Under the pieces are notes generated by a model. It did no database searches and was not told where the DNA came from. It worked only from the letters and a program-made list of their open reading frames with translations. Positions 1 through 64,000 of a stretch of 64,000 nucleotides of DNA are shown here, one piece after another; positions within the stretch are counted from its first letter, which is position 1, and each line of letters opens with the position of its first letter. Both the position numbers and the translations under genes were made by a program. Origin of the DNA: Burkholderia ambifaria (GTDB lineage: Bacteria > Pseudomonadota > Gammaproteobacteria > Burkholderiales > Burkholderiaceae); assembly GCF_001443045.1 (NCBI RefSeq), contig NZ_LKPJ01000006.1, forward strand, positions 23,058 through 87,057. The letters are read 5' to 3'.

Positions 1-167
1 CCGCCGAATCCATCCGCCGCCGCCGATCGATCTTCGTCGCGACGCTGCCACCAGCACCGCATTCAATGACCGCGAGTCGCGAGTCACTTCCAGCGGCAAC
101 TCATCGACGTCGACAACGACCGCGCCCGCAGCCCTCGCCACACGCGACCTCGAACGACACCGCCAAC
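1..167. other. Window edge, no gene called
   Basis: This stretch lies downstream of the anti-sigma gene, which reads leftwards. I see no reading frame with a convincing start, Shine-Dalgarno or recognisable protein. A minus-strand gene following the anti-sigma gene could end or begin outside the window. Confidence 0.4.
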
Positions 168-404
168 TCAGCCCTGACCGTCTCCCGACGACGCATCCCG
201 TTCGCTGTCCGCCCCATCCGCCGCACCCCGCCCCGCCGCCGCATGCGCAGCCGTCCGCAGCAGCGCAATCTGCCCGCGATACGCCCTGCACCCACTGCAA
301 GCCGGCAGATGCACGCGCACCTGCATGCGTTCATACAGCGTCAAGGACCGGTCGAGCGCATCCGACAGCAGTCGCGTCACGTCCCTACATTTCCCCGGCA
401 GCAT
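168..404 (-). CDS. Zinc-finger anti-sigma factor (zf-HC2 type)
   Basis: The 78-residue product is probably the cytoplasmic anti-sigma factor that holds the adjacent ECF sigma factor inactive. The residues H-L-P-A-C-S-G-C give the Hx3Cx2C zinc-binding signature of zf-HC2/ZAS domains, with an earlier Cys (K-C-R-D) as the likely remaining ligand. There is no transmembrane segment, so sensing would be cytosolic, unlike membrane-anchored RseA-type proteins. Its start codon lies inside the end of the sigma gene (20-bp overlap), which implies translational coupling. The last 25 or so residues are low-complexity and probably disordered. The family assignment rests on the Cys/His spacing and the neighbour; the stress it responds to cannot be read from sequence. 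Confidence 0.8.
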   Translation of the reverse strand: MLPGKCRDVTRLLSDALDRSLTLYERMQVRVHLPACSGCRAYRGQIALLRTAAHAAAGRGAADGADSERDASSGDGQG

Positions 405-981
405 CTTCGGTCGTCAGTCCTTTTTCGCTGAGGCAGGTGCGCAGGCGCGTGCGCGCCCGATACAGCAGCACGCTGCAATGGTTCATCGTCAACGTCAGTT
501 CGCTGCAGATATCGGCGATCTCGACATCGAGGAATTCGCGCATCATGAACACGCGGCCGATGTGTTCCGGCAGATGATCAAGGCAGACCTGGAACAGGGA
601 CCAGAACTGCTGTTGCTGCAATAGCGTCTCGGGGCGCGGCCACGGCCGCGGCTTGGTATGCGCGTCCCAGTGCCCGTTTTCCTTGAACAGCTCGCGGTCG
701 AGTGCGGATTCGCCATCGAGCTCCGCGTCGAGCGCGGACAGGCTCACGGTCCGCTGTCGCACGCGCAGGATGTCGATCAGCTTGTTGCGCAGGATCCCGA
801 ACACCCAGGTCTTGTGTGCGGACCGTCCCGCGAACTCGCCCGCATGCGACCACGCGGCGGTCAGCGCTTCCTGCACGGCATCCTCGGCCGCATCGGCATC
901 GCGCAACTGGAGCCGCGCGAAGCGCAGCAGGTCGTGCCGCAGTTGTGCGAGATAGGCGGGGTCGTCGTACGCGGACGGCAT
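385..981 (-). CDS. ECF-family RNA polymerase sigma factor
   Basis: The 198-residue protein has the two-domain plan of extracytoplasmic-function sigma factors. Sigma-2 lies at roughly residues 12-78 and includes A-E-D-A-V-Q-E-A and the core-binding helix K-T-W-V-F-G-I-L-R-N-K-L. Sigma-4 lies at roughly 133-185 with a helix-turn-helix ending S-V-L-L-Y-R-A-R-T-R-L-R. Between them is a longer linker rich in Trp and Pro, typical of the subgroup paired with small zf-HC2 anti-sigma factors. It overlaps the anti-sigma gene by 20 bp and forms an operon with it. An ECF-type promoter about 85 bp upstream suggests autoregulation. The regulon is unknown. Confidence 0.9.
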   Translation of the reverse strand: MPSAYDDPAYLAQLRHDLLRFARLQLRDADAAEDAVQEALTAAWSHAGEFAGRSAHKTWVFGILRNKLIDILRVRQRTVSLSALDAELDGESALDRELFKENGHWDAHTKPRPWPRPETLLQQQQFWSLFQVCLDHLPEHIGRVFMMREFLDVEIADICSELTLTMNHCSVLLYRARTRLRTCLSEKGLTTEDAAGEM

Positions 982-1065
982 GGCGGGTCAGGAGCCTTAC
1001 GAAATGAAAGCGATCGCGTGTGTCACCGGGCGCGCGCGTCGCGGTGCGAGCAGCTTACTGGGCGC

Positions 1066-1090
1066 GACGCCGCGCTGCAACGCATGTTCC
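1066..1090 (-). promoter_or_regulatory. Candidate ECF-type promoter for the sigma gene
   Basis: On the minus strand there is GGAAC (complement of 1086-1090), a 16-bp spacer, then CGTC (complement of 1066-1069). This matches the classical ECF -35 GGAAC and -10 CGTC arrangement. It points at the sigma gene, whose start is at 981. Autoregulation is inferred. Confidence 0.45.
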
Positions 1091-1204
1091 GTCACGAATT
1101 CATCAAGCCGGCCGGCGCGCTGCGCTATGCTTGCCGGAACCCTGTGTCGCGCGCCGCGAACTCGCGATGCGGGCGATCTGTAACATCAGACCTTAACGGT
1201 CAAG

Positions 1205-1239
1205 TTATCCACAATTTCTGTGGAAAACCTTGTGGAAAG
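1205..1239. promoter_or_regulatory. Cluster of three DnaA-box-like 9-mers
   Basis: TTATCCACA at 1205-1213 is a perfect DnaA box. The complements of 1219-1227 (TTTTCCACA) and 1231-1239 (CTTTCCACA) are one and two mismatches from it. They lie 114-148 bp upstream of the FMN reductase start. No parAB or rep gene is nearby, so this is more plausibly a DnaA-responsive promoter or titration site than an origin. Confidence 0.4.
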
Positions 1240-1352
1240 TCGGCCGGTCGGCCCCGTGGGACGGTCCGCGGGCTGGCTTGCCTATAAACAGACCTTTATC
1301 GCCTTTCCCGAATCAATCGATCCGATTCTTCACTCACCGGAAGGAGAATGCC

Positions 1353-1907
1353 ATGTCCTATCGTGTTGCAGTCGTCGTCGGCAGCCTGCGTCGCGGTTCC
1401 TGGAATCGCGCGCTCGCGCACGCCGTGATCTCGCTCGCCCCCGCCGATTTCTCGTTCGAATTCGTCGAGATCGGCGAACTGCCGCTTTACAGCCAGGACT
1501 ACGACGCGGAATTTCCGGACGTCGCGAAGCGCTTCAAGCAGTCGATCGAAGCCGCCGACGCGCTGCTGTTCGTCACGCCCGAGTACAACCGCTCGATTCC
1601 GGGTGTGCTGAAGAACGCACTCGACTGGGGCTCGCGTCCGTGGGGGCACAACTCGTGGTCCGGCAAGCCGGGCGCGGTGCTCGGCACGTCGCCCGGCGCG
1701 GTCGGCACCGCGCTCGCGCAGCAGCACCTGCGCAACGTGCTCGCGTATCTCGACGTGAAGATGCTCGGACAGCCGGAGATGTTCATCAAGCATGACCCGG
1801 CGCGCATCGACGACCAGGGCCAGATCGTCAGCGAGGACACGCGCAAGTTCCTGCAGGGCTTCGTCGACCGCTACGTCGACTGGGTGCGCGAGCTGAAGTC
1901 GGCCTGA
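1353..1907 (+). CDS. NADPH-dependent FMN reductase family protein
   Basis: The 184-residue flavodoxin-fold protein probably binds FMN and reduces FMN, quinones or related acceptors with NAD(P)H in the cytoplasm. The N-terminal V-V-V-G-S-L-R-R-G-S-W-N-R is the family's phosphate-binding loop (GSLRxxSxNR). T-P-E-Y-N-R-S-I-P-G-V-L-K-N-A-L-D-W is the hallmark second loop (PEYNxSxPGxLKNxxDW). The start was chosen because AAGGAG at 1341-1346 sits six bases before this ATG; longer upstream readings lack such a site. The gene is transcribed away from the sigma gene. Azo- and chromate-reductase annotations in this family are substrate guesses and cannot be told apart here. Confidence 0.88.
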   Translation: MSYRVAVVVGSLRRGSWNRALAHAVISLAPADFSFEFVEIGELPLYSQDYDAEFPDVAKRFKQSIEAADALLFVTPEYNRSIPGVLKNALDWGSRPWGHNSWSGKPGAVLGTSPGAVGTALAQQHLRNVLAYLDVKMLGQPEMFIKHDPARIDDQGQIVSEDTRKFLQGFVDRYVDWVRELKSA

Positions 1908-1952
1908 TCGCCGCACCCTTCCCGCTGCCGGCACCGGCCCGCGTGCCGCGGA

Positions 1953-4193
1953 TCAGGCGCCGGCATGCCGCGCATCGCGCGCTTCGCGGATGCCGAGCAG
2001 GATCTCGTCGAGCAGCGCGATGTCGAACGGCTTCGACAGCACGCGCACGTTGACGGTACGCGTGCGGTCGAGTTCCTCCGCGTAACCCGTGACCAGGATC
2101 ACGGGCAGCTTTCCCGGCCGCTTGTCGATCGCTTCGGCGAGATCGATGCCGTTCAGGCGGCCCGGCATGTGGATATCCGAGATCACCAGGTCGAATGCGT
2201 CGTTCGCGGCCGCCCCCTCGATCAGGCGCAGCGCGTCGTCGGCGGTGGGCGCATAGGTGACGCGGTGGCCGAGCAGCGTGATCAGCGCTTCGGTGCCGGC
2301 CGCAACTTCGCTGTTGTCTTCGACCAGCAGCACGTGCAGGCCCGCGAGCGCGCCCGTGTCGTGCGCGGCGGCCTGCGGCCGCGCGACGATGTCCTCGACG
2401 CGGGCGCGCGGCAGGTAGAGGCGCACCGACGTGCCGGCGCCGACCGCGCTGTCGATCGTCGCAAGGCCGCCCGAGCGCTCGCAGAACGCGAACACCTGCG
2501 GCAGCCCGAGCCCCGTTCCCATCCCCTGCGCCTTCGTCGTGAACAGCGGCTCGAACGCGCGCGCGAGCACGTCGGGCGCCATGCCCGAGCCCGTATCGTC
2601 GAGCGAGATCTGCACGAAGTCGCCGGTGAGCGGAAAGCCGTCCTCGCCGCGCAGCGTGACGTTGCGCGCGCCGACCGTGAAGCGGCCGCCGATCGTCATC
2701 GCGTCGCGCGCGTTGACGGCGAGGTTGATCACCGCGAGTTCGAGCTCCGCGACATCGACCCGGATCGGCCATACACCGGGTTCGATCGCGACGACCAGCA
2801 ACGACTTCGAACCGAGCGACGTCTTCAGCAGTTCGCGGCACGTGCCGAGCCACTGGCCGATGTCGATCGTCTCGTTGTGCAGCGGCTGCTTGCGCGCGAC
2901 GCCGAGCAACTGGCGCGTGAGCGACTGGCCGTTCTTCAGCGCGCGTTCGATTGCGCCGAGTTCCTTGTCGAGATGCTGGACGCCGCGTCGCCGCGCGATC
3001 TGCACGTTGCTCGAGATGATCATCAGCAGGTTGTTGAAGTCGTGCGCGACGCTGCCGACCAGGTTGCCGAGCGCCTGCATCTTGCGCGACTGCCGGTACG
3101 CCGATTCGATCGAGCGCCGCATCGACGCTTCCGCCTGCCAGCGATCCCACGCCTCCTCTTCCGCCTTCAGCCGCTTCAGCGACAGCCAGATCACCGACCA
3201 CAGCGCGACCGACGGCGCGAACATCGAGATGAACAGCACGCTCAGGTGTTCGTACCACTCACGCCAGATCGCCGACGTGCGGTACGCACAGATCACGTAT
3301 ACGGGATAGCTGCCGACCTGGCGGTACGCGACGATCTCGCTGGCGCCGTCGTGGCGCACGCGCACGACGCCGGCGCGCGGATCGTTGCGCGTGTTGCCGA
3401 ACGTGGCCGTGCGATCGGTGTGCGCGAGCGACGGCGGCGGCGGATACGACGCGATCACCGCGCCGTCGGAGCGCGCGAGCGCCATCGTCATCGGCGTGGC
3501 CGCGCCGCCGAGAAGGTCGCGGTAGAACGCATTGAAGTACGACGATTTCAGCGCGATCGACACCATCCCGGCGAACGACCCGTCGCTGTGGCGTCGCGCG
3601 ACGCCCGTGTTGAACACGGGGATGTTCTCGAGCTTGAGCGGCCCCATCATCAGCCGCGAGACATGTTCGATGACCTTGCCGTCGCGAATGCCGGTGAAGT
3701 CGTCGCGGTTCGCGATCGACGCATAGGGCGCCGGATAGTAGAGGCTGTTCGCGAGCAGCATTCCGCTCGCGCCGAAGATCGACACCGCGGCCACCTGCGG
3801 ATAGCCGCCGCCGATCGTGTTCAGCGCCTCGTGGATGTCGGATTCGTGGCGGCGCACGGTGGCGTCGTCCATGTCCTGCACAAGGTCGACGATGCGCGCA
3901 TCGAGCGTTTCGCTCAGGTCGAACACCTTGAGCGCATGTTCCTCGGCCACGCGCACGGTGCGCATCGTCACGTCGCTCGCCGCGGCTTCGCGTGCCTTCA
4001 GGTCGTTGTACGCCATGACCGACACGTAGATGCACGGCAGCACGATCGCCGCGACCAGCAGCACGATCAGCGTCACGCGCCGAACCGCGAAATCGTGCTC
4101 GGGCGCGCCGGACGCATAGTTGCCGTCGTCCTGCCAGTCGTCGGCGGGCGTGGAGGCAGGTGGGCGGGAGTCGGCGGGACGTTCGGACGTCAT
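1953..4193 (-). CDS. Hybrid sensor histidine kinase with receiver domain
   Basis: The 746-residue inner-membrane kinase has a first transmembrane segment at about residues 39-62, a periplasmic sensor region to about 310, and a second membrane segment at about 315-338. The HisKA-like phosphoacceptor is in S-V-A-H-D-F-N-N-L-L with His384. The ATPase domain has N-box N-L-A-V-N-A-R-D-A-M and G-boxes D-T-G-S-G-M and G-T-G-L-G-L. A C-terminal receiver carries phosphoacceptor Asp673 (S-D-I-H-M-P-G) and the Lys of S-K-P-F. The HDFNN box and attached receiver are typical of hybrid kinases that sense small ligands through a Cache/PAS-like periplasmic domain. No output gene is cotranscribed; the divergent receiver operon at 4662 is a possible partner. 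The ligand is unknown. Confidence 0.9.
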   Translation of the reverse strand: MTSERPADSRPPASTPADDWQDDGNYASGAPEHDFAVRRVTLIVLLVAAIVLPCIYVSVMAYNDLKAREAAASDVTMRTVRVAEEHALKVFDLSETLDARIVDLVQDMDDATVRRHESDIHEALNTIGGGYPQVAAVSIFGASGMLLANSLYYPAPYASIANRDDFTGIRDGKVIEHVSRLMMGPLKLENIPVFNTGVARRHSDGSFAGMVSIALKSSYFNAFYRDLLGGAATPMTMALARSDGAVIASYPPPPSLAHTDRTATFGNTRNDPRAGVVRVRHDGASEIVAYRQVGSYPVYVICAYRTSAIWREWYEHLSVLFISMFAPSVALWSVIWLSLKRLKAEEEAWDRWQAEASMRRSIESAYRQSRKMQALGNLVGSVAHDFNNLLMIISSNVQIARRRGVQHLDKELGAIERALKNGQSLTRQLLGVARKQPLHNETIDIGQWLGTCRELLKTSLGSKSLLVVAIEPGVWPIRVDVAELELAVINLAVNARDAMTIGGRFTVGARNVTLRGEDGFPLTGDFVQISLDDTGSGMAPDVLARAFEPLFTTKAQGMGTGLGLPQVFAFCERSGGLATIDSAVGAGTSVRLYLPRARVEDIVARPQAAAHDTGALAGLHVLLVEDNSEVAAGTEALITLLGHRVTYAPTADDALRLIEGAAANDAFDLVISDIHMPGRLNGIDLAEAIDKRPGKLPVILVTGYAEELDRTRTVNVRVLSKPFDIALLDEILLGIREARDARHAGA

Positions 4194-4661
4194 TGAAGAA
4201 AGCGGGTCAAGCTGAGGTGTTCAATCATAAACGAGTTGCGTGCGCCCGCCGCACCCCGGCACGGACGGTCAACCTGATGATTCCGACAGGGGCAACCTGA
4301 AAGATTGAAAACGCTATGAATCCGGCAGCGCAAACGTACACAAAGAAAAATTTTGCGTGCATATCTCGAAAATGGTTGCAACTGTTTTCTGAATACCGTG
4401 CGATTGGATAGATTCTGTTCGAAATTGTGAAAATGGCGAGTTGCACCGCCTTCGGTTTACTCAGAGAATCGCGCCTTGCTTTCCCTATGACTGATATATG
4501 CGCCCGCCGGCGTTTGCGGCGCGGTGTGTCGCGTGCCACGTGCCGCGGTGCCCGCGCGCGGCCGCACGGTGGCTGCCCGTGCTTGATTGCATGGCGCCTC
4601 AAGAAGCGCGCCGCGCGGTCGTTAACGCGAGAGAGACCATTCCGTATACCGCTTCGCCGCC
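4194..4661. other. Divergent intergenic region
   Basis: This 468-bp gap separates the hybrid kinase from the receiver operon and presumably holds promoters for both. Bases 4290-4450 are clearly AT-richer than the surroundings. I found no credible gene, and no hairpin I would call a terminator. Confidence 0.4.
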
Positions 4662-5030
4662 ATGCCTTTGCCGATCGTGATCGCCGACGATTCCTTGCTC
4701 GCTCGCAAACTTCTGACAAAGGCACTGCCGGGGGACTGGGATGTCGACGTCGCGTACGCGGCGAATGGTCGCGAGGCCCTGGCGCTCTATCGTGACGGCA
4801 AAGCTTCCGTGATGTTTCTGGACCTGACGATGCCCGACATGAGCGGCTATCAGGTGCTGGAGACACTGCGCCACGAAGATCTGAACACGTTCGTGATCGT
4901 GGTATCCGCCGATATCCAGCCGCAGGCGCAAGCACGCGTGCGCGAGCTGGGCGCGATCGCATTCGTTGCCAAGCCCGTGACGTCGGAGGCGTTGCTGCCC
5001 ATTCTCAAGGAGTATGGGTTGTATGCCTGA
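4662..5030 (+). CDS. CheY-like single-domain response regulator
   Basis: The 122-residue protein is one receiver domain with no DNA-binding output. It has the acidic pair Asp9-Asp10, phosphoacceptor Asp54 in F-L-D-L-T-M-P-D-M-S-G-Y and Lys104 in A-K-P-V. It would act by protein contact, like CheY. Its stop codon lies inside the next gene, which encodes a CheC/CheX-like phosphatase that may dephosphorylate it, and a diguanylate cyclase follows. The set suggests a phosphorylation switch feeding cyclic-di-GMP output. The nearby hybrid kinase at 1953-4193 is the obvious candidate donor, which is an inference from position. Confidence 0.9.
   Translation: MPLPIVIADDSLLARKLLTKALPGDWDVDVAYAANGREALALYRDGKASVMFLDLTMPDMSGYQVLETLRHEDLNTFVIVVSADIQPQAQARVRELGAIAFVAKPVTSEALLPILKEYGLYA
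5007..5012 (+). promoter_or_regulatory. Ribosome-binding site that decides the CheC-like start
   Basis: AAGGAG lies ten bases before the ATG at 5023 but only one base before the ATG at 5014. Translation should therefore begin at 5023, inside the end of the receiver gene. Confidence 0.65.
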
Positions 5031-5649
5031 ATCGGTGTTCACGGCGGAGCAGCGCGACGCGTTGCAGGAGATCGCCAACCTCGCGATGGGCCGCGCCGCC
5101 GCACGGCTCGCGCTGCTGCTCGGACATTTCATCGAGCTGTCGGTACCGCGCGTGCGCGTCGTGAAGGCCGCCGATGCGGGCGACGCGTTGCGCGAGATGA
5201 CGGGCATCCACGAGAACGTGACGGCCGTGCGCCAGGGTTTTCGTTCCGACATCAAGGGCGAGGCGATCGTGCTGTGCCGCAGCGCGGGTGTCGCGCGGCT
5301 CATGTCGCTGATGGACCGCACGTTCGGCGACGGCGCGTATGCCGGCATGGCGACGCAGGACGAACTCGTGTTCGATGTCGCGAACGTGCTGATGAGCGCG
5401 TGCGTCGCGTCGATCCTCGACGAACTCGGCCGCAAGCCCGTGTTCTTCCCGCCGGGGCTGCTCGGCGCGAACGTGTCGTTCGACGACGTGTTCCAGGCGA
5501 ACGCGCTCGCATGGAGCGTCGCGCTGCTGCTCGAAGTGAATTTCGGACTCGAGGATCACGCGTTTCGCGCACATTTCGTGATGCTGATGGCCGAGGATTC
5601 GATCCGGCTGATGGGCGACGCGCTCGACGCGTTGCTGTCCGCGCTATGA
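5023..5649 (+). CDS. CheC/CheX-like chemotaxis phosphatase
   Basis: The 208-residue protein carries the CheC/FliY/CheX signature twice. The first is L-Q-E-I-A-N-L-A-M-G-R-A-A near the N-terminus. The second is D-E-L-V-F-D-V-A-N-V-L-M-S-A-C-V in the middle, where the usual Glu is Asp (D-V-A-N). In CheC and CheX the Glu-Asn pair hydrolyses phospho-aspartate on CheY. The likely partner is the receiver encoded just upstream, which overlaps this gene by 8 bp. The 3' end overlaps the cyclase start (ATGA). There are no transmembrane segments. The second site may be weakened by Asp for Glu. A role in chemotaxis proper is not implied, because no che genes are nearby. Confidence 0.78.
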   Translation: MPESVFTAEQRDALQEIANLAMGRAAARLALLLGHFIELSVPRVRVVKAADAGDALREMTGIHENVTAVRQGFRSDIKGEAIVLCRSAGVARLMSLMDRTFGDGAYAGMATQDELVFDVANVLMSACVASILDELGRKPVFFPPGLLGANVSFDDVFQANALAWSVALLLEVNFGLEDHAFRAHFVMLMAEDSIRLMGDALDALLSAL

Positions 5650-6602
5650 ACGCTATCCGCACGACCACTGCCGCCGCCGCGTCGCTGAGCGACCTCGTGA
5701 TCGAACGGGTGGGCTTCGGCCTGTTCGTGCTCGACCGCGCGATGACCGTGCTGATGTGGAACCGCTTCATGCAGGACCACAGTGGCATCCCGGCTGCCGA
5801 CGTGATCGGCCGCAACCTGTTTGACTGCTTTCCGACGCTGCCGCGCGCATGGCTCGAACGCAAGCTCGAGAGCGTGTTCCAGCTCGGCAGCTTCGCGTTC
5901 AGCTCGTGGGAGCAGCGGCCCTACCTGTTTCGCTTCGAGCACGATCGGCCGATTACCGGCGGCGTCGACTACATGCAGCAGGACTGCACGTTCATGCCGC
6001 TCACGCGCGGCCGCGAAGTCGAGGCCGTGTGCGTGACGATCTCGGACGTCACGCACGTGAGCGTGATGCAGCGCGAGCGCGAGGAGGCGGTCGCGAAGTT
6101 GCGCGAGCATGCGAATCGCGACGGCCTCACCGGCATCGCGAACCGGCGCTTCTTCGAAGCGCGGCTCGGTGACGAGTTCGCGCGCTGGCAGCGCTACGGC
6201 GGCGACCTGTCGGTGCTGCTGTTCGATCTCGACCACTTCAAGACGATCAACGACCGGTTCGGGCATGCGGCCGGCGATGCGGTATTGCGCGAGACGGCGC
6301 GTCGCGTCGCATCGATCGTGCGCGCACAGGATACGTTCGGCCGCTTCGGTGGCGAGGAATTCGCGCTGCTGCTGCCGTGCACGAATCTCGACGAGGCGAT
6401 GAAGGTGGCCGACAAGGTGCGCGTCGCGATCGGCAGCAAGCCGGTCGATGCGGAAGGCGTCAGCGTGCCGGTGACGGCGAGCGTCGGCGGCGCATGCGCG
6501 ACCGCCGGCGCGCCGGCGTGCGACGTGCTCGTCAACGAGGCCGACACCGCGCTCTATCGCGCGAAGCGGCTCGGGCGCGACCGGTCGATCGCGTACGCGT
6601 GA
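5646..6602 (+). CDS. PAS-GGDEF diguanylate cyclase
   Basis: This 318-residue cytoplasmic protein probably makes cyclic di-GMP from two GTP. A PAS-like sensor fold spans about residues 15-135 (F-G-L-F-V-L-D-R-A-M-T-V-L-M-W-N). A short coiled segment leads to the GGDEF domain, which has the catalytic motif G-G-E-E-F at 235-239. The inhibitory I-site R-A-Q-D lies exactly five residues before it, so product feedback is expected. The start ATG overlaps the stop of the CheC-like gene in an ATGA junction. As the third gene of the receiver-phosphatase-cyclase operon it is the likely output. There is no EAL domain and no membrane segment. Confidence 0.92.
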   Translation: MNAIRTTTAAAASLSDLVIERVGFGLFVLDRAMTVLMWNRFMQDHSGIPAADVIGRNLFDCFPTLPRAWLERKLESVFQLGSFAFSSWEQRPYLFRFEHDRPITGGVDYMQQDCTFMPLTRGREVEAVCVTISDVTHVSVMQREREEAVAKLREHANRDGLTGIANRRFFEARLGDEFARWQRYGGDLSVLLFDLDHFKTINDRFGHAAGDAVLRETARRVASIVRAQDTFGRFGGEEFALLLPCTNLDEAMKVADKVRVAIGSKPVDAEGVSVPVTASVGGACATAGAPACDVLVNEADTALYRAKRLGRDRSIAYA

Positions 6603-6648
6603 CCGTTGCGGCGCCGCGCCGCCGCTCCCCGCGCGCGATACGCGTCGT

Positions 6649-7533
6649 TCAGCTTTTCGCGATGTCGGCCAGCACGCCGGCCAGCACGGCCGGCTGCGAC
6701 ACGAACGGCGAATGGCTGCTGTCGAGCTGATGCACGTGCGTCGGGTTGCCGGGCACGAACGCGTCGGCTTCGTCGATGAAGCGCTGCTGCAGCGCGGGCA
6801 GGATCACCCGATCCGCGAGGCACTTGATGTAGTGACGGTCGATCGCGCCCCAGCGCGCGGCCGTCGTCGGGATCGCGGTCGCGAACGGCGCGGCCGGCAC
6901 GTCGCAGGTCATCAGGTTCGCCACCGCCTCGAAGTCGGCCTGCGGCACGTCGTCGTACAGCGCGCGCTTTGCCAGCTCGCGATAGGCGGGTTCGCCGCTG
7001 CGCGGATCGATCCGCAGCGCGCCCGCGACGCGCGGGCTCGCCAGCATCAGCGGCCCCAGCATTTCCCCCTTGTTCTCGGGCGCGCGTACGTAGTCGAGGC
7101 CCGGCACGCCCGACGCGGGCATGAACGCCGCGAGATAGACGATCTTCGCGATCTTCTCCGGCGCGCGTTCCGCCGCGGCCGTGATCGCGAGGCCGCCCAT
7201 GCTGTGCCCGACGAGCACGACCTTGCCGCGGCCGAGCGCGTACGCGTCGTCGACGGCCTGCATCACCTGCGTCGCGTAATCGTCGAGCGTGGTATTTGCG
7301 ACCGGCGACGGTTCGGCGCCGAATGCGTCCTTGTCGAGCGGCCGTTCGAGATAGGACGCAGGAAAGCGGGCGTTGATGCCGTGCGCGGGCAGGTCGCGCG
7401 CGATCGACAGGTAGCCGCGCGCGGCCAGCGCGGCCGCCACGTGCGCGTAGCACCACGCACCGTGCCACGCGCCGTGCACCAGCACGAAAACCGGATGGTC
7501 GGATTGCGGGGGGGCGGTTACGTTCGTCTCCAT
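6649..7533 (-). CDS. Alpha/beta hydrolase (esterase-like)
   Basis: The 294-residue alpha/beta hydrolase is probably an esterase acting on a small ester. The oxyanion-loop H-G-A-W-H-G-A-W (residues 20-27), nucleophile Ser111 in G-H-S-M-G-G and a late catalytic His274 in D-S-S-H-S-P-F are all present. The pattern resembles the plant methyl-salicylate-esterase / hydroxynitrile-lyase branch and bacterial EstC-type enzymes. The chosen ATG has no strong Shine-Dalgarno, and there is no signal peptide, so the enzyme should be cytoplasmic. It is convergent with the cyclase gene and not obviously in an operon. The substrate is unknown. Confidence 0.82.
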   Translation of the reverse strand: METNVTAPPQSDHPVFVLVHGAWHGAWCYAHVAAALAARGYLSIARDLPAHGINARFPASYLERPLDKDAFGAEPSPVANTTLDDYATQVMQAVDDAYALGRGKVVLVGHSMGGLAITAAAERAPEKIAKIVYLAAFMPASGVPGLDYVRAPENKGEMLGPLMLASPRVAGALRIDPRSGEPAYRELAKRALYDDVPQADFEAVANLMTCDVPAAPFATAIPTTAARWGAIDRHYIKCLADRVILPALQQRFIDEADAFVPGNPTHVHQLDSSHSPFVSQPAVLAGVLADIAKS

Positions 7534-7743
7534 GGTGTCCGTCTTTTTCGAGATCTAGGAAGGTGTTCATCTTAGACGAAGCCGCGCGCGTCCAAGCAGG
7601 AACGCGCGGCCCGGTCGTGCGTGGGTTCGCACAGGTCGCCGCGATGCGGCCCTTTTGTCTCGTACAGGCCACATTTCGTCCTGATCTGATTTGAATTTGC
7701 GCCGAAGCGCGCTAATTTGACGCTTTGCTCCCGATTGCGTCCC

Positions 7744-8076
7744 ATGAACGTCGACTACCTCTTCTACCGGCGGCCGGATAAGCCTGGCCCCTATTCCCTC
7801 GACGACCTGGGCGACATCGCGCCGCCGATCGGCCCGAGCGACGCGGTGCGCGCGGGAATCGCGCGCGTGTTCGAGCAGATCGACTGGCAGGAGTCGCCAG
7901 ACGTGCCGGGCGCATGGTTCGGCACGGGCGGCCCGTCGTTCCAGTTCACGGCGGAACCCGACGGGCGCGTGACGAGCTTCATGGGCTCGCGGCTCGAGCG
8001 CCGTTCGATGCTGCAGCTGACTCGCGAAATGGGGCTCATCGCGCTCGATCTGCAGCGCGACATCGTCTACGGCTGA
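7744..8076 (+). CDS. Conserved small protein of unknown function
   Basis: The 110-residue acidic protein starts M-N-V-D-Y-L-F-Y-R-R-P. It has no signal peptide, membrane segment or catalytic motif I recognise. It reads as a compact globular domain (P-Y-S-L-D-D-L-G-D-I-A-P-P-I-G) and could be an immunity-like or housekeeping small protein. The ATG at 7744 was preferred over one nine codons upstream because the start region then reads like a native N-terminus; neither has a strong ribosome-binding site. It lies alone between the hydrolase and the hopanoid genes. Confidence 0.6.
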   Translation: MNVDYLFYRRPDKPGPYSLDDLGDIAPPIGPSDAVRAGIARVFEQIDWQESPDVPGAWFGTGGPSFQFTAEPDGRVTSFMGSRLERRSMLQLTREMGLIALDLQRDIVYG

Positions 8077-8170
8077 CGGGCGGCGCGACGCCGTCCTCAT
8101 CGGGGCCGGCCGCGCCGGCCCGCCAGCCTGCAGGCGGCCCGCCGCGTGTCCGCCATCGAACTTCAAAGAT

Positions 8171-8179
8171 TGCTATACT
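8171..8179 (+). promoter_or_regulatory. Extended -10 element upstream of hpnD
   Basis: TGCTATACT is a good extended -10 (TGnTATACT). I see no matching -35, as expected for extended -10 promoters. It lies about 145 bp before the hpnD start and is the best promoter candidate for hpnD-hpnE-shc-hpnG. Confidence 0.45.
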
Positions 8180-8324
8180 TTCGCCCAATTCCGGCTTCCG
8201 GCCGGTAATTTGTGCCTGTCTGCGTCGATCGTTCGCATATCTCGCACGCATTTGACGCCCTGACCAACCCAGCCGGGCATGGCTTCTTCAATCGCCCCGC
8301 GTGGGTGCCTCCGTGGAGCTCGTC

Positions 8325-9173
8325 TTGGCCGTTTCCAATCTCGTCGTGGACGAACAAGAAACCGACGCCGCTGCCGTCACATCGGGCAGTTCTTTCTATT
8401 TGGCGATGCGCATCCTGCCGGCGGTGCAGCGCGACGCGATGTTCCAGGTCTACGCGTTCTGCCGCGCGGTCGACGACATCGCCGACAGCGACCTGCCGCG
8501 CGCCGAGCGCAACGCGGGCCTCGATCGCTGGCGCGCGGACATCGACGCGTGCTTCGCCGGCCAGCCGCCGCGCCATCTGGTCGCGCTCGAGCGCGAGATC
8601 CGCGCGTTCGACCTGAAGCGCGAGGACTTCCACGCGATGATCGACGGGATGGCGATGGACGCCGCCGAAGACATCTGCGCGCCGGACGAACCGACGCTCG
8701 ACCTGTTTTGCGATCGCGTGGCGAGTGCGGCCGGCCGTCTGTCGGTGAGGATTTTCGGGATCCCGGAAGCGGAAGGTATCGAGTTGTCGCACCACCTCGG
8801 CCGCGCACTGCAGCTGACCAACATCCTGCGCGACATCGACGACGACGCGGCGATCAACCGCTGCTACCTGCCGCGCGAGCTGCTTGCGCGCGAAGGCATC
8901 GCGATCACCGATCCGGCGACGATCGTGCGCGACCCGGCGCTGCCGCGTGTCTGCGCGACGCTCGTCGAGCGCGCGCTTGAGCATTTCCGCGCGGCGGACG
9001 CCGTGATGGACACCTGCACGCGTGCGCAGGTCAAGGCGCCGCGCATCATGTCGGGCGCGTACCGCTGCATTCTCGAGGCCGCGATCGCGCGCGGCTTCGC
9101 CGCCCCGCGCGCGCCGCTGCGCAAGCCGAAGGCGCGCATGCTGATGATCGCCGCGCGCTACGCGCTGTTCTGA
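8325..9173 (+). CDS. hpnD: Presqualene diphosphate synthase HpnD
   Basis: This is a squalene/phytoene-synthase-fold enzyme of 282 residues. HpnD condenses two farnesyl diphosphates to presqualene diphosphate, the first step of the bacterial HpnCDE route to squalene. Both Asp-rich magnesium-binding motifs are visible: R-A-V-D-D-I-A-D and N-I-L-R-D-I-D-D-D. The start is a judgement. GTGGAG at 8313-8318 is placed for the TTG at 8325, giving an N-terminus of M-A-V-S-N-L. The upstream GTG codons at 8301 and 8313 lack a ribosome-binding site. The stop is four bases before hpnE. The partner hpnC is not in this window. Confidence 0.88.
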   Translation: MAVSNLVVDEQETDAAAVTSGSSFYLAMRILPAVQRDAMFQVYAFCRAVDDIADSDLPRAERNAGLDRWRADIDACFAGQPPRHLVALEREIRAFDLKREDFHAMIDGMAMDAAEDICAPDEPTLDLFCDRVASAAGRLSVRIFGIPEAEGIELSHHLGRALQLTNILRDIDDDAAINRCYLPRELLAREGIAITDPATIVRDPALPRVCATLVERALEHFRAADAVMDTCTRAQVKAPRIMSGAYRCILEAAIARGFAAPRAPLRKPKARMLMIAARYALF

Positions 9174-9177
9174 GCCG

Positions 9178-10431
9178 ATGCCCAGAACCGTCCACGTGAT
9201 CGGTGCAGGACTCGCGGGCCTGTCGGCCGCGGTCGAGCTGCAACGTCGCGGGCGGCGCATCGTGCTGCACGACGCGCATGCGCACGCGGGCGGCCGCTGC
9301 CGCTCGTGGTTCGACGGAACGCTGAACACGACGCTCGACAGCGGGCTGCATCAGGTTTTCGCGGGACAGGCCGCGACGCAGCGCTATCTGCGCGCGATCG
9401 GTGCGGCCGATCAGCTCACGGGGCCCGCGCTGCCTGAATGTCCGGTGGTCGACGTTGCTGCGCAGCAGCGCTGGACGCTGCGCTTTGGCAACGGGCGCTG
9501 GCCGTCGTGGCTGTTCGACGCCGCGTCGCGCGCGCCGGGCACCACGCCGCTCGACTATCTCGCGCTGGCCCCGCTCGCGGTCGCGCGCACCGGCCGCTCG
9601 CTCGCACAGACGATGCGATGCGACGGCGTGCTGTGGGATCGTTGGCTGCGGCCGTTTTTCCTCGGGGTGCTGAACGTCGAGCCGCGCCACGCGAGTGCGG
9701 AACTCGCGCGCGCGGCGCTGTGCGGCACGTTTGCCGCGGGCGGCCCCGGTTGCCGTCCGCTCGTCGCGCGCCACGGGCTCGGCAGTGCCTTCGTCGAACC
9801 GGCACTGCGGATGCTGCAGCACGGCGGCGCGCAGATCCGGCTGAACTCGCGGCTCGATGTGTTCGAATTCGGCGCGCACGGCAATGCGGTCGACGCGGTC
9901 ACGATCGGCGGCGAGCGCGTCGATCTCGCGCCGGGCGACGCGATCGTGCTGGCCGTGCCGCCCGAGGTCGCGCAGCCGCTCGTCCCGGATCTTGCCGCGC
10001 CCGACACGTTCAGTGCAGTCGTGACCGCGTATTTCGCGGTCGACACACCGGCCGGCAGCCCGCTGCAGACGACCGTTGTCAACGGCGTCGTCGACGCGGT
10101 GCGCACCGGCGGCGGCCCGCTCGCGGCGACGATCCGTGACGCGGGGCGCTGGCTCGACATGCCGCGCGACGCGCTCGCGCGGCGCATCTGGGAAGACGTC
10201 GCGCGCGTGAGCGGCGCGAACCCGGAAACCATCCCCGCGTGGCAGCTCGTCGTCGAGCCGCGCGCGAGTTTTGCGGCGGTGCCGCCGCAGGAAATGAAAC
10301 GTCCGGCCGCGCGTACGCGCTGGACCAATCTCGTGCTGGCAGGCGACTGGATTGCCACCGGCTTGCCCGCCACGATCGAGGGCGCGATCCGTTCCGGCCA
10401 GCTGGCCGCGGACGTGCTCCAGACACAGTAA
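9178..10431 (+). CDS. hpnE: Hydroxysqualene dehydroxylase HpnE
   Basis: The 417-residue FAD-dependent amine-oxidase-fold enzyme reduces hydroxysqualene to squalene, the last step before cyclisation. The N-terminal dinucleotide-binding motif V-I-G-A-G-L-A-G-L-S-A-A is followed by an Arg-rich loop (A-G-G-R-C-R-S-W). The C-terminal FAD motif reads V-L-A-G-D-W-I-A-T-G-L-P-A-T-I-E-G-A, as in phytoene desaturases. It follows hpnD after four bases and precedes shc by fifteen, consistent with one operon. The length is normal for the family. Confidence 0.92.
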   Translation: MPRTVHVIGAGLAGLSAAVELQRRGRRIVLHDAHAHAGGRCRSWFDGTLNTTLDSGLHQVFAGQAATQRYLRAIGAADQLTGPALPECPVVDVAAQQRWTLRFGNGRWPSWLFDAASRAPGTTPLDYLALAPLAVARTGRSLAQTMRCDGVLWDRWLRPFFLGVLNVEPRHASAELARAALCGTFAAGGPGCRPLVARHGLGSAFVEPALRMLQHGGAQIRLNSRLDVFEFGAHGNAVDAVTIGGERVDLAPGDAIVLAVPPEVAQPLVPDLAAPDTFSAVVTAYFAVDTPAGSPLQTTVVNGVVDAVRTGGGPLAATIRDAGRWLDMPRDALARRIWEDVARVSGANPETIPAWQLVVEPRASFAAVPPQEMKRPAARTRWTNLVLAGDWIATGLPATIEGAIRSGQLAADVLQTQ

Positions 10432-10446
10432 GTAACAGAGGGACCG

Positions 10447-12420
10447 ATGAACGATCTCACCGAAATGGCTACCCTGTCCGCCGCCACCGCGCCGGCCGGG
10501 CTCGACGCGGCCGTTGCCGGCGCAACCGATGCGCTGCTGGCCGCGCAGAACGCGGACGGACACTGGGTCTACGAACTTGAGGCCGATTCGACGATTCCCG
10601 CCGAATACGTGCTGCTCGTCCACTATCTCGGCGAGACGCCGAACCTCGAGCTCGAACAGAAGATCGGCCGCTATCTGCGCCGCATCCAGCAGGCCGACGG
10701 CGGCTGGCCGCTGTTCACCGACGGCGCGCCGAACATCAGCGCGAGCGTGAAGGCGTATTTCGCGCTGAAGGTGATCGGCGACGACGAGAACGCCGAGCAC
10801 ATGCAGCGTGCGCGCCGTGCGATCCACGCGATGGGCGGCGCCGAGATGTCGAACGTGTTCACGCGGATCCAGCTCGCGCTGTACGGTGCGATTCCGTGGC
10901 GCGCGGTGCCGATGATGCCGGTCGAGATCATGCTGCTGCCGCAGTGGTTCCCGTTCCATCTGTCGAAGGTGTCGTACTGGGCGCGTACCGTGATCGTGCC
11001 GCTGTTGGTGCTGAACGCGAAGCGGCCGCTCGCGAAGAACCCGCGCGGCGTGCGCATCGACGAGCTGTTCATCGATCCGCCCGTCAACGCCGGCCTGCTG
11101 CCGCGCCAGGGCCACCAGAGCCCCGGCTGGTTCGCGTTCTTCCGCGTGGTCGACCATGCGTTGCGCGCGGTCGACGGCCTGTTTCCGAGCTACACGCGCG
11201 AACGCGCGATCCGCCAGGCCGTGTCGTTCGTCGACGAGCGCCTGAACGGCGAGGACGGCCTCGGCGCGATCTATCCGGCGATGGCCAACTCGGTGATGAT
11301 GTACGACGTGCTCGGCTATGCGGAAGATCATCCGAACCGCGCGATCGCGCGCAAGTCGGTCGAGAAGCTGCTCGTCGTGCAGGAGGACGAAGCGTATTGC
11401 CAGCCGTGCCTGTCGCCGGTATGGGACACGTCGCTCGCCGCGCATGCGCTGCTCGAGACCGGCGATGCGCGTGCCGAGGAAGCCGTGCTGCGCGGCCTCG
11501 AATGGCTGCGCCCGCTGCAGATCCTCGACGTGCGCGGCGACTGGATCTCGCGCCGCCCGAACGTGCGGCCGGGCGGCTGGGCATTCCAGTACGCGAACGC
11601 GCACTATCCGGACGTCGACGATACGGCGGTGGTCGTGGCGGCGATGGATCGCGTCCAGAAACTCAGGCAGAACGATGCGTATCGCGATTCGATCGCGCGT
11701 GCGCGCGAGTGGGTCGTCGGGATGCAGAGCAGCGACGGCGGCTGGGGCGCGTTCGAACCGGAAAACACGCAGTACTACCTGAACAACATCCCGTTCTCGG
11801 ATCACGGCGCACTGCTCGATCCGCCGACGGCCGACGTGTCGGGCCGCTGCCTGTCGATGCTGTCGCAGCTCGGCGAGACGCCGCTGAACAGCGAGCCGGC
11901 GCGCCGCGCGCTCGACTACATGCTGAAGGAGCAGGAGCCGGACGGCAGCTGGTACGGCCGCTGGGGGATGAACTACGTGTACGGCACGTGGACGGCCCTG
12001 TGCTCGCTGAACGCGGCCGGCCTGACGCCGGACGATCCGCGCATGAAGCGCGGCGCGCAGTGGCTGCTCTCGATCCAGAACAAGGACGGCGGCTGGGGCG
12101 AGGACGGCGACAGCTACAAGCTCAACTACCGAGGCTTCGAGCAGGCGCCGAGCACGGCGTCGCAGACGGCCTGGGCGCTGCTCGGCCTGATGGCGGCCGG
12201 CGAGGTGAACAACCCGGCCGTCGCGCGCGGCATCGAGTACCTGATCGCGAACCAGAACGAAGAGGGCCTGTGGGACGAGACGCGCTTCACGGCGACGGGC
12301 TTCCCGCGCGTGTTCTACCTGCGCTACCACGGCTATCGCAAGTTCTTCCCGCTGTGGGCGCTTGCGCGCTATCGCAACCTGAAGCGCGACAACGCCACGC
12401 GCGTGACGGTCGGGCTGTAA
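10447..12420 (+). CDS. shc: Squalene-hopene cyclase
   Basis: The 657-residue monotopic membrane enzyme cyclises squalene to hopene and hopanol, giving the pentacyclic skeleton of membrane hopanoids. The protonating acid motif is D-V-D-D at 389-392 (Y-P-D-V-D-D-T-A). QW repeats occur along the chain: Q-N-A-D-G-H-W, Q-Q-A-D-G-G-W, Q-S-S-D-G-G-W, Q-E-P-D-G-S-W and Q-N-K-D-G-G-W. The length matches bacterial Shc (about 630-680). ATG follows an AGAGGG-like site. Burkholderia species can carry a second shc elsewhere, so this may be one of two copies. The gene is also called hpnF. Confidence 0.96.
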   Translation: MNDLTEMATLSAATAPAGLDAAVAGATDALLAAQNADGHWVYELEADSTIPAEYVLLVHYLGETPNLELEQKIGRYLRRIQQADGGWPLFTDGAPNISASVKAYFALKVIGDDENAEHMQRARRAIHAMGGAEMSNVFTRIQLALYGAIPWRAVPMMPVEIMLLPQWFPFHLSKVSYWARTVIVPLLVLNAKRPLAKNPRGVRIDELFIDPPVNAGLLPRQGHQSPGWFAFFRVVDHALRAVDGLFPSYTRERAIRQAVSFVDERLNGEDGLGAIYPAMANSVMMYDVLGYAEDHPNRAIARKSVEKLLVVQEDEAYCQPCLSPVWDTSLAAHALLETGDARAEEAVLRGLEWLRPLQILDVRGDWISRRPNVRPGGWAFQYANAHYPDVDDTAVVVAAMDRVQKLRQNDAYRDSIARAREWVVGMQSSDGGWGAFEPENTQYYLNNIPFSDHGALLDPPTADVSGRCLSMLSQLGETPLNSEPARRALDYMLKEQEPDGSWYGRWGMNYVYGTWTALCSLNAAGLTPDDPRMKRGAQWLLSIQNKDGGWGEDGDSYKLNYRGFEQAPSTASQTAWALLGLMAAGEVNNPAVARGIEYLIANQNEEGLWDETRFTATGFPRVFYLRYHGYRKFFPLWALARYRNLKRDNATRVTVGL

Positions 12421-12423
12421 CGC

Positions 12424-13131
12424 GTGGCGCCGACGCAGCACAACGGCACGTTGCCCGTCATCGCCGTCACGGGGATGGCGTTCGAGGCACGCATCGCGCG
12501 CGGTCGCGGTGTCGAGGCCGTGTTCGCCGCGCGGGCCGACCGGCTCGAGCGTGCGTTGGCCGAGGCGACCGCGCGCGGTTGCGCGGGCATCGTGAGCTTT
12601 GGCACGGCGGGCGGCCTTGCGCCCGACCTCGCGCCCGGCGCACTCGTGATCGCGGATGCGATCGACGGGCCGTTCGGCCGCGTGCAGACCGATCCGGGCT
12701 GGAGCGCGCGGCTCGTCGCGGCGCTGCACGACACGCCGGTGTGGGCGCGCATCACGCGCGGCACGATGGCGGCGGTTGGCGCGCCGGTGGTCAGCGAGCA
12801 GGAGAAGGCGTCGCTGCACCGCGCGAAGGGTGCGCTCGCCGTCGACATGGAATCGCATATCGCCGCGGCCTTCGCGGCGTCGCGCGGCGTGCCGTTCGCG
12901 GTGTGCCGCGCGATCGTCGACCCGGCGTGGCGCACACTGCCGCGCGCGGCGACGGCCGGCCTGCGTGACGACGGCAGCACCGCGATCCTGCCGATCCTGC
13001 GCGAACTGCTGAAGCAGCCGTCGCAGCTCGGCCCGCTGCTGCAGGTCGCGGGCGACGCGCGCGCGGCGCGCACGACGCTGATCCAGGCGCGGCACGCATT
13101 CGAGCGTGCGGGCGCGATGCGGATTGCCTGA
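12424..13131 (+). CDS. hpnG: Adenosylhopane nucleosidase-type phosphorylase HpnG
   Basis: The 235-residue nucleoside-phosphorylase-superfamily protein starts at a GTG three bases after the shc stop codon. HpnG removes adenine from adenosylhopane to give ribosylhopane (or its phosphate) on the way to bacteriohopanetetrol. Features are S-F-G-T-A-G-G-L in the central sheet and the active-site V-D-M-E-S-H, where the Glu binds the ribose as in MTA/SAH nucleosidases. Its position after shc is the standard hopanoid order. The radical-SAM enzyme HpnH that makes adenosylhopane is not in the window. Confidence 0.9.
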   Translation: MAPTQHNGTLPVIAVTGMAFEARIARGRGVEAVFAARADRLERALAEATARGCAGIVSFGTAGGLAPDLAPGALVIADAIDGPFGRVQTDPGWSARLVAALHDTPVWARITRGTMAAVGAPVVSEQEKASLHRAKGALAVDMESHIAAAFAASRGVPFAVCRAIVDPAWRTLPRAATAGLRDDGSTAILPILRELLKQPSQLGPLLQVAGDARAARTTLIQARHAFERAGAMRIA

Positions 13132-13185
13132 GCGGCGTTCGCCGCGTTCTCCTTTCCCCCTTCCTTTTTCCGTTCGCGTACGCGC

Positions 13186-13217
13186 AAAAAAAGAGCGCCG
13201 CATGATGCAGCGCTCTT
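13186..13217 (-). terminator. Rho-independent terminator of hpnN-mlaA
   Basis: AAGAGCGC (13191-13198) pairs perfectly with GCGCTCTT (13210-13217) across an 11-base loop. On the minus strand the hairpin is followed by a run of T (complement of 13186-13192). It lies just past the mlaA stop and could also slow transcription from hpnG on the other strand. Confidence 0.8.
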
Positions 13218-13244
13218 CGGCTTTCCGGTGGATTCCGCGCCGCG

Positions 13245-14249
13245 TTACTGCGCGGCCGGACTGCTCGCAGGCACGGTCGGCATCGCTGGCGCGATCGGCG
13301 CGCTGTTGGCGGCGGGCGCGGTCGTTGCCCCGGCCGATGCCGCCTCAGGGGCCGCGGCAGGCGCACTCGCGGGCATCGCATTGTCCGCGCCCGGATCGTC
13401 ATACTGCGGCAACCCCGGTGCAGCCGGCGCGTTGTTCGGCGCGGCGCCGCCCGCCCCGCCCGACTCGCCCGGATCCTCGTAGTTCGGCAAGCCCGGCACG
13501 GCCGGCGTGGCCGCCGGCACCGCGCCCGATTCACCCGGCTCGGCGTAGTTCGGCGGCGCGGCCGATGCCGACTGGCCGTGATACGTCAGCGACTTGCGCT
13601 GCTGCAGGTACGCGTCGCGGACGAACGAATACGGATCGAGCGCCGCCTGCTTCAGCAGATCGGTTGCGCCGAGCAGGTCCGAACGCGCGCTGATGAACTG
13701 CGCGATGTACATCGGATTGCGCACGGCCGGCTCGATGTAGTTCAGCAGGTTGAAGCGGACGTCCACCGCGCGGCCGACACCGTCGCGAATCGTGCTCGGG
13801 CCGAACACCGGCAGCACGAGGTACGGGCCGGACGGCATGCCCCAGCGCGCCATCGTCAGCCCGAAATCCTGGTGATGTTTCGGCAGGCCGGCCGGCGTCG
13901 CGATGTCGATCAGGCCGCCGACGCCGAACACCGAGTTCATCGCCACGCGCATCAGATCCTGCGTCGCATCCGTGATGCGCAGCTGCAGCAGGTTGTTCGC
14001 CATGTTGCCGAGATCGCCGAGGTTCGAGAAGAAGTTGCTGATCGCGGTGCGCATCGGCGTCGGCGTGATCTTCTGGTACCCCTTCGCGATCGGCACGGCG
14101 ATGTTCGTGTCGACCGTGTCGTTGAACTTGTACATCGCCCGGTTCATCGGCTCGAGCGGGTCGTTGGGGTTGCGGTTCGGGCCCGTCGCGCAGCCGCTCA
14201 GCACTGCGCTGGCAGCGACGGTCGCCGCAATGATTCGCACCTTATTCAT
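13245..14249 (-). CDS. mlaA: MlaA/VacJ-family outer-membrane lipoprotein
   Basis: The 334-residue lipoprotein has a signal peptide ending in the lipobox L-S-G-C (Cys19). MlaA removes misplaced phospholipid from the outer leaflet of the outer membrane and passes it to periplasmic MlaC. The conserved [16 protein letters not shown] block and the [16 protein letters not shown] loop are intact. Beyond about residue 230 is a Pro/Ala-rich tail of about 100 residues with three imperfect repeats around P-N-Y-x-x-P-G-E-S, absent from E. coli MlaA. The start codon overlaps the end of hpnN by 8 bp. Together with HpnN and the nearby MlaC-like HpnM it suggests a hopanoid or phospholipid transport unit. Confidence 0.92.
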
Positions 14250-16875
14250 TGTTTCCTTGCGATTGGTTCTTGGCGCGTTTGACGCGCGGTTTGCCCATCA
14301 GGACGGGCTGAAATACCACGGCGCCGATCAGCGTGCAGGTCAACGCCAGCGCGAGCAGCTTGCCCATGCTCGACGTGCCCGGATGATGCGACAGCCACAG
14401 GCTGCCAAAGGCGGTTGCCGTCGTCGCGGCGCTGAACAGCACCGCGTGCGTGAGGCTCGAATGCAGCAGGCCCGTCTGGCCCGCGCGCCACGCCATCACG
14501 AAGTACACCTTGAACGCGACGCCGACGCCGAGCATCAGCGGCAGCGCGATGATGTTCGCGAAGTTCAGCGACATGCCGAGCACGACGCACATCTCGAGCG
14601 TGACGAGACCCGACACGAGCAGCGGCACCAGCGTGCGCAGCACGTCGCCGAAGCGGCGCAGCGTGATCCACAGCAGGATCGTGATCGAGATGATCGACCA
14701 CAGCGCCGCGTGCAGGAACGCGTTGATGATCGTGTCGGCCGAATGCAGGATCGAGATCGGGCCGCCGATCGCGCCAGGTTCCGCGGCCTTCACTGCCTTC
14801 GCGAAGTGGCGCAGCATCGTGTCGTCGTTCGGGTCGACGCCCTTCGGCACCTTCGGCGAAATCTGCACGAGCGCGTGGCCGTCGGGTGCGATCCAGTCGC
14901 GCACGAGCTGCGGCGGCAGCGATTCGCGCGTGACGTCCTGCGGCTGCAGCAGCGTCGCGAGCTGGTTGAGCGCGATGCGCAGCGTGTCGGAGAACGCGCG
15001 CTCGGCGCGGTCGCGCGTCGCGCTGTCGGCGGCGGCGAGCTTCGCGAGCGATGCCGACAGATGCTGTGCGGCGGCCGCGCCCGGCCCCGGGTGGTCTTCC
15101 GCCGCGTAGCTCAGCAGGTCGGACGCGCGCTTGAGCGCGGCGACCCGCTGCGCGTCGGGCACGCTCGGCGCGGCCGGCTGCGTCAGCGCGGGCAGCAGGT
15201 CGCTCGCGGCCGCGGCGATCGCCGCGCGCTTGGCCGGCTGGTCGGCCGGGACGAAGGTCGTGAGCGTCGTCGTGCGGCCGACTTCCGGCAGCGCGTCGAG
15301 GCGTTTCGCGGCCGCGTCGGCATCGGCGAGCGACGGCGCGAGCAGCGTGACGTCGTTGACGGCTGCTTCGGGCGAATCCTTCAGCGCGAGCAGTGTCGCC
15401 ATCGATTCGCTGTGCGGATCCTTCAGGTGCAGCGGGTTGAAGTCGAAGTGCAGGAACGCGAGCAGCGGCAGCGCGCCGATCACGACGGCGAGCGTGCCGA
15501 TCAGGATCGGCTTGCGATGGCGATCGAGGAAGTCGTCGACCGGCGCGAGCCACGGGAAGCCCGGCGTCTTCGATTCGCCGGGCGGCGCGAACAGGCGCAG
15601 CAGCGCGGGCAGCAGCGTGAGCGTGGTCAGCAGCGCGACGAACATCCCGACGCCCGCGATCAGGCCGAGCTCGGACACGCCGCGATAGGCGGTGGGGATG
15701 AACGAGAAGAAGCTCGCCGCGACCGCCGCGGTGGCGAGTGCGAGCGGCATGCCCATCGAGTGCGCGGCGCCGATCAGCGCGTGATCGATGCGCGGATCGC
15801 GGAAGCGTTCCTCGCGGTACTTCACGCCGTACTGGATCGAGAAGTCGACGCCGAGGCCGACGAACAGCACCATGAACGCGACCGAGATCATGTTCAGCGA
15901 ACCGACCATCGCGAGGCCGAGCGCGGCAGTCACGACGAGGCCGACGAACAGCGTGACGAGCACGGAGCCGATCATCCGCTTCGAGCGCAGCGCGAGCCAC
16001 AGGATGACGAGCACGGCGAGCAGCGTGAGCGCGCCGTTGAGCGCGGCGCCGTCTTCCACCGACGCGAATTCGTCGTCTGCGAGCGGCTGTTCGCCGGTCA
16101 GGCGCACGACCGCGCCGTAGCGCTGCTCGAGGCCGAGCGCTTTCGCGGTATCGCGGATCACCTGGGTCGTTTCGGCGCCGGCCTTCAGCGCGCCGTAGTT
16201 GACGACCGGCTGCACGGTGACGAACGCGCGTGCGGGCTGGCGCGCGGCGTCGCTGTCGACCAGCCCGCGCCACGAGAACGCGGCCGGCTTGCCGGCCAGC
16301 ACGTCGTCGACCGTCGCGGCGCTGCGTGCGAGCAGTTTCGCCATCGAGGGCAGCTTCACCTGGCCCGTCAGGAGCGGCTGGCCGAGCGTGGTGGACAGCG
16401 TGGTCGCGAGCCCCGTCAGGCTCGGGTTCTTCGCGAGTTCGTTGACGAGCGGGCGCGCGCTCGCGAGCTGCGACGTCGTATCCGACACTTCCTGCGGCGA
16501 CAGGAACAGCAGCCCGTTGTGCTCGAAGAACGGGCCACCGCCGGGTTCGGCGACCTGGCCGATGCGGCCGGCGTCGGCCTGCTTCTGCAGTGCTTCGGTG
16601 AGCGCATGCGCGGCGGCGGTCGCGAATTCGGGCGCGGGCGCCTCGACTACCGTGAGGATCGTGCCGTTGCGTTGCGGGAACGCGTTGTCGACGGCCTGGC
16701 CGAGCACGGCCCATTGCGGTTCCGCGTCGACGAGCTTGCTGATGTCCGTGTTGATCTTGAAGTGCTGCGCGACATAGACGCCGCTGAAGAGGGCGATGAC
16801 GAGCGATAGCACGACGACCCAGACGGGGCGGCGTACCGACAATGCGACGAGTCGGACGATGAGAGATGTCACCAT
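14242..16875 (-). CDS. hpnN: Hopanoid transporter HpnN (RND/MMPL family)
   Basis: This 877-residue inner-membrane protein of the RND superfamily is related to Rhodopseudomonas HpnN, which moves hopanoids to the outer membrane. The N-terminal membrane helix (about residues 13-33) precedes a large periplasmic domain. Two blocks of helices follow in the middle and at the C-terminus, including [12 protein letters not shown]. The start ATG at 16875 gives a native-looking N-terminus ([17 protein letters not shown]). An upstream extension would be Cys/Pro-rich and unlike membrane-protein starts. The stop overlaps mlaA. Confidence 0.9.
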
Positions 16876-17204
16876 GTGGCGGTGGGAAGGGGCTGGCAAG
16901 GGCAAAGGAACGAGTATACCGGCGCAACGTGGCGTCAGTCGCGACGTTGGCGCGTAAAGGGGCGGGAAGGATATTTGCTCCGCAGCACACGAATCGGCGC
17001 AGGTGGCCCGGCAATTTGTATGGGGATATTTACATAATCGGCCGGAATCGCGCGGCGGCGGGCCCTGTGACAAAAGGGGTTCAAAGGTAACAGTCGGTCA
17101 CCGCGCGGCAGGCGGGCGCCCGGGCCGCTATACTTCGACCCACCGGCCGATGCAATCGATGCAATCCGCCGGCCGTTTTTTTCTCATCGAGTGCGATTAT
17201 CCGT
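16876..17204. promoter_or_regulatory. Divergent hpnN/hpnM promoter region
   Basis: This 329-bp gap separates two divergent transport genes. TATACT at 17129-17134 is a plausible -10 for hpnM. The part around 16970-17040 is relatively AT-rich and could serve hpnN. No gene is evident. Confidence 0.4.
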
Positions 17205-17801
17205 ATGAAACGTCATCTGTTTGCTTTCGTCGCGGCGGCTGCCGTGTCGGTTTCCGCTTTCGCGCAGAGCGCGCCGGTCGACGTCGTCCGCACTGCGGTC
17301 GAGGGCACGGTCAACGCGATGAAGGCCGATCCGGGTGCGCGCGGTGGCGACATGGCGAAAGTCACGCACGTCGTCGAGCAGCGCTTCCTGCCCGCGACGA
17401 ACTTCGAGCGCACGACCCGCATCGCGGTCGGCGATGCCTGGAAGCAGGCGACGCCGCAACAGCAGCAGGAGCTGTACAAGCAGTTCAAGCTGCTGATGAC
17501 GCGCACCTATGCCGCATCGCTCGCGCAGCTCGGCAGCCAGGACGCGAAGTTCTCGTTCAAGGCGGGCGGCGCGTCGGGTGCCGATGCGCTGGTGCAGTCG
17601 ACGGTCACGACGCCGGGCGACAGCCAGTCGGTCGGCTACCGGCTCGGCAAGGTCGGCAGCGACTGGAAGATCTACGACATCGACATGTCGGGCGCGTGGC
17701 TGATCCAGGTCTACCAGGGCCAGTTCAAGAGCCAGCTCGCGTCGGGCGGTATCGACGGGCTGATCGCGTATCTGCAGAAGCACAATTCGCGGACGAATTG
17801 A
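17205..17801 (+). CDS. hpnM: HpnM/MlaC-family periplasmic lipid-binding protein
   Basis: The 198-residue protein has a cleavable signal peptide ending A-F-A-Q-S (cut near residue 20) and an MlaC / Ttg2D fold. It is expected to carry a lipid across the periplasm. The family core is visible in V-E-Q-R-F-L-P-A-T-N-F-E-R-T-T-R, Q-Q-Q-E-L-Y-K-Q-F-K-L-L-M-T-R-T-Y and W-K-I-Y-D-I-D-M-S-G-A-W-L-I. In hopanoid loci this family is called HpnM and sits beside hpnN, as here. Distinguishing it from a general MlaC would need comparison with a second mlaC elsewhere in the genome. Confidence 0.88.
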   Translation: MKRHLFAFVAAAAVSVSAFAQSAPVDVVRTAVEGTVNAMKADPGARGGDMAKVTHVVEQRFLPATNFERTTRIAVGDAWKQATPQQQQELYKQFKLLMTRTYAASLAQLGSQDAKFSFKAGGASGADALVQSTVTTPGDSQSVGYRLGKVGSDWKIYDIDMSGAWLIQVYQGQFKSQLASGGIDGLIAYLQKHNSRTN

Positions 17802-17847
17802 CGGTCGCGGCGCGAGCCGCGACTGAAATGCGACGCTGAAATCATCA

Positions 17848-17875
17848 CGCCCCGGTCGCGAATGCGGCCGGGGCG
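17848..17875 (+). terminator. Hairpin after hpnM
   Basis: CGCCCCGG (17848-17855) pairs with CCGGGGCG (17868-17875) across a 12-base loop, 47 bases after the hpnM stop. The following T run is short (TT), so termination may be weak or shared with the convergent gene. Confidence 0.55.
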
Positions 17876-17898
17876 TTGCACATTGAACAAATGCACCA

Positions 17899-18165
17899 TC
17901 AGTGTTTCACCTGGCGCCGAACTACCCGGTTAACGCCCCAAACAGCCAAGCCGGCCACGACGAGACAGACGGCCAGTACGAGCAAGAGCCCGATCCCCTC
18001 GACGTCGTCGGCATGCGCAATGGTGTCAACCCCGAAAAATGCCATCGCCGATTCGATTGTCGCGGGAATGTGCGTCTCGATCGGGAGACGGACGAACCAG
18101 CGTGTGAGCAGCGTGCCGAGAATGAGGGTCGCCAGGATGTTGAGGGCATAGCGCGTGACCTTCAT
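17899..18165 (-). CDS. Small membrane protein, likely immunity partner
   Basis: The 88-residue protein has two hydrophobic segments (about 5-24 and 57-77) flanking a periplasm-sized loop, and a basic C-terminus. Its start codon touches the last base of the upstream DUF2778 gene, so the two are translated together. Small two-helix membrane proteins are commonly found immediately downstream of Tlde1-like DUF2778 genes in Enterobacteria and Burkholderia, where they are thought to protect against the periplasmic enzyme. The immunity role is inferred from this arrangement, since the sequence itself carries no catalytic motif. The ATG at 18165 was preferred because upstream in-frame codons overlap the enzyme gene and are Arg-rich. 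Confidence 0.65.
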   Translation of the reverse strand: MKVTRYALNILATLILGTLLTRWFVRLPIETHIPATIESAMAFFGVDTIAHADDVEGIGLLLVLAVCLVVAGLAVWGVNRVVRRQVKH

Positions 18166-18650
18166 TACCGCACCTCGACGATTCCATATGCCTTGACGTT
18201 GCTCCCCGGGGTCGGCAACGTTGCGCCCCGTGCCCGAAGGTGCGCCGATAACCGTTCGAAGTCTTGCGCATCCTTCACGGTGATGTAGCCTTCGCTGCGT
18301 CCGAGCGGGCCGTTCGGATGCAGGCGGAATGCGCCGCGGCGCACGCCGTTCACGGTTGTCCAATCGTCGATTGTCCCGTCGGCACGGTACAGCGCAAACC
18401 ATCTATCCCGGTTGGTTCCATACAGGTTCGCATGCACGAAGTCATAGAGCCATCCCAGGCGGCCTCCCGACTGTCGATCGACGACGTAATACAAGCCCTG
18501 CGGCAAAGGACCTGACTTCGGCTTCGCGATCGCTTCCGGTTGGTTGCGATCGTTTGGCATGCCGCTGAACGTCGATACGGGACCGGCGCCAACGCATGAA
18601 AGGGTGGAAATCGGCCGCCCGTTCAGGAAGAAGGTGCATGACGCTGACAT
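18165..18650 (-). CDS. DUF2778 / Tlde1-like L,D-transpeptidase-related protein, catalytic Cys replaced
   Basis: The 161-residue protein matches the DUF2778 family, to which the type VI effector Tlde1 of Salmonella belongs. Tlde1 attacks the peptidoglycan of rival bacteria through an L,D-transpeptidase-like Cys-His centre. The fold markers G-P-L-P-Q-G-L-Y-Y-V-V-D-R, W-F-A-L-Y-R-A-D-G-T-I-D-D-W and R-G-A-F-R-L-H-P (His111) are present. At the catalytic position, where I expect S-x-G-C-I-T, the protein has S-E-G-Y-I-T, Tyr122, encoded by TAC (complement of 18285-18287). One base change from TGC would explain it. There is no signal peptide, as for secreted T6SS cargo. Either it is an inactivated effector or a non-enzymatic variant. 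No vgrG, hcp or PAAR is adjacent. Confidence 0.75.
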   Translation of the reverse strand: MSASCTFFLNGRPISTLSCVGAGPVSTFSGMPNDRNQPEAIAKPKSGPLPQGLYYVVDRQSGGRLGWLYDFVHANLYGTNRDRWFALYRADGTIDDWTTVNGVRRGAFRLHPNGPLGRSEGYITVKDAQDFERLSAHLRARGATLPTPGSNVKAYGIVEVR

Positions 18651-18986
18651 GGGTGGTCCCGCAGTTGATTTGGACGGACCGTATCAGATGAACCTGGGAC
18701 ACTCAACTCGGTAGTCCTGCCGGGGACCACGATCGGGTCGCCCTCCTCTGTGAAATCGTCTTGAACCACGACGTCTACGGACGCACGCGCGCGACTGCGC
18801 GCGGCAGCCGAAAAATGTTACGGACTGTCCGCGAAATCACTGTCGCTGTAAGTTGAGTCAAGGCAAGTCAAGCCGTGCTTCTCGACTGCATCGCGTAAGA
18901 CGCGACGGCCTGACACCGGATGTGGTTCGTCACGTCGAACATTCATGTCAAAGGACCTGAATGTAAAAAATCGGCCGGCAATCCGC
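18651..18986. other. Intergenic region, nothing recognised
   Basis: This 336-bp gap lies between the DUF2778 gene start and the end of the NarL-type regulator gene. It is more AT-rich than its neighbours. I see no gene, no clear terminator and no repeat of interest. It presumably holds the promoter of the DUF2778 pair. Confidence 0.4.
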
Positions 18987-19637
18987 TCACCGCCGCCGAT
19001 GCTCGACCGCAAACTTGATCAGCTCCGCTTGCCCTTCGATCTCGAGCTTTCGCTTCAGGTTGAGCCGATGGGTTTCCACCGTGCGCACCGACAGCCCCGT
19101 CTGCTGCGCGATCTGCTTGCTCGACAGCCCCTCGGCCAGCGCATCGAGGATGTCGCGTTCGCGCGGGGTCAAGCGGTCGAGCGGCGACGCGGCCGCGCTC
19201 GCCTGGATCATCCGCGCGGCGAGCCCCTCGCTGAAGAACGTCTGCCCGGCCAGCACCGCGCCGATCGCGCGCACGATCTCGCTCGCCGGCGAATCCTTCA
19301 GCAGATAGCCGTGCGCGCCGGCGCGCACGGCCTGCGTCACGTATTCGATGTTGTCGTGCATCGACAGCATCAGCACACGGATCCCCGGAAAGCGCTCGTG
19401 GAACACGCCGGCGAGCGTGATGCCGTTCATCCCGTTCATGCCGACGTCCATCAGCGCGAGATCGGGTTCGAGCGATGCAGCGAGCGCGAGCGCCTCGTCC
19501 GCGTTGCCGGCTTCGCCGACCACGGACAGGTCGGCCGCCTCGAGCCGCATCCGCAGGCCGTCGCGCACCAGCGGGTGGTCGTCGACGAGCAGCAGTCGGG
19601 CGGTGGGCCGGGCGGTGTCGGGGGCGCTCATGGGCAA
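18987..19637 (-). CDS. NarL/FixJ-family response regulator
   Basis: The 216-residue regulator has an N-terminal receiver with phosphoacceptor Asp64 (L-A-L-M-D-V-G-M-N-G-M-N-G) and the signalling Lys in L-L-K-D-S. A LuxR-type helix-turn-helix follows at about 150-210 (L-T-P-R-E-R-D-I-L-D-A-L-A-E-G, then S-V-R-T-V-E-T-H-R). It is the cognate partner of the kinase just upstream (26-bp gap, same strand). An alternative start two codons in (M-S-A-P) is possible. The target genes are unknown. Confidence 0.92.
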   Translation of the reverse strand: MPMSAPDTARPTARLLLVDDHPLVRDGLRMRLEAADLSVVGEAGNADEALALAASLEPDLALMDVGMNGMNGITLAGVFHERFPGIRVLMLSMHDNIEYVTQAVRAGAHGYLLKDSPASEIVRAIGAVLAGQTFFSEGLAARMIQASAAASPLDRLTPRERDILDALAEGLSSKQIAQQTGLSVRTVETHRLNLKRKLEIEGQAELIKFAVEHRRR

Positions 19638-19663
19638 AGGTCTCCGGTTATGGTGGCGCGTTA

Positions 19664-21046
19664 TCAGGCGACGGCGCGCAGCGGCACGCGCGCGGCCACG
19701 ACGGTGTGGCCGACCTGCGACGTGATCGTCAGCGCGCCGCCGAGCGCGTCGAGGCGCTCGCGCATGTTGCGCAGCCCGATGCCGCGGCGCGCATCGGTCT
19801 GCGAACGCTCGGCGTCGAAGCCGCAGCCGTTGTCGGCGATGGTCAGCGTGACGGAATGCGCGCCGACGTCGAGCGTGACGGCCGCGCGCGACGCCTGCGC
19901 ATGATGCACGATGTTGCTGAGCGCTTCCTGCGCGATCCGGAACAGCGCCGTATTGACCGGCGCGGGCAACGGCCGCGCGCCGCTGTGCGCGACCTGCGTA
20001 TAGCCGATGTCGATGCCGCTTTCCGCGCCGAACTCGCGCACGAGCTGCTCGAGCGCGGCCGCGAGGCCGAGATCGTCGAGCATCGCCGGGCGCAGCGCAT
20101 GCGAGATGCGCCGCACCTCGCGCAGCGTGTCGCCGAGCCGCCCGACACCCGACGCGAGTGCCTGCTCGGCTTCAGGCATGCGCGTCGCGCCACGCTCGAA
20201 ACGCGCGAGCGCGGATTCGAGCATCAGCTTCGCGGACACCATCATCTGGCTGATCCCGTCATGCAGCTCGCGCGACAGCCGCTCGCGCTCCTGCTCCTGC
20301 GATTCGACGACGCGCTGCGCAAGCTGCTTGAGCTTCGCGTCGGCGCTGCGCGACTCGCTGACGTTCAGCACCAGCGCGCAGACGGCGATCACCGCCGCGC
20401 CGGTCAACGCGATCGCGGTGAGCCAGGTCATCGTGCGCTCGATGTTCGCGGACGCGCGCGCGTCGATGCGCTGCAGCGCGGTGTCGACGTCGTCGAGATA
20501 GATGCCGGTGCCGACCATCCAGCCCCAGCGTTCGAGCGCGACGACGTAGCCGAGCTTCGGCGCGGCCTTGCCCGTCGACGGCCGCTGCCACGTGTAGCGC
20601 ACGTAACCGCCGCCGTGCGACGCGGCGCCGATCAGTTGCTGGATCGTCAGCGCACCCTGCGGGTCGCGCATCGACCAGTAGTTGTGGCCGACGCGCTCGG
20701 GCTCGCGCGGATGCATCAGCGCATTGCCGTGCAGGTCGTATACGAAGAAATAGCCGTCGGGGCCGAAATCCATCTTCTGCAGCATCGCGAGCGCTTGCGT
20801 GCGCAGCAACCCCTCGTCGCGCGCATTGCGGCCGCTCGCGTCGTACAGCGGCATGATCGCGCTCGTCGCGAGCTCGACGTAGTGCTTCAGCTCGACTTCC
20901 TTGCTCGACAGGTAGGCAGCCTGGATCGTCGCATGCTGCGTGCGCGCGAGCGACGTCGCCTGCTGGCGCACGCCGAAGCCGATGCCGGCGATCGCGAGCA
21001 GGAACGGCACGATGGCCAGAAGGAAAATCTTTGCCTTGAGTCTCAT
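19664..21046 (-). CDS. Cache-domain sensor histidine kinase (HisKA_3)
   Basis: The 460-residue kinase has two membrane helices (about 7-25 and 208-228) around a single Cache sensor domain: D-G-Y-F-F-V-Y-D-L-H-G-N-A-L-M-H-P, and G-Y-V-V-A-L-E-R-W-G-W-M-V-G-T-G-I-Y near residues 166-183. The phosphoacceptor His262 lies in S-R-E-L-H-D-G-I-S-Q, the HisKA_3 pattern of NarX/DegS-type kinases. The ATPase domain shows I-A-D-N-G-C-G-F-D and G-I-G-L-R-N-M-R-E-R-L. Single-Cache domains of this sort usually bind small carboxylates or amines in the periplasm. The ATG at 21046 starts directly before the first helix; upstream readings are Arg-rich. Confidence 0.92.
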   Translation of the reverse strand: MRLKAKIFLLAIVPFLLAIAGIGFGVRQQATSLARTQHATIQAAYLSSKEVELKHYVELATSAIMPLYDASGRNARDEGLLRTQALAMLQKMDFGPDGYFFVYDLHGNALMHPREPERVGHNYWSMRDPQGALTIQQLIGAASHGGGYVRYTWQRPSTGKAAPKLGYVVALERWGWMVGTGIYLDDVDTALQRIDARASANIERTMTWLTAIALTGAAVIAVCALVLNVSESRSADAKLKQLAQRVVESQEQERERLSRELHDGISQMMVSAKLMLESALARFERGATRMPEAEQALASGVGRLGDTLREVRRISHALRPAMLDDLGLAAALEQLVREFGAESGIDIGYTQVAHSGARPLPAPVNTALFRIAQEALSNIVHHAQASRAAVTLDVGAHSVTLTIADNGCGFDAERSQTDARRGIGLRNMRERLDALGGALTITSQVGHTVVAARVPLRAVA

Positions 21047-21168
21047 GGTGGTGCGAAGCGGGCGCGGGCCGGCGGGCGCGTGTGCCGCGCGGCGAGCCGA
21101 CATTGTCGGCGATTTTGCCCGTGGGCGGCGGTGCGGCGGCCGGACGGCCAGCCGGCGCGCAGGTCGGC

Positions 21169-22731
21169 TCAGACGCGGCGCGGCGTGCGGTCGACGGACG
21201 GGGCCGTCTGCACGACGACCTGGTTGCGCCCGCGTTCCTTCGCGCGGTACAGCGCGTCGTCGGCGAGCTTCAGCGCGGCCTGGATGCTGTCGTCGCGTTC
21301 CGGATAGCAGGTCGTCACGCCAATGCTCGCGGTCAGGCGGCCGGACGTGCTCGTGTCGTGCCGGATCCCCAGATCGAGGATGCTGGTGCGGATCGCTTCG
21401 GCGATCGTCACGGCGCCGTTCGTGTCGACGTCGGGCAGCACGACGACGAACTCCTCGCCGCCGTAGCGGGCCGCATAGTCGGCCGGGCGCCGCAGGCAGC
21501 CGGCGATGCAGCGGCCGACGGCGGCGAGCGCATCGTCGCCGGCCTGGTGGCCTTGCGTGTCGTTGTAGCGCTTGAAGTGATCGACGTCGACGAACAGCAG
21601 CGACAGCGCGTGCTGCGAGCGCGCCGCGCGGCGCCATTCGCGCGCGAGCGTGACGTCGAGCATCCGGCGGTTGTCGAGGCCGGTAAGGCCGTCGGTGCGC
21701 GCGAGGGCCTGCAGTTCGGTTTCCGCGCGGTGACGCTTGCGCAATTGCACGTCGAGCAGCAGCGACAGGCCGACGAAGCCGAGCGCGAGCACGGCCATGG
21801 CCGTGCCGATCGGGATCGCGCGGTCGTACCACGCGGCGTAGGTGTCGGCTTCCGAGCGCGCGACCATGATGATCAGCGGCAGGTTATCGAGGTGCCGGAA
21901 CACGTACAGGCGCCGCACGCCGTCGATCGACGCGGTATCGGCGAAGCTGCCCTCGCTGGCGGTCATGAACTGCCGGAACGTGCTCGCCTTGCTGATGTCG
22001 CGGCCGACGATCGCCGGGTCGTACGGCTGGCGCGCGAGCATCAGGCCGTCGGTATTGATCAGCGCCATCGACCCGCGATCGCCGAGCGCGAGGCGCGAGA
22101 ACAGGTTCTGGAAATATTCGAGACGGATCGACATCACGGCGACGCCGCCGAACGACCCGTCGGGCCGCGTGATTCGCCGGCTGAGCGCGACGCTCGGCGA
22201 GCCGTCGCGCAGCCGTGAATGGTATGGGTCGCTGACGTACAAGCCGACGTCCGGGTGGTCGCGCTGCACGGTGAAGTACCGTTCGTGGGCGAAATTGGCC
22301 TTGCGCGGCACGTCGCTCTTGCCGTCGACCGCAATGTCGCCGTTCGCGTCGAGCACGTAGATGCCGCCGAGGTACTTGGCCGTCGTCGCACGATCGAACA
22401 GCACCTGGCGGCGCAGCGGCATCGGCAGCGCGACGATCGTCGGATCGTTCTCGCCTTCGACGACCGCCTGCAGCGACAGTGAGTAGAACTCGATATTGCG
22501 TTCGATGTCCCACGACGCCATCAGCGCGATGTTCTGCTGCGTGATGCGCGCACGGTCGCGCGCGTCGATGCGGGCTTCGTACAGCACGATGCCGCAGAGC
22601 AGCATCAGGAGCAGGCCGATCAGCAAGCCCGAATAGAAGATCAGGTGCGGCAGGAGGAGCCTGCGCAATTGCGCCGCGACACGGCCCGTCAGGCCGGATT
22701 CGCTGGGCATTGCGTAGTCGGTTTCTGCCAT
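21169..22731 (-). CDS. Membrane diguanylate cyclase with periplasmic dCache-type sensor
   Basis: The 520-residue protein has an N-terminal membrane helix (about 28-50), a large periplasmic sensor of double-Cache type to about 310, a second helix at about 320-340 and a GGDEF domain. The active motif is G-G-E-E-F in A-R-Y-G-G-E-E-F-V-V-V-L-P, with the inhibitory R-P-A-D five residues upstream, so feedback control by cyclic di-GMP is expected. The start is uncertain: the ATG at 22731 and the one at 22752 both lack a good ribosome-binding site. It lies beyond the two-component pair but is not clearly in its operon (122-bp gap). Confidence 0.88.
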   Translation of the reverse strand: MAETDYAMPSESGLTGRVAAQLRRLLLPHLIFYSGLLIGLLLMLLCGIVLYEARIDARDRARITQQNIALMASWDIERNIEFYSLSLQAVVEGENDPTIVALPMPLRRQVLFDRATTAKYLGGIYVLDANGDIAVDGKSDVPRKANFAHERYFTVQRDHPDVGLYVSDPYHSRLRDGSPSVALSRRITRPDGSFGGVAVMSIRLEYFQNLFSRLALGDRGSMALINTDGLMLARQPYDPAIVGRDISKASTFRQFMTASEGSFADTASIDGVRRLYVFRHLDNLPLIIMVARSEADTYAAWYDRAIPIGTAMAVLALGFVGLSLLLDVQLRKRHRAETELQALARTDGLTGLDNRRMLDVTLAREWRRAARSQHALSLLFVDVDHFKRYNDTQGHQAGDDALAAVGRCIAGCLRRPADYAARYGGEEFVVVLPDVDTNGAVTIAEAIRTSILDLGIRHDTSTSGRLTASIGVTTCYPERDDSIQAALKLADDALYRAKERGRNQVVVQTAPSVDRTPRRV

Positions 22732-23210
22732 GGTCCGTGGATCGATGGGCATCGCCGCCGGGCGGTGGGCCGATGCTATTGTTCGTATGATTGGACGGGG
22801 GCGATCGGGTATGCGGCCCCCGGCACGCATTTGTCCGACTGACCGAGAAAACGGGGGCCGATTATCGGTATTTGCGGTTGGATAAACCGCCAGGTCCCCT
22901 GTTCACCGGCAAGATTTGCCGCGATTCGACGATCCGACGAATCGGGCGGCGCGGATTGGTCCGAGTATAACGCGCACATTGGCGTGCGCGGAAAATGTTG
23001 TGAATCGTTGATCCGGATCAAATTAGCGCGGCCTCCGAAACTTGCCAATTGCGCGCAGAGCGTTGCAGCGCAAGGCTCCGTGCCCGCGCGGGAGCGGCGG
23101 GCATTCCGCAGTCGCCGATTTTCGCGGTGAGCGGCCGGCGAACGCGAAACCCGAAGTCGTGCGATACGGACCGGTTATCCGTTTCAGCATCCGCATAAAT
23201 TCATAGATGA
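22732..23210. other. Intergenic region upstream of the cyclase
   Basis: About 480 bp without a credible gene, between the cyclase start and the glcB terminator. The AT-richer part near 22850-23030 is the likely cyclase promoter. Small open frames here have codon usage unlike the neighbours, so I did not call them. Confidence 0.4.
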
Positions 23211-23240
23211 AAACGGGCGGCCGGTGATGGCCGCCCGTTT
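23211..23240 (-). terminator. Strong terminator of the glc operon
   Basis: A perfect 12-bp stem (23211-23222 with 23229-23240) encloses a six-base loop. On the minus strand it is followed by TTTTCATC. It lies 38 bases beyond the glcB stop codon and closes the operon. Confidence 0.8.
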
Positions 23241-23248
23241 CGGGAAAC

Positions 23249-23272
23249 CGCATGCGGGAAAGCCCGCATGCG
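23249..23272. repeat. Second hairpin between glcB and its terminator
   Basis: CGCATGCGGG (23249-23258) pairs perfectly with CCCGCATGCG (23263-23272) across AAAG. It has no T run, so it is more likely an mRNA 3'-end stabiliser or part of a bipartite terminator with the hairpin at 23211-23240. Confidence 0.55.
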
Positions 23273-23277
23273 AAGGT

Positions 23278-25452
23278 TCACGCGCCGCGCTGTTGCGCCT
23301 TGAACGCGAGCCGGAACCGATGCAGCAGCGGCTCGGTATAGCCGCTCGGCTGCGACGTGCCCTGCAGCGCCAGCGCGCACGCGGCCTTGAACGCGGTCGA
23401 CTGGTCGTAGCCGGGCGCCATCGGGCGGTAGTTCGGGTCGCCCGCGTTCTGCTGGTCGACGACGCGCGCCATCCGCTTGAACACGTCGAGCACGAACGCC
23501 TCGGTGATCACGCCGTGGCGCAGCCAGTTCGCGATGTGCTGGCTCGAGATGCGCAGCGTTGCGCGGTCTTCCATCAGGCCGACGTCGTGGATGTCGGGCA
23601 CCTTCGAGCAGCCGACGCCCTGTTCGACCCAGCGCACCACGTAGCCGAGGATGCCCTGCGCGTTGTTCTCGACCTCGCTCAGGATCTCGGCCTCGCTCCA
23701 GGCGGCGCGCTCGACGACCGGCACGGTCAGCAGCCCTTCGAGCAGTGCGTCGCGCTCGCTCGCGTACGGCGTCTTCTCGAGCTCCTGCTGGACGGCCTGC
23801 ACGTCGACGAGGTGGTAGTGCAGCGCGTGCAGCGTCGCGGCGGTCGGCGACGGCACCCAGGCGGTGTTCGCGCCGGCGCGCGGATGCGCGATCTTCTGCT
23901 CGAGCATCGCGTGCATCAGGTCCGGCATCGCCCACATGCCCTTGCCGATCTGCGCGCGGCCGCGCAGGCCGGCCGACAGGCCCGCGAGCACGTTGTTGCG
24001 CTCGTACGACTGGATCCACGCCGACGACTTCATGTCGCCCTTGCGGATCATCGGGCCCGCTTCCATCGCGGTGTGCATCTCGTCGCCGGTGCGGTCGAGG
24101 AAGCCGGTGTTGATGAACGCGACGCGCGCGGCGGCCGCGGCGATGCACGCGGCGAGGTTCACGCTGGTGCGGCGCTCCTCGTCCATGATGCCCATCTTCA
24201 GCGTGTTGCGCGGCAGGTTGTACAGATCCTCGATGCGCGCGAACAGCGTATCGGCGAACGCGACTTCGACCGGGCCGTGCATCTTCGGCTTCACGATGTA
24301 GATCGAGCCCGTGCGCGAGTTGCGCTTCGCCTTCAGGTCGTGCAGCGAGCACAGCACCGTGACGACGCCGTCGAGGATCCCTTCCGGAATCTCGTTGCCG
24401 TCGCGGTCGAGCACCGCGCCGTTGGTCATCAGGTGGCCGACGTTGCGCACGAACAGCAGCGAGCGGCCGTGCAGCGACAGCGTGCCGCCGGCCGGCGTCG
24501 TGTACTCGCGATCGGCGTTCAGGCGGCGCGTGAAGGCCTTGCCGCCCTTCGCGACTTCCTCGACCAGCGTGCCCTGCATCAGGCCGAGCCAGTTGCGGTA
24601 GAGCTGGACCTTGTCGTCGGCGTCGACCGCCGCGACCGAATCCTCGCAGTCGATGATCGTGCTGACCGCCGCTTCGAGCACGACGTCCTTCACGTTCGCG
24701 AGATCGGCGCGACCGATGGGGGTCGATGCGTCGATCTGGATCTCGAGGTGCAGGCCGTTGTGCTTGAGCAGGATCGCGGACGGCGCGCCCGCCGCGCCCT
24801 GGTAGCCGACGAATTGCGCCGGCTGTGCGAGGGGCACGACGCCCTTGCCGGTTTCGACGGCGAGCTGGCCGTCCTGCACGCGGTAGCGCAGCGCGTCGCG
24901 GTGCGAGCCGCTCGCGAGCGGCGCCGCGTTGTCGAGCACGTCGCGCGCGTAGTCGATCACGCGCTGGCCGCGCGTCGGGTTGTAGGCCGCGGTGCGTTCC
25001 GCGCCGCCGTCCTCGGGCAGCGCATCGGTGCCGTACAGCGCGTCGTACAGGCTGCCCCAGCGTGCGTTCGCGGCGTTCAGCGCATAGCGCGCGTTCGACA
25101 GCGGCACGACGAGCTGCGGGCCGGCTTGCGTCGCGATCTCGCTGTCGACGTTCGTGGTGGCTGCCGCGACGTTCGACGGGACCGGCACGAGGTAGCCGAT
25201 CTGTTCGAGGAACGCGCGATACGCGGCATGGTCGCGCACCGGGCCGGGGTGCGCGCGATGCCACGTGTCGAGTTCCTGCTGGAGGCGGTCGCGCTCCGCG
25301 AGCAGTTCGCGGTTGCGCGGCGCGAGGTCGTGCACCAGGGCCGAGAAACCGCTCCAGAACGCGGCCTTGTCGATACCGGTGCCCGGCAGTGCTTCGTTTT
25401 CAATGAACTGGCTCAGCGCTGGCGCGACTTGCAGTCCTGCTTGGTCGATCAT
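23278..25452 (-). CDS. glcB: Malate synthase G
   Basis: The 724-residue enzyme condenses glyoxylate with acetyl-CoA to malate in the cytoplasm. The length fits the monomeric G isoform (about 720-730), rather than the about 530 residues of isoform A. Recognisable segments include [19 protein letters not shown] with the catalytic acid region, and [14 protein letters not shown]. It is the last gene of the glcDEFGB order, where it uses the glyoxylate made by glycolate oxidase. It is separated from glcG by the nested inverted-repeat element at 25489-25778, which could affect its expression relative to the upstream genes. Confidence 0.95.
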
Positions 25453-25488
25453 CGTGATTCCTCCCGGGGAAAAATGCGCGCGCGGCTA

Positions 25489-25778
25489 GAGGGCCTGCTC
25501 ACGCTAATAACGGGCTTGCGAACGTGCCTTGCCGGCTGCAGTGCAAGAAGCAAGGAGCGCCGTTTGGCCGAGCCAAACAAGCGACGCGCGACGCCGCAAT
25601 GCGGCCGGCAAGGCACGTTCCCCTGATTGAAAAAATCCTTTGTGGGGCTGGCCACCAGAAGGGCCGATCGCTGCGTCATGCTCCTTGCGAATACGTCGAG
25701 TATTCGCTTCGTCGCAGTCCTTGCGCTCGGCCCTTCTGGTGGCCAGCGCAAGCCCGTTATTAGCGTGAGCAGGCCCTC
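25489..25778. repeat. 290-bp nested inverted-repeat element filling the glcG-glcB gap
   Basis: Perfect 32-bp outer arms at 25489-25520 and 25747-25778 enclose two internal branches. Branch one pairs 25520-25536 with 25604-25620 (17 bp) and contains a GTTTGGC/GCCAAAC mini-hairpin at 25562-25578. Branch two pairs 25647-25667 with 25727-25747 (21 bp) and contains GCGAATAC/GTATTCGC at 25687-25707. The branches start where the outer arms end, so the whole forms a three-way junction in DNA or RNA. It begins two bases after the glcG stop codon and ends 36 bases before the glcB start. No target-site duplication or protein-coding content is convincing. It may be a dispersed Burkholderia intergenic repeat or a MITE-like element. 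Confidence 0.85.
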
Positions 25779-25780
25779 CG

Positions 25781-26185
25781 TTATGCCGCGACGCTTTGTG
25801 TGCCGGCGCGGGCAATCTGCGCGTCCTGTTCGGACTTTACGCCAGACACACCGATCGCGCCTGCAATGCGGCCGTCCACCGTGACCGGCACGCCGCCTTC
25901 GAGCAACCCCGTCAGCGGCACGCTCAGAAACGCCGTGCGGCCACCGTTGATCATATCCTCATACGCCTTCGTCTCGCGACGGCCGAGCGCCGCCGCGCGC
26001 GCCTTGTCCTGCGCGATGCAGGCGCTGGCCGCCGACGCGCCGTCGAGGCGTGCGAACGCCAGCAGGTGGCCGCCGTCGTCGACGATGGCAATCGACACCG
26101 CCCAGCCGTGACGCTCGGCTTCCGCGCGGGCGGCGGCAAGCATGCGTTCGACATCGGCGAGTTCGAGTTCGGGTTTCGTTTTCAA
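25781..26185 (-). CDS. glcG: GlcG/HbpS-family heme-binding-like protein
   Basis: The 134-residue protein of the GlcG/HbpS (formerly DUF336) family is found in glycolate operons, with no established enzymatic role. The family signature is clear: V-S-I-A-I-V-D-D-G-G-H-L-L-A-F-A-R-L-D-G-A near residues 30-50, and G-G-V-P-V-T-V-D-G-R-I-A-G-A-I-G-V-S-G at about 97-115. It has no signal peptide. It sits 22 bases after glcF. Some relatives bind heme or cobalamin; the residues needed cannot be judged here. Confidence 0.88.
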   Translation of the reverse strand: MKTKPELELADVERMLAAARAEAERHGWAVSIAIVDDGGHLLAFARLDGASAASACIAQDKARAAALGRRETKAYEDMINGGRTAFLSVPLTGLLEGGVPVTVDGRIAGAIGVSGVKSEQDAQIARAGTQSVAA

Positions 26186-26207
26186 GGTGTTCCTCCGGAA
26201 TCAGCGG

Positions 26208-27428
26208 TCAGTTGACGAGTCGGTTGTCGACGAGCTCGATCCAGTGGCGCACGGACGTACGGCCCGCGCCGTTCAGGTGAGTCTGGCAGCCGACGTTGGC
26301 CGTGACAATCAGGTCCGGCCGCGCGGCTTCGAGCGCGTCGAGCTTGTTGTCGCGCAGTCGGGTCGCGAGTTCGGGCTGCGTCAGCGAATAGGTGCCGGCC
26401 GAGCCGCAGCACAGGTGGCCGTCGGCGACATTCGTCAGATCGAAGCCGAGCCGCGTCAGGATGCTTTCCACCGCGCCGCCGAGCCGCTGCGCGTGCTGCA
26501 GCGTGCACGGGCAATGCACCGCGACGCGGCGCGGCGTCGCATCGGCCAGCGCGTCGAGCGGTTCGGCCGCGATCACTTCGGCGAGATCGCGCGCAAGCGC
26601 GCTGACGCGCCGCGCCTTGTCCGCATAGACGGGGTCGGAGCGCAGCAGGTCGCCGTATTCCTTCACGAACGCGCCGCAGCCGCTTGCCGTCAGCACGATC
26701 GCTTCCGCGCCGGCCTCGATCGCGGGCCACCACGCATCGATGTTGCGGCGCGCTCGCGCGAGCCCCGCCTCCTGTGCGTTCAGGTGATATTCGGTCGCGC
26801 CGCAGCAGCCGGCTTCGCGCGCGGGCGTCACGCTGATGCCGAGCCGGTCGAGCACGCGTGCCGCGGCCGCGTTGGTGTTCGGCGACAGCGATGGCTGCAC
26901 GCAGCCTTCGAGCATCAGCACGCGCCGCGCATGGCGTACCGGCGGGCGCGGGGTGTCTGCCGGCGCGGCGGCCGGGATCTTGTCCTGCAGTGTCGCGGGC
27001 AGCAGCGGGCGCAGCGCGCGGCCGGCCTTCAGCAGCGCGGCGAACGTCGCCGGCCGCGGCACGACGTGACGCAGGCCCGCACGCAGCAGGCGTTCGCGTG
27101 CCGGGCGGCGCGCGCGCTTTTCCGCTTCCGCGCGGCCGATGTCGAGCAGCGTGTGATAGCGCACGCCGGACGGACAGGTCGTCTCGCAGTTGCGGCAGGT
27201 CAGGCAGCGATCGAGATGCCGCTGCGTGCGCTCGCCGCACGGCTCGCCTTCGAGCATCTGCTTGATCAGGTAGATGCGCCCGCGCGGCCCGTCGAGCTCG
27301 TTGCCGAGCACCTGGTAGGTCGGGCAGGTCGCGTTGCAGAAGCCGCAGTGCACGCAGGCGCGCAGGATCGCTTCCGCTTCGTCGGCCCGGTCGAGGGCCT
27401 TGCTTGCTTCGCTGAGATTGGTTTGCAT
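26208..27428 (-). CDS. glcF: Glycolate oxidase iron-sulfur subunit
   Basis: The 406-residue protein carries two 4Fe-4S motifs, C-V-H-C-G-F-C-N-A-T-C-P (about 27-38) and C-L-T-C-R-N-C-E-T-T-C-P. Two CCG-type domains follow (E-A-G-C-C-G-A-T-E-Y and G-H-L-C-C-G-S-A-G-T-Y), as in heterodisulfide-reductase relatives. GlcF takes electrons from the flavin subunits GlcD and GlcE and passes them to the respiratory chain at the inner membrane. It follows glcE by 24 bases. Confidence 0.95.
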   Translation of the reverse strand: MQTNLSEASKALDRADEAEAILRACVHCGFCNATCPTYQVLGNELDGPRGRIYLIKQMLEGEPCGERTQRHLDRCLTCRNCETTCPSGVRYHTLLDIGRAEAEKRARRPARERLLRAGLRHVVPRPATFAALLKAGRALRPLLPATLQDKIPAAAPADTPRPPVRHARRVLMLEGCVQPSLSPNTNAAAARVLDRLGISVTPAREAGCCGATEYHLNAQEAGLARARRNIDAWWPAIEAGAEAIVLTASGCGAFVKEYGDLLRSDPVYADKARRVSALARDLAEVIAAEPLDALADATPRRVAVHCPCTLQHAQRLGGAVESILTRLGFDLTNVADGHLCCGSAGTYSLTQPELATRLRDNKLDALEAARPDLIVTANVGCQTHLNGAGRTSVRHWIELVDNRLVN

Positions 27429-27452
27429 CGGCGGTTCGAAGTCGGGTTGGCG

Positions 27453-28535
27453 TCAGACGTCCGCGTACAGGCGGCCGGGATTGAAGATCGCATGCGGATC
27501 GAGTTGTGCCTTCAGCTGCCGGTGCACGCGCAGCAGCGCGGGCGGCAGCGGCTGGAACGGCTCGGGCGTCGTGCCGGGCGTGAAGCAGGTCGCGTGGCCG
27601 CCCCACTGCGCGGCGAACCGCTGCACGTCGGCCGACGCGGCGTCGCTCTTCAGCCAGCGCTGCGCGCCGCCCCAGTCGACGAGTTGCACGCCCGGCAGCG
27701 CATCGAGCGGCGCGGCGGCCGGCACCGACACGCGCAACAGCGGGCGCGGATCGTCGAAGAACGGCAGCGACAGGTCGCGCAGCCGTACCCAGAAGCCGTC
27801 GACGCGATCGTCCATGCGCTCGCCGCCGATCGTGTCGCGCGCGGCCTTCACCGAGCCCTCGCCGCCTTCGAGCCGCACGCGCAGCACGCCGTCCGCGTGG
27901 CAGGCGCCCGCGAGCGGCAGCCCGGCGCGACGCCATCCGGCGACGCGCTGCACCGCTTCGCCTGCCGTGAGCGGCAGCGCGAGATCGCCGGTCGCGCGCG
28001 GCTTCGGCAGCACCTTCAGCGATACCTCCGTCACGACGCCGAGGCAGCCGAAGCTGCCCGCGAGCAGCCGCGACACGTCATAACCCGCGACGTTCTTCAT
28101 CACTTCGCCGCCGAAGCGCAGGTGTTTCGCGTGGCCGGTGATTACCCGGCAGCCGAGCACGAAATCGCGCACCGCGCCGGCCCACGGGCGGCGCGGCCCC
28201 GACAGCGCGGCCGCGAACATCCCGCCGACGGTTGCCGCGCCGCCGAACGTCGGCGGCTCGCACGGCAGCATCTGGCCGGCCGCGTCGAGCATCGCCTCGA
28301 GTTCGGCGAGCGGCGTGCCCGCGCGTGCGGTGATGACGAGTTCGGTCGGGTCGTACGCGACGATGCCGCGGTGCGTGCGCACGTCGAGCGTGCGGCCCTC
28401 GACGGCACGGCCGACAAACGCCTTCGTGCCCGCGCCGCGGATGTGCAGCGGCTGGCGATCGTGGATCGCGGCGTCGATCTGCGCGACGAGCGCCGCGCTG
28501 TCGTCGATCGATTCGGGTTCGCGTTCGCGTCGCAT
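27453..28535 (-). CDS. glcE: Glycolate oxidase subunit GlcE
   Basis: The 360-residue FAD-binding subunit has a PCMH-type domain (H-I-R-G-A-G-T-K-A-F-V and P-P-T-F-G-G-A-A-T-V-G-G-M-F-A). It is shorter than GlcD and lacks most of the substrate domain, as expected of GlcE. The ATG at 28535 overlaps the glcD stop in TGATG, a strong sign of coupled translation; longer readings run antisense-like into glcD. The C-terminal I-F-N-P-G-R-L-Y family motif is present. Confidence 0.93.
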   Translation of the reverse strand: MRREREPESIDDSAALVAQIDAAIHDRQPLHIRGAGTKAFVGRAVEGRTLDVRTHRGIVAYDPTELVITARAGTPLAELEAMLDAAGQMLPCEPPTFGGAATVGGMFAAALSGPRRPWAGAVRDFVLGCRVITGHAKHLRFGGEVMKNVAGYDVSRLLAGSFGCLGVVTEVSLKVLPKPRATGDLALPLTAGEAVQRVAGWRRAGLPLAGACHADGVLRVRLEGGEGSVKAARDTIGGERMDDRVDGFWVRLRDLSLPFFDDPRPLLRVSVPAAAPLDALPGVQLVDWGGAQRWLKSDAASADVQRFAAQWGGHATCFTPGTTPEPFQPLPPALLRVHRQLKAQLDPHAIFNPGRLYADV

Positions 28536-30034
28536 CAGAAGCGCTCCAGTTCGGGAAACGGCAGCTTGCCGTGATGGACGTGCATCGCGCCGAATTCGGC
28601 GCAGCGGTGCAGCGTCGGGATGTTCTTGCCGGGATTGAGCAGGCGCTGCGGATCGAACGCCGCCTTCACCGCATGGAAGAACGTGATTTCGTCGGCGTTG
28701 AACTGCACGCACATCTGGTTGATCTTCTCGCGCCCGACGCCGTGTTCGCCCGTGATGCTGCCGCCCACCGCGACGCACAGCTCGAGGATCTTGCCGCCGA
28801 GCGCTTCCGCGCGGTCGAGCTCGCCGGGGCGGTTCGCGTCGAACAGGATCAGCGGATGCATGTTGCCGTCGCCTGCGTGGAACACGTTCGCGACCGGCAG
28901 CGCGTATTCGGCGGACAGCGCGGCGATGCCTTCGAGCACGCGCGGCAGCTCGCGGCGCGGGATCGTGCCGTCCATGCAGTAGTAGTCGGGCGACATGCGG
29001 CCGACCGCCGGAAACGCGTTCTTGCGGCCGGCCCAGAAGCGCTGGCGCTCGGCTTCGTCGCGCGCGACGCGGATCTCCGACGCGCCGGCGTCGCGCAGCA
29101 GCGCGGCGACGCGTGCGGCGTCTTCTTCGACATCGGTCGCCGCGCCGTCGAGTTCGCACAGCAGGATCGCCTGCGCGTCGACCGGATAGCCGGCGTGGAT
29201 GAAGTCCTCGGCCGCGCGGATCGCGAGGTTGTCCATCATCTCGAGCCCGCCCGGGATTACGCCCGCGCCGATGATCCGCGCGACCGCCGCGCCGGCTTCG
29301 GCGACGTCGTCGAAGCTCGCCATCAGCACCTTCACGCTTGGCGGCTTTGGCAGCAGCTTCACCGTCACTTCGGTGACGATGCCGAGCATTCCCTCGGAGC
29401 CGGTGAACAGCGCGAGCAGGTCGAAGCCGGGCGCATCGAGCGCGTCGGCGCCGAGCGTCAGCGTGTCGCCGTCGATCGTCAGGATCTCGACCTTCAGGAT
29501 GTTGTGCACCGTCAGCCCGTATTTCAGGCAGTGCACGCCGCCTGCGTTTTCGGCGACGTTGCCGCCGATCGAGCATGCGATCTGCGACGACGGATCGGGC
29601 GCGTAATAGAGGCCGTACGGTGCGGCGGCCTGCGAGATCGCGAGGTTGCGCACGCCGGGCTGCACGCGCGCGATGCCGGCATCGGCGTCGATTTCAAGAA
29701 TCCGGTTGAACTTCGACATCGCGAGCAGGAGGCCTTTTTCGAGCGGCATCGCGCCGCCCGACAGCCCGGTGCCCGCGCCGCGCGCGACGACCGGCACGCC
29801 GTGCGCGGCCGCGACGCGCAGCACCGCGCGCACCTGCTCGACCGTGTCGGGCAGCACGACCGCGAGCGGCACCGTGCGGTATGCGGCGAGGCCGTCGCAT
29901 TCGAACGGCTTCAGCGCCTCGCGCTCGTGCAGCACGTCGAGGCCGGGCGCCGCCGCGTTGAGCGCGGCGACGAGCGTGTCGCGGTCGACGGTCGCCAGCG
30001 CGCCGTCGATCCGTTCGTCGTAGGTGAAACTCAT
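28535..30034 (-). CDS. glcD: Glycolate oxidase subunit GlcD
   Basis: This 499-residue FAD-linked oxidase oxidises glycolate (and often D-lactate) to glyoxylate. The PCMH FAD-binding segment includes V-V-A-R-G-A-G-T-G-L-S-G-G-A. The C-terminal substrate domain contains F-H-A-G-D-G-N-M-H-P-L-I and G-S-I-T-G-E-H-G-V-G. The ATG at 30034 gives the expected N-terminus; an upstream in-frame ATG at 30145 would start inside the operator region. It is the first gene of the operon, divergent from glcC with two matching operators between them. Confidence 0.95.
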   Translation of the reverse strand: MSFTYDERIDGALATVDRDTLVAALNAAAPGLDVLHEREALKPFECDGLAAYRTVPLAVVLPDTVEQVRAVLRVAAAHGVPVVARGAGTGLSGGAMPLEKGLLLAMSKFNRILEIDADAGIARVQPGVRNLAISQAAAPYGLYYAPDPSSQIACSIGGNVAENAGGVHCLKYGLTVHNILKVEILTIDGDTLTLGADALDAPGFDLLALFTGSEGMLGIVTEVTVKLLPKPPSVKVLMASFDDVAEAGAAVARIIGAGVIPGGLEMMDNLAIRAAEDFIHAGYPVDAQAILLCELDGAATDVEEDAARVAALLRDAGASEIRVARDEAERQRFWAGRKNAFPAVGRMSPDYYCMDGTIPRRELPRVLEGIAALSAEYALPVANVFHAGDGNMHPLILFDANRPGELDRAEALGGKILELCVAVGGSITGEHGVGREKINQMCVQFNADEITFFHAVKAAFDPQRLLNPGKNIPTLHRCAEFGAMHVHHGKLPFPELERF

Positions 30035-30137
30035 CGTCTGTCTCCGTCTCCACCATGCAGGCGGCCGCGGGATGCGCAGCGCGCCGGATGGACGGCATTC
30101 TTGGCGGGTGGCCGACGCGTGTCCAGACGTCTCTGGC

Positions 30138-30150
30138 GTGGTCATACCAG
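30138..30150. promoter_or_regulatory. FadR/GlcC-type operator 1
   Basis: GTGGTCATACCAG contains TGGT-CAT-ACCA, the TGGTnnnACCA core used by many FadR-subfamily GntR regulators. It lies about 105 bp upstream of the glcD start and is repeated exactly at 30244-30256, 106 bp away (close to ten helical turns). Confidence 0.7.
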
Positions 30151-30243
30151 TTTTTCGAGGCGTGCCTGGCGGGTAGTGGTGGTTGTGACGGAAAACCCAA
30201 TTGCTACAAGGGTTTGTGAGAAAATCGGCGATATCGTTCCGAA

Positions 30244-30256
30244 GTGGTCATACCAG
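30244..30256. promoter_or_regulatory. FadR/GlcC-type operator 2, at the glcC start
   Basis: This is an exact second copy of GTGGTCATACCAG ending one base before the glcC ATG at 30258. A bound regulator here would block glcC itself, implying autoregulation. Confidence 0.7.
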
Positions 30257-30257
30257 T

Positions 30258-31028
30258 ATGGAAATGCAGGATAGACAGGCGCCGGCGCGCAACGTCGCCG
30301 ATGTCGTCGCCGAGCGGATCGAGCAGCTGATCGTCGACGGCGTGCTGAAGGCCGGGCAGGCGCTGCCGTCCGAGCGGCGGCTCACGGAGAAGCTCGGCGT
30401 GTCGCGCACGGCCGTGCGCGAAGGGATGAAGCTGCTGCGCGCGCGCGGGATCATCGACACGACGCACGGCAAGGGTTCGTTCGTTGCGAGCCTGACCCCG
30501 CAGCGCGAAGTCTCGCCGATGATGCATCTGCTCGGCTCGCAGCCGCGCACGCTGTACGACCTGTTCGAGGTGCGCGGCATGCTCGAGACCGAAGCCGCGC
30601 GGCTCGCCGCGCTGCGCGGGACGCCCGCCGACTTCATCCTGATCCGGCGCCGCTACGAGGAAATGACGGCGGCCGATGCGCAGGATCTCGATCCGGCCGC
30701 GCGCGCGAAGCTCGACCATGCGTTCCATCTCGCGATCTGCGAGGCGTCGCACAATCCGGTGCTCGTCAACACGCTGCAGTCGCTGACCGACCTGCTGCTC
30801 AGTTCCGTGTTCGCGTCGGTGAACAACCTCTATCATCGCGAGCCGCTGAAGAAGCAGATCGACCGTCAGCACGCGCGGCTCTACAACGCGGTGACCGGGC
30901 GGCTGCCCGACCAGGCGCGCAAGGCCGCGAGCGAGCATATCCGGCAGTGCGTCGAGTATCTGCGCGAGATCGAAGCGGAGGAGCAGCGGCTCGTGCGCTC
31001 GACGCTGCGCCTCGAAGGGTGGACCTGA
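30258..31028 (+). CDS. glcC: GntR-family regulator GlcC
   Basis: The 256-residue FadR-subfamily regulator has an N-terminal winged helix (L-P-S-E-R-R-L-T-E-K-L-G-V-S-R-T-A-V-R-E) and a C-terminal all-helical FCD ligand domain (about 95-225). GlcC-type regulators respond to glycolate and control the glc operon, which is divergent here. The ATG at 30258 was chosen because the operator copy lies directly upstream; an ATG at 30264 is also possible. The E. coli homologue is an activator. Whether this one activates or represses is not visible. Confidence 0.9.
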   Translation: MEMQDRQAPARNVADVVAERIEQLIVDGVLKAGQALPSERRLTEKLGVSRTAVREGMKLLRARGIIDTTHGKGSFVASLTPQREVSPMMHLLGSQPRTLYDLFEVRGMLETEAARLAALRGTPADFILIRRRYEEMTAADAQDLDPAARAKLDHAFHLAICEASHNPVLVNTLQSLTDLLLSSVFASVNNLYHREPLKKQIDRQHARLYNAVTGRLPDQARKAASEHIRQCVEYLREIEAEEQRLVRSTLRLEGWT

Positions 31029-31234
31029 ACCGAACCGTATGACCGAATGGTCGGTGTCGCCATGACGTGTATCAAGCATGTTGCGCAGGGAGTGCGGCCT
31101 GGCGGCCGAATATGTCACAATGTGATCTATTCGATGCGTGGCCCGACACGAACCGTTTCGCCTTTGCGCGACGCGCGCTTTGGCCGTTGACCGTTGACCG
31201 TGACGCGCCGCCGATCTTGAAAGGAGGACGCTGC

Positions 31235-32716
31235 ATGTCGATTCCGACGCGTGGCGACGGGCCCGAGGCCCGCGCCGTCCAGATCCTGCATCGCCCCGTT
31301 TGCGACCTGCTCGGCTGTGCATGGCCGATCGTGCTCGCGGGCATGGGCGGTGTCGCGCGGGCCGAACTCGCGAGCGCGGTGAGCGCGGCCGGCGGGTTCG
31401 GTTTTCTCGGGATGGTGCGCGAGCCGGTCGCGCTGATCCGGCGCGAGGTCGAGCAGGTGCGCGCGGCCACCGAGCGGCCGTTCGGCGTCAACCTGATTCC
31501 CGCGTCGACGCCGCCCGAGTTGCTCGATGCGCAGCTCGACGCGTGTATCGAATTGCGGGTGCCGGTGGTCGCGCTGTTCTGGGACGTGATGCCGGGTGTC
31601 GTGCGCCGTCTGCGCGACGCGGGCGTGCGGGTGGTGCATCAGGTCGGCTCGCTCGACGATGCGCGCGCGGCCGAGGCGGCGGGCGCGCAGGCGCTGATCG
31701 TCCAGGGGCATGAAGCTGGCGGCCACGTGCGTGGCGATCGGCCGCTGGCCGAGTTGCTGCCCGAAGTGGTTCGCGCGACGCGGTTGCCGGTGCTGGCAGC
31801 GGGCGGGATCGTCGACGGCGCGGACGTGGCCGCCGCGATGGCGCTCGGCGCGCAGGGCGCGGTCATGGGCACGGCGTTCATCGCAACGCACGAGTCGTTC
31901 GCGCATGCGTATCACCAGCAGCGGATCGTCGATGCGCGTGAAGGCGACACGCTGTTGACCGATATCTTCCACATCAATTGGCCGCGCGGCGCGCGGGTGC
32001 GTGTGCTGCCGTCGAGCGTCACGCGTGGCGAGCGTGGGGATCCTTTCGGTGATGAGCGCGTGGTGATCGGCGATGAGGAAGGGCGGCCGATCTACCTGTT
32101 CAGCACGGATTCGCCGCTGCGTACGATGACGGGCGATTTCGAAGCGATGGCGTTGTATGCGGGTACCGGCGCCGGGAAGATCCGGGCGATCGAATCGGCC
32201 GGCGACGTGCTGCGCCGGATCGTGCTCGATGCGGCGGCGATCGTCGAGAAGGGCGTCGTGGCTTCACCGGCAGGCGAGGCGGATGAAAATCGTGCGGCGT
32301 TGCTCGCGGCGCTCGATGAGTTGCTGGAGGCGGAGCGCGCGGGTGCACGTGTGGCGTCGGAAACGGCGGCCGAGGTCGGCGACGATCAGGAACTCCATCG
32401 GCTGATCGCGCATATTCGGCAGGATGAGGCCCACTGGTGCAGCGTGCTGGTCGATGCGATTCGCACGCTCGGTGCGACGCCGACGCGTGCGACCGGTTCG
32501 TTCTATGAAAAGGCGATGGCGATCGACGATCTGGCCGAACGGATGGCGTTTTTGAACCGAGGTCAGAGGTGGGTCGTGCGCAAACTGCAGACGCTGCTGC
32601 CGACGCTCGCCGATCCGGATATTCATCACGCGCTGTCGCTGATGCTGGTCGCGCATGAGAAGAATATCGGGGCGGTGGATGTGCGGTTGAGGGAGCAGGG
32701 GGCGGGGAGCGTTTAG
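31235..32716 (+). CDS. Nitronate monooxygenase with C-terminal ferritin-like domain
   Basis: The 493-residue protein joins two domains. Residues about 20-330 form an FMN TIM barrel of the nitronate monooxygenase (2-nitropropane dioxygenase) family: W-P-I-V-L-A-G-M-G-G-V-A at the start, A-Q-A-L-I-V-Q-G-H-E-A-G-G-H with the catalytic His, and L-A-A-G-G-I-V-D-G and A-Q-G-A-V-M-G-T-A-F binding FMN phosphate. Residues about 360-493 are a four-helix ferritin-like domain with E-L-L-E-A-E-R-A-G-A-R, H-I-R-Q-D-E-A-H-W-C and M-L-V-A-H-E-K-N-I. The start was chosen by AAAGGAGG a few bases upstream. The family detoxifies alkyl nitronates. The second domain may bind a di-metal centre or aid assembly; its role is unknown. 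Confidence 0.85.
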   Translation: MSIPTRGDGPEARAVQILHRPVCDLLGCAWPIVLAGMGGVARAELASAVSAAGGFGFLGMVREPVALIRREVEQVRAATERPFGVNLIPASTPPELLDAQLDACIELRVPVVALFWDVMPGVVRRLRDAGVRVVHQVGSLDDARAAEAAGAQALIVQGHEAGGHVRGDRPLAELLPEVVRATRLPVLAAGGIVDGADVAAAMALGAQGAVMGTAFIATHESFAHAYHQQRIVDAREGDTLLTDIFHINWPRGARVRVLPSSVTRGERGDPFGDERVVIGDEEGRPIYLFSTDSPLRTMTGDFEAMALYAGTGAGKIRAIESAGDVLRRIVLDAAAIVEKGVVASPAGEADENRAALLAALDELLEAERAGARVASETAAEVGDDQELHRLIAHIRQDEAHWCSVLVDAIRTLGATPTRATGSFYEKAMAIDDLAERMAFLNRGQRWVVRKLQTLLPTLADPDIHHALSLMLVAHEKNIGAVDVRLREQGAGSV

Positions 32717-32888
32717 GCGGATGGGCGTTGAGGATGGGCGTTGATTCGCCCGCGCTGTTCTGACGAGTGCGTGTACCGGCAATTGATGGTGGCGTAAATG
32801 ACGTTCTTCCCTCGTTTTAGGCCGAATGACGCTATTCGAGGGTTATCGGTAAAATACGCCTCTCGGGTATTTCAGTCATTGTTTCGTC

Positions 32889-33836
32889 ATGCATCGAATC
32901 GGATTCTTCGTTTGCCGTGGCTACGATGCGCTTGATCTTGGCGGGCCACTGTCGGCCTTCAATCAGGTGGCCACGGCAGCCGGGCATACGCCATACGATC
33001 TTCAAGTAATTTCGCAATCCGGCGGCCCGGTTCCTGGCAATACGGGCCTGTCGATCGAGACAAAGCCGATTGGGAGGCGCTCGTTTGATACCGTCGTTTT
33101 CGTGGGGGGAGATATCGATCCGATGCAGACATCGGAGAATATCGCCGCTGCGAAAAAATTGACCGCCAGGGCATCGCGGGTGGCAAGCGTGTGCACGGGC
33201 GCGTTTCTGCTTGCGGAAACCGGCTCGCTGGATGGCTTGAGAGCAGCGACCCACTGGCGATACGCTGCGCTGTTGCAGTCGCAATTCCCTCGCACCAGGG
33301 TCGACGGCGATAGCATCTATATCGTGGATGGCCGCGTCTGGACGTCGGCGGGCATCGCCTCCGGAATAGACCTGGCGCTCGGCATGATTGAAAGAGATAT
33401 GGGCGCGGAGGTTGCGCGCGCTGTCTCCAGGCTTCTGGTTGTTCCGTATCGTCGACCGGGCGGGCAGTCCCAATTCTCCGCCATGTCGCAGATGGAGCCG
33501 GAATCGGATCGTATCCGCATCGCGCTGAATTTCGCCAGGGAGCATCTGGCTGAAGCATTACCTGTCGAACGACTCGCGGATGCCGCGAGATTGAGTTTGC
33601 GACAGTTCGGACGAGCCTTTCGGCGCGAAACCGGAGAAACGCCTGCCAAGGCAGTCGAGCGCTTGCGCGTCGAAGCGGCGAGGTTGCGTCTGCAGGGTGG
33701 CAGCGAACCGATCGAACAGATTGCCCTGGCTGTCGGGTTCACCGATCCGGAACGGATGCGGCGGGCCTTCATCAAACTGCATGGGCACCCGCCGCAGGCG
33801 ATTCGACGCGAGAGCAGATCGAATGCAGCGCGCTGA
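32889..33836 (+). CDS. GlxA-type transcriptional regulator (DJ-1/PfpI + AraC)
   Basis: The 315-residue regulator has an N-terminal DJ-1/PfpI domain (about 1-170) with the nucleophile-elbow Cys102 in S-V-C-T-G-A-F-L-L-A. A C-terminal AraC helix-turn-helix pair (about 210-310) includes D-A-A-R-L-S-L-R-Q-F-G-R-A-F-R-R-E-T-G. In GlxA/ArgR/FtrA-type regulators the first domain senses an unknown metabolite. It is convergent with the SnoaL-like gene. The downstream DJ-1/PfpI enzyme at 34507-35361 is related to its sensor domain, which hints at a shared ligand (inference only). Confidence 0.88.
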   Translation: MHRIGFFVCRGYDALDLGGPLSAFNQVATAAGHTPYDLQVISQSGGPVPGNTGLSIETKPIGRRSFDTVVFVGGDIDPMQTSENIAAAKKLTARASRVASVCTGAFLLAETGSLDGLRAATHWRYAALLQSQFPRTRVDGDSIYIVDGRVWTSAGIASGIDLALGMIERDMGAEVARAVSRLLVVPYRRPGGQSQFSAMSQMEPESDRIRIALNFAREHLAEALPVERLADAARLSLRQFGRAFRRETGETPAKAVERLRVEAARLRLQGGSEPIEQIALAVGFTDPERMRRAFIKLHGHPPQAIRRESRSNAAR

Positions 33837-33902
33837 TCGACCGCCGGCCGGTCAGTGCGCTGCGTGGTCAACGTTTCTCCAGCGGGCTATGTCGCCGGAC
33901 AC

Positions 33903-34385
33903 TCAATGGTCATCGGTTTTGACGGGACCGTAACCATTCCACATGTCGCGATGCAGTTTCCACACGCCCGCCTGCTTCACAAAGACGAGAATCTGCTTGG
34001 CGCGGATCTTGAGTTTTCCATCGTGATCGCGGACCTCCGCATCCGAGACCTCCGTCACGATCCGATCATTACCGTAGAACTCGTCATGGCTGAACGATAC
34101 GGTGCCGGGTTTTGATCCGGCATACCCCTTGGTGAAGTACTCGACGATCGCGCGGTTCCCCGTGACTTTGTCGCCTCCGGGCGGCAAGAGTGTGCCGTCG
34201 TCGGTATAGAGGCGCCCTATCGCTTCATAGTCTCCGCGCGCAAAAGCATCTGCCCATCGCGCGTTTTCGGCTCTGATGGCCGCTTCGGGCGGACGTTGCG
34301 AATCGCCAGCAGTGGCCGGCGCCGTGAATGCGAAAAAGGAGACGCAGGCTGCAAGGGCAGCAGTACAAAAGCGGATCTGTTGCAT
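33903..34385 (-). CDS. Exported SnoaL-like / DUF4440 protein
   Basis: The 160-residue protein has a signal peptide (F-C-T-A-A-L-A-A-C-V-S-F-F-A-F then A-T-A-G-D, cut near residue 26) and a cone-shaped NTF2/SnoaL-like fold. Typical segments are A-D-A-F-A-R-G-D-Y-E-A-I-G-R-L-Y-T-D-D-G-T-L-L-P-P-G and V-W-K-L-H-R-D-M-W-N. Members bind small ligands or act as isomerases; many have no known function. The ATG at 34385 gives the signal peptide; longer frames are Arg/His-rich. It follows the DJ-1/PfpI gene after 121 bp on the same strand. Confidence 0.8.
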   Translation of the reverse strand: MQQIRFCTAALAACVSFFAFTAPATAGDSQRPPEAAIRAENARWADAFARGDYEAIGRLYTDDGTLLPPGGDKVTGNRAIVEYFTKGYAGSKPGTVSFSHDEFYGNDRIVTEVSDAEVRDHDGKLKIRAKQILVFVKQAGVWKLHRDMWNGYGPVKTDDH

Positions 34386-34506
34386 CGAGTGATTTCCGAA
34401 CGGGCTTGAATGGATAGGGCGTCGCCAAACAGGCGGGTGGAGCAGACAATGCCGGCCGCGGCCTTCATCGAGGCCGGCGGCCATGCACACATTGCCGGCG
34501 AGCGTT

Positions 34507-35361
34507 TCAGCGAACGCCGGGGATGCGTGCGAGCCCCCTGGATGCGCCGGGCAGTTTCTTGTCGACCATCGCGATGACTTCCGGCCGTGCGTCCCTGGGA
34601 TGCCCGGAGTGGAACGGCGGAGCGGGGTCATATTCGATCACGAGCTGCGTGAATTCGGCGGCCTGTTGACCGCGCAGTTTCGCTGCCACGCGAAGTGCGA
34701 AGTCGATGCCCGCCGTCACGCCGCCGCCGCTCATGAACCGTCCGTTGTCGTCTTCCACGAAGCGATCGGGAACGGGAATGGCGCCGTATTCGGCCAGCTT
34801 GTTGACGAAGGCCCAATGGCAGGCGCTTCGCTTGCCCTTGAGAACGCCCGTTGCGGCGAGCACGAGTGATCCGTTGCAAACCGACGTAACGTGCGTGGCG
34901 CTTTCTGCCAGACGCCGGATCTGCGCCTGATACGCCGGCCGCATCGGCGCCGTCAAATCGGACCCGCCGGGGACGAGGATCACGTCGGTCTTCTCGATAT
35001 CGGCCAGTCGTTCAGTCTTGCCATACACGACGCCAAATTCGAGGATCACGTCGCCCCCATTGAGGCTCGCGTAGCGAACGTTCGTATTGGGTAGCCGATG
35101 GAAAATCTCGCTGGGGCCCGCGAAGTCGAGAAGCGTACCGCCGTCGTAATTGACGATCAAAATGTCGAGCGGGTCATTCGGGGAAAGTATTCCTTCGCTG
35201 CCGGCCTGTGCACGAGCAGGCGTCGCGTGCCCAAGCAATGCGCTACCCCCCAGCACGGCGCCGAGGGTGGCGATGCTTCCAAGCTTGAGAACATCGCGGC
35301 GCGAGCGACCTGCCCGGGCGAGTTGCGTGACGGAATCGTTGTTACCGCTACTGTCGATCAA
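34507..35361 (-). CDS. Tat-exported DJ-1/PfpI family protein
   Basis: The 284-residue protein has a twin-arginine signal (S-R-R-D-V-L-K-L-G, then a hydrophobic stretch to A-R-A-Q). The DJ-1/PfpI domain has Cys162 in S-V-C-N-G-S-L-V-L-A. This branch includes isonitrile-hydratase-like enzymes, but the substrate here is unknown. It starts at TTG: on the minus strand AAGGAG (complement of 35370-35375) lies eight bases before TTG at 35361, and no ATG is suitably placed. Tat export suggests that it folds, perhaps with a cofactor, before reaching the periplasm. Confidence 0.8.
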   Translation of the reverse strand: MIDSSGNNDSVTQLARAGRSRRDVLKLGSIATLGAVLGGSALLGHATPARAQAGSEGILSPNDPLDILIVNYDGGTLLDFAGPSEIFHRLPNTNVRYASLNGGDVILEFGVVYGKTERLADIEKTDVILVPGGSDLTAPMRPAYQAQIRRLAESATHVTSVCNGSLVLAATGVLKGKRSACHWAFVNKLAEYGAIPVPDRFVEDDNGRFMSGGGVTAGIDFALRVAAKLRGQQAAEFTQLVIEYDPAPPFHSGHPRDARPEVIAMVDKKLPGASRGLARIPGVR

Positions 35362-35513
35362 GATGATTTCTCCTTGCACTTCGGCCCCTCTGCGAGCGCA
35401 CCCGGGCTGGGCCGGATTGAATAACCGCCACGACGAAGTGCGTGGCGGATGCGAGATCAGGATGGGGATGTGACGCGATGACGTGTCGGGCGCGGGAATC
35501 GAGAACCGCGAGC

Positions 35514-36260
35514 TTAAAGCTGCGACGCACCACCATCGACGACCAGTTCGGTGCCGACGACGTACGAGGATTCGTCGCTGGCGAGATAGAGTGCCGCGTA
35601 GGCGATGTCCTCGGCCTTGCCCATGTAGCCCACCGGAATGGCTGCGGCGAACTCGGCCTGACGGTCGCGCACCCATTCGTCGGGCATGCCCCACTTGGTG
35701 AGCAGTGGCGTCTTCATCGCGCCGGGCGCGATCGCGTTGAAACGGATTTTCCGGTCGAGAAACTCATAGGACCAGCTGCGAGCAAGCGATCGCACGGCAG
35801 CCTTCGCCGCCGCAGTCAACGAGATGCCATGCTTGCCGGTCTGCGCGACGAACGATGTATTGAGGATGACAGAGGAACCTTCTCGCAAGTACGGCAGCAC
35901 CGCTTGAAGCGTGTACACCACGCCCTTGACGTTGATGTCCATGATCTCGTCATAGAGTTCGTCGTCGATGTCATCGATTGCGGACGGGAAAGCCCAGCCA
36001 GCGTTGGCGAACACGACATCCAGGCCACCGAACTTCTCTTTTGCTTCTGCGGCAATCGCTCGCATGTCCCGGATCGACCGTACGTCGCCCTTGAGAACGA
36101 CCGCATTCTCGCCGAGTTCGGTCTTCACGCGCTCGAACACGGCGTCATCGCGACCGGTCACGGCGACTCGGGCGCCTTCCGCAATGAACAGCTTCGCGGT
36201 TGCAAGGCCGATGCCACTGGTTCCACCCGTGACCAAGGCCGACTTGTTCTTGAGTCTCAT
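35514..36260 (-). CDS. SDR-family oxidoreductase lacking the usual catalytic Tyr
   Basis: The 248-residue short-chain dehydrogenase has the nucleotide-binding T-G-G-T-S-G-I-G (11-18), the N-A-G motif (86-88) and catalytic-type Ser136 in N-T-S-F. In the YxxxK position it reads T-A-A-A-K, Thr149 and Lys153. The codon is ACT where a Tyr codon is expected. The remaining sequence (K-A-A-V-R-S-L-A-R-S-W) is normal, as is the C-terminal V-V-G-T-E-L-V-V-D-G-G-A. The protein may therefore be a poor or altered enzyme, or a binding protein. It is on the same strand as the DJ-1/PfpI gene, 152 bp upstream of it. Confidence 0.85.
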   Translation of the reverse strand: MRLKNKSALVTGGTSGIGLATAKLFIAEGARVAVTGRDDAVFERVKTELGENAVVLKGDVRSIRDMRAIAAEAKEKFGGLDVVFANAGWAFPSAIDDIDDELYDEIMDINVKGVVYTLQAVLPYLREGSSVILNTSFVAQTGKHGISLTAAAKAAVRSLARSWSYEFLDRKIRFNAIAPGAMKTPLLTKWGMPDEWVRDRQAEFAAAIPVGYMGKAEDIAYAALYLASDESSYVVGTELVVDGGASQL

Positions 36261-36519
36261 CTTCCGTTCCTTTTCATGTCATGTGATCGATCAGGCCGAA
36301 AGTCCAAAACGCAATCGCGTTTCCGCGCTTTTCCCGGCTTGATCTTCCATGCGAAGTATGGAACGTGACGCATATGGCGCAAAGGTCTTATAACCCTCAA
36401 AAAACGCCACTCAATCCGCATTGGCGACAACGTCTTCCGGCGCCTGGTGACGTCCGCGCGTCAAGCAACCACGGCAGGGTCGGGGCGGCAAGCGACATTC
36501 CCCAAGCCCCGTCAGAATG

Positions 36520-36541
36520 AAAAAAGCCCGCCGAAGCGGGC
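36520..36541 (-). terminator. Terminator of the carbohydrate ABC operon
   Basis: GCCCGC-CGAA-GCGGGC (36526-36541) is followed on the minus strand by six T (complement of 36520-36525). It lies 48 bases past the permease stop. The rest of 36261-36519 holds no gene I can support and must contain the SDR promoter. Confidence 0.85.
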
Positions 36542-36589
36542 AACCTCTCGATGAAGAGGGAGAGAGCAGAATCCGCGATCAACGCGTGC

Positions 36590-37441
36590 TCAGCCTTTCG
36601 TCGCCCCAAAGGTCAGCCCCGCGACAAAATGCTTCTGCATCGCGAAGAACATCGCGACCGACGGCAGCGCGGCGAGAATCGACCCGGCCGACACGAGATT
36701 CCACGACGTCGTCCATTGCCCCTTCAGCGCTGCAACACCCGCGGTAATCGGCGCAGCCTCATCGCCTTGCGTGAGGCACAGCGCCCAGAAGTAATCGTTC
36801 CACACGAACGTGAACACGAGAATCGCGAGCGCGGCCAACGCGGGCCGGATCAACGGCAACACGATCCGCCAGAACACCGTCCACTCACCGGCCCCCTCAA
36901 TCCGCGCCGCCTCGATCAACTCAAACGGCAGCTGCTTGATGAAGTTGCGCAGAAACAGCGTGCAGAACCCCGTCTGAAACGCGACGTGAAAAAGAATCAA
37001 CGCCTCGACCGTATTGAACACCCCCAGCCTGAGCGACAGGTCGCGTACGGGAATCATCAACACTTGCACCGGCACGAAGTTCCCCGCGACGAAGGTCCCG
37101 AACAGCGCGGTATTCCCGCGAAACCGGTAAGTCGCGAGCGCGAACCCGGCCATCGCCGCGAGCGCGATCGACCCGAGCACCGACGGCACCGTGATCTGCA
37201 CGCTGTTCCAGAAGTAATGCAGCATCGGCGACGTGGTCAGCGCGTCGCGATAGTTCTCGATCATCGAGAAGTGCCGCGGCCAGCCCCAGTAGTGGCCTTC
37301 GACCAGCTCCTCGGTCGAGCGCACCGACGTGACGAACACGGCGATCATCGGCAGCAGCCAGATCACGAGCGCGACGGGCAGCGACAGCTTGTACAGCCGG
37401 CGCGATACCGGCTTCCAGTGGGCAACGGGTGTCGGAAACAT
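36590..37441 (-). CDS. Carbohydrate ABC transporter permease (MalG-like)
   Basis: The 283-residue inner-membrane protein of the binding-protein-dependent permease family has six predicted helices. The conserved EAA loop reads E-L-I-E-A-A-R-I-E-G-A-G-E-W-T-V-F-W-R-I-V-L-P, where the ATPase docks. N-terminal S-L-P-V-A-L-V-I-W-L-L-P-M and the overall order match the MalG/UgpE class. It works with the permease encoded upstream (22-bp gap), the binding protein and the ATPase of the same operon. It is the last gene before the terminator. Confidence 0.92.
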   Translation of the reverse strand: MFPTPVAHWKPVSRRLYKLSLPVALVIWLLPMIAVFVTSVRSTEELVEGHYWGWPRHFSMIENYRDALTTSPMLHYFWNSVQITVPSVLGSIALAAMAGFALATYRFRGNTALFGTFVAGNFVPVQVLMIPVRDLSLRLGVFNTVEALILFHVAFQTGFCTLFLRNFIKQLPFELIEAARIEGAGEWTVFWRIVLPLIRPALAALAILVFTFVWNDYFWALCLTQGDEAAPITAGVAALKGQWTTSWNLVSAGSILAALPSVAMFFAMQKHFVAGLTFGATKG

Positions 37442-37462
37442 GATCGATGAATCCCCGGTAGG

Positions 37463-38416
37463 TCACTGCTCGTTGCGCAGCATGCGGCGCAACTGGAACA
37501 CGATGTAGACGAGCATGATCGCGAACAGCACGACCGCGATCGACGCGGAATAGCCGAGCCGGTAGTACTTGATCGCCTGGTCGTACATGTAATACGCGAG
37601 CACGGTCGAGCTCTCGAACGGGCCGCCGCCCGTCATCACCGAGATCAGGTCGAAGCTGCGCAGCGCGCCGATCACCGTGACGACGATCGCCATGAACGTG
37701 GTCGGTCGCAGTTGCGGCAGCACGACGTGCCACAGCAGCGCGAAGCCGCGCGCGCCTTCCATCCGCGCCGCTTCGATCTGCTCGGGGTTCACCGACGTGA
37801 GGCCGGTCAGGTACAGGATCATGCAGTACGCGGTTTGCGGCCACAGCGCGGCGAACACGATGCCGAACGTCGCGTAGCGCGCATCGCCGAGCACCGGGAT
37901 TCCGTGTCCGGCGATCAGCGCGAGCAGCCCGAAGGTGGGATCGTAGAACCACGAGAAGATCAGGCCGACGACCACGCCGGACAGCACGAACGGCGCGAAG
38001 AACAGCGACTTCACGAGCCGGATGCCGGTGACGGCCTGGTTCAGGTACAGCGCGAGCGCGAGGCCGAGCGGCGGCGCGAGCATGAACAGCGCGAGCCAGA
38101 TCACGTTGTTGCGCAGCGCGGTATAGAAGGTCGGCGCGTGCAGCAGCTCGGCGTAGTTCGCGAGACCGACGAACGTGCGCTCGGTCATCCCGTCCCAGTT
38201 GCAGAGGCTTAGCCAGAGCGTCGACAGGATCGGCCAGATCACATAGACGGCAACCATCGCGCACGCCGGCGCGAGAAAGAGCCATGCGGCGCGCCGCTGC
38301 CGCCGCACGGCCGGCGACGGGCGGCGCGCGGGCAGTGCGGTGGCGGCGGATGCGCCGCGCGGCGGCGGCGCGGCGCCAGCGCCGGCGGGCGGGGTGGACG
38401 TGATCGGACTGGACAC
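37463..38416 (-). CDS. Carbohydrate ABC transporter permease (MalF/UgpA-like)
   Basis: The 317-residue permease has a Pro/Ala/Arg-rich N-terminal tail of about 45 residues, then six membrane helices. Its EAA loop is Q-I-E-A-A-R-M-E-G-A-R-G-F-A-L-L-W-H-V-V-L-P. The start is GTG at 38416, supported by AGGAGG six bases upstream on the minus strand. It pairs with the MalG-like permease downstream to form the membrane channel. Confidence 0.92.
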   Translation of the reverse strand: MSSPITSTPPAGAGAAPPPRGASAATALPARRPSPAVRRQRRAAWLFLAPACAMVAVYVIWPILSTLWLSLCNWDGMTERTFVGLANYAELLHAPTFYTALRNNVIWLALFMLAPPLGLALALYLNQAVTGIRLVKSLFFAPFVLSGVVVGLIFSWFYDPTFGLLALIAGHGIPVLGDARYATFGIVFAALWPQTAYCMILYLTGLTSVNPEQIEAARMEGARGFALLWHVVLPQLRPTTFMAIVVTVIGALRSFDLISVMTGGGPFESSTVLAYYMYDQAIKYYRLGYSASIAVVLFAIMLVYIVFQLRRMLRNEQ

Positions 38417-38470
38417 GGCAAGCCTCCTGGGTGGACGCGGCGGCCCGAGGCCGCCGCAGAGGTCACGCGG

Positions 38471-39730
38471 TTACTTCTTGTAGATCCGCTTGCGGGTCTG
38501 CTCGAGCTGCGCGAGCACGGCATCGAGCTGCGCGGGATTCGCGACGAACTGCTGCATGCCCTTCATCCCTTCGTCGGCCATTTCCTTCGTCATGTCGCGA
38601 TCGTAGAACTGCGCGACGCCGCCCTTCGTGTCGGCGAGGATCCGGAAGCCGATCCGCGAGACCGGATCGGCCGGCTCCGGCGACTTGCTGTTGGCCGACA
38701 GCGAGCCGAGCCCTTCCGCGAGCTTCGCGCCTATCTCGGGCGTTTCGACGAACGCGAGGAACGTGTGCGCGTCGGCCTTGTTCTTCGCCTTGGTCGGGAT
38801 GTGCAGCGATTCCACCGGGCCGTCCTCGGCGGTCGGCACCTTCGGGTCGATGATCGGGAAGCGGTAATAGCCCATTTCCTGCTTCACGTTCGGCGGAAAG
38901 CCCGCGGCGATGAAGGTGCCCATCAGCATCATCGCGGCCTTGCCCTGGAACAGGAACGGCTGTGCGCCATCGAGATCGTAGGACAGCGCGTTGTCGATGA
39001 AGTAGCCGGCGTCGATCAGCGATTTCCACGTCGTGTAGACCTTCTTCACGCGTGGGTCGGTGTACGGCACGTCGCCGGCCATCAGCTGCTGGTGGAATGC
39101 GTTGCCGTTCAGGCGCAGGTCGAGATAGTCGAACCAGCCGGCGAGCGTCCACGCGTCGCGGCCGCCGACCGCGATCGGCGTGATGCCGGCCGCCTTCAGC
39201 TTCTTGCACGCATCGAGAAACTGGTCCCACGTCTTCGGCTCGTCGGCGATGCCGACCTTGCCGAACAGGTCCTTGCGGTAGAACAGCCCCCACGAGTAAT
39301 AGACGGTCGGCGCCGCGTACTGCTTGCCGTTGTATGACGACGCGTCGCGCGTCGACGCGTACATCGCGCCCCAGCCGTTCTTCGCCCAGTCGCCGCTCAG
39401 GTCCTCGAACAGCCCGCGCTTCGCGTAGTACGCCATCCGCTCGCCCGCGTGCCAGTTCACGACGTCGGGCGCGACGGTCGTGAGCCACGCGGGCAGCTGC
39501 ACCTTGTACGCTTCCTCGTCGACGAAGGTGGGCTTCACGTCGATGTCGGGATGGGCCTTGTGGAACGCCTCGAGCGTCGACTGCCAGACCGCGCGCTGGC
39601 TGGCGCCCTTGAACGCGATGTTGATCGTCAGCGTGCCCGCGTCGGCAGGCGCCGCGGCGCCGAACGAAGCGAACGCGATGGCGGCGGCGGTCGCAAGCCG
39701 GGCGGCGACGCGAAGGGGGCGATGGGTCAT
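38471..39730 (-). CDS. Carbohydrate ABC transporter substrate-binding protein
   Basis: The 419-residue periplasmic solute-binding protein of the MalE/UgpB cluster has a signal peptide ending A-P-A-D-A-G (cut near residue 30). It starts T-L-T-I-N-I-A-F-K-G-A-S-Q. Aromatic residues of the type that stack on sugars are plentiful (W-H-A-G-E-R-M-A-Y-Y, Y-Y-S-W-G-L-F-Y-R-K-D-L-F). The ATG at 39730 has GGAG six bases upstream. With the GH42 enzyme next door the likely ligand is a galactose-containing oligosaccharide, an inference from context. Confidence 0.9.
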   Translation of the reverse strand: MTHRPLRVAARLATAAAIAFASFGAAAPADAGTLTINIAFKGASQRAVWQSTLEAFHKAHPDIDVKPTFVDEEAYKVQLPAWLTTVAPDVVNWHAGERMAYYAKRGLFEDLSGDWAKNGWGAMYASTRDASSYNGKQYAAPTVYYSWGLFYRKDLFGKVGIADEPKTWDQFLDACKKLKAAGITPIAVGGRDAWTLAGWFDYLDLRLNGNAFHQQLMAGDVPYTDPRVKKVYTTWKSLIDAGYFIDNALSYDLDGAQPFLFQGKAAMMLMGTFIAAGFPPNVKQEMGYYRFPIIDPKVPTAEDGPVESLHIPTKAKNKADAHTFLAFVETPEIGAKLAEGLGSLSANSKSPEPADPVSRIGFRILADTKGGVAQFYDRDMTKEMADEGMKGMQQFVANPAQLDAVLAQLEQTRKRIYKK

Positions 39731-39793
39731 GTGTGTCTCCATTCCTGTATGTCGTTGTGCGTGACCGGTGCATCGCGGCACCGGGGGCGGTTG

Positions 39794-41779
39794 CTACGAA
39801 CGGCTTCGATACACGGCGACGCCTTGCGGCTCGACCGGTGCGGCGCCGACCACGAACGCGGACGGCGGCACCCCCTCGATCGTGTGCGGCGTGTCGCGGT
39901 AGTTGAATATGTAGGTGAGGCCGCCGCGTCGGCTTACGCGCACGCCGTCGCCGAGCGGCGACGGTGTCAGGCCCGCCTCGGCCGCGACGTCGGCGAACAG
40001 GCGCGCGGTGGTCGCGTCGTCGAACAGCGCGGCCCAGTAGTGCAGCGCGCCGTGCGACACGCACGCCGGATGGCCGTCGGCGAAGCGCGCGCGCACGACG
40101 CTGCGCGCGTCGTCGTGCAGTTCGACGAGGTCGCGCCAGTGACGCGCGTCGCCGGTGAGCGGCGAGCCGTCGCGCAACGTGCCGTCGATCCGCTCGGCTA
40201 CGTTCGGCCGCAGCGATTCGACGCGCCATACGCGTACCGGCAGGATCGACGCGAGCGGGCCGGGCGGCAGCGCGGGCGGAATCTGCAGGTCGGCGGTCTT
40301 CGAACCGGTGCGCGGGCCGAACACCGCATGCGCGCCCGATGCGGCGAGCCGCGCCGCGAAGTCGTCCGGCACGACCGGCAGCGGCGGCACGACGACGAGC
40401 CGGTAGCCGTCGAGCGGTGCGTGCGCGGAAATGATGTCGACGTCGAGGCCGAGCGAACGCAGCGCCGAGTAGTACTCGAACGCGAAGCGCGGGTAGTGGA
40501 AATCGGCGCCTTGCGGCTGCACTTCGAACAGCCACTTCGCTTCATAGTCGAACACCAGCGCGACGGGTGCGCACACCGCGCCGTTCGCGTCGGGATCGGC
40601 GTCGAGCACGGCCGCGATCTCGCGCGCGACGCGCTGCGCTTCGCGGCCGCCTTCGTCGAGCTTGTCGTCCGGCGTGTGCAGGCCCGCATGCATCTGCTCC
40701 TGCGCGAACGGCGCTTGCCGCCAGCGGAAGTACGACACGCAGCCGGCGCCGTGCGCGAACGCTTCCCAGCTCCACAGGCGCACCATGCCCGGCAGCGGCG
40801 CGGGGTTCCATTGCGCCCAGTTCACGGGCCCCGGCTGCTGCTCCATCACCCAGAACGGCAGCTTCGACATCCCGCGATAGAGATCGTGATTGAACGACGC
40901 GAAATCCGGATGGCCGGTGCGCAGCCAGCGTGCCTTCACGTCGGGCGCGAACCACTGCTCCTCGAGCGCGCCGAGCGGATAGCTGTCCCACGTCGCGACG
41001 TCGAGGTCGCGCGCCACTTCGTAGTGGTCGAACTCGGTGAAGAGCTGCATGAAGTTGTGCGCGACGGGGCGGCCCGGCGAATGCGCGCGGATCACGTCGA
41101 CCTGCATCCGGTGATAGCGCGCGACCTCGTCGGACGCGAAGCGCCGGTAGTCGAGGCGGTGCGACGGATGCGCTTCGGTCACGGTGCCGACCGGCGCGTC
41201 GATCTCGTCGAAATGCCGGTACTCCATGCTCCAGAACACGGTGCCCCATGCGCGGTTCAGCGCGTCGATCGTGCCGTAGCGCGCCTTCAGCCATTCGCGA
41301 AAGCGCACGAGCGCGGCGGGCGAGTAGCTGACGACCGTCTGGTGGCAGCCGAGCTCGTTGTCGGTCTGCCAGTAGCGCACGGCCGGGTGTCGGCCGTAGC
41401 GTTCGGCGACCGCCGTGCAGATGCGGCGCGACGCCTCCAGATAGGTCGGCGACGAGAAGTCGTAGTGGCGGCGCGAACCGAACTTGCGCGGCCGGCCGTC
41501 CGCACCGATCGCGAGGATGTCGGGGTGACGGTCGACCAGCCATTTCGGCGGCGTCGCGGTCGGCGTGCACATCACGATCTCGAGGCCGGCCGTGCCGAGC
41601 ACGTCGACCGCGCGGTCGAGCCAGCCCCAGTCGTATTCGCCCGGCGACGGCTCGATGCGGCTCCACGCGAATTCGGCGATCCGCACCTGCGCGATGCCGA
41701 GCGCCTTCATCCGGCGGGCGTCGTCGGCCCACATCGATTCCGGCCAGTGTTCCGGGTAATAGCAGACTCCGAGGCGCAT
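39794..41779 (-). CDS. GH42 beta-galactosidase
   Basis: The 661-residue enzyme belongs to glycoside hydrolase family 42 and hydrolyses terminal beta-galactosides in the cytoplasm. It begins [13 protein letters not shown]. The acid/base region is [11 protein letters not shown], with the Glu after Asn. The nucleophile region is [13 protein letters not shown] trimerisation domain and a C-terminal beta domain follow. No signal peptide is present, so substrate must be imported, consistent with the ABC genes around it. The upstream frame before 41779 is Arg-rich and unlikely to be coding. Confidence 0.93.
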
Positions 41780-41787
41780 GCCGATCC

Positions 41788-42936
41788 TTATGCGTAGTGG
41801 TGGACGGGAACGTCGGCGCACGCGGGCACCGCGCGGCCGTCTTCGGTGAAGAGATGACAGGCCGCGGCCGGCGCATGCGCGTGCACGCGCTCGCCGCTGC
41901 GCACCGGCGCGTCGCCGGGCACCTTCGCGATCAGCGGCGTGCCGCCGGGCTGGTCGAGGTGCACGTAGGTCTGCTCGCCGAGGCGTTCGACGAGCGCGAT
42001 GTCGCGCGCGAGCGTGGTCGCGTCGTGCGCGGTGCCGAGCGTCAGGTGCTCGGGGCGGATGCCGAGCGTGACGGTCGCGCCTGGCGCGAGCGCGGAGCCG
42101 TCGCGCGGCAGCGTGAAGGTTTCGCCGGACGGCACGAGGGTGACGGTGGTGCGCCGCGCGTCGCAGGCGGCGACGACGGCCGGCAGGAAGTTCATCCGCG
42201 GCGAGCCGATGAAGCCGGCGACGAAGCGGCTGGCGGGATGGTGATAGAGGTCGAGCGGCGCGCCGACCTGCGCGATGCTGCCGTGCCGCGCGGTGTCCGC
42301 GCCGGTGTGCAGCAGCACGATCTTGTCGGCGAGCGTCATCGCTTCGGTCTGGTCGTGCGTCACGTAGACGACGCTCGCGCGTTCGAACTGCCGGTGCAGC
42401 TTCGCGATCTCGATGCGGGTCTGGCCGCGCAGCGCGGCGTCGAGGTTCGACAGCGGTTCGTCAAACAGGAACACGCCCGGCTCGCGCACGATCGCACGGC
42501 CGATCGCGACGCGCTGGCGCTGGCCGCCGGACAGCGCCTTCGGCTTGCGCTCGAGCAGCGTGTCGAGCTGCAGGATCCGCGCGGCGTCGCGCACCTTCCG
42601 GTCGATCTCGGCCTTCGGCACGCGCGCGAGCTTCAGCCCGAACGCCATGTTCTCGTAGACCGTCATGTGCGGAAACAGCGCATAGCTCTGGAACACCATC
42701 GCGACGCCGCGCTCCGCCGCGGGCACGTCGTCGACGCGGCGACCGTCGATCGACAGCTCGCCGTCGCTCAGATCCTCGAGCCCGGCGATCATCCGCAGCA
42801 GGGTCGACTTGCCGCAGCCGGACGGACCGAGGAACACGCAGAACTCGTGCGCGCCGATCTCCAGATCGACGTCGCGAATGACCGGCGCATGCTCGCCATA
42901 GGCTTTCTGCACGCGCCGCATCGAGATGCTCGCCAT
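41788..42936 (-). CDS. Carbohydrate ABC transporter ATPase (UgpC/MalK-like)
   Basis: The 382-residue ATPase has Walker [10 protein letters not shown], signature [10 protein letters not shown], Walker [13 protein letters not shown] and H-loop V-T-H-D-Q. A C-terminal TOBE/OB regulatory domain follows (about 240-382; L-G-I-R-P-E-H-L). The ATG at 42936 is supported by GGAG upstream. It is the first gene of the operon ATPase - GH42 - binding protein - permeases, facing a LacI-type regulator. Confidence 0.93.
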
Positions 42937-42974
42937 TGTCTCCACTCCATGTTCTAATGCGCTTTCATTGATGC

Positions 42975-42986
42975 TTAAGCGCTTAA
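42975..42986. promoter_or_regulatory. LacI-family operator palindrome
   Basis: TTAAGCGCTTAA is a perfect 12-bp palindrome with the central CG typical of LacI-family sites. It lies 39 bp before the ATPase start and 136 bp before the divergent LacI-type gene, so repression of the import operon is likely. Confidence 0.7.
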
Positions 42987-43121
42987 TCATCGCGATCAAA
43001 AAAGAGCCGATAGCGATCGCGGCCGAGTCGCGCCCGTTGGGCGGCAGGGTGTGCGGCGATAGTGCGCCGCTTCGGTGAGCGAAGCAAATACTGGATCGGC
43101 GTCTCATATAGTGAGCAAACG

Positions 43122-44144
43122 ATGGCGACACTCGATGAAGTGGCCCGCCGCGCCGGCGTGACGGCCGCGACGGTCTCGAACGTGCTGCGCAACCGCGGCC
43201 GGGTCGGCGAGGCTACCCGTGCGCGGGTGCTCGAAGCCGTGCAGGCGCTCGGGTATCGACCGAATCTCGCGGCGCGGGCACTCGCGGAAGGGCGCGCGCC
43301 GACGGTCGCGCTGATGGTGTCGAGCATCGCGAACCCGTTCTATCCGGAGTTCGCGCTCGCGGTCGAGCGTGCGGTGCGCCGCAACGGGCAGTTCCTGATC
43401 ATCTGCAATACGAACGAAGATCCGTTGCAGGGGCGGGCGTATCTCGACCAGATCGCTGGCACGATTTCCGAGGGCATCCTCGTGACCAACGCGAACCTGC
43501 ACCTGCCGGATCTGGTCGACGTCGCGCGGCGCGGCGTGCCGGTCGTGCTGTGTCTGTGGGAGCGGCCCGATGCGCCGCCCGACGGGTTGCCGTGCGTCGC
43601 GGTGGATTTCCGCGAGGCGGGGCGGATCGCGACGCGGCATCTGGTCGAACTCGGGCATACGACGATCGGCGTGATCGTCGGCGGCTCGGCGAGCGGCGTG
43701 CAGGCGGCGCGCTACGACGGCTTCGTCGACGTGATGCGCGAGGCGGGGCTCGACGCGTCGATCGTCGCGGCGGAACCCGACTCGATCGAAGGCGGCGTGC
43801 GCGCGGCGGGGCGGTTGCTCGACGCGCATCCCGGGCTGACCGCGCTGGTCGCGACCAACGACCTGCCGGCGATCGGCGCGCTGCATGCGGCGGCCGATCG
43901 CGGCCGGCGCGTGCCCGACGACCTGTCGATCGTCGGCATCACCGATATTCATCTGGCGAGCGATACGCGTCCGACGTTGACGACCGTCGCGATCCCGACC
44001 GCCGAGGCCGCGGGGCTCGCGGTCGAACTGCTCAATGCGTTGCGCGAGGCGGGCGAGCAGGTCGACGATGCATTGCGTGTGCGGACGGCGTCGGTGCCGA
44101 GGTTGGTGGTGCGGGGGACGACGGGTAAGGCGCCGAGGGCTTAG
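43122..44144 (+). CDS. LacI-family transcriptional regulator
   Basis: The 340-residue repressor starts with the LacI helix-turn-helix T-L-D-E-V-A-R-R-A-G-V-T-A-A-T-V-S-N-V-L and hinge L-A-A-R-A-L-A-E-G. A periplasmic-binding-protein-like sugar domain follows (from V-A-L-M-V-S-S-I-A-N-P-F-Y-P). ATG at 43122 places the helix-turn-helix right at the N-terminus, as in the family. It is divergent from the beta-galactosidase/ABC operon and probably represses it, with a galactoside or galactose as inducer. Confidence 0.92.
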   Translation: MATLDEVARRAGVTAATVSNVLRNRGRVGEATRARVLEAVQALGYRPNLAARALAEGRAPTVALMVSSIANPFYPEFALAVERAVRRNGQFLIICNTNEDPLQGRAYLDQIAGTISEGILVTNANLHLPDLVDVARRGVPVVLCLWERPDAPPDGLPCVAVDFREAGRIATRHLVELGHTTIGVIVGGSASGVQAARYDGFVDVMREAGLDASIVAAEPDSIEGGVRAAGRLLDAHPGLTALVATNDLPAIGALHAAADRGRRVPDDLSIVGITDIHLASDTRPTLTTVAIPTAEAAGLAVELLNALREAGEQVDDALRVRTASVPRLVVRGTTGKAPRA

Positions 44145-44267
44145 CGCGCGTGGGTGGCCGTGTGGCGCTACACCGGGCGTGACGCGGTTTGCCGGCGCGG
44201 GGGCACGACCCGCCAAGCGACGAACGGCACCGACCACCGGACGGAACAGGAGTCCGACGCGGATCGG

Positions 44268-44333
44268 CTGGCCGCCTCGGTCGCGTTCGACGGGCCGCAT
44301 CACGATACGCGTCGCCGAATCGAGATGCGTGGC
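44268..44333 (-). pseudogene. Decayed duplicate of the GntR gene's 3' end
   Basis: These 66 bases repeat the last codons of the adjacent GntR-family gene. On the minus strand they read A-T-H-L-D-S-A-T-R-I-V-M-R-P-V-E-R, against A-H-L-E-S-A-R-R-I-V-M-R-L-V-E-G-E in the intact gene (44350-44418). Over the 44-base core 36 positions are identical. No other part of a second copy is visible. Confidence 0.6.
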
Positions 44334-44361
44334 AACCGGCGAGGCCGGATTGGCCGCGGCC

Positions 44362-45003
44362 TCACTCGCCTTCGACGAGCCGCATCACGATGCGTCGGGC
44401 GGATTCGAGATGCGCGACCGTCATCGCACGTGCGCCGCGAGCATTGCGTTCGCGGCAGGCTTGCAGGATGGCTTCGTGCTCGACCTGGAACGATGGCGTA
44501 TCCGCGAGCAGCGTCGCCTGCAGCCGCTCGTACCGCTCGACCTGGCTGCGCAATTCCGCGATCGCCTTCAGCAGTCGCTCATTGCCGCAACACGAATACA
44601 GCAGCGCATGGAACTCCCGGTTCAGCTCGCCTTGCCGGCGCGGCACGCTCGATTCGCCGAGCAGCCGGTGCACGAGTTCGGCGCGCGCGAGCGTTTCGTC
44701 GTCGATCCGCTTCACGCTGCGGTAGATCGCGTCGCCTTCGAGCAGCGCGCGCATGTCGTAGATTTCCTGCACGTCGGCCGCGCTCAGCATCCGCACGACC
44801 GCGCCGCGATTGCGGAAGATGTCCAGCAGCCCTTCACGCTCCAGACGCTGGATCGCCTCGCGCATCGGAATCCGGCTGATCCCGAAGTGTTCGGCGAGGT
44901 CGCGCTCGACGAGCCGCTCGCCTGCCTGCAACTCGCCGTTGATGATCATTTCCCGCAGCGATGCGGCCACCGTGTCCGCCGTGGAATCGAGTCTGCCTTC
45001 CAT
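44362..45003 (-). CDS. GntR-family regulator (FCD domain)
   Basis: The 213-residue regulator has an N-terminal winged helix (L-V-E-R-D-L-A-E-H-F-G-I-S-R-I-P-M-R-E-A) and an FCD ligand-binding domain with metal-type residues (E-F-H-A-L-L-Y and A-H-L-E). It is divergent from the OsmC gene, and a TGGTATACCA palindrome lies between them, so it probably controls itself and perhaps OsmC. A fragment of its own 3' end is duplicated just beyond its stop codon. The ligand is unknown. Confidence 0.88.
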   Translation of the reverse strand: MEGRLDSTADTVAASLREMIINGELQAGERLVERDLAEHFGISRIPMREAIQRLEREGLLDIFRNRGAVVRMLSAADVQEIYDMRALLEGDAIYRSVKRIDDETLARAELVHRLLGESSVPRRQGELNREFHALLYSCCGNERLLKAIAELRSQVERYERLQATLLADTPSFQVEHEAILQACRERNARGARAMTVAHLESARRIVMRLVEGE

Positions 45004-45029
45004 GCCCTAGAGTCCTCATTTTGGAATAA

Positions 45030-45039
45030 TGGTATACCA
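45030..45039. promoter_or_regulatory. Palindrome between the GntR and OsmC genes
   Basis: TGGTATACCA is a perfect 10-bp palindrome, 27 bp before the GntR start and 57 bp before the OsmC start. It sits inside a looser inverted repeat GGAAT...ATTCC (45023-45050). It is a likely GntR-family operator. Confidence 0.55.
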
Positions 45040-45095
45040 AACGGCATTCCGGTGCCACAATGGCGGCCTCACATCCGATAGCAGAGGAGAGCGAG

Positions 45096-45572
45096 ATGGC
45101 GCATGGCGAACACAAGTATCGCGTGGCAGTGGAGTGGACCGGCAACCGCGGAACCGGCACGTCGGGCTATCGCGAATATGGCCGCGATCATGTGATCCGC
45201 GCGGGTTCGAAGCCGGACATTCCGGGTTCGTCGGATGCCGCGTTTCGCGGCGACGCCGCGCGCTGGAATCCGGAAGATTTGTTGCTGGCGTCGGCATCGG
45301 CGTGCCACAAGCTCTGGTATCTGCATCTGTGTTCGGATGCGGGCATCCGCGTGCTTGCGTATGTCGACGATGCGGAAGGGACCATGCTCGACAGCGCCGA
45401 AGCGGGCCGCTTCGCGGAAATCGTGCTGCATCCGCACGTGACGATCCGTGCGGGCGACGATCGTGCGCTCGCCGAGCGGCTGCATCACGACGCGCATGCG
45501 AAGTGTTATGTGGCGAATTCGGTGAATTTCCCGATCCGGTGCGAGCCGGTGATCGAGGTCGCGGCCGCGTGA
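45096..45572 (+). CDS. OsmC-family peroxiredoxin-like protein
   Basis: The 158-residue protein of the OsmC/Ohr family probably reduces organic hydroperoxides in the cytoplasm. The peroxidatic-type Cys70 lies in A-S-A-S-A-C-H-K-L-W-Y and the second Cys137 in H-A-K-C-Y-V-A-N-S, the YhfA/OsmC arrangement. ATG at 45096 is preceded by a purine-rich AGAGGAGAG; an in-frame ATG twelve codons earlier is less well placed. It is divergent from a GntR-family gene. Confidence 0.88.
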   Translation: MAHGEHKYRVAVEWTGNRGTGTSGYREYGRDHVIRAGSKPDIPGSSDAAFRGDAARWNPEDLLLASASACHKLWYLHLCSDAGIRVLAYVDDAEGTMLDSAEAGRFAEIVLHPHVTIRAGDDRALAERLHHDAHAKCYVANSVNFPIRCEPVIEVAAA

Positions 45573-45830
45573 CGCGCGCCAGGGAGAAGACGTGCAAATA
45601 ATCAATTGTTATTAGGCAGGGCCCGAGTCAAATTATTGGTTGTATGGGGTGACGCTAGGCCGTCTAGTGCTACCCACTGGTGTTACTTCTGGCTGTCGAT
45701 AGCGGCCTTTTTTGTTGGAAAAGCCGGAGCTGAAAATTAAATAAAGATCGATTATCTAGAAAATCGGCGGTGTGTGAAACTGATAACAATAGTCAGGTGG
45801 CGTTGAGAGTGAGAGGTATTCTGTAGATAA
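45573..45830. other. AT-rich intergenic sequence at the island's left edge
   Basis: Composition changes here from GC-rich to visibly AT-richer. There is a T run at 45709-45714, but no hairpin convincing enough to call a terminator. The segment leads directly into a truncated transposase, so the left junction of the island is probably here. No gene is supported. Confidence 0.45.
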
Positions 45831-46169
45831 ATGGCCGCCGTCGACCGGATCGAGCGTGCGCTGGCCTTGTTCATGGTTGTGGCGTGGCGCGTCACCTATC
45901 TGATGTGCAAAGGCGGAACCTGCCCGGATCTGGATGCCACCTTGTTCTTCGATCCAGATGAAATTCGTGGTGCTCATCTGCTCGCAAAAAAGAAAATGCC
46001 GACCAAGGCGCCCACGGTGAACGAGGTCGTACGGCTGATTGCTCAAATCGGCGGCTTCCTCGGTCGCAAGAGCGACGGCGAGCCCGGCGCCAAAACCATC
46101 TGGCGCAGTCTCGACAAAGTGCTTACCGCTGCTGACACGTTACGTGCGCTACGCGAAGGACTCGACTGA
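45831..46169 (+). pseudogene. IS4-family transposase remnant (C-terminal part)
   Basis: The 112-residue frame matches only the end of IS4-family transposases: R-I-E-R-A-L-A-L-F-M-V-V-A-W-R-V-T-Y-L, C-P-D-L-D-A-T-L-F-F-D-P-D-E-I-R, then V-N-E-V-V-R-L-I-A-Q-I-G-G-F-L-G-R-K and G-E-P-G-A-K-T-I-W. Full-length members exceed 400 residues, so the catalytic core is missing and the element cannot move itself. It marks past insertion beside the AT-rich effector-like genes. Confidence 0.85.
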
Positions 46170-46274
46170 CTTATGCATAACGCTCTGGGTTTGGGTATTC
46201 GGCTTGCAAGAACAGCAGCCCGCGAGTGAAACTCAAATCTAACCTAGATTCTTTGTTCGATTTTTGGAGAGCAC

Positions 46275-47456
46275 ATGTCAGAGTTACTGTCCTACTACGA
46301 AATAAACAAGATGCTTTGGCGATGGCGAAAACAGGACGGCGCGCGCATCGTGGATGAAGCCAAGCTCTCGATGGACGCAGCCCCGCCATTGCCCCCAGAG
46401 CCGCCCAAACCACCGGCACCCAAACCGGCTTCGGCACCCAAGCGGGATTCGCTGGACAAGATGGCCGACGACTTCGAAAGGATTGGTAACGCTTTTTCAC
46501 GATTCAAGAGATGGCTGGATACCCCCGATCCGCCAAAGCCCAAACCTCCGCTCAAAGTCGAACCGACCATTCCCCCCTTCGACATTCAAGAGATTCCGGA
46601 CGCTATGCGCCGGGAAATGATGCCGGTCGGCGCAAAGCTGATGGAGCGATGGTTTGCTGGCAGGCTTAATTATTCAACCAGTTCGGATGATCAAAAACAT
46701 GCGATTGACCAGAACGGGAAGCCGTATGCGGATGACATGTACGACTACTCAATCGTCAAGTTAGACTGGGTTTTGAAACACCGGAGAGCGAAAGAAAAGT
46801 ATGACCAGCTAATTGAGGTCGGCATTTATTCGCCCGATGCAATCAAAATATTAAGGGAGAGCTTGTCCGCATACTACGATCACTACGGCTTCTTTAGAAC
46901 GGCGGAAGTTTTTAAAGATGACGTGAGGATGATGCACGAAATGTTTCAGTTTCAACGGGCAACGGTTGACGGAGGCTTGGCGGATAAAATAAAGTCGTTC
47001 ATGTACTTCACCGAAGAAAACAAGGGGGTGCCGGATGATTTATTTGCCTCTCTCGGAAGTTTCAACATCTGCGCGGCAGTTGCGCAAGCTAACTTCTACA
47101 TTGACGAACGCAGCCGGAGTGGATGCGTTGACATAATTGGCATTTTTGTTTATGTAAAAGATGGATACACCTTTGAGGCTGATGCGGGTAAACCATCGCA
47201 ATACTTGGGTCATTGGGGCGAAAACGGAATCATTGTAGTTCCATACTCGTTTGTCAGTTCGCGAGATTCTCGAATCCCGCAACTTAATTATCCAGTGGCC
47301 GTCGGAGACGTAAGGAAAAAAAGAAACCTTTATTATCCGGTGCGCAATAGTGACTTCCGGGATTGGCAAAAAAAGCATAAGCGGGGCGGGGACTTCATTA
47401 TTTTTTCAGATAAGAAATTTGTTCGTCTCGATAAGTCAATCCGGGTGTTCCTATGA
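46275..47456 (+). CDS. DUF6402-like protein, possible toxin/effector
   Basis: The 393-residue protein has an N-terminal helical part (M-S-E-L-L-S-Y-Y-E-I-N-K) and two Pro/Lys-rich linkers (about 37-55 and 77-103). The globular C-terminal half resembles, from memory, the DUF6402 family of Burkholderia and other proteobacteria (S-D-F-R-D-W-Q-K-K-H-K-R-G-G-D-F-I-I-F-S-D). I recognise no catalytic motif, signal peptide or membrane segment. GGAGAG stands before the ATG. The last codons overlap the next gene in ATGA, so the two are a coupled pair, as in effector-immunity modules. The coding sequence is much AT-richer than its neighbours and lies beside a transposase remnant, which points to horizontal origin. 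The function is unknown; a role as toxin is inferred only from context. Confidence 0.7.
   Translation: MSELLSYYEINKMLWRWRKQDGARIVDEAKLSMDAAPPLPPEPPKPPAPKPASAPKRDSLDKMADDFERIGNAFSRFKRWLDTPDPPKPKPPLKVEPTIPPFDIQEIPDAMRREMMPVGAKLMERWFAGRLNYSTSSDDQKHAIDQNGKPYADDMYDYSIVKLDWVLKHRRAKEKYDQLIEVGIYSPDAIKILRESLSAYYDHYGFFRTAEVFKDDVRMMHEMFQFQRATVDGGLADKIKSFMYFTEENKGVPDDLFASLGSFNICAAVAQANFYIDERSRSGCVDIIGIFVYVKDGYTFEADAGKPSQYLGHWGENGIIVVPYSFVSSRDSRIPQLNYPVAVGDVRKKRNLYYPVRNSDFRDWQKKHKRGGDFIIFSDKKFVRLDKSIRVFL
47438..47455 (+). repeat. 18-bp direct repeat, copy 1
   Basis: AATCCGGGTGTTCCTATG covers the last codons of the DUF6402-like gene (I-R-V-F-L-stop) and the start codon of the next gene. An exact copy is at 47874-47891, 436 bp downstream. 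Confidence 0.8.
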
Positions 47457-47875
47457 GTCGGCGCAAAGTAATACTACTTGTCGCCCTGGGTGCATGGGCT
47501 TGTTACATGTGGGGGTTTGACCGAAGCCCTATGGGGGAGGACTGCCAAAAGTCAATCTCCCCTGACAAAAAATACTATGCCACGATGTGCTTTATCACTC
47601 ATGAGACATTTAGTGAGCAGCCGTTTAACATCATAGACTATGTATTTGTCGCCAGACTTTACGACAACAAAGACAATAAACTTTTGGCAATAACAACTTT
47701 TGACTCACCGGTTCCAGACTTTATCTGGGGGAAGGATTACCTACTGCTTCAAAGGGGAGACGGCGATGGATCGGAATTTACTTTGCCACCATCCCTAATG
47801 GATAGGATTTTGGCGAACCGCCCACGGTTAGTCCCACTCAGACAAACTTGGTCCAAATACGAGCGGATAGACTAA
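47453..47875 (+). CDS. Small membrane-anchored hypothetical protein, possible immunity partner
   Basis: The 140-residue protein has one N-terminal hydrophobic segment (about 5-21, V-I-L-L-V-A-L-G-A-W-A-C-Y-M-W-G) that could be an uncleaved anchor, and a soluble remainder likely in the periplasm. I do not recognise a family. Its ATG overlaps the stop of the DUF6402-like gene (ATGA), and its composition is equally AT-rich, so the two came together. Immunity function is inferred only from the arrangement. Its end coincides with the second copy of the 18-bp repeat, which begins inside its stop codon. Confidence 0.65.
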   Translation: MSRRKVILLVALGAWACYMWGFDRSPMGEDCQKSISPDKKYYATMCFITHETFSEQPFNIIDYVFVARLYDNKDNKLLAITTFDSPVPDFIWGKDYLLLQRGDGDGSEFTLPPSLMDRILANRPRLVPLRQTWSKYERID

Positions 47876-47891
47876 TCCGGGTGTTCCTATG
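47874..47891 (+). repeat. 18-bp direct repeat, copy 2
   Basis: This exact copy of the sequence at 47438-47455 spans the stop codon of the small membrane protein. In one frame it again encodes I-R-V-F-L, the C-terminus of the DUF6402-like protein, but TGA has become TGG. GC-rich sequence resumes right after it, so it marks the right edge of the island. Confidence 0.8.
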
Positions 47892-48219
47892 GACGGGATT
47901 CGACCGCCTGTATCAGACGGCCATAGCGCGGCTGGGTGTGTGTCGTGAGCCTTCCGAGCACGATGGACCTTGGGCGGTGTTCAGTACGCAGGAGGGCGCG
48001 TGGATAAGAGGATTTGAAGCGCCGCCCGTGCGCAGTCGCGGGCTGCATTGATTCAGGCATGGGGGCCGCCGGTTCAGAACGTCGTCAGGACAGCTCTGAT
48101 GGCTCTGTCAGTGTAGGTCGTAGGGCAGGCTAAAACGCGGAACTGGAGCTTCTACACTGGGCGCGACGCTTCAGGCGTGCGGCAGGTAGCTAAGAGGTTG
48201 TTGTGTCAACGATGAGAAC
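47892..48219. other. Island-flanking intergenic sequence
   Basis: No gene is supported here. A frame following the second repeat (to 48051) lacks a start signal and recognisable content. The segment contains a short GTGTAG...CTACAC inverted repeat near 48110-48160 and leads to an orphan terminator. Confidence 0.4.
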
Positions 48220-48246
48220 AGGGGCCGCGCGGCTCCTTTTCTTTTT
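48220..48246 (+). terminator. Rho-independent terminator downstream of the island
   Basis: AGGGGCC-GCGC-GGCTCCT (48220-48237, one G-T pair) is followed by TTTTCTTTTTC. It is about 345 bp past the last island gene. It could end that operon or an unrecognised small RNA. Confidence 0.7.
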
Positions 48247-48386
48247 CTGGAATCAGGACAGCCATCCGTACGCGCAGGCATGAAATGCATAAGTAATTGA
48301 AAATAAAGGAAAAATTCACGGCTTCACCATGCCGATAAGGAGCCCTTCAACGGGCAGGCGGCCCACATGAACCCGAGGCCGCCGCC

Positions 48387-49337
48387 TCACAACCCGATCC
48401 CGTACACGTCCCCCGCAGCCGCCCGAATCGCCTCCGCCATCACCGCGACGGCCGGCGAATGCAGCCGGTCGGTGCGCGTGATGATCCCGAAATCGTCCAT
48501 CCGGCAATCCATCTGCAGCGGCAGCACCGAGACGATCCCGTGTCGCGCGTAGTACAGCGCGACATCTTCCGCGAGCACCGCGATCATGTCGCTCTGCTCG
48601 ATCAGCTGCGTGATGAACAGCAGCGCGGCGGTTTCGACCACATTCGCCGGCGGCGCGAGGCTCGCGCGCTGGAACACGAGTTCGAAGCGGTGGCGCAGCA
48701 CGCTGCCGGCCGGCGGCATGACCCACGCGGCGCGCTGCACGTCGGCGAGCGACAGCGGCGCCTGCGCGAGCAACGGATGGCCGGGCCGCACGACCGCGGC
48801 GACCGGCTCGCCGGTCAGCGGCTCGTAGCGCAGGTGCAGCTTGTCGTGTTCGGCGGACAGCCGGCCGAGCACGATGTCGAGCTTGTCCTGCGCGAGGTGT
48901 TCGAGTAGCGCGTTGCTCGTGTCGATCTCGACGGATACCCGCACGTTCGCATGCGTGCCCTTCACCGCGGCGACGGCCGGCGGCACGAGCCGCAGCCCCG
49001 GCGACGTGATCGCACCCACCGCCACGTGCCCGAGATGGCCGGCCTTCAGCGCGGCCAGCTCCTCGCGCGCCTGGTCGAGGCTGCCGAGCGCCGCGCGCGC
49101 GTGGCGGATCAGCGCGTCGCCGTACAGCGTCGGCCGCATCCCGCGCGGCAGGCGCTCGAACAGCACCGCGCCGATCGATTCCTCGAGCTCGCGCAGCAGC
49201 TTGGATGCGGCCGGCTGCGTCATGTTCAGCGCGGCCGCCGCGCGATGAATGCTGCCTTCGTCGGCGAGCGCGACGACCAGCAGGAGCTGGCGGGTTTTCA
49301 GGCGGCTGCGGTTTCCCCACGGGCTGGCTTCGGTCAT
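48387..49337 (-). CDS. LysR-family transcriptional regulator
   Basis: The 316-residue LysR regulator has an N-terminal helix-turn-helix (G-S-I-H-R-A-A-A-A-L-N-M-T-Q-P-A-A-S-K-L-L) and a two-lobed effector domain. It is closest in style to GbpR-type regulators of sugar uptake. It is divergent from the L-arabinose catabolic operon, with ATATCG-rich palindromes between them, and is the likely regulator. The inducer is presumably arabinose or a pathway intermediate. Confidence 0.88.
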   Translation of the reverse strand: MTEASPWGNRSRLKTRQLLLVVALADEGSIHRAAAALNMTQPAASKLLRELEESIGAVLFERLPRGMRPTLYGDALIRHARAALGSLDQAREELAALKAGHLGHVAVGAITSPGLRLVPPAVAAVKGTHANVRVSVEIDTSNALLEHLAQDKLDIVLGRLSAEHDKLHLRYEPLTGEPVAAVVRPGHPLLAQAPLSLADVQRAAWVMPPAGSVLRHRFELVFQRASLAPPANVVETAALLFITQLIEQSDMIAVLAEDVALYYARHGIVSVLPLQMDCRMDDFGIITRTDRLHSPAVAVMAEAIRAAAGDVYGIGL

Positions 49338-49348
49338 CGTACGGGTTT

Positions 49349-49372
49349 ATATCGATATCGAAATAGATATCG
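49349..49372. promoter_or_regulatory. Inverted-repeat cluster between LysR gene and arabinose operon
   Basis: CGATATCG (49353-49360) and GATATCG (49366-49372) form overlapping palindromes in an AT-rich stretch 12-35 bp from the LysR start. This is the usual place for LysR-type binding sites. The first catabolic gene starts 80 bp further on. Confidence 0.5.
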
Positions 49373-49451
49373 TAATCGCCTAAAACGTCATTAGCGAGTT
49401 ATCAAAATTCTCCCTAGACTGCGTCGGTATCCCGTCACCACAGGACTGACG

Positions 49452-51203
49452 ATGTCGGCAACAAAACCCAGGCTGCGCTCCACCCAATGGTTCGGCACGA
49501 ACGACAAAAACGGCTTCATGTACCGAAGCTGGATGAAGAACCAGGGCATCCCCGACCACGAGTTCGACGGTAGGCCGATCATCGGCATCTGCAACACGTG
49601 GTCCGAACTGACGCCATGCAATGCGCACTTCCGCAAGCTCGCCGAGCACGTGAAGCGCGGGATCTCCGAAGCCGGGGGCTTCCCGGTCGAGTTCCCGGTG
49701 TTCTCGAACGGCGAATCGAACCTGCGGCCGTCGGCGATGCTCACGCGCAATCTCGCGTCGATGGACGTCGAGGAAGCGATCCGCGGCAATCCGATCGATG
49801 CGGTCGTGCTGCTGGCCGGCTGCGACAAGACGACCCCCGCGCTGCTGATGGGCGCGGCGAGCTGCGACGTGCCGGCGATCGTCGTGTCGGGCGGCCCGAT
49901 GCTGAACGGCAAGCTCGAAGGCAAGAACATCGGTTCCGGCACGGCCGTGTGGCAGCTGCATGAAGCGCTGAAGGCGGGCGAGATCGACCTGCACCACTTC
50001 CTGTCGGCCGAAGCCGGCATGTCGCGCTCGGCCGGCACCTGCAACACGATGGGCACGGCTTCGACGATGGCGTGCATGGCCGAGGCGCTCGGCGTCGCGC
50101 TGCCGCACAACGCGGCGATTCCGGCCGTCGATTCGCGCCGCTACGTGCTCGCGCACATGTCCGGCATCCGCATCGTCGAGATGGCGCTCGAAGGGCTCGT
50201 GCTGTCGAAGGTCCTGACGCGCGCCGCGTTCGAGAACGCGATCCGCGCGAACGCGGCGATCGGCGGCTCGACCAACGCCGTGATCCACCTGAAGGCGATC
50301 GCGGGCCGCATCGGCGTGCCGCTCGAACTCGAGGACTGGATGCGCATCGGCCGCGACACGCCGACGATCGTCGACCTGATGCCGTCGGGGCGCTTCCTGA
50401 TGGAGGAGTTCTATTACGCGGGCGGCCTGCCGGCCGTGCTGCGCCGGCTCGGCGAAGGCGGGCTGCTGCCGCACCCGGATGCGCTGACGGTGAACGGCAA
50501 GTCGCTGTGGGACAACGTGCGCGAAGCGCCGAACTACGACGACGAGGTGATCCGCCCGCTCGACCGCCCGCTGATCGCGGACGGCGGGATCTGCATCCTG
50601 CGCGGCAATCTCGCGCCGCGCGGCGCGGTACTGAAGCCGTCCGCGGCGAGCCCCGAGCTGCTCAAGCATCGCGGCCGCGCGGTGGTGTTCGAGAACCTCG
50701 ACCACTACAAGGCGACGATCAACGACGAAGCGCTCGACGTCGATGCCAGCTCCGTGCTGGTGCTGAAGAACTGCGGGCCGCGCGGTTATCCGGGCATGGC
50801 CGAGGTCGGCAACATGGGACTGCCGCCGAAGCTGCTGCGCCAGGGGGTGAAGGACATGGTGCGGATCTCCGATGCGCGGATGAGCGGCACCGCGTACGGG
50901 ACGGTCGTGCTGCACGTCGCGCCGGAAGCGGCCGCGGGCGGGCCGCTCGCCGCGGTGCGCAACGGCGACTGGATCGAGCTCGACTGCGAAGCCGGCACGC
51001 TGCATCTGGACATTACGGATGACGAACTGCAGCGCCGTTTGTCGGATGTCGATCCGACCGCGGCGCCGGGCGTGGCCGGGCAGCTCGGCAAGGGCGGCTA
51101 TGCGCGGCTGTATATCGATCACGTGCTGCAGGCGGACGAGGGGTGCGACCTCGACTTCCTGGTCGGCACGCGCGGCGCGGACGTGCCGAGCCATTCGCAT
51201 TGA
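49452..51203 (+). CDS. L-arabonate dehydratase-type IlvD/Edd family enzyme
   Basis: The 583-residue Fe-S dehydratase of the IlvD/Edd family probably converts L-arabonate to 2-keto-3-deoxy-L-arabonate. Cluster cysteines are visible in G-I-C-N-T-W-S-E, L-A-G-C-D-K-T-T-P-A and A-G-T-C-N-T-M-G-T-A-S-T-M. The N-terminal R-S-T-Q-W-F-G-T-N-D-K-N-G-F is shared by sugar-acid dehydratases and differs from DHAD proper. It is the first gene of the catabolic operon. The substrate assignment depends on the neighbours (KDA dehydratase, sugar dehydrogenase, araFGH); related enzymes use D-xylonate or D-fuconate. Confidence 0.88.
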   Translation: MSATKPRLRSTQWFGTNDKNGFMYRSWMKNQGIPDHEFDGRPIIGICNTWSELTPCNAHFRKLAEHVKRGISEAGGFPVEFPVFSNGESNLRPSAMLTRNLASMDVEEAIRGNPIDAVVLLAGCDKTTPALLMGAASCDVPAIVVSGGPMLNGKLEGKNIGSGTAVWQLHEALKAGEIDLHHFLSAEAGMSRSAGTCNTMGTASTMACMAEALGVALPHNAAIPAVDSRRYVLAHMSGIRIVEMALEGLVLSKVLTRAAFENAIRANAAIGGSTNAVIHLKAIAGRIGVPLELEDWMRIGRDTPTIVDLMPSGRFLMEEFYYAGGLPAVLRRLGEGGLLPHPDALTVNGKSLWDNVREAPNYDDEVIRPLDRPLIADGGICILRGNLAPRGAVLKPSAASPELLKHRGRAVVFENLDHYKATINDEALDVDASSVLVLKNCGPRGYPGMAEVGNMGLPPKLLRQGVKDMVRISDARMSGTAYGTVVLHVAPEAAAGGPLAAVRNGDWIELDCEAGTLHLDITDDELQRRLSDVDPTAAPGVAGQLGKGGYARLYIDHVLQADEGCDLDFLVGTRGADVPSHSH

Positions 51204-51306
51204 GCGCAAGGCGCGGCGCGGGCAACCGTCCGCGCCACGCGAAGTGGGTGATGTGAAACCGTGAACGCTTGATGGCCTCGCCTCGAGGCCGACGCAGGAC
51301 CGAACC

Positions 51307-52236
51307 ATGACATCGAGCAGCACGCCGCGCTATCGCGGCATCTTCCCCGTCGTCCCGACGACGTTTTCCGATACCGGCGAGCTCGACCTCGCGAGCCAGA
51401 AGCGCGCGGTCGACTTCATGATCGACGCGGGCTCGGACGGGCTGTGCATCCTCGCGAACTTCTCCGAGCAGTTTGCGATCACCGACGACGAACGCGACGT
51501 GCTCACGCGCACGATCCTCGAACACGTCGCCGGCCGCGTGCCGGTGATCGTCACGACGTCGCACTACAGCACGCAGGTGTGCGCGGCGCGCAGCCTGCGC
51601 GCGCAGCAGCTCGGCGCCGCGATGGTGATGGCGATGCCGCCGTATCACGGCGCGACGTTCCGCGTGCCCGAAGCGCAGATCTTCGACTTCTATGCGCGGG
51701 TGTCGGATGCGATCGCCATCCCGATCATGATCCAGGACGCGCCCGCGAGCGGCACCGCGCTGTCCGCGCCGTTCCTGGCGCGGATGGCGCGCGAGATCGA
51801 GCAGGTCGCGTACTTCAAGATCGAGACGCCGGGTGCGGCGAACAAGCTGCGCGAGCTGATCCGGCTCGGCGGCGATGCGATCGAAGGGCCGTGGGACGGC
51901 GAGGAGGCGATCACGCTGCTCGCCGACCTGCATGCCGGCGCGACCGGCGCGATGACGGGCGGCGGGTTTCCGGACGGCATCCGGCCGATCCTCGAAGCGT
52001 TCCGCCAAGGGCGGCACGACGATGCGTTCGCGCGCTATCAGGCGTGGCTGCCGCTGATCAATCACGAGAACCGCCAGTCCGGGATCCTCACCGCGAAGGC
52101 GCTGATGCGCGAAGGCGGCGTGATCGCGTGCGAGCGGCCGCGGCATCCGATGCCGGAACTGCATCCGGACACGCGTGCGGAGCTGATCGCGATCGCGCGC
52201 CGGCTCGATCCGCTCGTGCTGCGCTGGGCGCACTGA
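51307..52236 (+). CDS. 2-keto-3-deoxy-L-arabonate dehydratase (DapA family)
   Basis: The 309-residue TIM-barrel protein of the dihydrodipicolinate-synthase family forms a Schiff base through Lys171 (V-A-Y-F-K-I-E-T-P-G). The strand before it reads I-M-I-Q-D-A-P instead of the L-Y-N-V-P of true DapA, as in KDA dehydratases. It would convert 2-keto-3-deoxy-L-arabonate to alpha-ketoglutarate semialdehyde. It follows the dehydratase by 103 bp and precedes the dehydrogenase by 24 bp. Confidence 0.87.
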   Translation: MTSSSTPRYRGIFPVVPTTFSDTGELDLASQKRAVDFMIDAGSDGLCILANFSEQFAITDDERDVLTRTILEHVAGRVPVIVTTSHYSTQVCAARSLRAQQLGAAMVMAMPPYHGATFRVPEAQIFDFYARVSDAIAIPIMIQDAPASGTALSAPFLARMAREIEQVAYFKIETPGAANKLRELIRLGGDAIEGPWDGEEAITLLADLHAGATGAMTGGGFPDGIRPILEAFRQGRHDDAFARYQAWLPLINHENRQSGILTAKALMREGGVIACERPRHPMPELHPDTRAELIAIARRLDPLVLRWAH

Positions 52237-53190
<954 letters not shown>

Positions 53191-53264
53191 CACCATGCCG
53201 GCGCGCTCCACCGCGAGCGCGTACGACGGAAGTTGAAGACCCAAGCCAATACAAGGAGACACGC

Positions 53265-54269
53265 ATGAACCGCACGATTCGCCGACACACCCTGCGCGCG
53301 CTGCTGGCCGCGCTTTGCATCGCGCCGCTCGGGATGACGGGCGCCGCTCACGCCGACGCGCCGCTGAAGATCGGCTTCCTGGTGAAGATGCCCGAGCAGG
53401 CATGGTTCATCAACGAGCAGAACGCGGCCGCCACGCTCGGCCAGAAGGAGAATTTCTCGGTCGTGAAGATCGGCACGCCGGACGGCGAGAAGGTGCTGGC
53501 CGCGATCGACAACCTCGGCTCGCAAGGCGCGCAGGGCTTCGTGATCTGCGCGCCCGATGTGCGTCTCGGGCCGGCGATCGCCGCGCGCGCGAAGCGCTAC
53601 AACATGAAGTTCGTGACCGTCGACGACCAGCTCGTCGACTCGACCGGCAAGCCGCTGCCGAACGTGCCGCACCTCGGGATGTCGGCGATCAAGATCGGCA
53701 ACCAGGTCGGCCAGGCGATCTCCGACGAGATGAAGCGGCGCGGCTGGAAGCCGGAGGAAGTCGGCGCGCTGCGCATCACCAACTACGAGCTGCCGACCGC
53801 GAAGCTGCGCACCGACGGTGCGACGCAGGCGCTGCTCGCGAACGGTTTCCGCAAGGAGAACATCTTCGACGCGCCGCAGAAGACGACCGACGACGAAGGC
53901 GGCTTCAGCGCGGCAGCGCCCGTGCTCGCGCGCCATCCGAACATCAAGAAATGGGTGGTCTACGCACTGAACGAGGAAACCGTGCTCGGCGCGGTCCGCG
54001 CGACCGAGCAGCTGCACATTCCGGCGGCCGACGTGATCGGCGTCGGTATCAACGGCGCGGGCGAGGCGTTCGCCGAATTCCAGAAGAAGGAGCCGACCGG
54101 CTTCTACGGGACGATCGCGGTCAGCTCGACGAACCACGGCAAGGACAGCACGCAGAACCTCGTCGACTGGATCCGCAACGGCAAGACGCCGCCGGCCGAC
54201 ACGCAGACGAGCGGCAAGCTGATGACGCGCGCGAACTGGCAGGCCGTGCGCACCGAACTCGGCATCTGA
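53265..54269 (+). CDS. araF: L-arabinose ABC transporter substrate-binding protein
   Basis: The 334-residue periplasmic protein has a signal peptide (cut after H-A-D or nearby, about residue 31). The mature start [17 protein letters not shown] is very like E. coli AraF (L-K-L-G-F-L-V-K-Q-P-E-E-P-W-F). Other shared segments are [21 protein letters not shown] and G-V-G-I-N-G. ATG at 53265 has AAGGAG upstream. It is followed by the ATPase and permease. Confidence 0.93.
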
Positions 54270-54289
54270 GCGTGCGGGGCGCAGACGCA

Positions 54290-55840
<1,551 letters not shown>

Positions 55841-55870
55841 CGGCCAGCAGTCAACCGGAATGCAAACGTT

Positions 55871-56890
55871 ATGAGCCAGGCAATGCAACCCCAACGCACT
55901 TCCCCGTCCCCGGATGCCACGGCCGCGCCCGCGCGAGCGCGCGGCGGCGTGTGGCAACTGATCAACCGCTCCGGCATCGTGATGGTGTTTCTCGTGCTGT
56001 TCGCGACGCTGTCGCTGACCGTGCCGGACTTCCTCACGCCGCGCAACATCCAGGGCCTGCTGCTGTCGGTCACGCTGATCGGCTCGATCGCGGTGACGAT
56101 GATGTTCGTGCTCGCGCTCGGCGAAGTCGACCTGTCGGTCGCGTCGATCGTCGCGTTCTCGGGCGTCGTCGCGTCGACGCTGATCACCGCGACGCACAGC
56201 GTCGTGCTCGGCATCGCGGCCGGCGTGCTCGCGGGCGGTGCGGTCGGGCTCGTCAACGGCGTGCTGATCGCGCGCTGGCGGATCAACTCGCTGATCGTCA
56301 CGCTCGCGATGATGGAAGTCGTGCGCGGCCTCGCGTTCATCACGTCGAACGGCGACGCGGTGATGATCTCCGAGGAACGCTTCTTCGATCTCGGCGGCGG
56401 GTCGTTCCTCGGCATCTCGTATCCGATCTGGAGCAACATCGTCGGCTTCGTCGTGTTCGGCTTCCTGCTGCGCAAGACGGTGTTCGGCAAGAACGTGCTG
56501 GCCGTCGGCGGTAACGGCGAGGCCGCGCTGCTCGCGGGGCTGCCGGTGATGCGCATCAAGATCGCGGTGTTCGTGCTGCAGGGGCTCGTGACCGGCTTCG
56601 CCGGCGTGATGCTCGCGTCGCGGATGAGCCTTGGCGATCCGAAGACGTCGGTCGGGCTCGAACTCGGCGTGATCTCCGCGTGCGTGCTCGGCGGCGTGTC
56701 GCTGACGGGCGGCGTCGCGACGATCTCCGGCGTGCTGGTCGGCGTGCTGATCATGGGCTCCGTGCAGGACGCGATGAGCCTCCTGAACGTGCCGACCTTT
56801 TACCAATATCTGATACGCGGCGGAATTCTGTTGCTCGCGGTGCTGTTCGACCAGTATCGTCGCAACCAGCGGCGCGCGATGAAGATCTGA
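55871..56890 (+). CDS. araH: L-arabinose ABC transporter permease
   Basis: The 339-residue inner-membrane permease of the ribose/arabinose class has about ten hydrophobic helices. Segments such as F-L-T-P-R-N-I-Q-G-L-L, G-E-V-D-L-S-V-A-S-I and G-G-V-S-L-T-G-G-V-A-T-I-S-G-V-L-V-G are diagnostic. A 30-residue polar N-terminal tail precedes the first helix. It lies 30 bp after araG. Confidence 0.93.
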   Translation: MSQAMQPQRTSPSPDATAAPARARGGVWQLINRSGIVMVFLVLFATLSLTVPDFLTPRNIQGLLLSVTLIGSIAVTMMFVLALGEVDLSVASIVAFSGVVASTLITATHSVVLGIAAGVLAGGAVGLVNGVLIARWRINSLIVTLAMMEVVRGLAFITSNGDAVMISEERFFDLGGGSFLGISYPIWSNIVGFVVFGFLLRKTVFGKNVLAVGGNGEAALLAGLPVMRIKIAVFVLQGLVTGFAGVMLASRMSLGDPKTSVGLELGVISACVLGGVSLTGGVATISGVLVGVLIMGSVQDAMSLLNVPTFYQYLIRGGILLLAVLFDQYRRNQRRAMKI

Positions 56891-56935
56891 CGAATGCGCG
56901 GCCGCCTGCAAATGCGACAGATATCGGGAGACGGC

Positions 56936-57835
56936 ATGCAACAGATTCATCCGGGCGCGGCGGCGCTGCTGGTCGACAGCCGCAACATGCTCGGCGAAGG
57001 TGCGACGTGGTGCGACGCGACGCACGCGCTGTACTGGACGGACATCGAAGGCGCGCGACTGTGGCGCTGTCGCGCGGGCGGCTCGGATCTTGCGCGGTGG
57101 CCGATGCCCGAGCGGCTCGCGTGCTTCGCGCTGACGAACGACCCGGACGTGCTGCTCGTCGGGCTCGCGACGCATCTCGCGTTTTTTGATCTGCGCAGCG
57201 GCGCATTCACGCGGATCGTCGACGTCGAACCCGAATTGCCGACGCGCCTGAACGACGGGCGCTGCGATCCGTTCGGTGCGTTCGTGTTCGGGATGAAGGA
57301 CGAAGGCGGCGAGCCGCCGCGCGCGGTCGGCGGGTTCTACCGGCTCAATCCGGACCTCACGCTCGAACGGCTTGCGCTGCCTGCGGCCGCGATCGCGAAC
57401 AGCATTGCGTTCTCGCCGGACGGCACGAAGATGTACTTCTGCGATTCGATGGTGCGCGAGATTTTCGTGTGCGATTACCGCGCGGGCGGCGACGTCGCCA
57501 ACGTGCGGCCGTTCGCGCGGTTGACCGATGCGGACGGCGATCCGGACGGTTCGACGATGGATCGCGACGGCGGACTGTGGAACGCGCAGTGGGGCGGGCG
57601 GCGGGTGGTGCGTTACGGGCCGGACGGTGTTGAGACGGACCGCGTGGCGGTGCCGACCGCGCAGCCGAGCTGCGTGACGCTTGATGGCGAAGGCCGGCTG
57701 TACGTGACGAGTGCGCGGGTTGGGTTGAGCGACGACGCGCTGGCGGGCGATGCCGATGCCGGCGGTGTGTTCGTCGCGCAGACGCGCCATGCGGGGTTGC
57801 CGACCGCGCGGTTTGCGGGGAAGCGCACGCGGTGA
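56936..57835 (+). CDS. SMP-30/gluconolactonase-family sugar lactonase
   Basis: The 299-residue six-bladed beta-propeller of the SMP-30 family should hydrolyse L-arabino-lactone to L-arabonate. The metal-binding Glu is in L-G-E-G-A-T-W. Other markers are L-N-D-G-R-C-D-P-F-G, N-S-I-A-F-S-P-D-G-T-K-M-Y and D-G-D-P-D-G-S-T-M-D-R-D-G. ATG at 56936 was chosen because GGGAG lies seven bases before it. It is the last gene of the arabinose operon in this window. The final enzyme, alpha-ketoglutarate-semialdehyde dehydrogenase, is not here. Confidence 0.88.
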   Translation: MQQIHPGAAALLVDSRNMLGEGATWCDATHALYWTDIEGARLWRCRAGGSDLARWPMPERLACFALTNDPDVLLVGLATHLAFFDLRSGAFTRIVDVEPELPTRLNDGRCDPFGAFVFGMKDEGGEPPRAVGGFYRLNPDLTLERLALPAAAIANSIAFSPDGTKMYFCDSMVREIFVCDYRAGGDVANVRPFARLTDADGDPDGSTMDRDGGLWNAQWGGRRVVRYGPDGVETDRVAVPTAQPSCVTLDGEGRLYVTSARVGLSDDALAGDADAGGVFVAQTRHAGLPTARFAGKRTR

Positions 57836-57940
57836 ATGACGGGGCGACGGCGGGTGTTCATCGGCAGGCGCACAAGAGCACGATTTGGTCGGTAGATATG
57901 CCTCGAACACGAAATTACCGATCGGCCCCGTCTTTCCGGT

Positions 57941-58954
57941 TCATGCTTGATCGGATTCCGGGTCGTCCTGCATCCACCATACCGGATGATCGTGCGGCTC
58001 TCGCAACCACATCCACCGACCCGCTACGTGCTCGGTGGCCCGCCGCTGTTGGCGTTCCTCTTGAGGCGTCAACGTACGGACCGTGGGGAATTTTCGCCCC
58101 TTGTAGACCACCAATGGGTGGGAGCTGGAAATCGTGGTGAATCCCTCCCACAACCCCGTCTCGGGACACAGCATGCCTGTGCGCAGGTTCATTTCGCCGT
58201 ATTTCTGACGTTTCGCCTGCCGCTCTTCAAGGCGGCGTTGCTTGCGTTCCTCAGGCGTCAAGATTTTGTATACGCGGCGTATCTCGACTATCCACAATTG
58301 CTGCGGAAATGATCCATCTATCGGATTGATGTAACCAAGATCGACATCGATCGGAAATTTACTGCCCGGAATATCTTTTGAGCGGTAGCGAAAGGACTGA
58401 AAATTGGGAGCATCGGGGGTGCGTGTCCTTATTTCATTCCCATATCGACGATTCCCGCGATGATTAATCCAATAGTCCTCTAGCTGGAGAAGCGACTTGA
58501 TTTCCGTGTCCGGCAAGCTGGCAACCCTTGAATCAACGACTATTCTTACCCCGGCCGGGACAATTTTCACCTTATCTCGATTGTCGCTGTAGTCCTCCGG
58601 ATCGTCGCCAGTGGAAAACTCAATCTCCGTCCCACGCAGCGCACGATTTGCGTACTTATAAAGAAACCCTTTTGCAGGGTGGTGCGTCCACGTCGTGTAG
58701 TTTGTCCCAAAGACAATATGTTTCGGATCGTATGGCGCATCATCGCGCAGGATTGCCATTGCTGATTCGAGAATGGTGCGCAGCACGACACGTTGCTCTT
58801 CGTCTGTCGTCTGCATTTCAAATCCCTCCCCCAATGGCGTTAAGTGAAGCATTGTATTCTCCTGTGCATGTACCGGGGTTGCGCACGAAAGCACGATCAG
58901 GACGGTCCCAATAGGCTTGCACCACCTCCGCACACGCATAAGCATCTTCTTCAT
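57941..58954 (-). CDS. Predicted periplasmic immunity protein for the VgrG metallopeptidase
   Basis: The 337-residue protein has a clear signal peptide: M-K-K-M-L-M-R-V-R-R-W-C-K, then P-I-G-T-V-L-I-V-L-S-C-A-T-P-V-H-A, with cleavage before Q-E-N. The mature part has a C-P-E-T-G-L-W motif (R-T-G-M-L-C-P-E-T-G-L-W-E-G) seen in some T6SS immunity families. GGAG lies eight bases before the ATG at 58954, so the gene overlaps the end of the vgrG gene by 137 bp in another frame. A second ATG at 58852, with AGGAG six bases before it, would give a form without signal peptide. Its place after a periplasm-acting effector argues for immunity; the family is not certain. Confidence 0.75.
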   Translation of the reverse strand: MKKMLMRVRRWCKPIGTVLIVLSCATPVHAQENTMLHLTPLGEGFEMQTTDEEQRVVLRTILESAMAILRDDAPYDPKHIVFGTNYTTWTHHPAKGFLYKYANRALRGTEIEFSTGDDPEDYSDNRDKVKIVPAGVRIVVDSRVASLPDTEIKSLLQLEDYWINHRGNRRYGNEIRTRTPDAPNFQSFRYRSKDIPGSKFPIDVDLGYINPIDGSFPQQLWIVEIRRVYKILTPEERKQRRLEERQAKRQKYGEMNLRTGMLCPETGLWEGFTTISSSHPLVVYKGRKFPTVRTLTPQEERQQRRATEHVAGRWMWLREPHDHPVWWMQDDPESDQA

Positions 58955-61900
58955 GTAACTGGCTCCGGTATCCATCTTCGAAATTCACCATCTTGGCCGC
59001 CGTTTCTGGCGACACTCTCAACAGCTTGCACACCTCGGCCTGTGCAATCGGCACGTCGGACTTCACATAGGCTCCGCCCGCCTGATTTTGCATGTGCGAA
59101 ATCATCCAGTAATAGTGAAAAACCAACATGCGATGCAGCCCCGCCATTACCCGCGCGTCATCTGGAAGTCGCGTCTTTTCGGCCGCATCAAAGACATCCT
59201 TTCGCATACTGTCTCCATACACCTGCATTGCCTGCGAGAACATCGCATAGTCGCTCGGATGTTGTTGAAGCAAGGCAATCATCCAGAATGTTTGCTGGCA
59301 ATGTCGCGCTTCGTGATAAAGCAGATCCGCGAAGGCCTTCAGGGTGCCGTCCAAGGCAGCTGCATTGCTCGACAATGCAACGATCTTCGTTATTTCTCTC
59401 TCTTGGATAGCGATTACCCAGGGTATGTCGATAAATGACGCGCTGACATCCGGGCGCATGTTGTATTTGGATTTCCCCTCCTTTTCATTAACGATATTTA
59501 TCTTGGGGGTTGCGCCATTTGATCCAGTCGGATCGCCTAACAGGCCCTTGGGTAACCCAAATGGCCCTGCGCCAAGGGCGCTGCTCAGTATATTTTCAAC
59601 CGCGAGCGCGATATTTGCCTTTAGGCTTCTTGATATCTCGCCACTCAACGTATTGAACCTGCCCCACTCGATCCCCTTGAGCACCTTTTTGATCGCCGCC
59701 GTATAAGCCTTCGTCACCGGATACTCAACATCCCGGCGTATCGGCATATCGGGTGGCGTATCGCTCTGTTTAGCCCCGTCGATGAAGTGATGGAAGCGCA
59801 ATCCGAAGTTGAGCGGATCACAGGTCGCGAACGCGGCCGGCTGACTCTCGGAAGTAGCCCCCTGCTCCGGGGTGTTGACCTTCTTGCCCTTGATCGTTGT
59901 GGTGCGTTTATCGGCGTTCGGCGCTCGGGCGGTGTAAGGCGTCGTGTTGTCGCGCACGACGGCTGCCCGGTTCACCGCAATCACCTTGTCCGGATCGCTC
60001 GCCGCCAGCAGCTCCACCGTGCCGAACGCGATGTCATGGCTCGTCACCACATCCGTTTCGCCCAGCGCGTTACTCACGCCCTCTATCACGCGTCCGTTGT
60101 CGAGCGTGACCCGGTACGGCTGGTTCGTCAGTGCAAACCCGCTGTCGTGCTCCAACAGCACGAAGTGCGCCGCATACTGCCCCGGATTGTCGGGCGTGAC
60201 CGGCAGGCGCATCGGTCGCACCTGCGCTTCGTCTGTCTGGTGACTGCCTGCAAAGATCGTGTGCTCGCCCGCTGTTCGCACCACATACCCCTGATCGCTG
60301 ATGCGTACCTCGGTACTGCCGGCGTGCAGCACGATTTCCTCTGCCGCATGCAGATGGATACTGTCAGTCATGCTTGTGATCTGGATTGTCTTCTTGGCGG
60401 TCACGTCAACACCGTCGTTCCGCGCCTCGATCCGCACTTTCCCCGCGGCGGCAACGAGTGTCATGCCTGCCTTGTGCACAAACAGAGAGAACGCATTCGA
60501 TACGCTCGCGAACAGCGAACGCCCCACGGCAATCCCGACATGCCGGCCGCTCGTCACGGCAACGTCCTCACCGCTCGCAATATGGGCGCTACGCTCGGCC
60601 GCCAGGCTGATACCCGCTGGCCCGGCCAGCACGATATCGGCTTCGGCAAGTTCCGGGAAATCGTCCGGGCCGGCAGACGTATTGCCCCGAATCGCATCGT
60701 TACGCGCCTTGATCGCACGGGCTACGTCGCTCTGGTCCGCGCCACGTTGTTGTGTGTTGTGCTGTTGCGCCAAATCCGTCAGGCTTTCCTGTAGCTCGCG
60801 CGCCTGCGTCAGCCGGCCCATTGCCTCTTTGGCGTCCTTCGCGTGACCCGGGCCGCCCGGTTGACCGTCCGTCGACACGAACAAACCCTTCAACGCCCGG
60901 ACAACACCCCAGTCGTCGGTGCGAAGATCGAAGCCTTTGCCGCACGCATCGGCACGACCCTTCTTTCGCGTAATGCGCCGAAGGTTGCCGAGACTCAGCA
61001 TCGACGTGCCTGCGTCGCTGGCAATCTGCGTCTGAATTTGCTCCCGCGTATCGTCGATAGCCACGTGGCCGGATGCAGTGCCGTGGAGTTCCTTGCCGCG
61101 CAGCACCGACAGCGCCTGATTGTGCGGCAGGTCCAACGCAGGCTGGCGGAGCGCGTTGACCGCACTGCCGATAACCACCGGCAAATCCGGGTCGCCATGG
61201 TAGTGCGACACCGCGACTTCATGACCGATGCGCGGGATGAACGTCGCGCCCATATCCACGCCTTGCCACGGCGATAGCACGCGCAGCCAGATACCCGAAT
61301 GCTCGTCGTGCCGGCCCTGCCGGTCCCATGCGAATTGCACCTTGACCCGGCCGTATTGGTCCGTCCAGATTTCCTGTCCGGCCGGCCCGACCACAATCGC
61401 CTTCTCGGGCCCGCTCAGGATCGGCTTGTGGACGCTGCGTTCCAGTCGGAACGGCTCGTTCGTCGGCAACAGTTCGAATTGAGCGTCAACGCGATAGGGC
61501 TGCGCGCTGCTGGTGCGTCCTGCGACTTCCTCGATATCGAGCGCGCACGATACGACGAGGTATTCGCGGTTTGCCGCCTGCTGCGGATAGCCGGTCAACG
61601 TAAAGGTATGCCCGACCGTGAGCCCGCGCAGATGCCCTCGTCCGTTTGCGCGCCGCCCCGCGCAGCGTCGCGCCTCAAGCTGCACGCGCGCGAAATGTTG
61701 CGCCTCCCGCTCAGTATCGTTCGGTTGACCTGTCAGCCCTTGCGCGCCCGCGAGCGGCTGACTGTAATCCCCCCAACCGTAAAGTTCGCCGTCGGCGCTT
61801 GCGGTCGGGCGAGGGTCTTCCACAGTAGCGGCGAGATTGGCGCGCGGGCGCGTGTAGTCGTAGTCCGTCACGGTCACGCGGCCCGGCGTAAGGCGGCTGG

Positions 61901-62672
61901 TCACGGACAGTGTGTGAATGTGTTCCTCGTCGATACGCTGCCCGCCGGGCGGCAGATAGCGCAACGTCTCGTAAGCCGTGCCGTGCGGTGGGTGACCGCC
62001 CATCGAGTCGCACAGAACCAGACGATGATGGCCGCCGTCGTGCTCGAACCACCACCAGATTCCCCATTCTTCCCAAAGGCGTTGCAGGAACGCCCAGTCC
62101 GTCTCCGATGCTTGCCGCTGCACGTCGCGTTTCGGATAGACGCCCCGAAATGCATCCAAACGCTTGCTGACGGGGTAGGGATATTTCGAGAGTACCGCGT
62201 CGGTGATGTCGACGACGGTCATATCTTGAAACAGGCGACAGTCCTGCGTCAGCGTCGCCCGATAGAGCCATGGCCGCAATTCCAGTTCGTACAGAATCGA
62301 ATCGCGATCCTGTCCGGCGATCCGGGCGGCTTCAACCAGCCCCGTTATCTCGCGCGTACCCGCGCCGATGTTGCCGAGTCCGGCGACACCGGCCAGCCCA
62401 GGAATGGGCTGGCCTATGCCTTCGAGCTGGATCGACACGGTCACTTCGGTGCCGACCATCTTGTCCAGATCGAGATCGGCTGTGCGACTCGGCGAGAACG
62501 CATAGGCGTCGTCGGTTCGCAACGTGACGAGGTAGCGGCATTCATCGAGACGGCCAATGGTTTCGATGCCTTGCAACCGAACTGGAACAAAGACCGGCAG
62601 CGCATCCATGCCGTAGGTGGGTAACGCCGCGCCGGAGATGGACAGCGTTCGGGCCTGGGTAAAAATCTCCAT
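58818..62672 (-). CDS. VgrG spike protein with C-terminal zinc metallopeptidase effector
   Basis: The 1284-residue evolved VgrG is the type VI secretion spike carrying its own effector. It has a gp27-like base (about 1-420), a gp5 OB domain (about 425-510; Y-G-R-V-K-V-Q-F-A-W-D-R), a long trimeric DUF2345-type stem (about 560-850), a transthyretin-like domain (about 880-960) and a C-terminal enzyme. The enzyme has H-E-A-R-H at 1120-1124 (Y-H-E-A-R-H-C-Q), the HExxH zinc site; Glu residues in L-H-E-E-D-A near 1236 could be the third ligand. P. aeruginosa VgrG2b has a comparable HExxH domain that kills rivals in the periplasm. The start directly follows the PAAR stop codon. The 3' end overlaps the immunity gene by 137 bp. 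Confidence 0.9.
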   Translation of the reverse strand: MEIFTQARTLSISGAALPTYGMDALPVFVPVRLQGIETIGRLDECRYLVTLRTDDAYAFSPSRTADLDLDKMVGTEVTVSIQLEGIGQPIPGLAGVAGLGNIGAGTREITGLVEAARIAGQDRDSILYELELRPWLYRATLTQDCRLFQDMTVVDITDAVLSKYPYPVSKRLDAFRGVYPKRDVQRQASETDWAFLQRLWEEWGIWWWFEHDGGHHRLVLCDSMGGHPPHGTAYETLRYLPPGGQRIDEEHIHTLSVTSRLTPGRVTVTDYDYTRPRANLAATVEDPRPTASADGELYGWGDYSQPLAGAQGLTGQPNDTEREAQHFARVQLEARRCAGRRANGRGHLRGLTVGHTFTLTGYPQQAANREYLVVSCALDIEEVAGRTSSAQPYRVDAQFELLPTNEPFRLERSVHKPILSGPEKAIVVGPAGQEIWTDQYGRVKVQFAWDRQGRHDEHSGIWLRVLSPWQGVDMGATFIPRIGHEVAVSHYHGDPDLPVVIGSAVNALRQPALDLPHNQALSVLRGKELHGTASGHVAIDDTREQIQTQIASDAGTSMLSLGNLRRITRKKGRADACGKGFDLRTDDWGVVRALKGLFVSTDGQPGGPGHAKDAKEAMGRLTQARELQESLTDLAQQHNTQQRGADQSDVARAIKARNDAIRGNTSAGPDDFPELAEADIVLAGPAGISLAAERSAHIASGEDVAVTSGRHVGIAVGRSLFASVSNAFSLFVHKAGMTLVAAAGKVRIEARNDGVDVTAKKTIQITSMTDSIHLHAAEEIVLHAGSTEVRISDQGYVVRTAGEHTIFAGSHQTDEAQVRPMRLPVTPDNPGQYAAHFVLLEHDSGFALTNQPYRVTLDNGRVIEGVSNALGETDVVTSHDIAFGTVELLAASDPDKVIAVNRAAVVRDNTTPYTARAPNADKRTTTIKGKKVNTPEQGATSESQPAAFATCDPLNFGLRFHHFIDGAKQSDTPPDMPIRRDVEYPVTKAYTAAIKKVLKGIEWGRFNTLSGEISRSLKANIALAVENILSSALGAGPFGLPKGLLGDPTGSNGATPKINIVNEKEGKSKYNMRPDVSASFIDIPWVIAIQEREITKIVALSSNAAALDGTLKAFADLLYHEARHCQQTFWMIALLQQHPSDYAMFSQAMQVYGDSMRKDVFDAAEKTRLPDDARVMAGLHRMLVFHYYWMISHMQNQAGGAYVKSDVPIAQAEVCKLLRVSPETAAKMVNFEDGYRSQLHEEDAYACAEVVQAYWDRPDRAFVRNPGTCTGEYNASLNAIGGGI

Positions 62673-62942
62673 TTACTCTGCCCTCGCCGTTCGCTGGCCA
62701 ATGACGATTGCACCGCAGCCGGTTTTGTCGCCGCGATATCCGACCAGGCGGCCACGGTGCGTGCGCGGGCCGCTTGCCAGCAGCGGAAAAACGCCACCAC
62801 ATTTCGGGCACGTCACGCCATGGCCGTCCAGTGCCACACCAATGCCGAGATGCTTGAGATCACCGGCGACTTCGGTGACGGTGCCGCCATGATCGGTGAT
62901 GTCTCCCAGGCGAACCATTTCGCGATCTTGTGCGTTCTTCAT
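62673..62942 (-). CDS. PAAR-domain protein (T6SS spike tip)
   Basis: The 89-residue PAAR protein caps the VgrG trimer and sharpens the spike. It begins R-L-G-D-I-T-D-H-G-G and has G-I-G-V-A-L-D-G-H-G-V-T-C-P-K-C and T-G-C-G-A-I-V-I-G-Q, typical of the CPxCGG/PAAR group that binds zinc through Cys/His at the tip. Its stop codon is followed at once by the vgrG ATG. The start is uncertain: ATG at 62942 (M-K-N-A-Q) or at 62918 (M-V-R-L-G-D). A still longer frame to 63077 has a different, His/Lys-rich N-terminus. Confidence 0.85.
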   Translation of the reverse strand: MKNAQDREMVRLGDITDHGGTVTEVAGDLKHLGIGVALDGHGVTCPKCGGVFPLLASGPRTHRGRLVGYRGDKTGCGAIVIGQRTARAE

Positions 62943-63174
62943 CGGTGACTCGTGCGAGGAATGAAGACGTTCTTTTATCTCGCTCCGATGTGCAGCGCAA
63001 TTTTCAAGATGGAAATCGATGGTTTTCGATAATTTGATTAGCAGATCGATGGATGTCTTCGTACTTATACGAGTCAATCGTAAATGGGGCGCGCGTTGAG
63101 ATCGATGTCACGGCTATGCAATTTGCCCCCCGCCCTGCTGGTAAGATGGCCCGCAATCCCATCCCGCCCGTACC

Positions 63175-63678
63175 ATGAGCTCCACCCCGACCAAGCCCGC
63201 GAAGCCGAAAAATGCTGCGAAGAATGCCACCCGCGCGATGGGCGACAAGCCGAAGGCGCGCGTGCAGCAGCGCCTGACCTATGTGATCGGCGGTCTCGAC
63301 CGGCTGCTGCGCCGGCATATGACCGACGCGCTCGCACCGCTCGGCATCACGCTCGCGCAATACACGGCGCTGTCGGTGCTCGAGGCGCGCGGCGCGTCGT
63401 CGAATGCGCAACTGGCCGAGCGCTCGTGGATCACGCCGCAATCGGCGAACGAGGTGATGAGCGTGATGGCCGCCCGTGGCTTCGTCACGCGTGAAGCCGA
63501 CCCGTCGCACGGCCGCATCATCCTGCTGACGCTGACCGACGAAGGCGCGGCGATGCTGCGCGAATGTGAAGCCGTGCTGCGCCCGCTCGAGACGCGCATG
63601 CTCGGCGAGATCTCCGCCGACGACGCCGCGCACGTGCAGCGCGCGCTCGAACTGTTCTCGCGCAACCTGCGCGGCTGA
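63175..63678 (+). CDS. MarR-family transcriptional regulator
   Basis: The 167-residue winged-helix regulator has a basic N-terminal tail (K-P-A-K-P-K-N-A-A-K-N), then the MarR fold: G-I-T-L-A-Q-Y-T-A-L-S-V-L, N-A-Q-L-A-E-R-S-W-I-T-P-Q-S-A-N-E-V and the wing D-P-S-H-G-R-I-I-L-L-T-L-T-D-E-G. It lies upstream of a hydroxycinnamoyl-CoA hydratase-lyase gene, with a 21-bp palindrome between them. MarR proteins of this context (CouR/FerR/HcaR type) release DNA on binding a hydroxycinnamoyl-CoA, so that is the likely effector. Confidence 0.9.
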   Translation: MSSTPTKPAKPKNAAKNATRAMGDKPKARVQQRLTYVIGGLDRLLRRHMTDALAPLGITLAQYTALSVLEARGASSNAQLAERSWITPQSANEVMSVMAARGFVTREADPSHGRIILLTLTDEGAAMLRECEAVLRPLETRMLGEISADDAAHVQRALELFSRNLRG

Positions 63679-63697
63679 CCCCTTCCCGAACCTCCGC

Positions 63698-63727
63698 GAC
63701 GCGGGCCCGTGCGGGCCGCGTTCGCTT
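63698..63727 (+). terminator. Hairpin after the marR-type gene
   Basis: The segment can fold as an imperfect stem around GGGCCCGTGCGGGCC with flanking GCGA/TCGC pairing. There is only a short TTT afterwards, so it is a weak terminator candidate 20 bp past the stop codon. Confidence 0.4.
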
Positions 63728-63811
63728 TGCCGGTCGCCTGACCGCTCCCCGATTTCTTCGTTTCCCCCCCGCTTTACGCTCCGGGTTTACACCGGCGCTC
63801 GTGCCGCTTGC

Positions 63812-63832
63812 AATATCAGGTAGCCTGATATT
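63812..63832. promoter_or_regulatory. MarR-type operator palindrome
   Basis: AATATCAGG-TAG-CCTGATATT is a perfect 9+3+9 inverted repeat, 68 bp before the hydratase-lyase start. Its size fits a MarR dimer. The upstream marR-type gene product is the obvious binder. Confidence 0.75.
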
Positions 63833-63899
63833 AAATGAAGCCGTTCGCAGCAGGAATGCTGCGCACCGAATCGCACAGGAACGAACGACAGGAACAGAC

Positions 63900-64000
63900 A
63901 TGAGCAAGTACGACAATCGTTGGCAGACCGTTGAAGTGAACGTGGAGGCCGGCATCGCGTGGGTGACGCTGAACCGCCCCGAGAAGCGCAACGCAATGAG
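63900..64000 (+). CDS. Hydroxycinnamoyl-CoA hydratase-lyase (5' part only)
   Basis: Only the first 33 codons are in the window: M-S-K-Y-D-N-R-W-Q-T-V, then A-W-V-T-L-N-R-P-E-K-R-N-A-M. The crotonase fold start and the sequence match feruloyl/p-coumaroyl-CoA hydratase-lyase, which splits feruloyl-CoA to vanillin and acetyl-CoA. AGGAAC stands before the ATG. The rest lies beyond the window, so the length and active site cannot be checked. Confidence 0.75.
   Translation, partial: MSKYDNRWQTVEVNVEAGIAWVTLNRPEKRNAM

Follow-up and report, generated by a model that had tools for sequence, protein, structure and literature searches.

A probable order-wide family of MITE-like, TA-inserting repeats in the Burkholderiales, with one copy between glcG and glcB

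Among the closest described counterparts of the repeat considered here are the TA-flanked MITEs, and in the case of RUP an IS630 transposase has been proposed as the mobiliser (PMC2229807). IS630-family elements themselves, for example ISY100, duplicate the dinucleotide TA (PMC2170065). REP elements are thought to be moved by RAYTs, which serve as a model for spread by a host enzyme. It has also been reported that template switching between inverted repeats homogenises their arms and inverts their spacers (PMC8604942; also PMC8794818). The element between glcG and glcB can be placed with good confidence in an order-wide family of short, non-coding, non-autonomous, MITE-like mobile elements that insert at TA, with an IS630/Tc1-type enzyme in trans and template switching as the processes that we infer behind it.

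In the window, which is the whole 64-kb stretch of DNA that was analysed, the element lies between glcG (25781-26185, minus strand; NF007275, E 1.5e-45) and the malate synthase G gene glcB (23278-25452, minus strand; TIGR01345 and NF002825). The NCBIfam cut-offs are passed by GlcB, GlcF and GlcD, and the GlcG match falls below that of its family. The sequence-only reading had described a three-way junction here, and its geometry holds. The element begins two bases past the glcG stop codon (25781-25783, minus strand), the end of the gap used by insertions, and stops 36 bases before the glcB start. Its outer arms, or terminal inverted repeats, are 32 bp long and perfect: the glcB-side arm at 25489-25520 (plus strand, GAGGGCCTGCTCACGCTAATAACGGGCTTGCG) is 100% complementary to the glcG-side arm at 25747-25778 (minus strand), and equivalent arms bound the inspected copies elsewhere. 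Two perfect inner stems of 17 and 21 bp start where the outer arms end, sharing with them the coordinates 25520 and 25747. The first closes hairpin Y (25520-25620, plus strand), whose inner inverted repeat 25520-25544/25596-25620 pairs at 92% over 25 bp, and the second closes hairpin X (25647-25747, minus strand), where 25647-25671/25723-25747 pairs at 96% over the same length. From the fold and an alignment of 118 copies, Y has a variable outer stem, inner AAGGAG and GACG internal loops and the tip GTTTGGC-CGA-GCCAAAC. Hairpin X has AAGGA and GACG loop motifs as in Y, on the opposite strand, and a tip of the form GCGAATAC-N5-GTATTCGC (here GCGAATAC-GTCGA-GTATTCGC); both of the mini-hairpins that had been described were found. 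The linker between Y and X (25621-25646) is AT-rich here and takes the form of a CCCGAAGGG-type mini-hairpin in distant members.

A scan of the entire window for inverted repeats with perfect arms and a spacer of at most 320 nt returned the three of the element as the longest, the next best being 14 bp. As RNA, the element folds at -206.7 kcal/mol (z = -17), and none of 100 shuffles was equally stable. No Rfam family scored above its gathering score, and only weak miRNA-precursor matches, far below gathering, were returned. The hairpin model R1 reaches 121.7 bits at X on the plus strand and also matches Y on the minus strand (25.3 bits, E 0.0016); by this measure the two hairpins resemble inverted homologues of each other. 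An optional mini-hairpin of 26-28 nt (TCCCCCAAGGGGACTTCCTTCGGGGC or its complement) lies on either side of Y at L002, L127, L153, L159, L166, L170 and other loci, and a similar one is found in hairpin X of L172; the pattern suggests another small repeat that uses this one as its target.

The suggestion that this is a dispersed, non-autonomous repeat that gained the glc position is well supported by many copies at unrelated sites, by empty sites exact in length and by duplication of TA. The window's own genome (G000) has three full copies, partial half copies and two diverged ones. It also carries, at L023 (about 1489-1530), a solo palindrome, TTAGGGCCCGTTCCCG...CAGGCCCTAA, with the appearance of a copy that has lost its two hairpins and kept only the arms, now fused. 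Within Burkholderia, 51 of 65 species have at least one match, and many genomes have more than were scored. A covariance model built on hairpin X, in which 12 of 33 pairs have double changes, matched 66 of 299 genomes (9 of 25 genera) in a sample of the family and 50 of 399 genomes (31 of 158 genera) in a sample of the order. This search by itself reports hairpin X only, and the whole architecture was judged from folded loci; at most of the loci folded, arms, Y, linker and X are all present with different stem sequences. Relatives that were inspected measure about 265-295 bp and have outer arms and two hairpins alike, with stems largely different, and the named hosts are Burkholderia, Paraburkholderia, Caballeronia and Pandoraea. 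A reduced 1.7-Mb genome of the family has 11 X-hairpin matches, two of which lie about 700 bp apart in opposite orientation (L375; G092:C91, 98500-102500).

In G496, which represents a related genus from a different family, ten copies at unrelated sites are identical at 268-272 of 272 positions (98.5-100%; one aligned over 271), with ends TAGAACCCATTTC and TA on both sides in nine of the ten. Their near-identity marks these copies as a recent burst. Phages and viral contigs gave no match to the element, nor did an E. coli genome collection at blastn sensitivity, and plasmids gave none to the G496 element. No named Burkholderia family of such repeats was found in the literature, taken as open-licence PMC papers; as far as the searches reach, this is an order-wide family of the Burkholderiales without a name in those papers.

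The glc site is more often empty than filled. Of 30 Burkholderia genomes (own included), 26 have an empty glcG-glcB gap of 33-46 bp, and four have a filled one (G000, G033, G034 and G051). A fifth filled gap, in G021, was met among the dispersed copies, so the element stands there in five species. The copies of G000, G033 and G034 have flanks and orientation in common, and the interior of the G051 copy is reversed relative to theirs. The G021 copy has the junctions CG-TA[element]TA-AGCC, compared to CC-TA-AGCC in the empty form (CCTAAGCC). The G051 and G021 copies are separate insertions, and with 26 of 30 gaps empty the element is not ancestral at glc.

Comparison of filled and empty sites also indicates the mode of insertion. 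At L161, the filled site GGCCGACTA[GGG...CCC]TAGCGG corresponds to the empty GGCCGACTAGCGG, and at L111 GGTTTA[..]TAACC corresponds to GGTTTAACC; TA is duplicated in both. Not every site is exact: elsewhere the empty form may show a different base at the TA or a slightly different length (e.g., the sites of L067, L069 and L108, which lack a joint TA or are uninformative), and TA duplication, shown at some sites, is presumed for the rest. At the window's own site, a probable target TA (25487-25488) adjoins the glcB-side arm (CTA/GAGGG), and the glcG side is not clean. TA is present on both sides at 46 of 104 distinct sites, and 40 of the 46 fit YTAR, with outer bases C/G (that is, CTAG) at 22, T/A at 13 and T/G at five. 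Given the five T/G sites, the outer base seems to belong to the target and not to the inverted repeat. By these comparisons, the element inserts at TA, with a preference for YTAR/CTAG, and duplicates the TA. Tenzen and Ohtsubo reportedly found IS630 at CTAG in 1991.

Of 208 junction sides, 32 fall exactly at the TAG or TAA that closes a putative ORF (80 codons or longer), and ORF ends within 60 bases of junctions are about six times commoner than at random positions (66 vs. 11), where length and GC3 were the only criteria for calling ORFs. A stop codon is often part of a CTAG site, which is why many copies lie against the end of a gene, and this preference accounts for the place immediately behind the glcG stop with no need for regulation. 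The glcG-glcB copy would be one such insertion, made at the stop codon of glcG. Structured mobile repeats of the Burkholderiales come to lie at the ends of genes within operons. One terminator-side site is filled in eight species; five of them (L002, L051, L055, L057 and L104) agree in the orientation of the interior, and in the other three (L059, L105 and L142) it is inverted.

In the family, the two ends carry a perfect inverted repeat, which in Burkholderia usually ends in TAGGGYCTGTT, and next to it on the inner side lies a hairpin domain with conserved AAGG/GACG loop motifs. All 31 arm pairs are perfect in 78 of 111 distinct copies, even with 39 arm variants, and the mismatches comprise 15 G.U pairs of one strand and 21 of the opposite one, the remaining 28 being of other kinds. 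At arm column 25501/25766, 69 copies have A-T, 43 have C-G and two are mismatched, which is a double transversion without a wobble intermediate. The interior is inverted relative to its flanks at five of 15 sites common to several species. Perfect arms that are rich in variants and without strand bias, together with inverted interiors, are as template switching predicts: switching between the arms during replication would copy one arm onto the other and sometimes flip the interior, and such copying would keep the palindromes perfect while the sequence drifts. Copies in opposite orientation at one site could instead be separate insertions. In G009, the mutual differences of two IS110-bearing copies are mainly compensated outer-arm changes, which fits template switching or gene conversion. 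Compensatory changes, which the sequence-only reading had named as a criterion, do exist, but those in the outer arms include double transversions and lack a strand bias, and they fit homogenisation of the arms at the DNA level at least as well as selection on an RNA. The family shows that arm "covariation" need not mean selected RNA, and with its compensated changes, double transversions included, and same-site inverted interiors it is a natural data set for template switching.

Other explanations have to be weighed against this one. A very stable fold, a place between two same-strand genes and the existence of compensatory changes would suit a local structured RNA of the glc operon that regulates the level of malate synthase against that of glycolate oxidase. 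Such a role is very unlikely, given that 26 of the 30 glc gaps examined are without the element, that copies lie at many unrelated loci and that the orientation in G051 is opposite. The regulatory domain of the glc mRNA that the sequence-only reading had proposed fails as a conserved function, with close relatives lacking the element and filled gaps carrying both orientations; a conserved cis-regulatory RNA of glc is refuted since the position in the operon is not conserved. The glcG-glcB copy probably does make a large co-transcribed fold, and this insertion may possibly affect glcB expression locally, with no evidence of selection to regulate glc. That some copies adjoin terminator-like palindromes would suit an array of degenerate palindromes or terminators that was never mobile and was homogenised by chance, but empty sites of exact length, ends that are well defined and bursts of nearly identical copies leave this next to no credence, and the empty sites and the G496 burst refute it. 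It could also be supposed that the repeat arose by deletion from an IS110 transposon, with the transposase gene located within hairpin Y. In G009, two copies of 1.43 kb, nearly identical and at unrelated sites, indeed combine the arms and both hairpins with an IS110 transposase (PF01548, PF02371). However, a third G009 copy of the same IS110 is without arms, X or Y, its similarity ending inside Y, and other IS110 relatives in the genus are without the hairpins, which makes this origin highly improbable. The arm-less copy rules out IS110 as the parent unless it is itself a truncated derivative, and the IS110 boundaries fall inside Y; the third copy and the hairpin-less relatives thus identify IS110 as a passenger inserted into Y. 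This IS110-family element (318-aa transposase; L181, 931-1887, minus strand; L182; L223, 1501-2457, plus strand) has entered two repeat copies, at CTCCTT within hairpin Y, and one further site; the repeat is thus an IS110 target.

The hairpins raise a further alternative, a functional single-stranded nucleic acid (RNA or a ssDNA hairpin) that spreads by its fold, for example through a host-encoded hairpin-recognising enzyme. The AAGG and GACG loop motifs of X and Y are non-complementary and largely conserved. Wobble pairs are strand-biased, with 163 vs. 22 on one strand in Y and 94 vs. 23 on the other in X, and the favoured strands are those on which the loops occur. Conserved loop motifs and wobble bias are not explained by simple homogenisation. 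The loop motifs are likely, by analogy with transposon ends, to be binding sites repeated in each end, and a single-strand function is the main alternative. Spread by the fold would also account for the order-wide preservation of the fold despite stems of low identity, for loops that are largely conserved, for a wobble bias toward loop-bearing strands that is opposite in Y and X, and for the failure to find an autonomous copy. Against it, a small number of pairs in related copies (e.g., 25536/25604 and 25537/25603, with the doubtful pair 25677/25717) contribute most of the excess of wobbles, the outer arms are without clear bias (22 vs. 34), and duplication of TA suggests a DDE enzyme that works on double-stranded DNA. 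On balance, this reading is unlikely. A bolder form of it, in which the fold itself is the functional, selected part and a host-encoded factor of the Burkholderiales recognises the structure and spreads or tames the element, is similarly doubtful. The first hairpin met on either strand would then bear AAGG/GACG loops and wobble pairs, and insertion in either direction would let the transcript or exposed single strand present a like hairpin first. If true, the element would stand for a class of mobile elements recognised by structure and maintained throughout an order while their stem sequences are hardly conserved.

The MITE-like reading leaves the mobiliser to be supplied in trans. The element is short and has no transposase gene, and the only coding copies seen carry the passenger IS110. 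A scan of G000, G009 and G021 for paired ends at IS-like spacing and the IS630 loci examined yielded no autonomous element that shares the ends; the only IS-sized pairs in the three genomes are the two IS110-bearing copies. An IS630 transposase was undetected in 10 of 15 element-rich genomes, and among IS630 loci whose ends could be read none has matching ends. Their ends are unrelated, e.g., GTGTTCCGTCCCA, and the IS630 of element-rich genomes was rejected as parent on this account. An IS630-type element with ends GTGTTCCGTCCCA lies at CTAG in L233 (about 1372-2530), L236 and L237, and in L233 it adjoins the apparent end of one copy of the repeat, whose ends may therefore offer CTAG targets to a different element.

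A TA-specific DDE transposase of the IS630/Tc1 type would, by recognising the ends, move the element in trans. Such an enzyme is the best guess from TA duplication and CTAG preference, about as apt to be wrong as right. Both of these features are seen, as an IS630-mobilised element would have them, and ends matching a host IS630 are not. Three marks of a MITE are present: short length without a transposase gene of its own, precise terminal inverted repeats, and TA duplication with empty sites, which is clean at some sites and not at others.

The element has features in common with several described systems. YPAL/RU-2 of Yersinia is also mobile and palindromic, duplicates its target and has empty sites, but it lacks TA ends, its duplications are 3-26 bp, and a three-way junction is absent from its description (PMC2229807). 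REP/BIME and the CGTC/GTAG-tagged palindromes are likewise palindromic, intergenic and dispersed, and the CGTC type is without a known transposase (PMC3733652). REPs, however, are hairpins of 20-40 bp with unpaired GTAG/CGTC tags, whereas the element has 265-295 bp, long arms, a three-way junction and TA duplication and is therefore not a REP. TA duplication and CTAG preference are common to it and to IS630/Tc1-mariner elements (ISY100, PMC2170065), but it is without a transposase, and the Burkholderia IS630 seen has unrelated ends (GTGTTCCGTCCCA). ERIC is about 127 bp and enterobacterial, and the element, different in size and without an E. coli match, is not ERIC. With ERIC/IRU, RUP and Correia/NEMIS (PMC2229807) it has in common that it is non-coding and intergenic, with terminal inverted repeats, TA ends, target duplication and a stable folded transcript. 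It differs from them in being about twice the size, a three-way junction of long perfect arms and two long hairpins, in GC-rich hosts, with a preference for CTAG and no IS found with matching ends, and in having spread over an order with its fold kept and its stems replaced. In its target behaviour the element is an ordinary MITE; in its size, its three-way-junction architecture and its order-wide persistence it is an unusual one.
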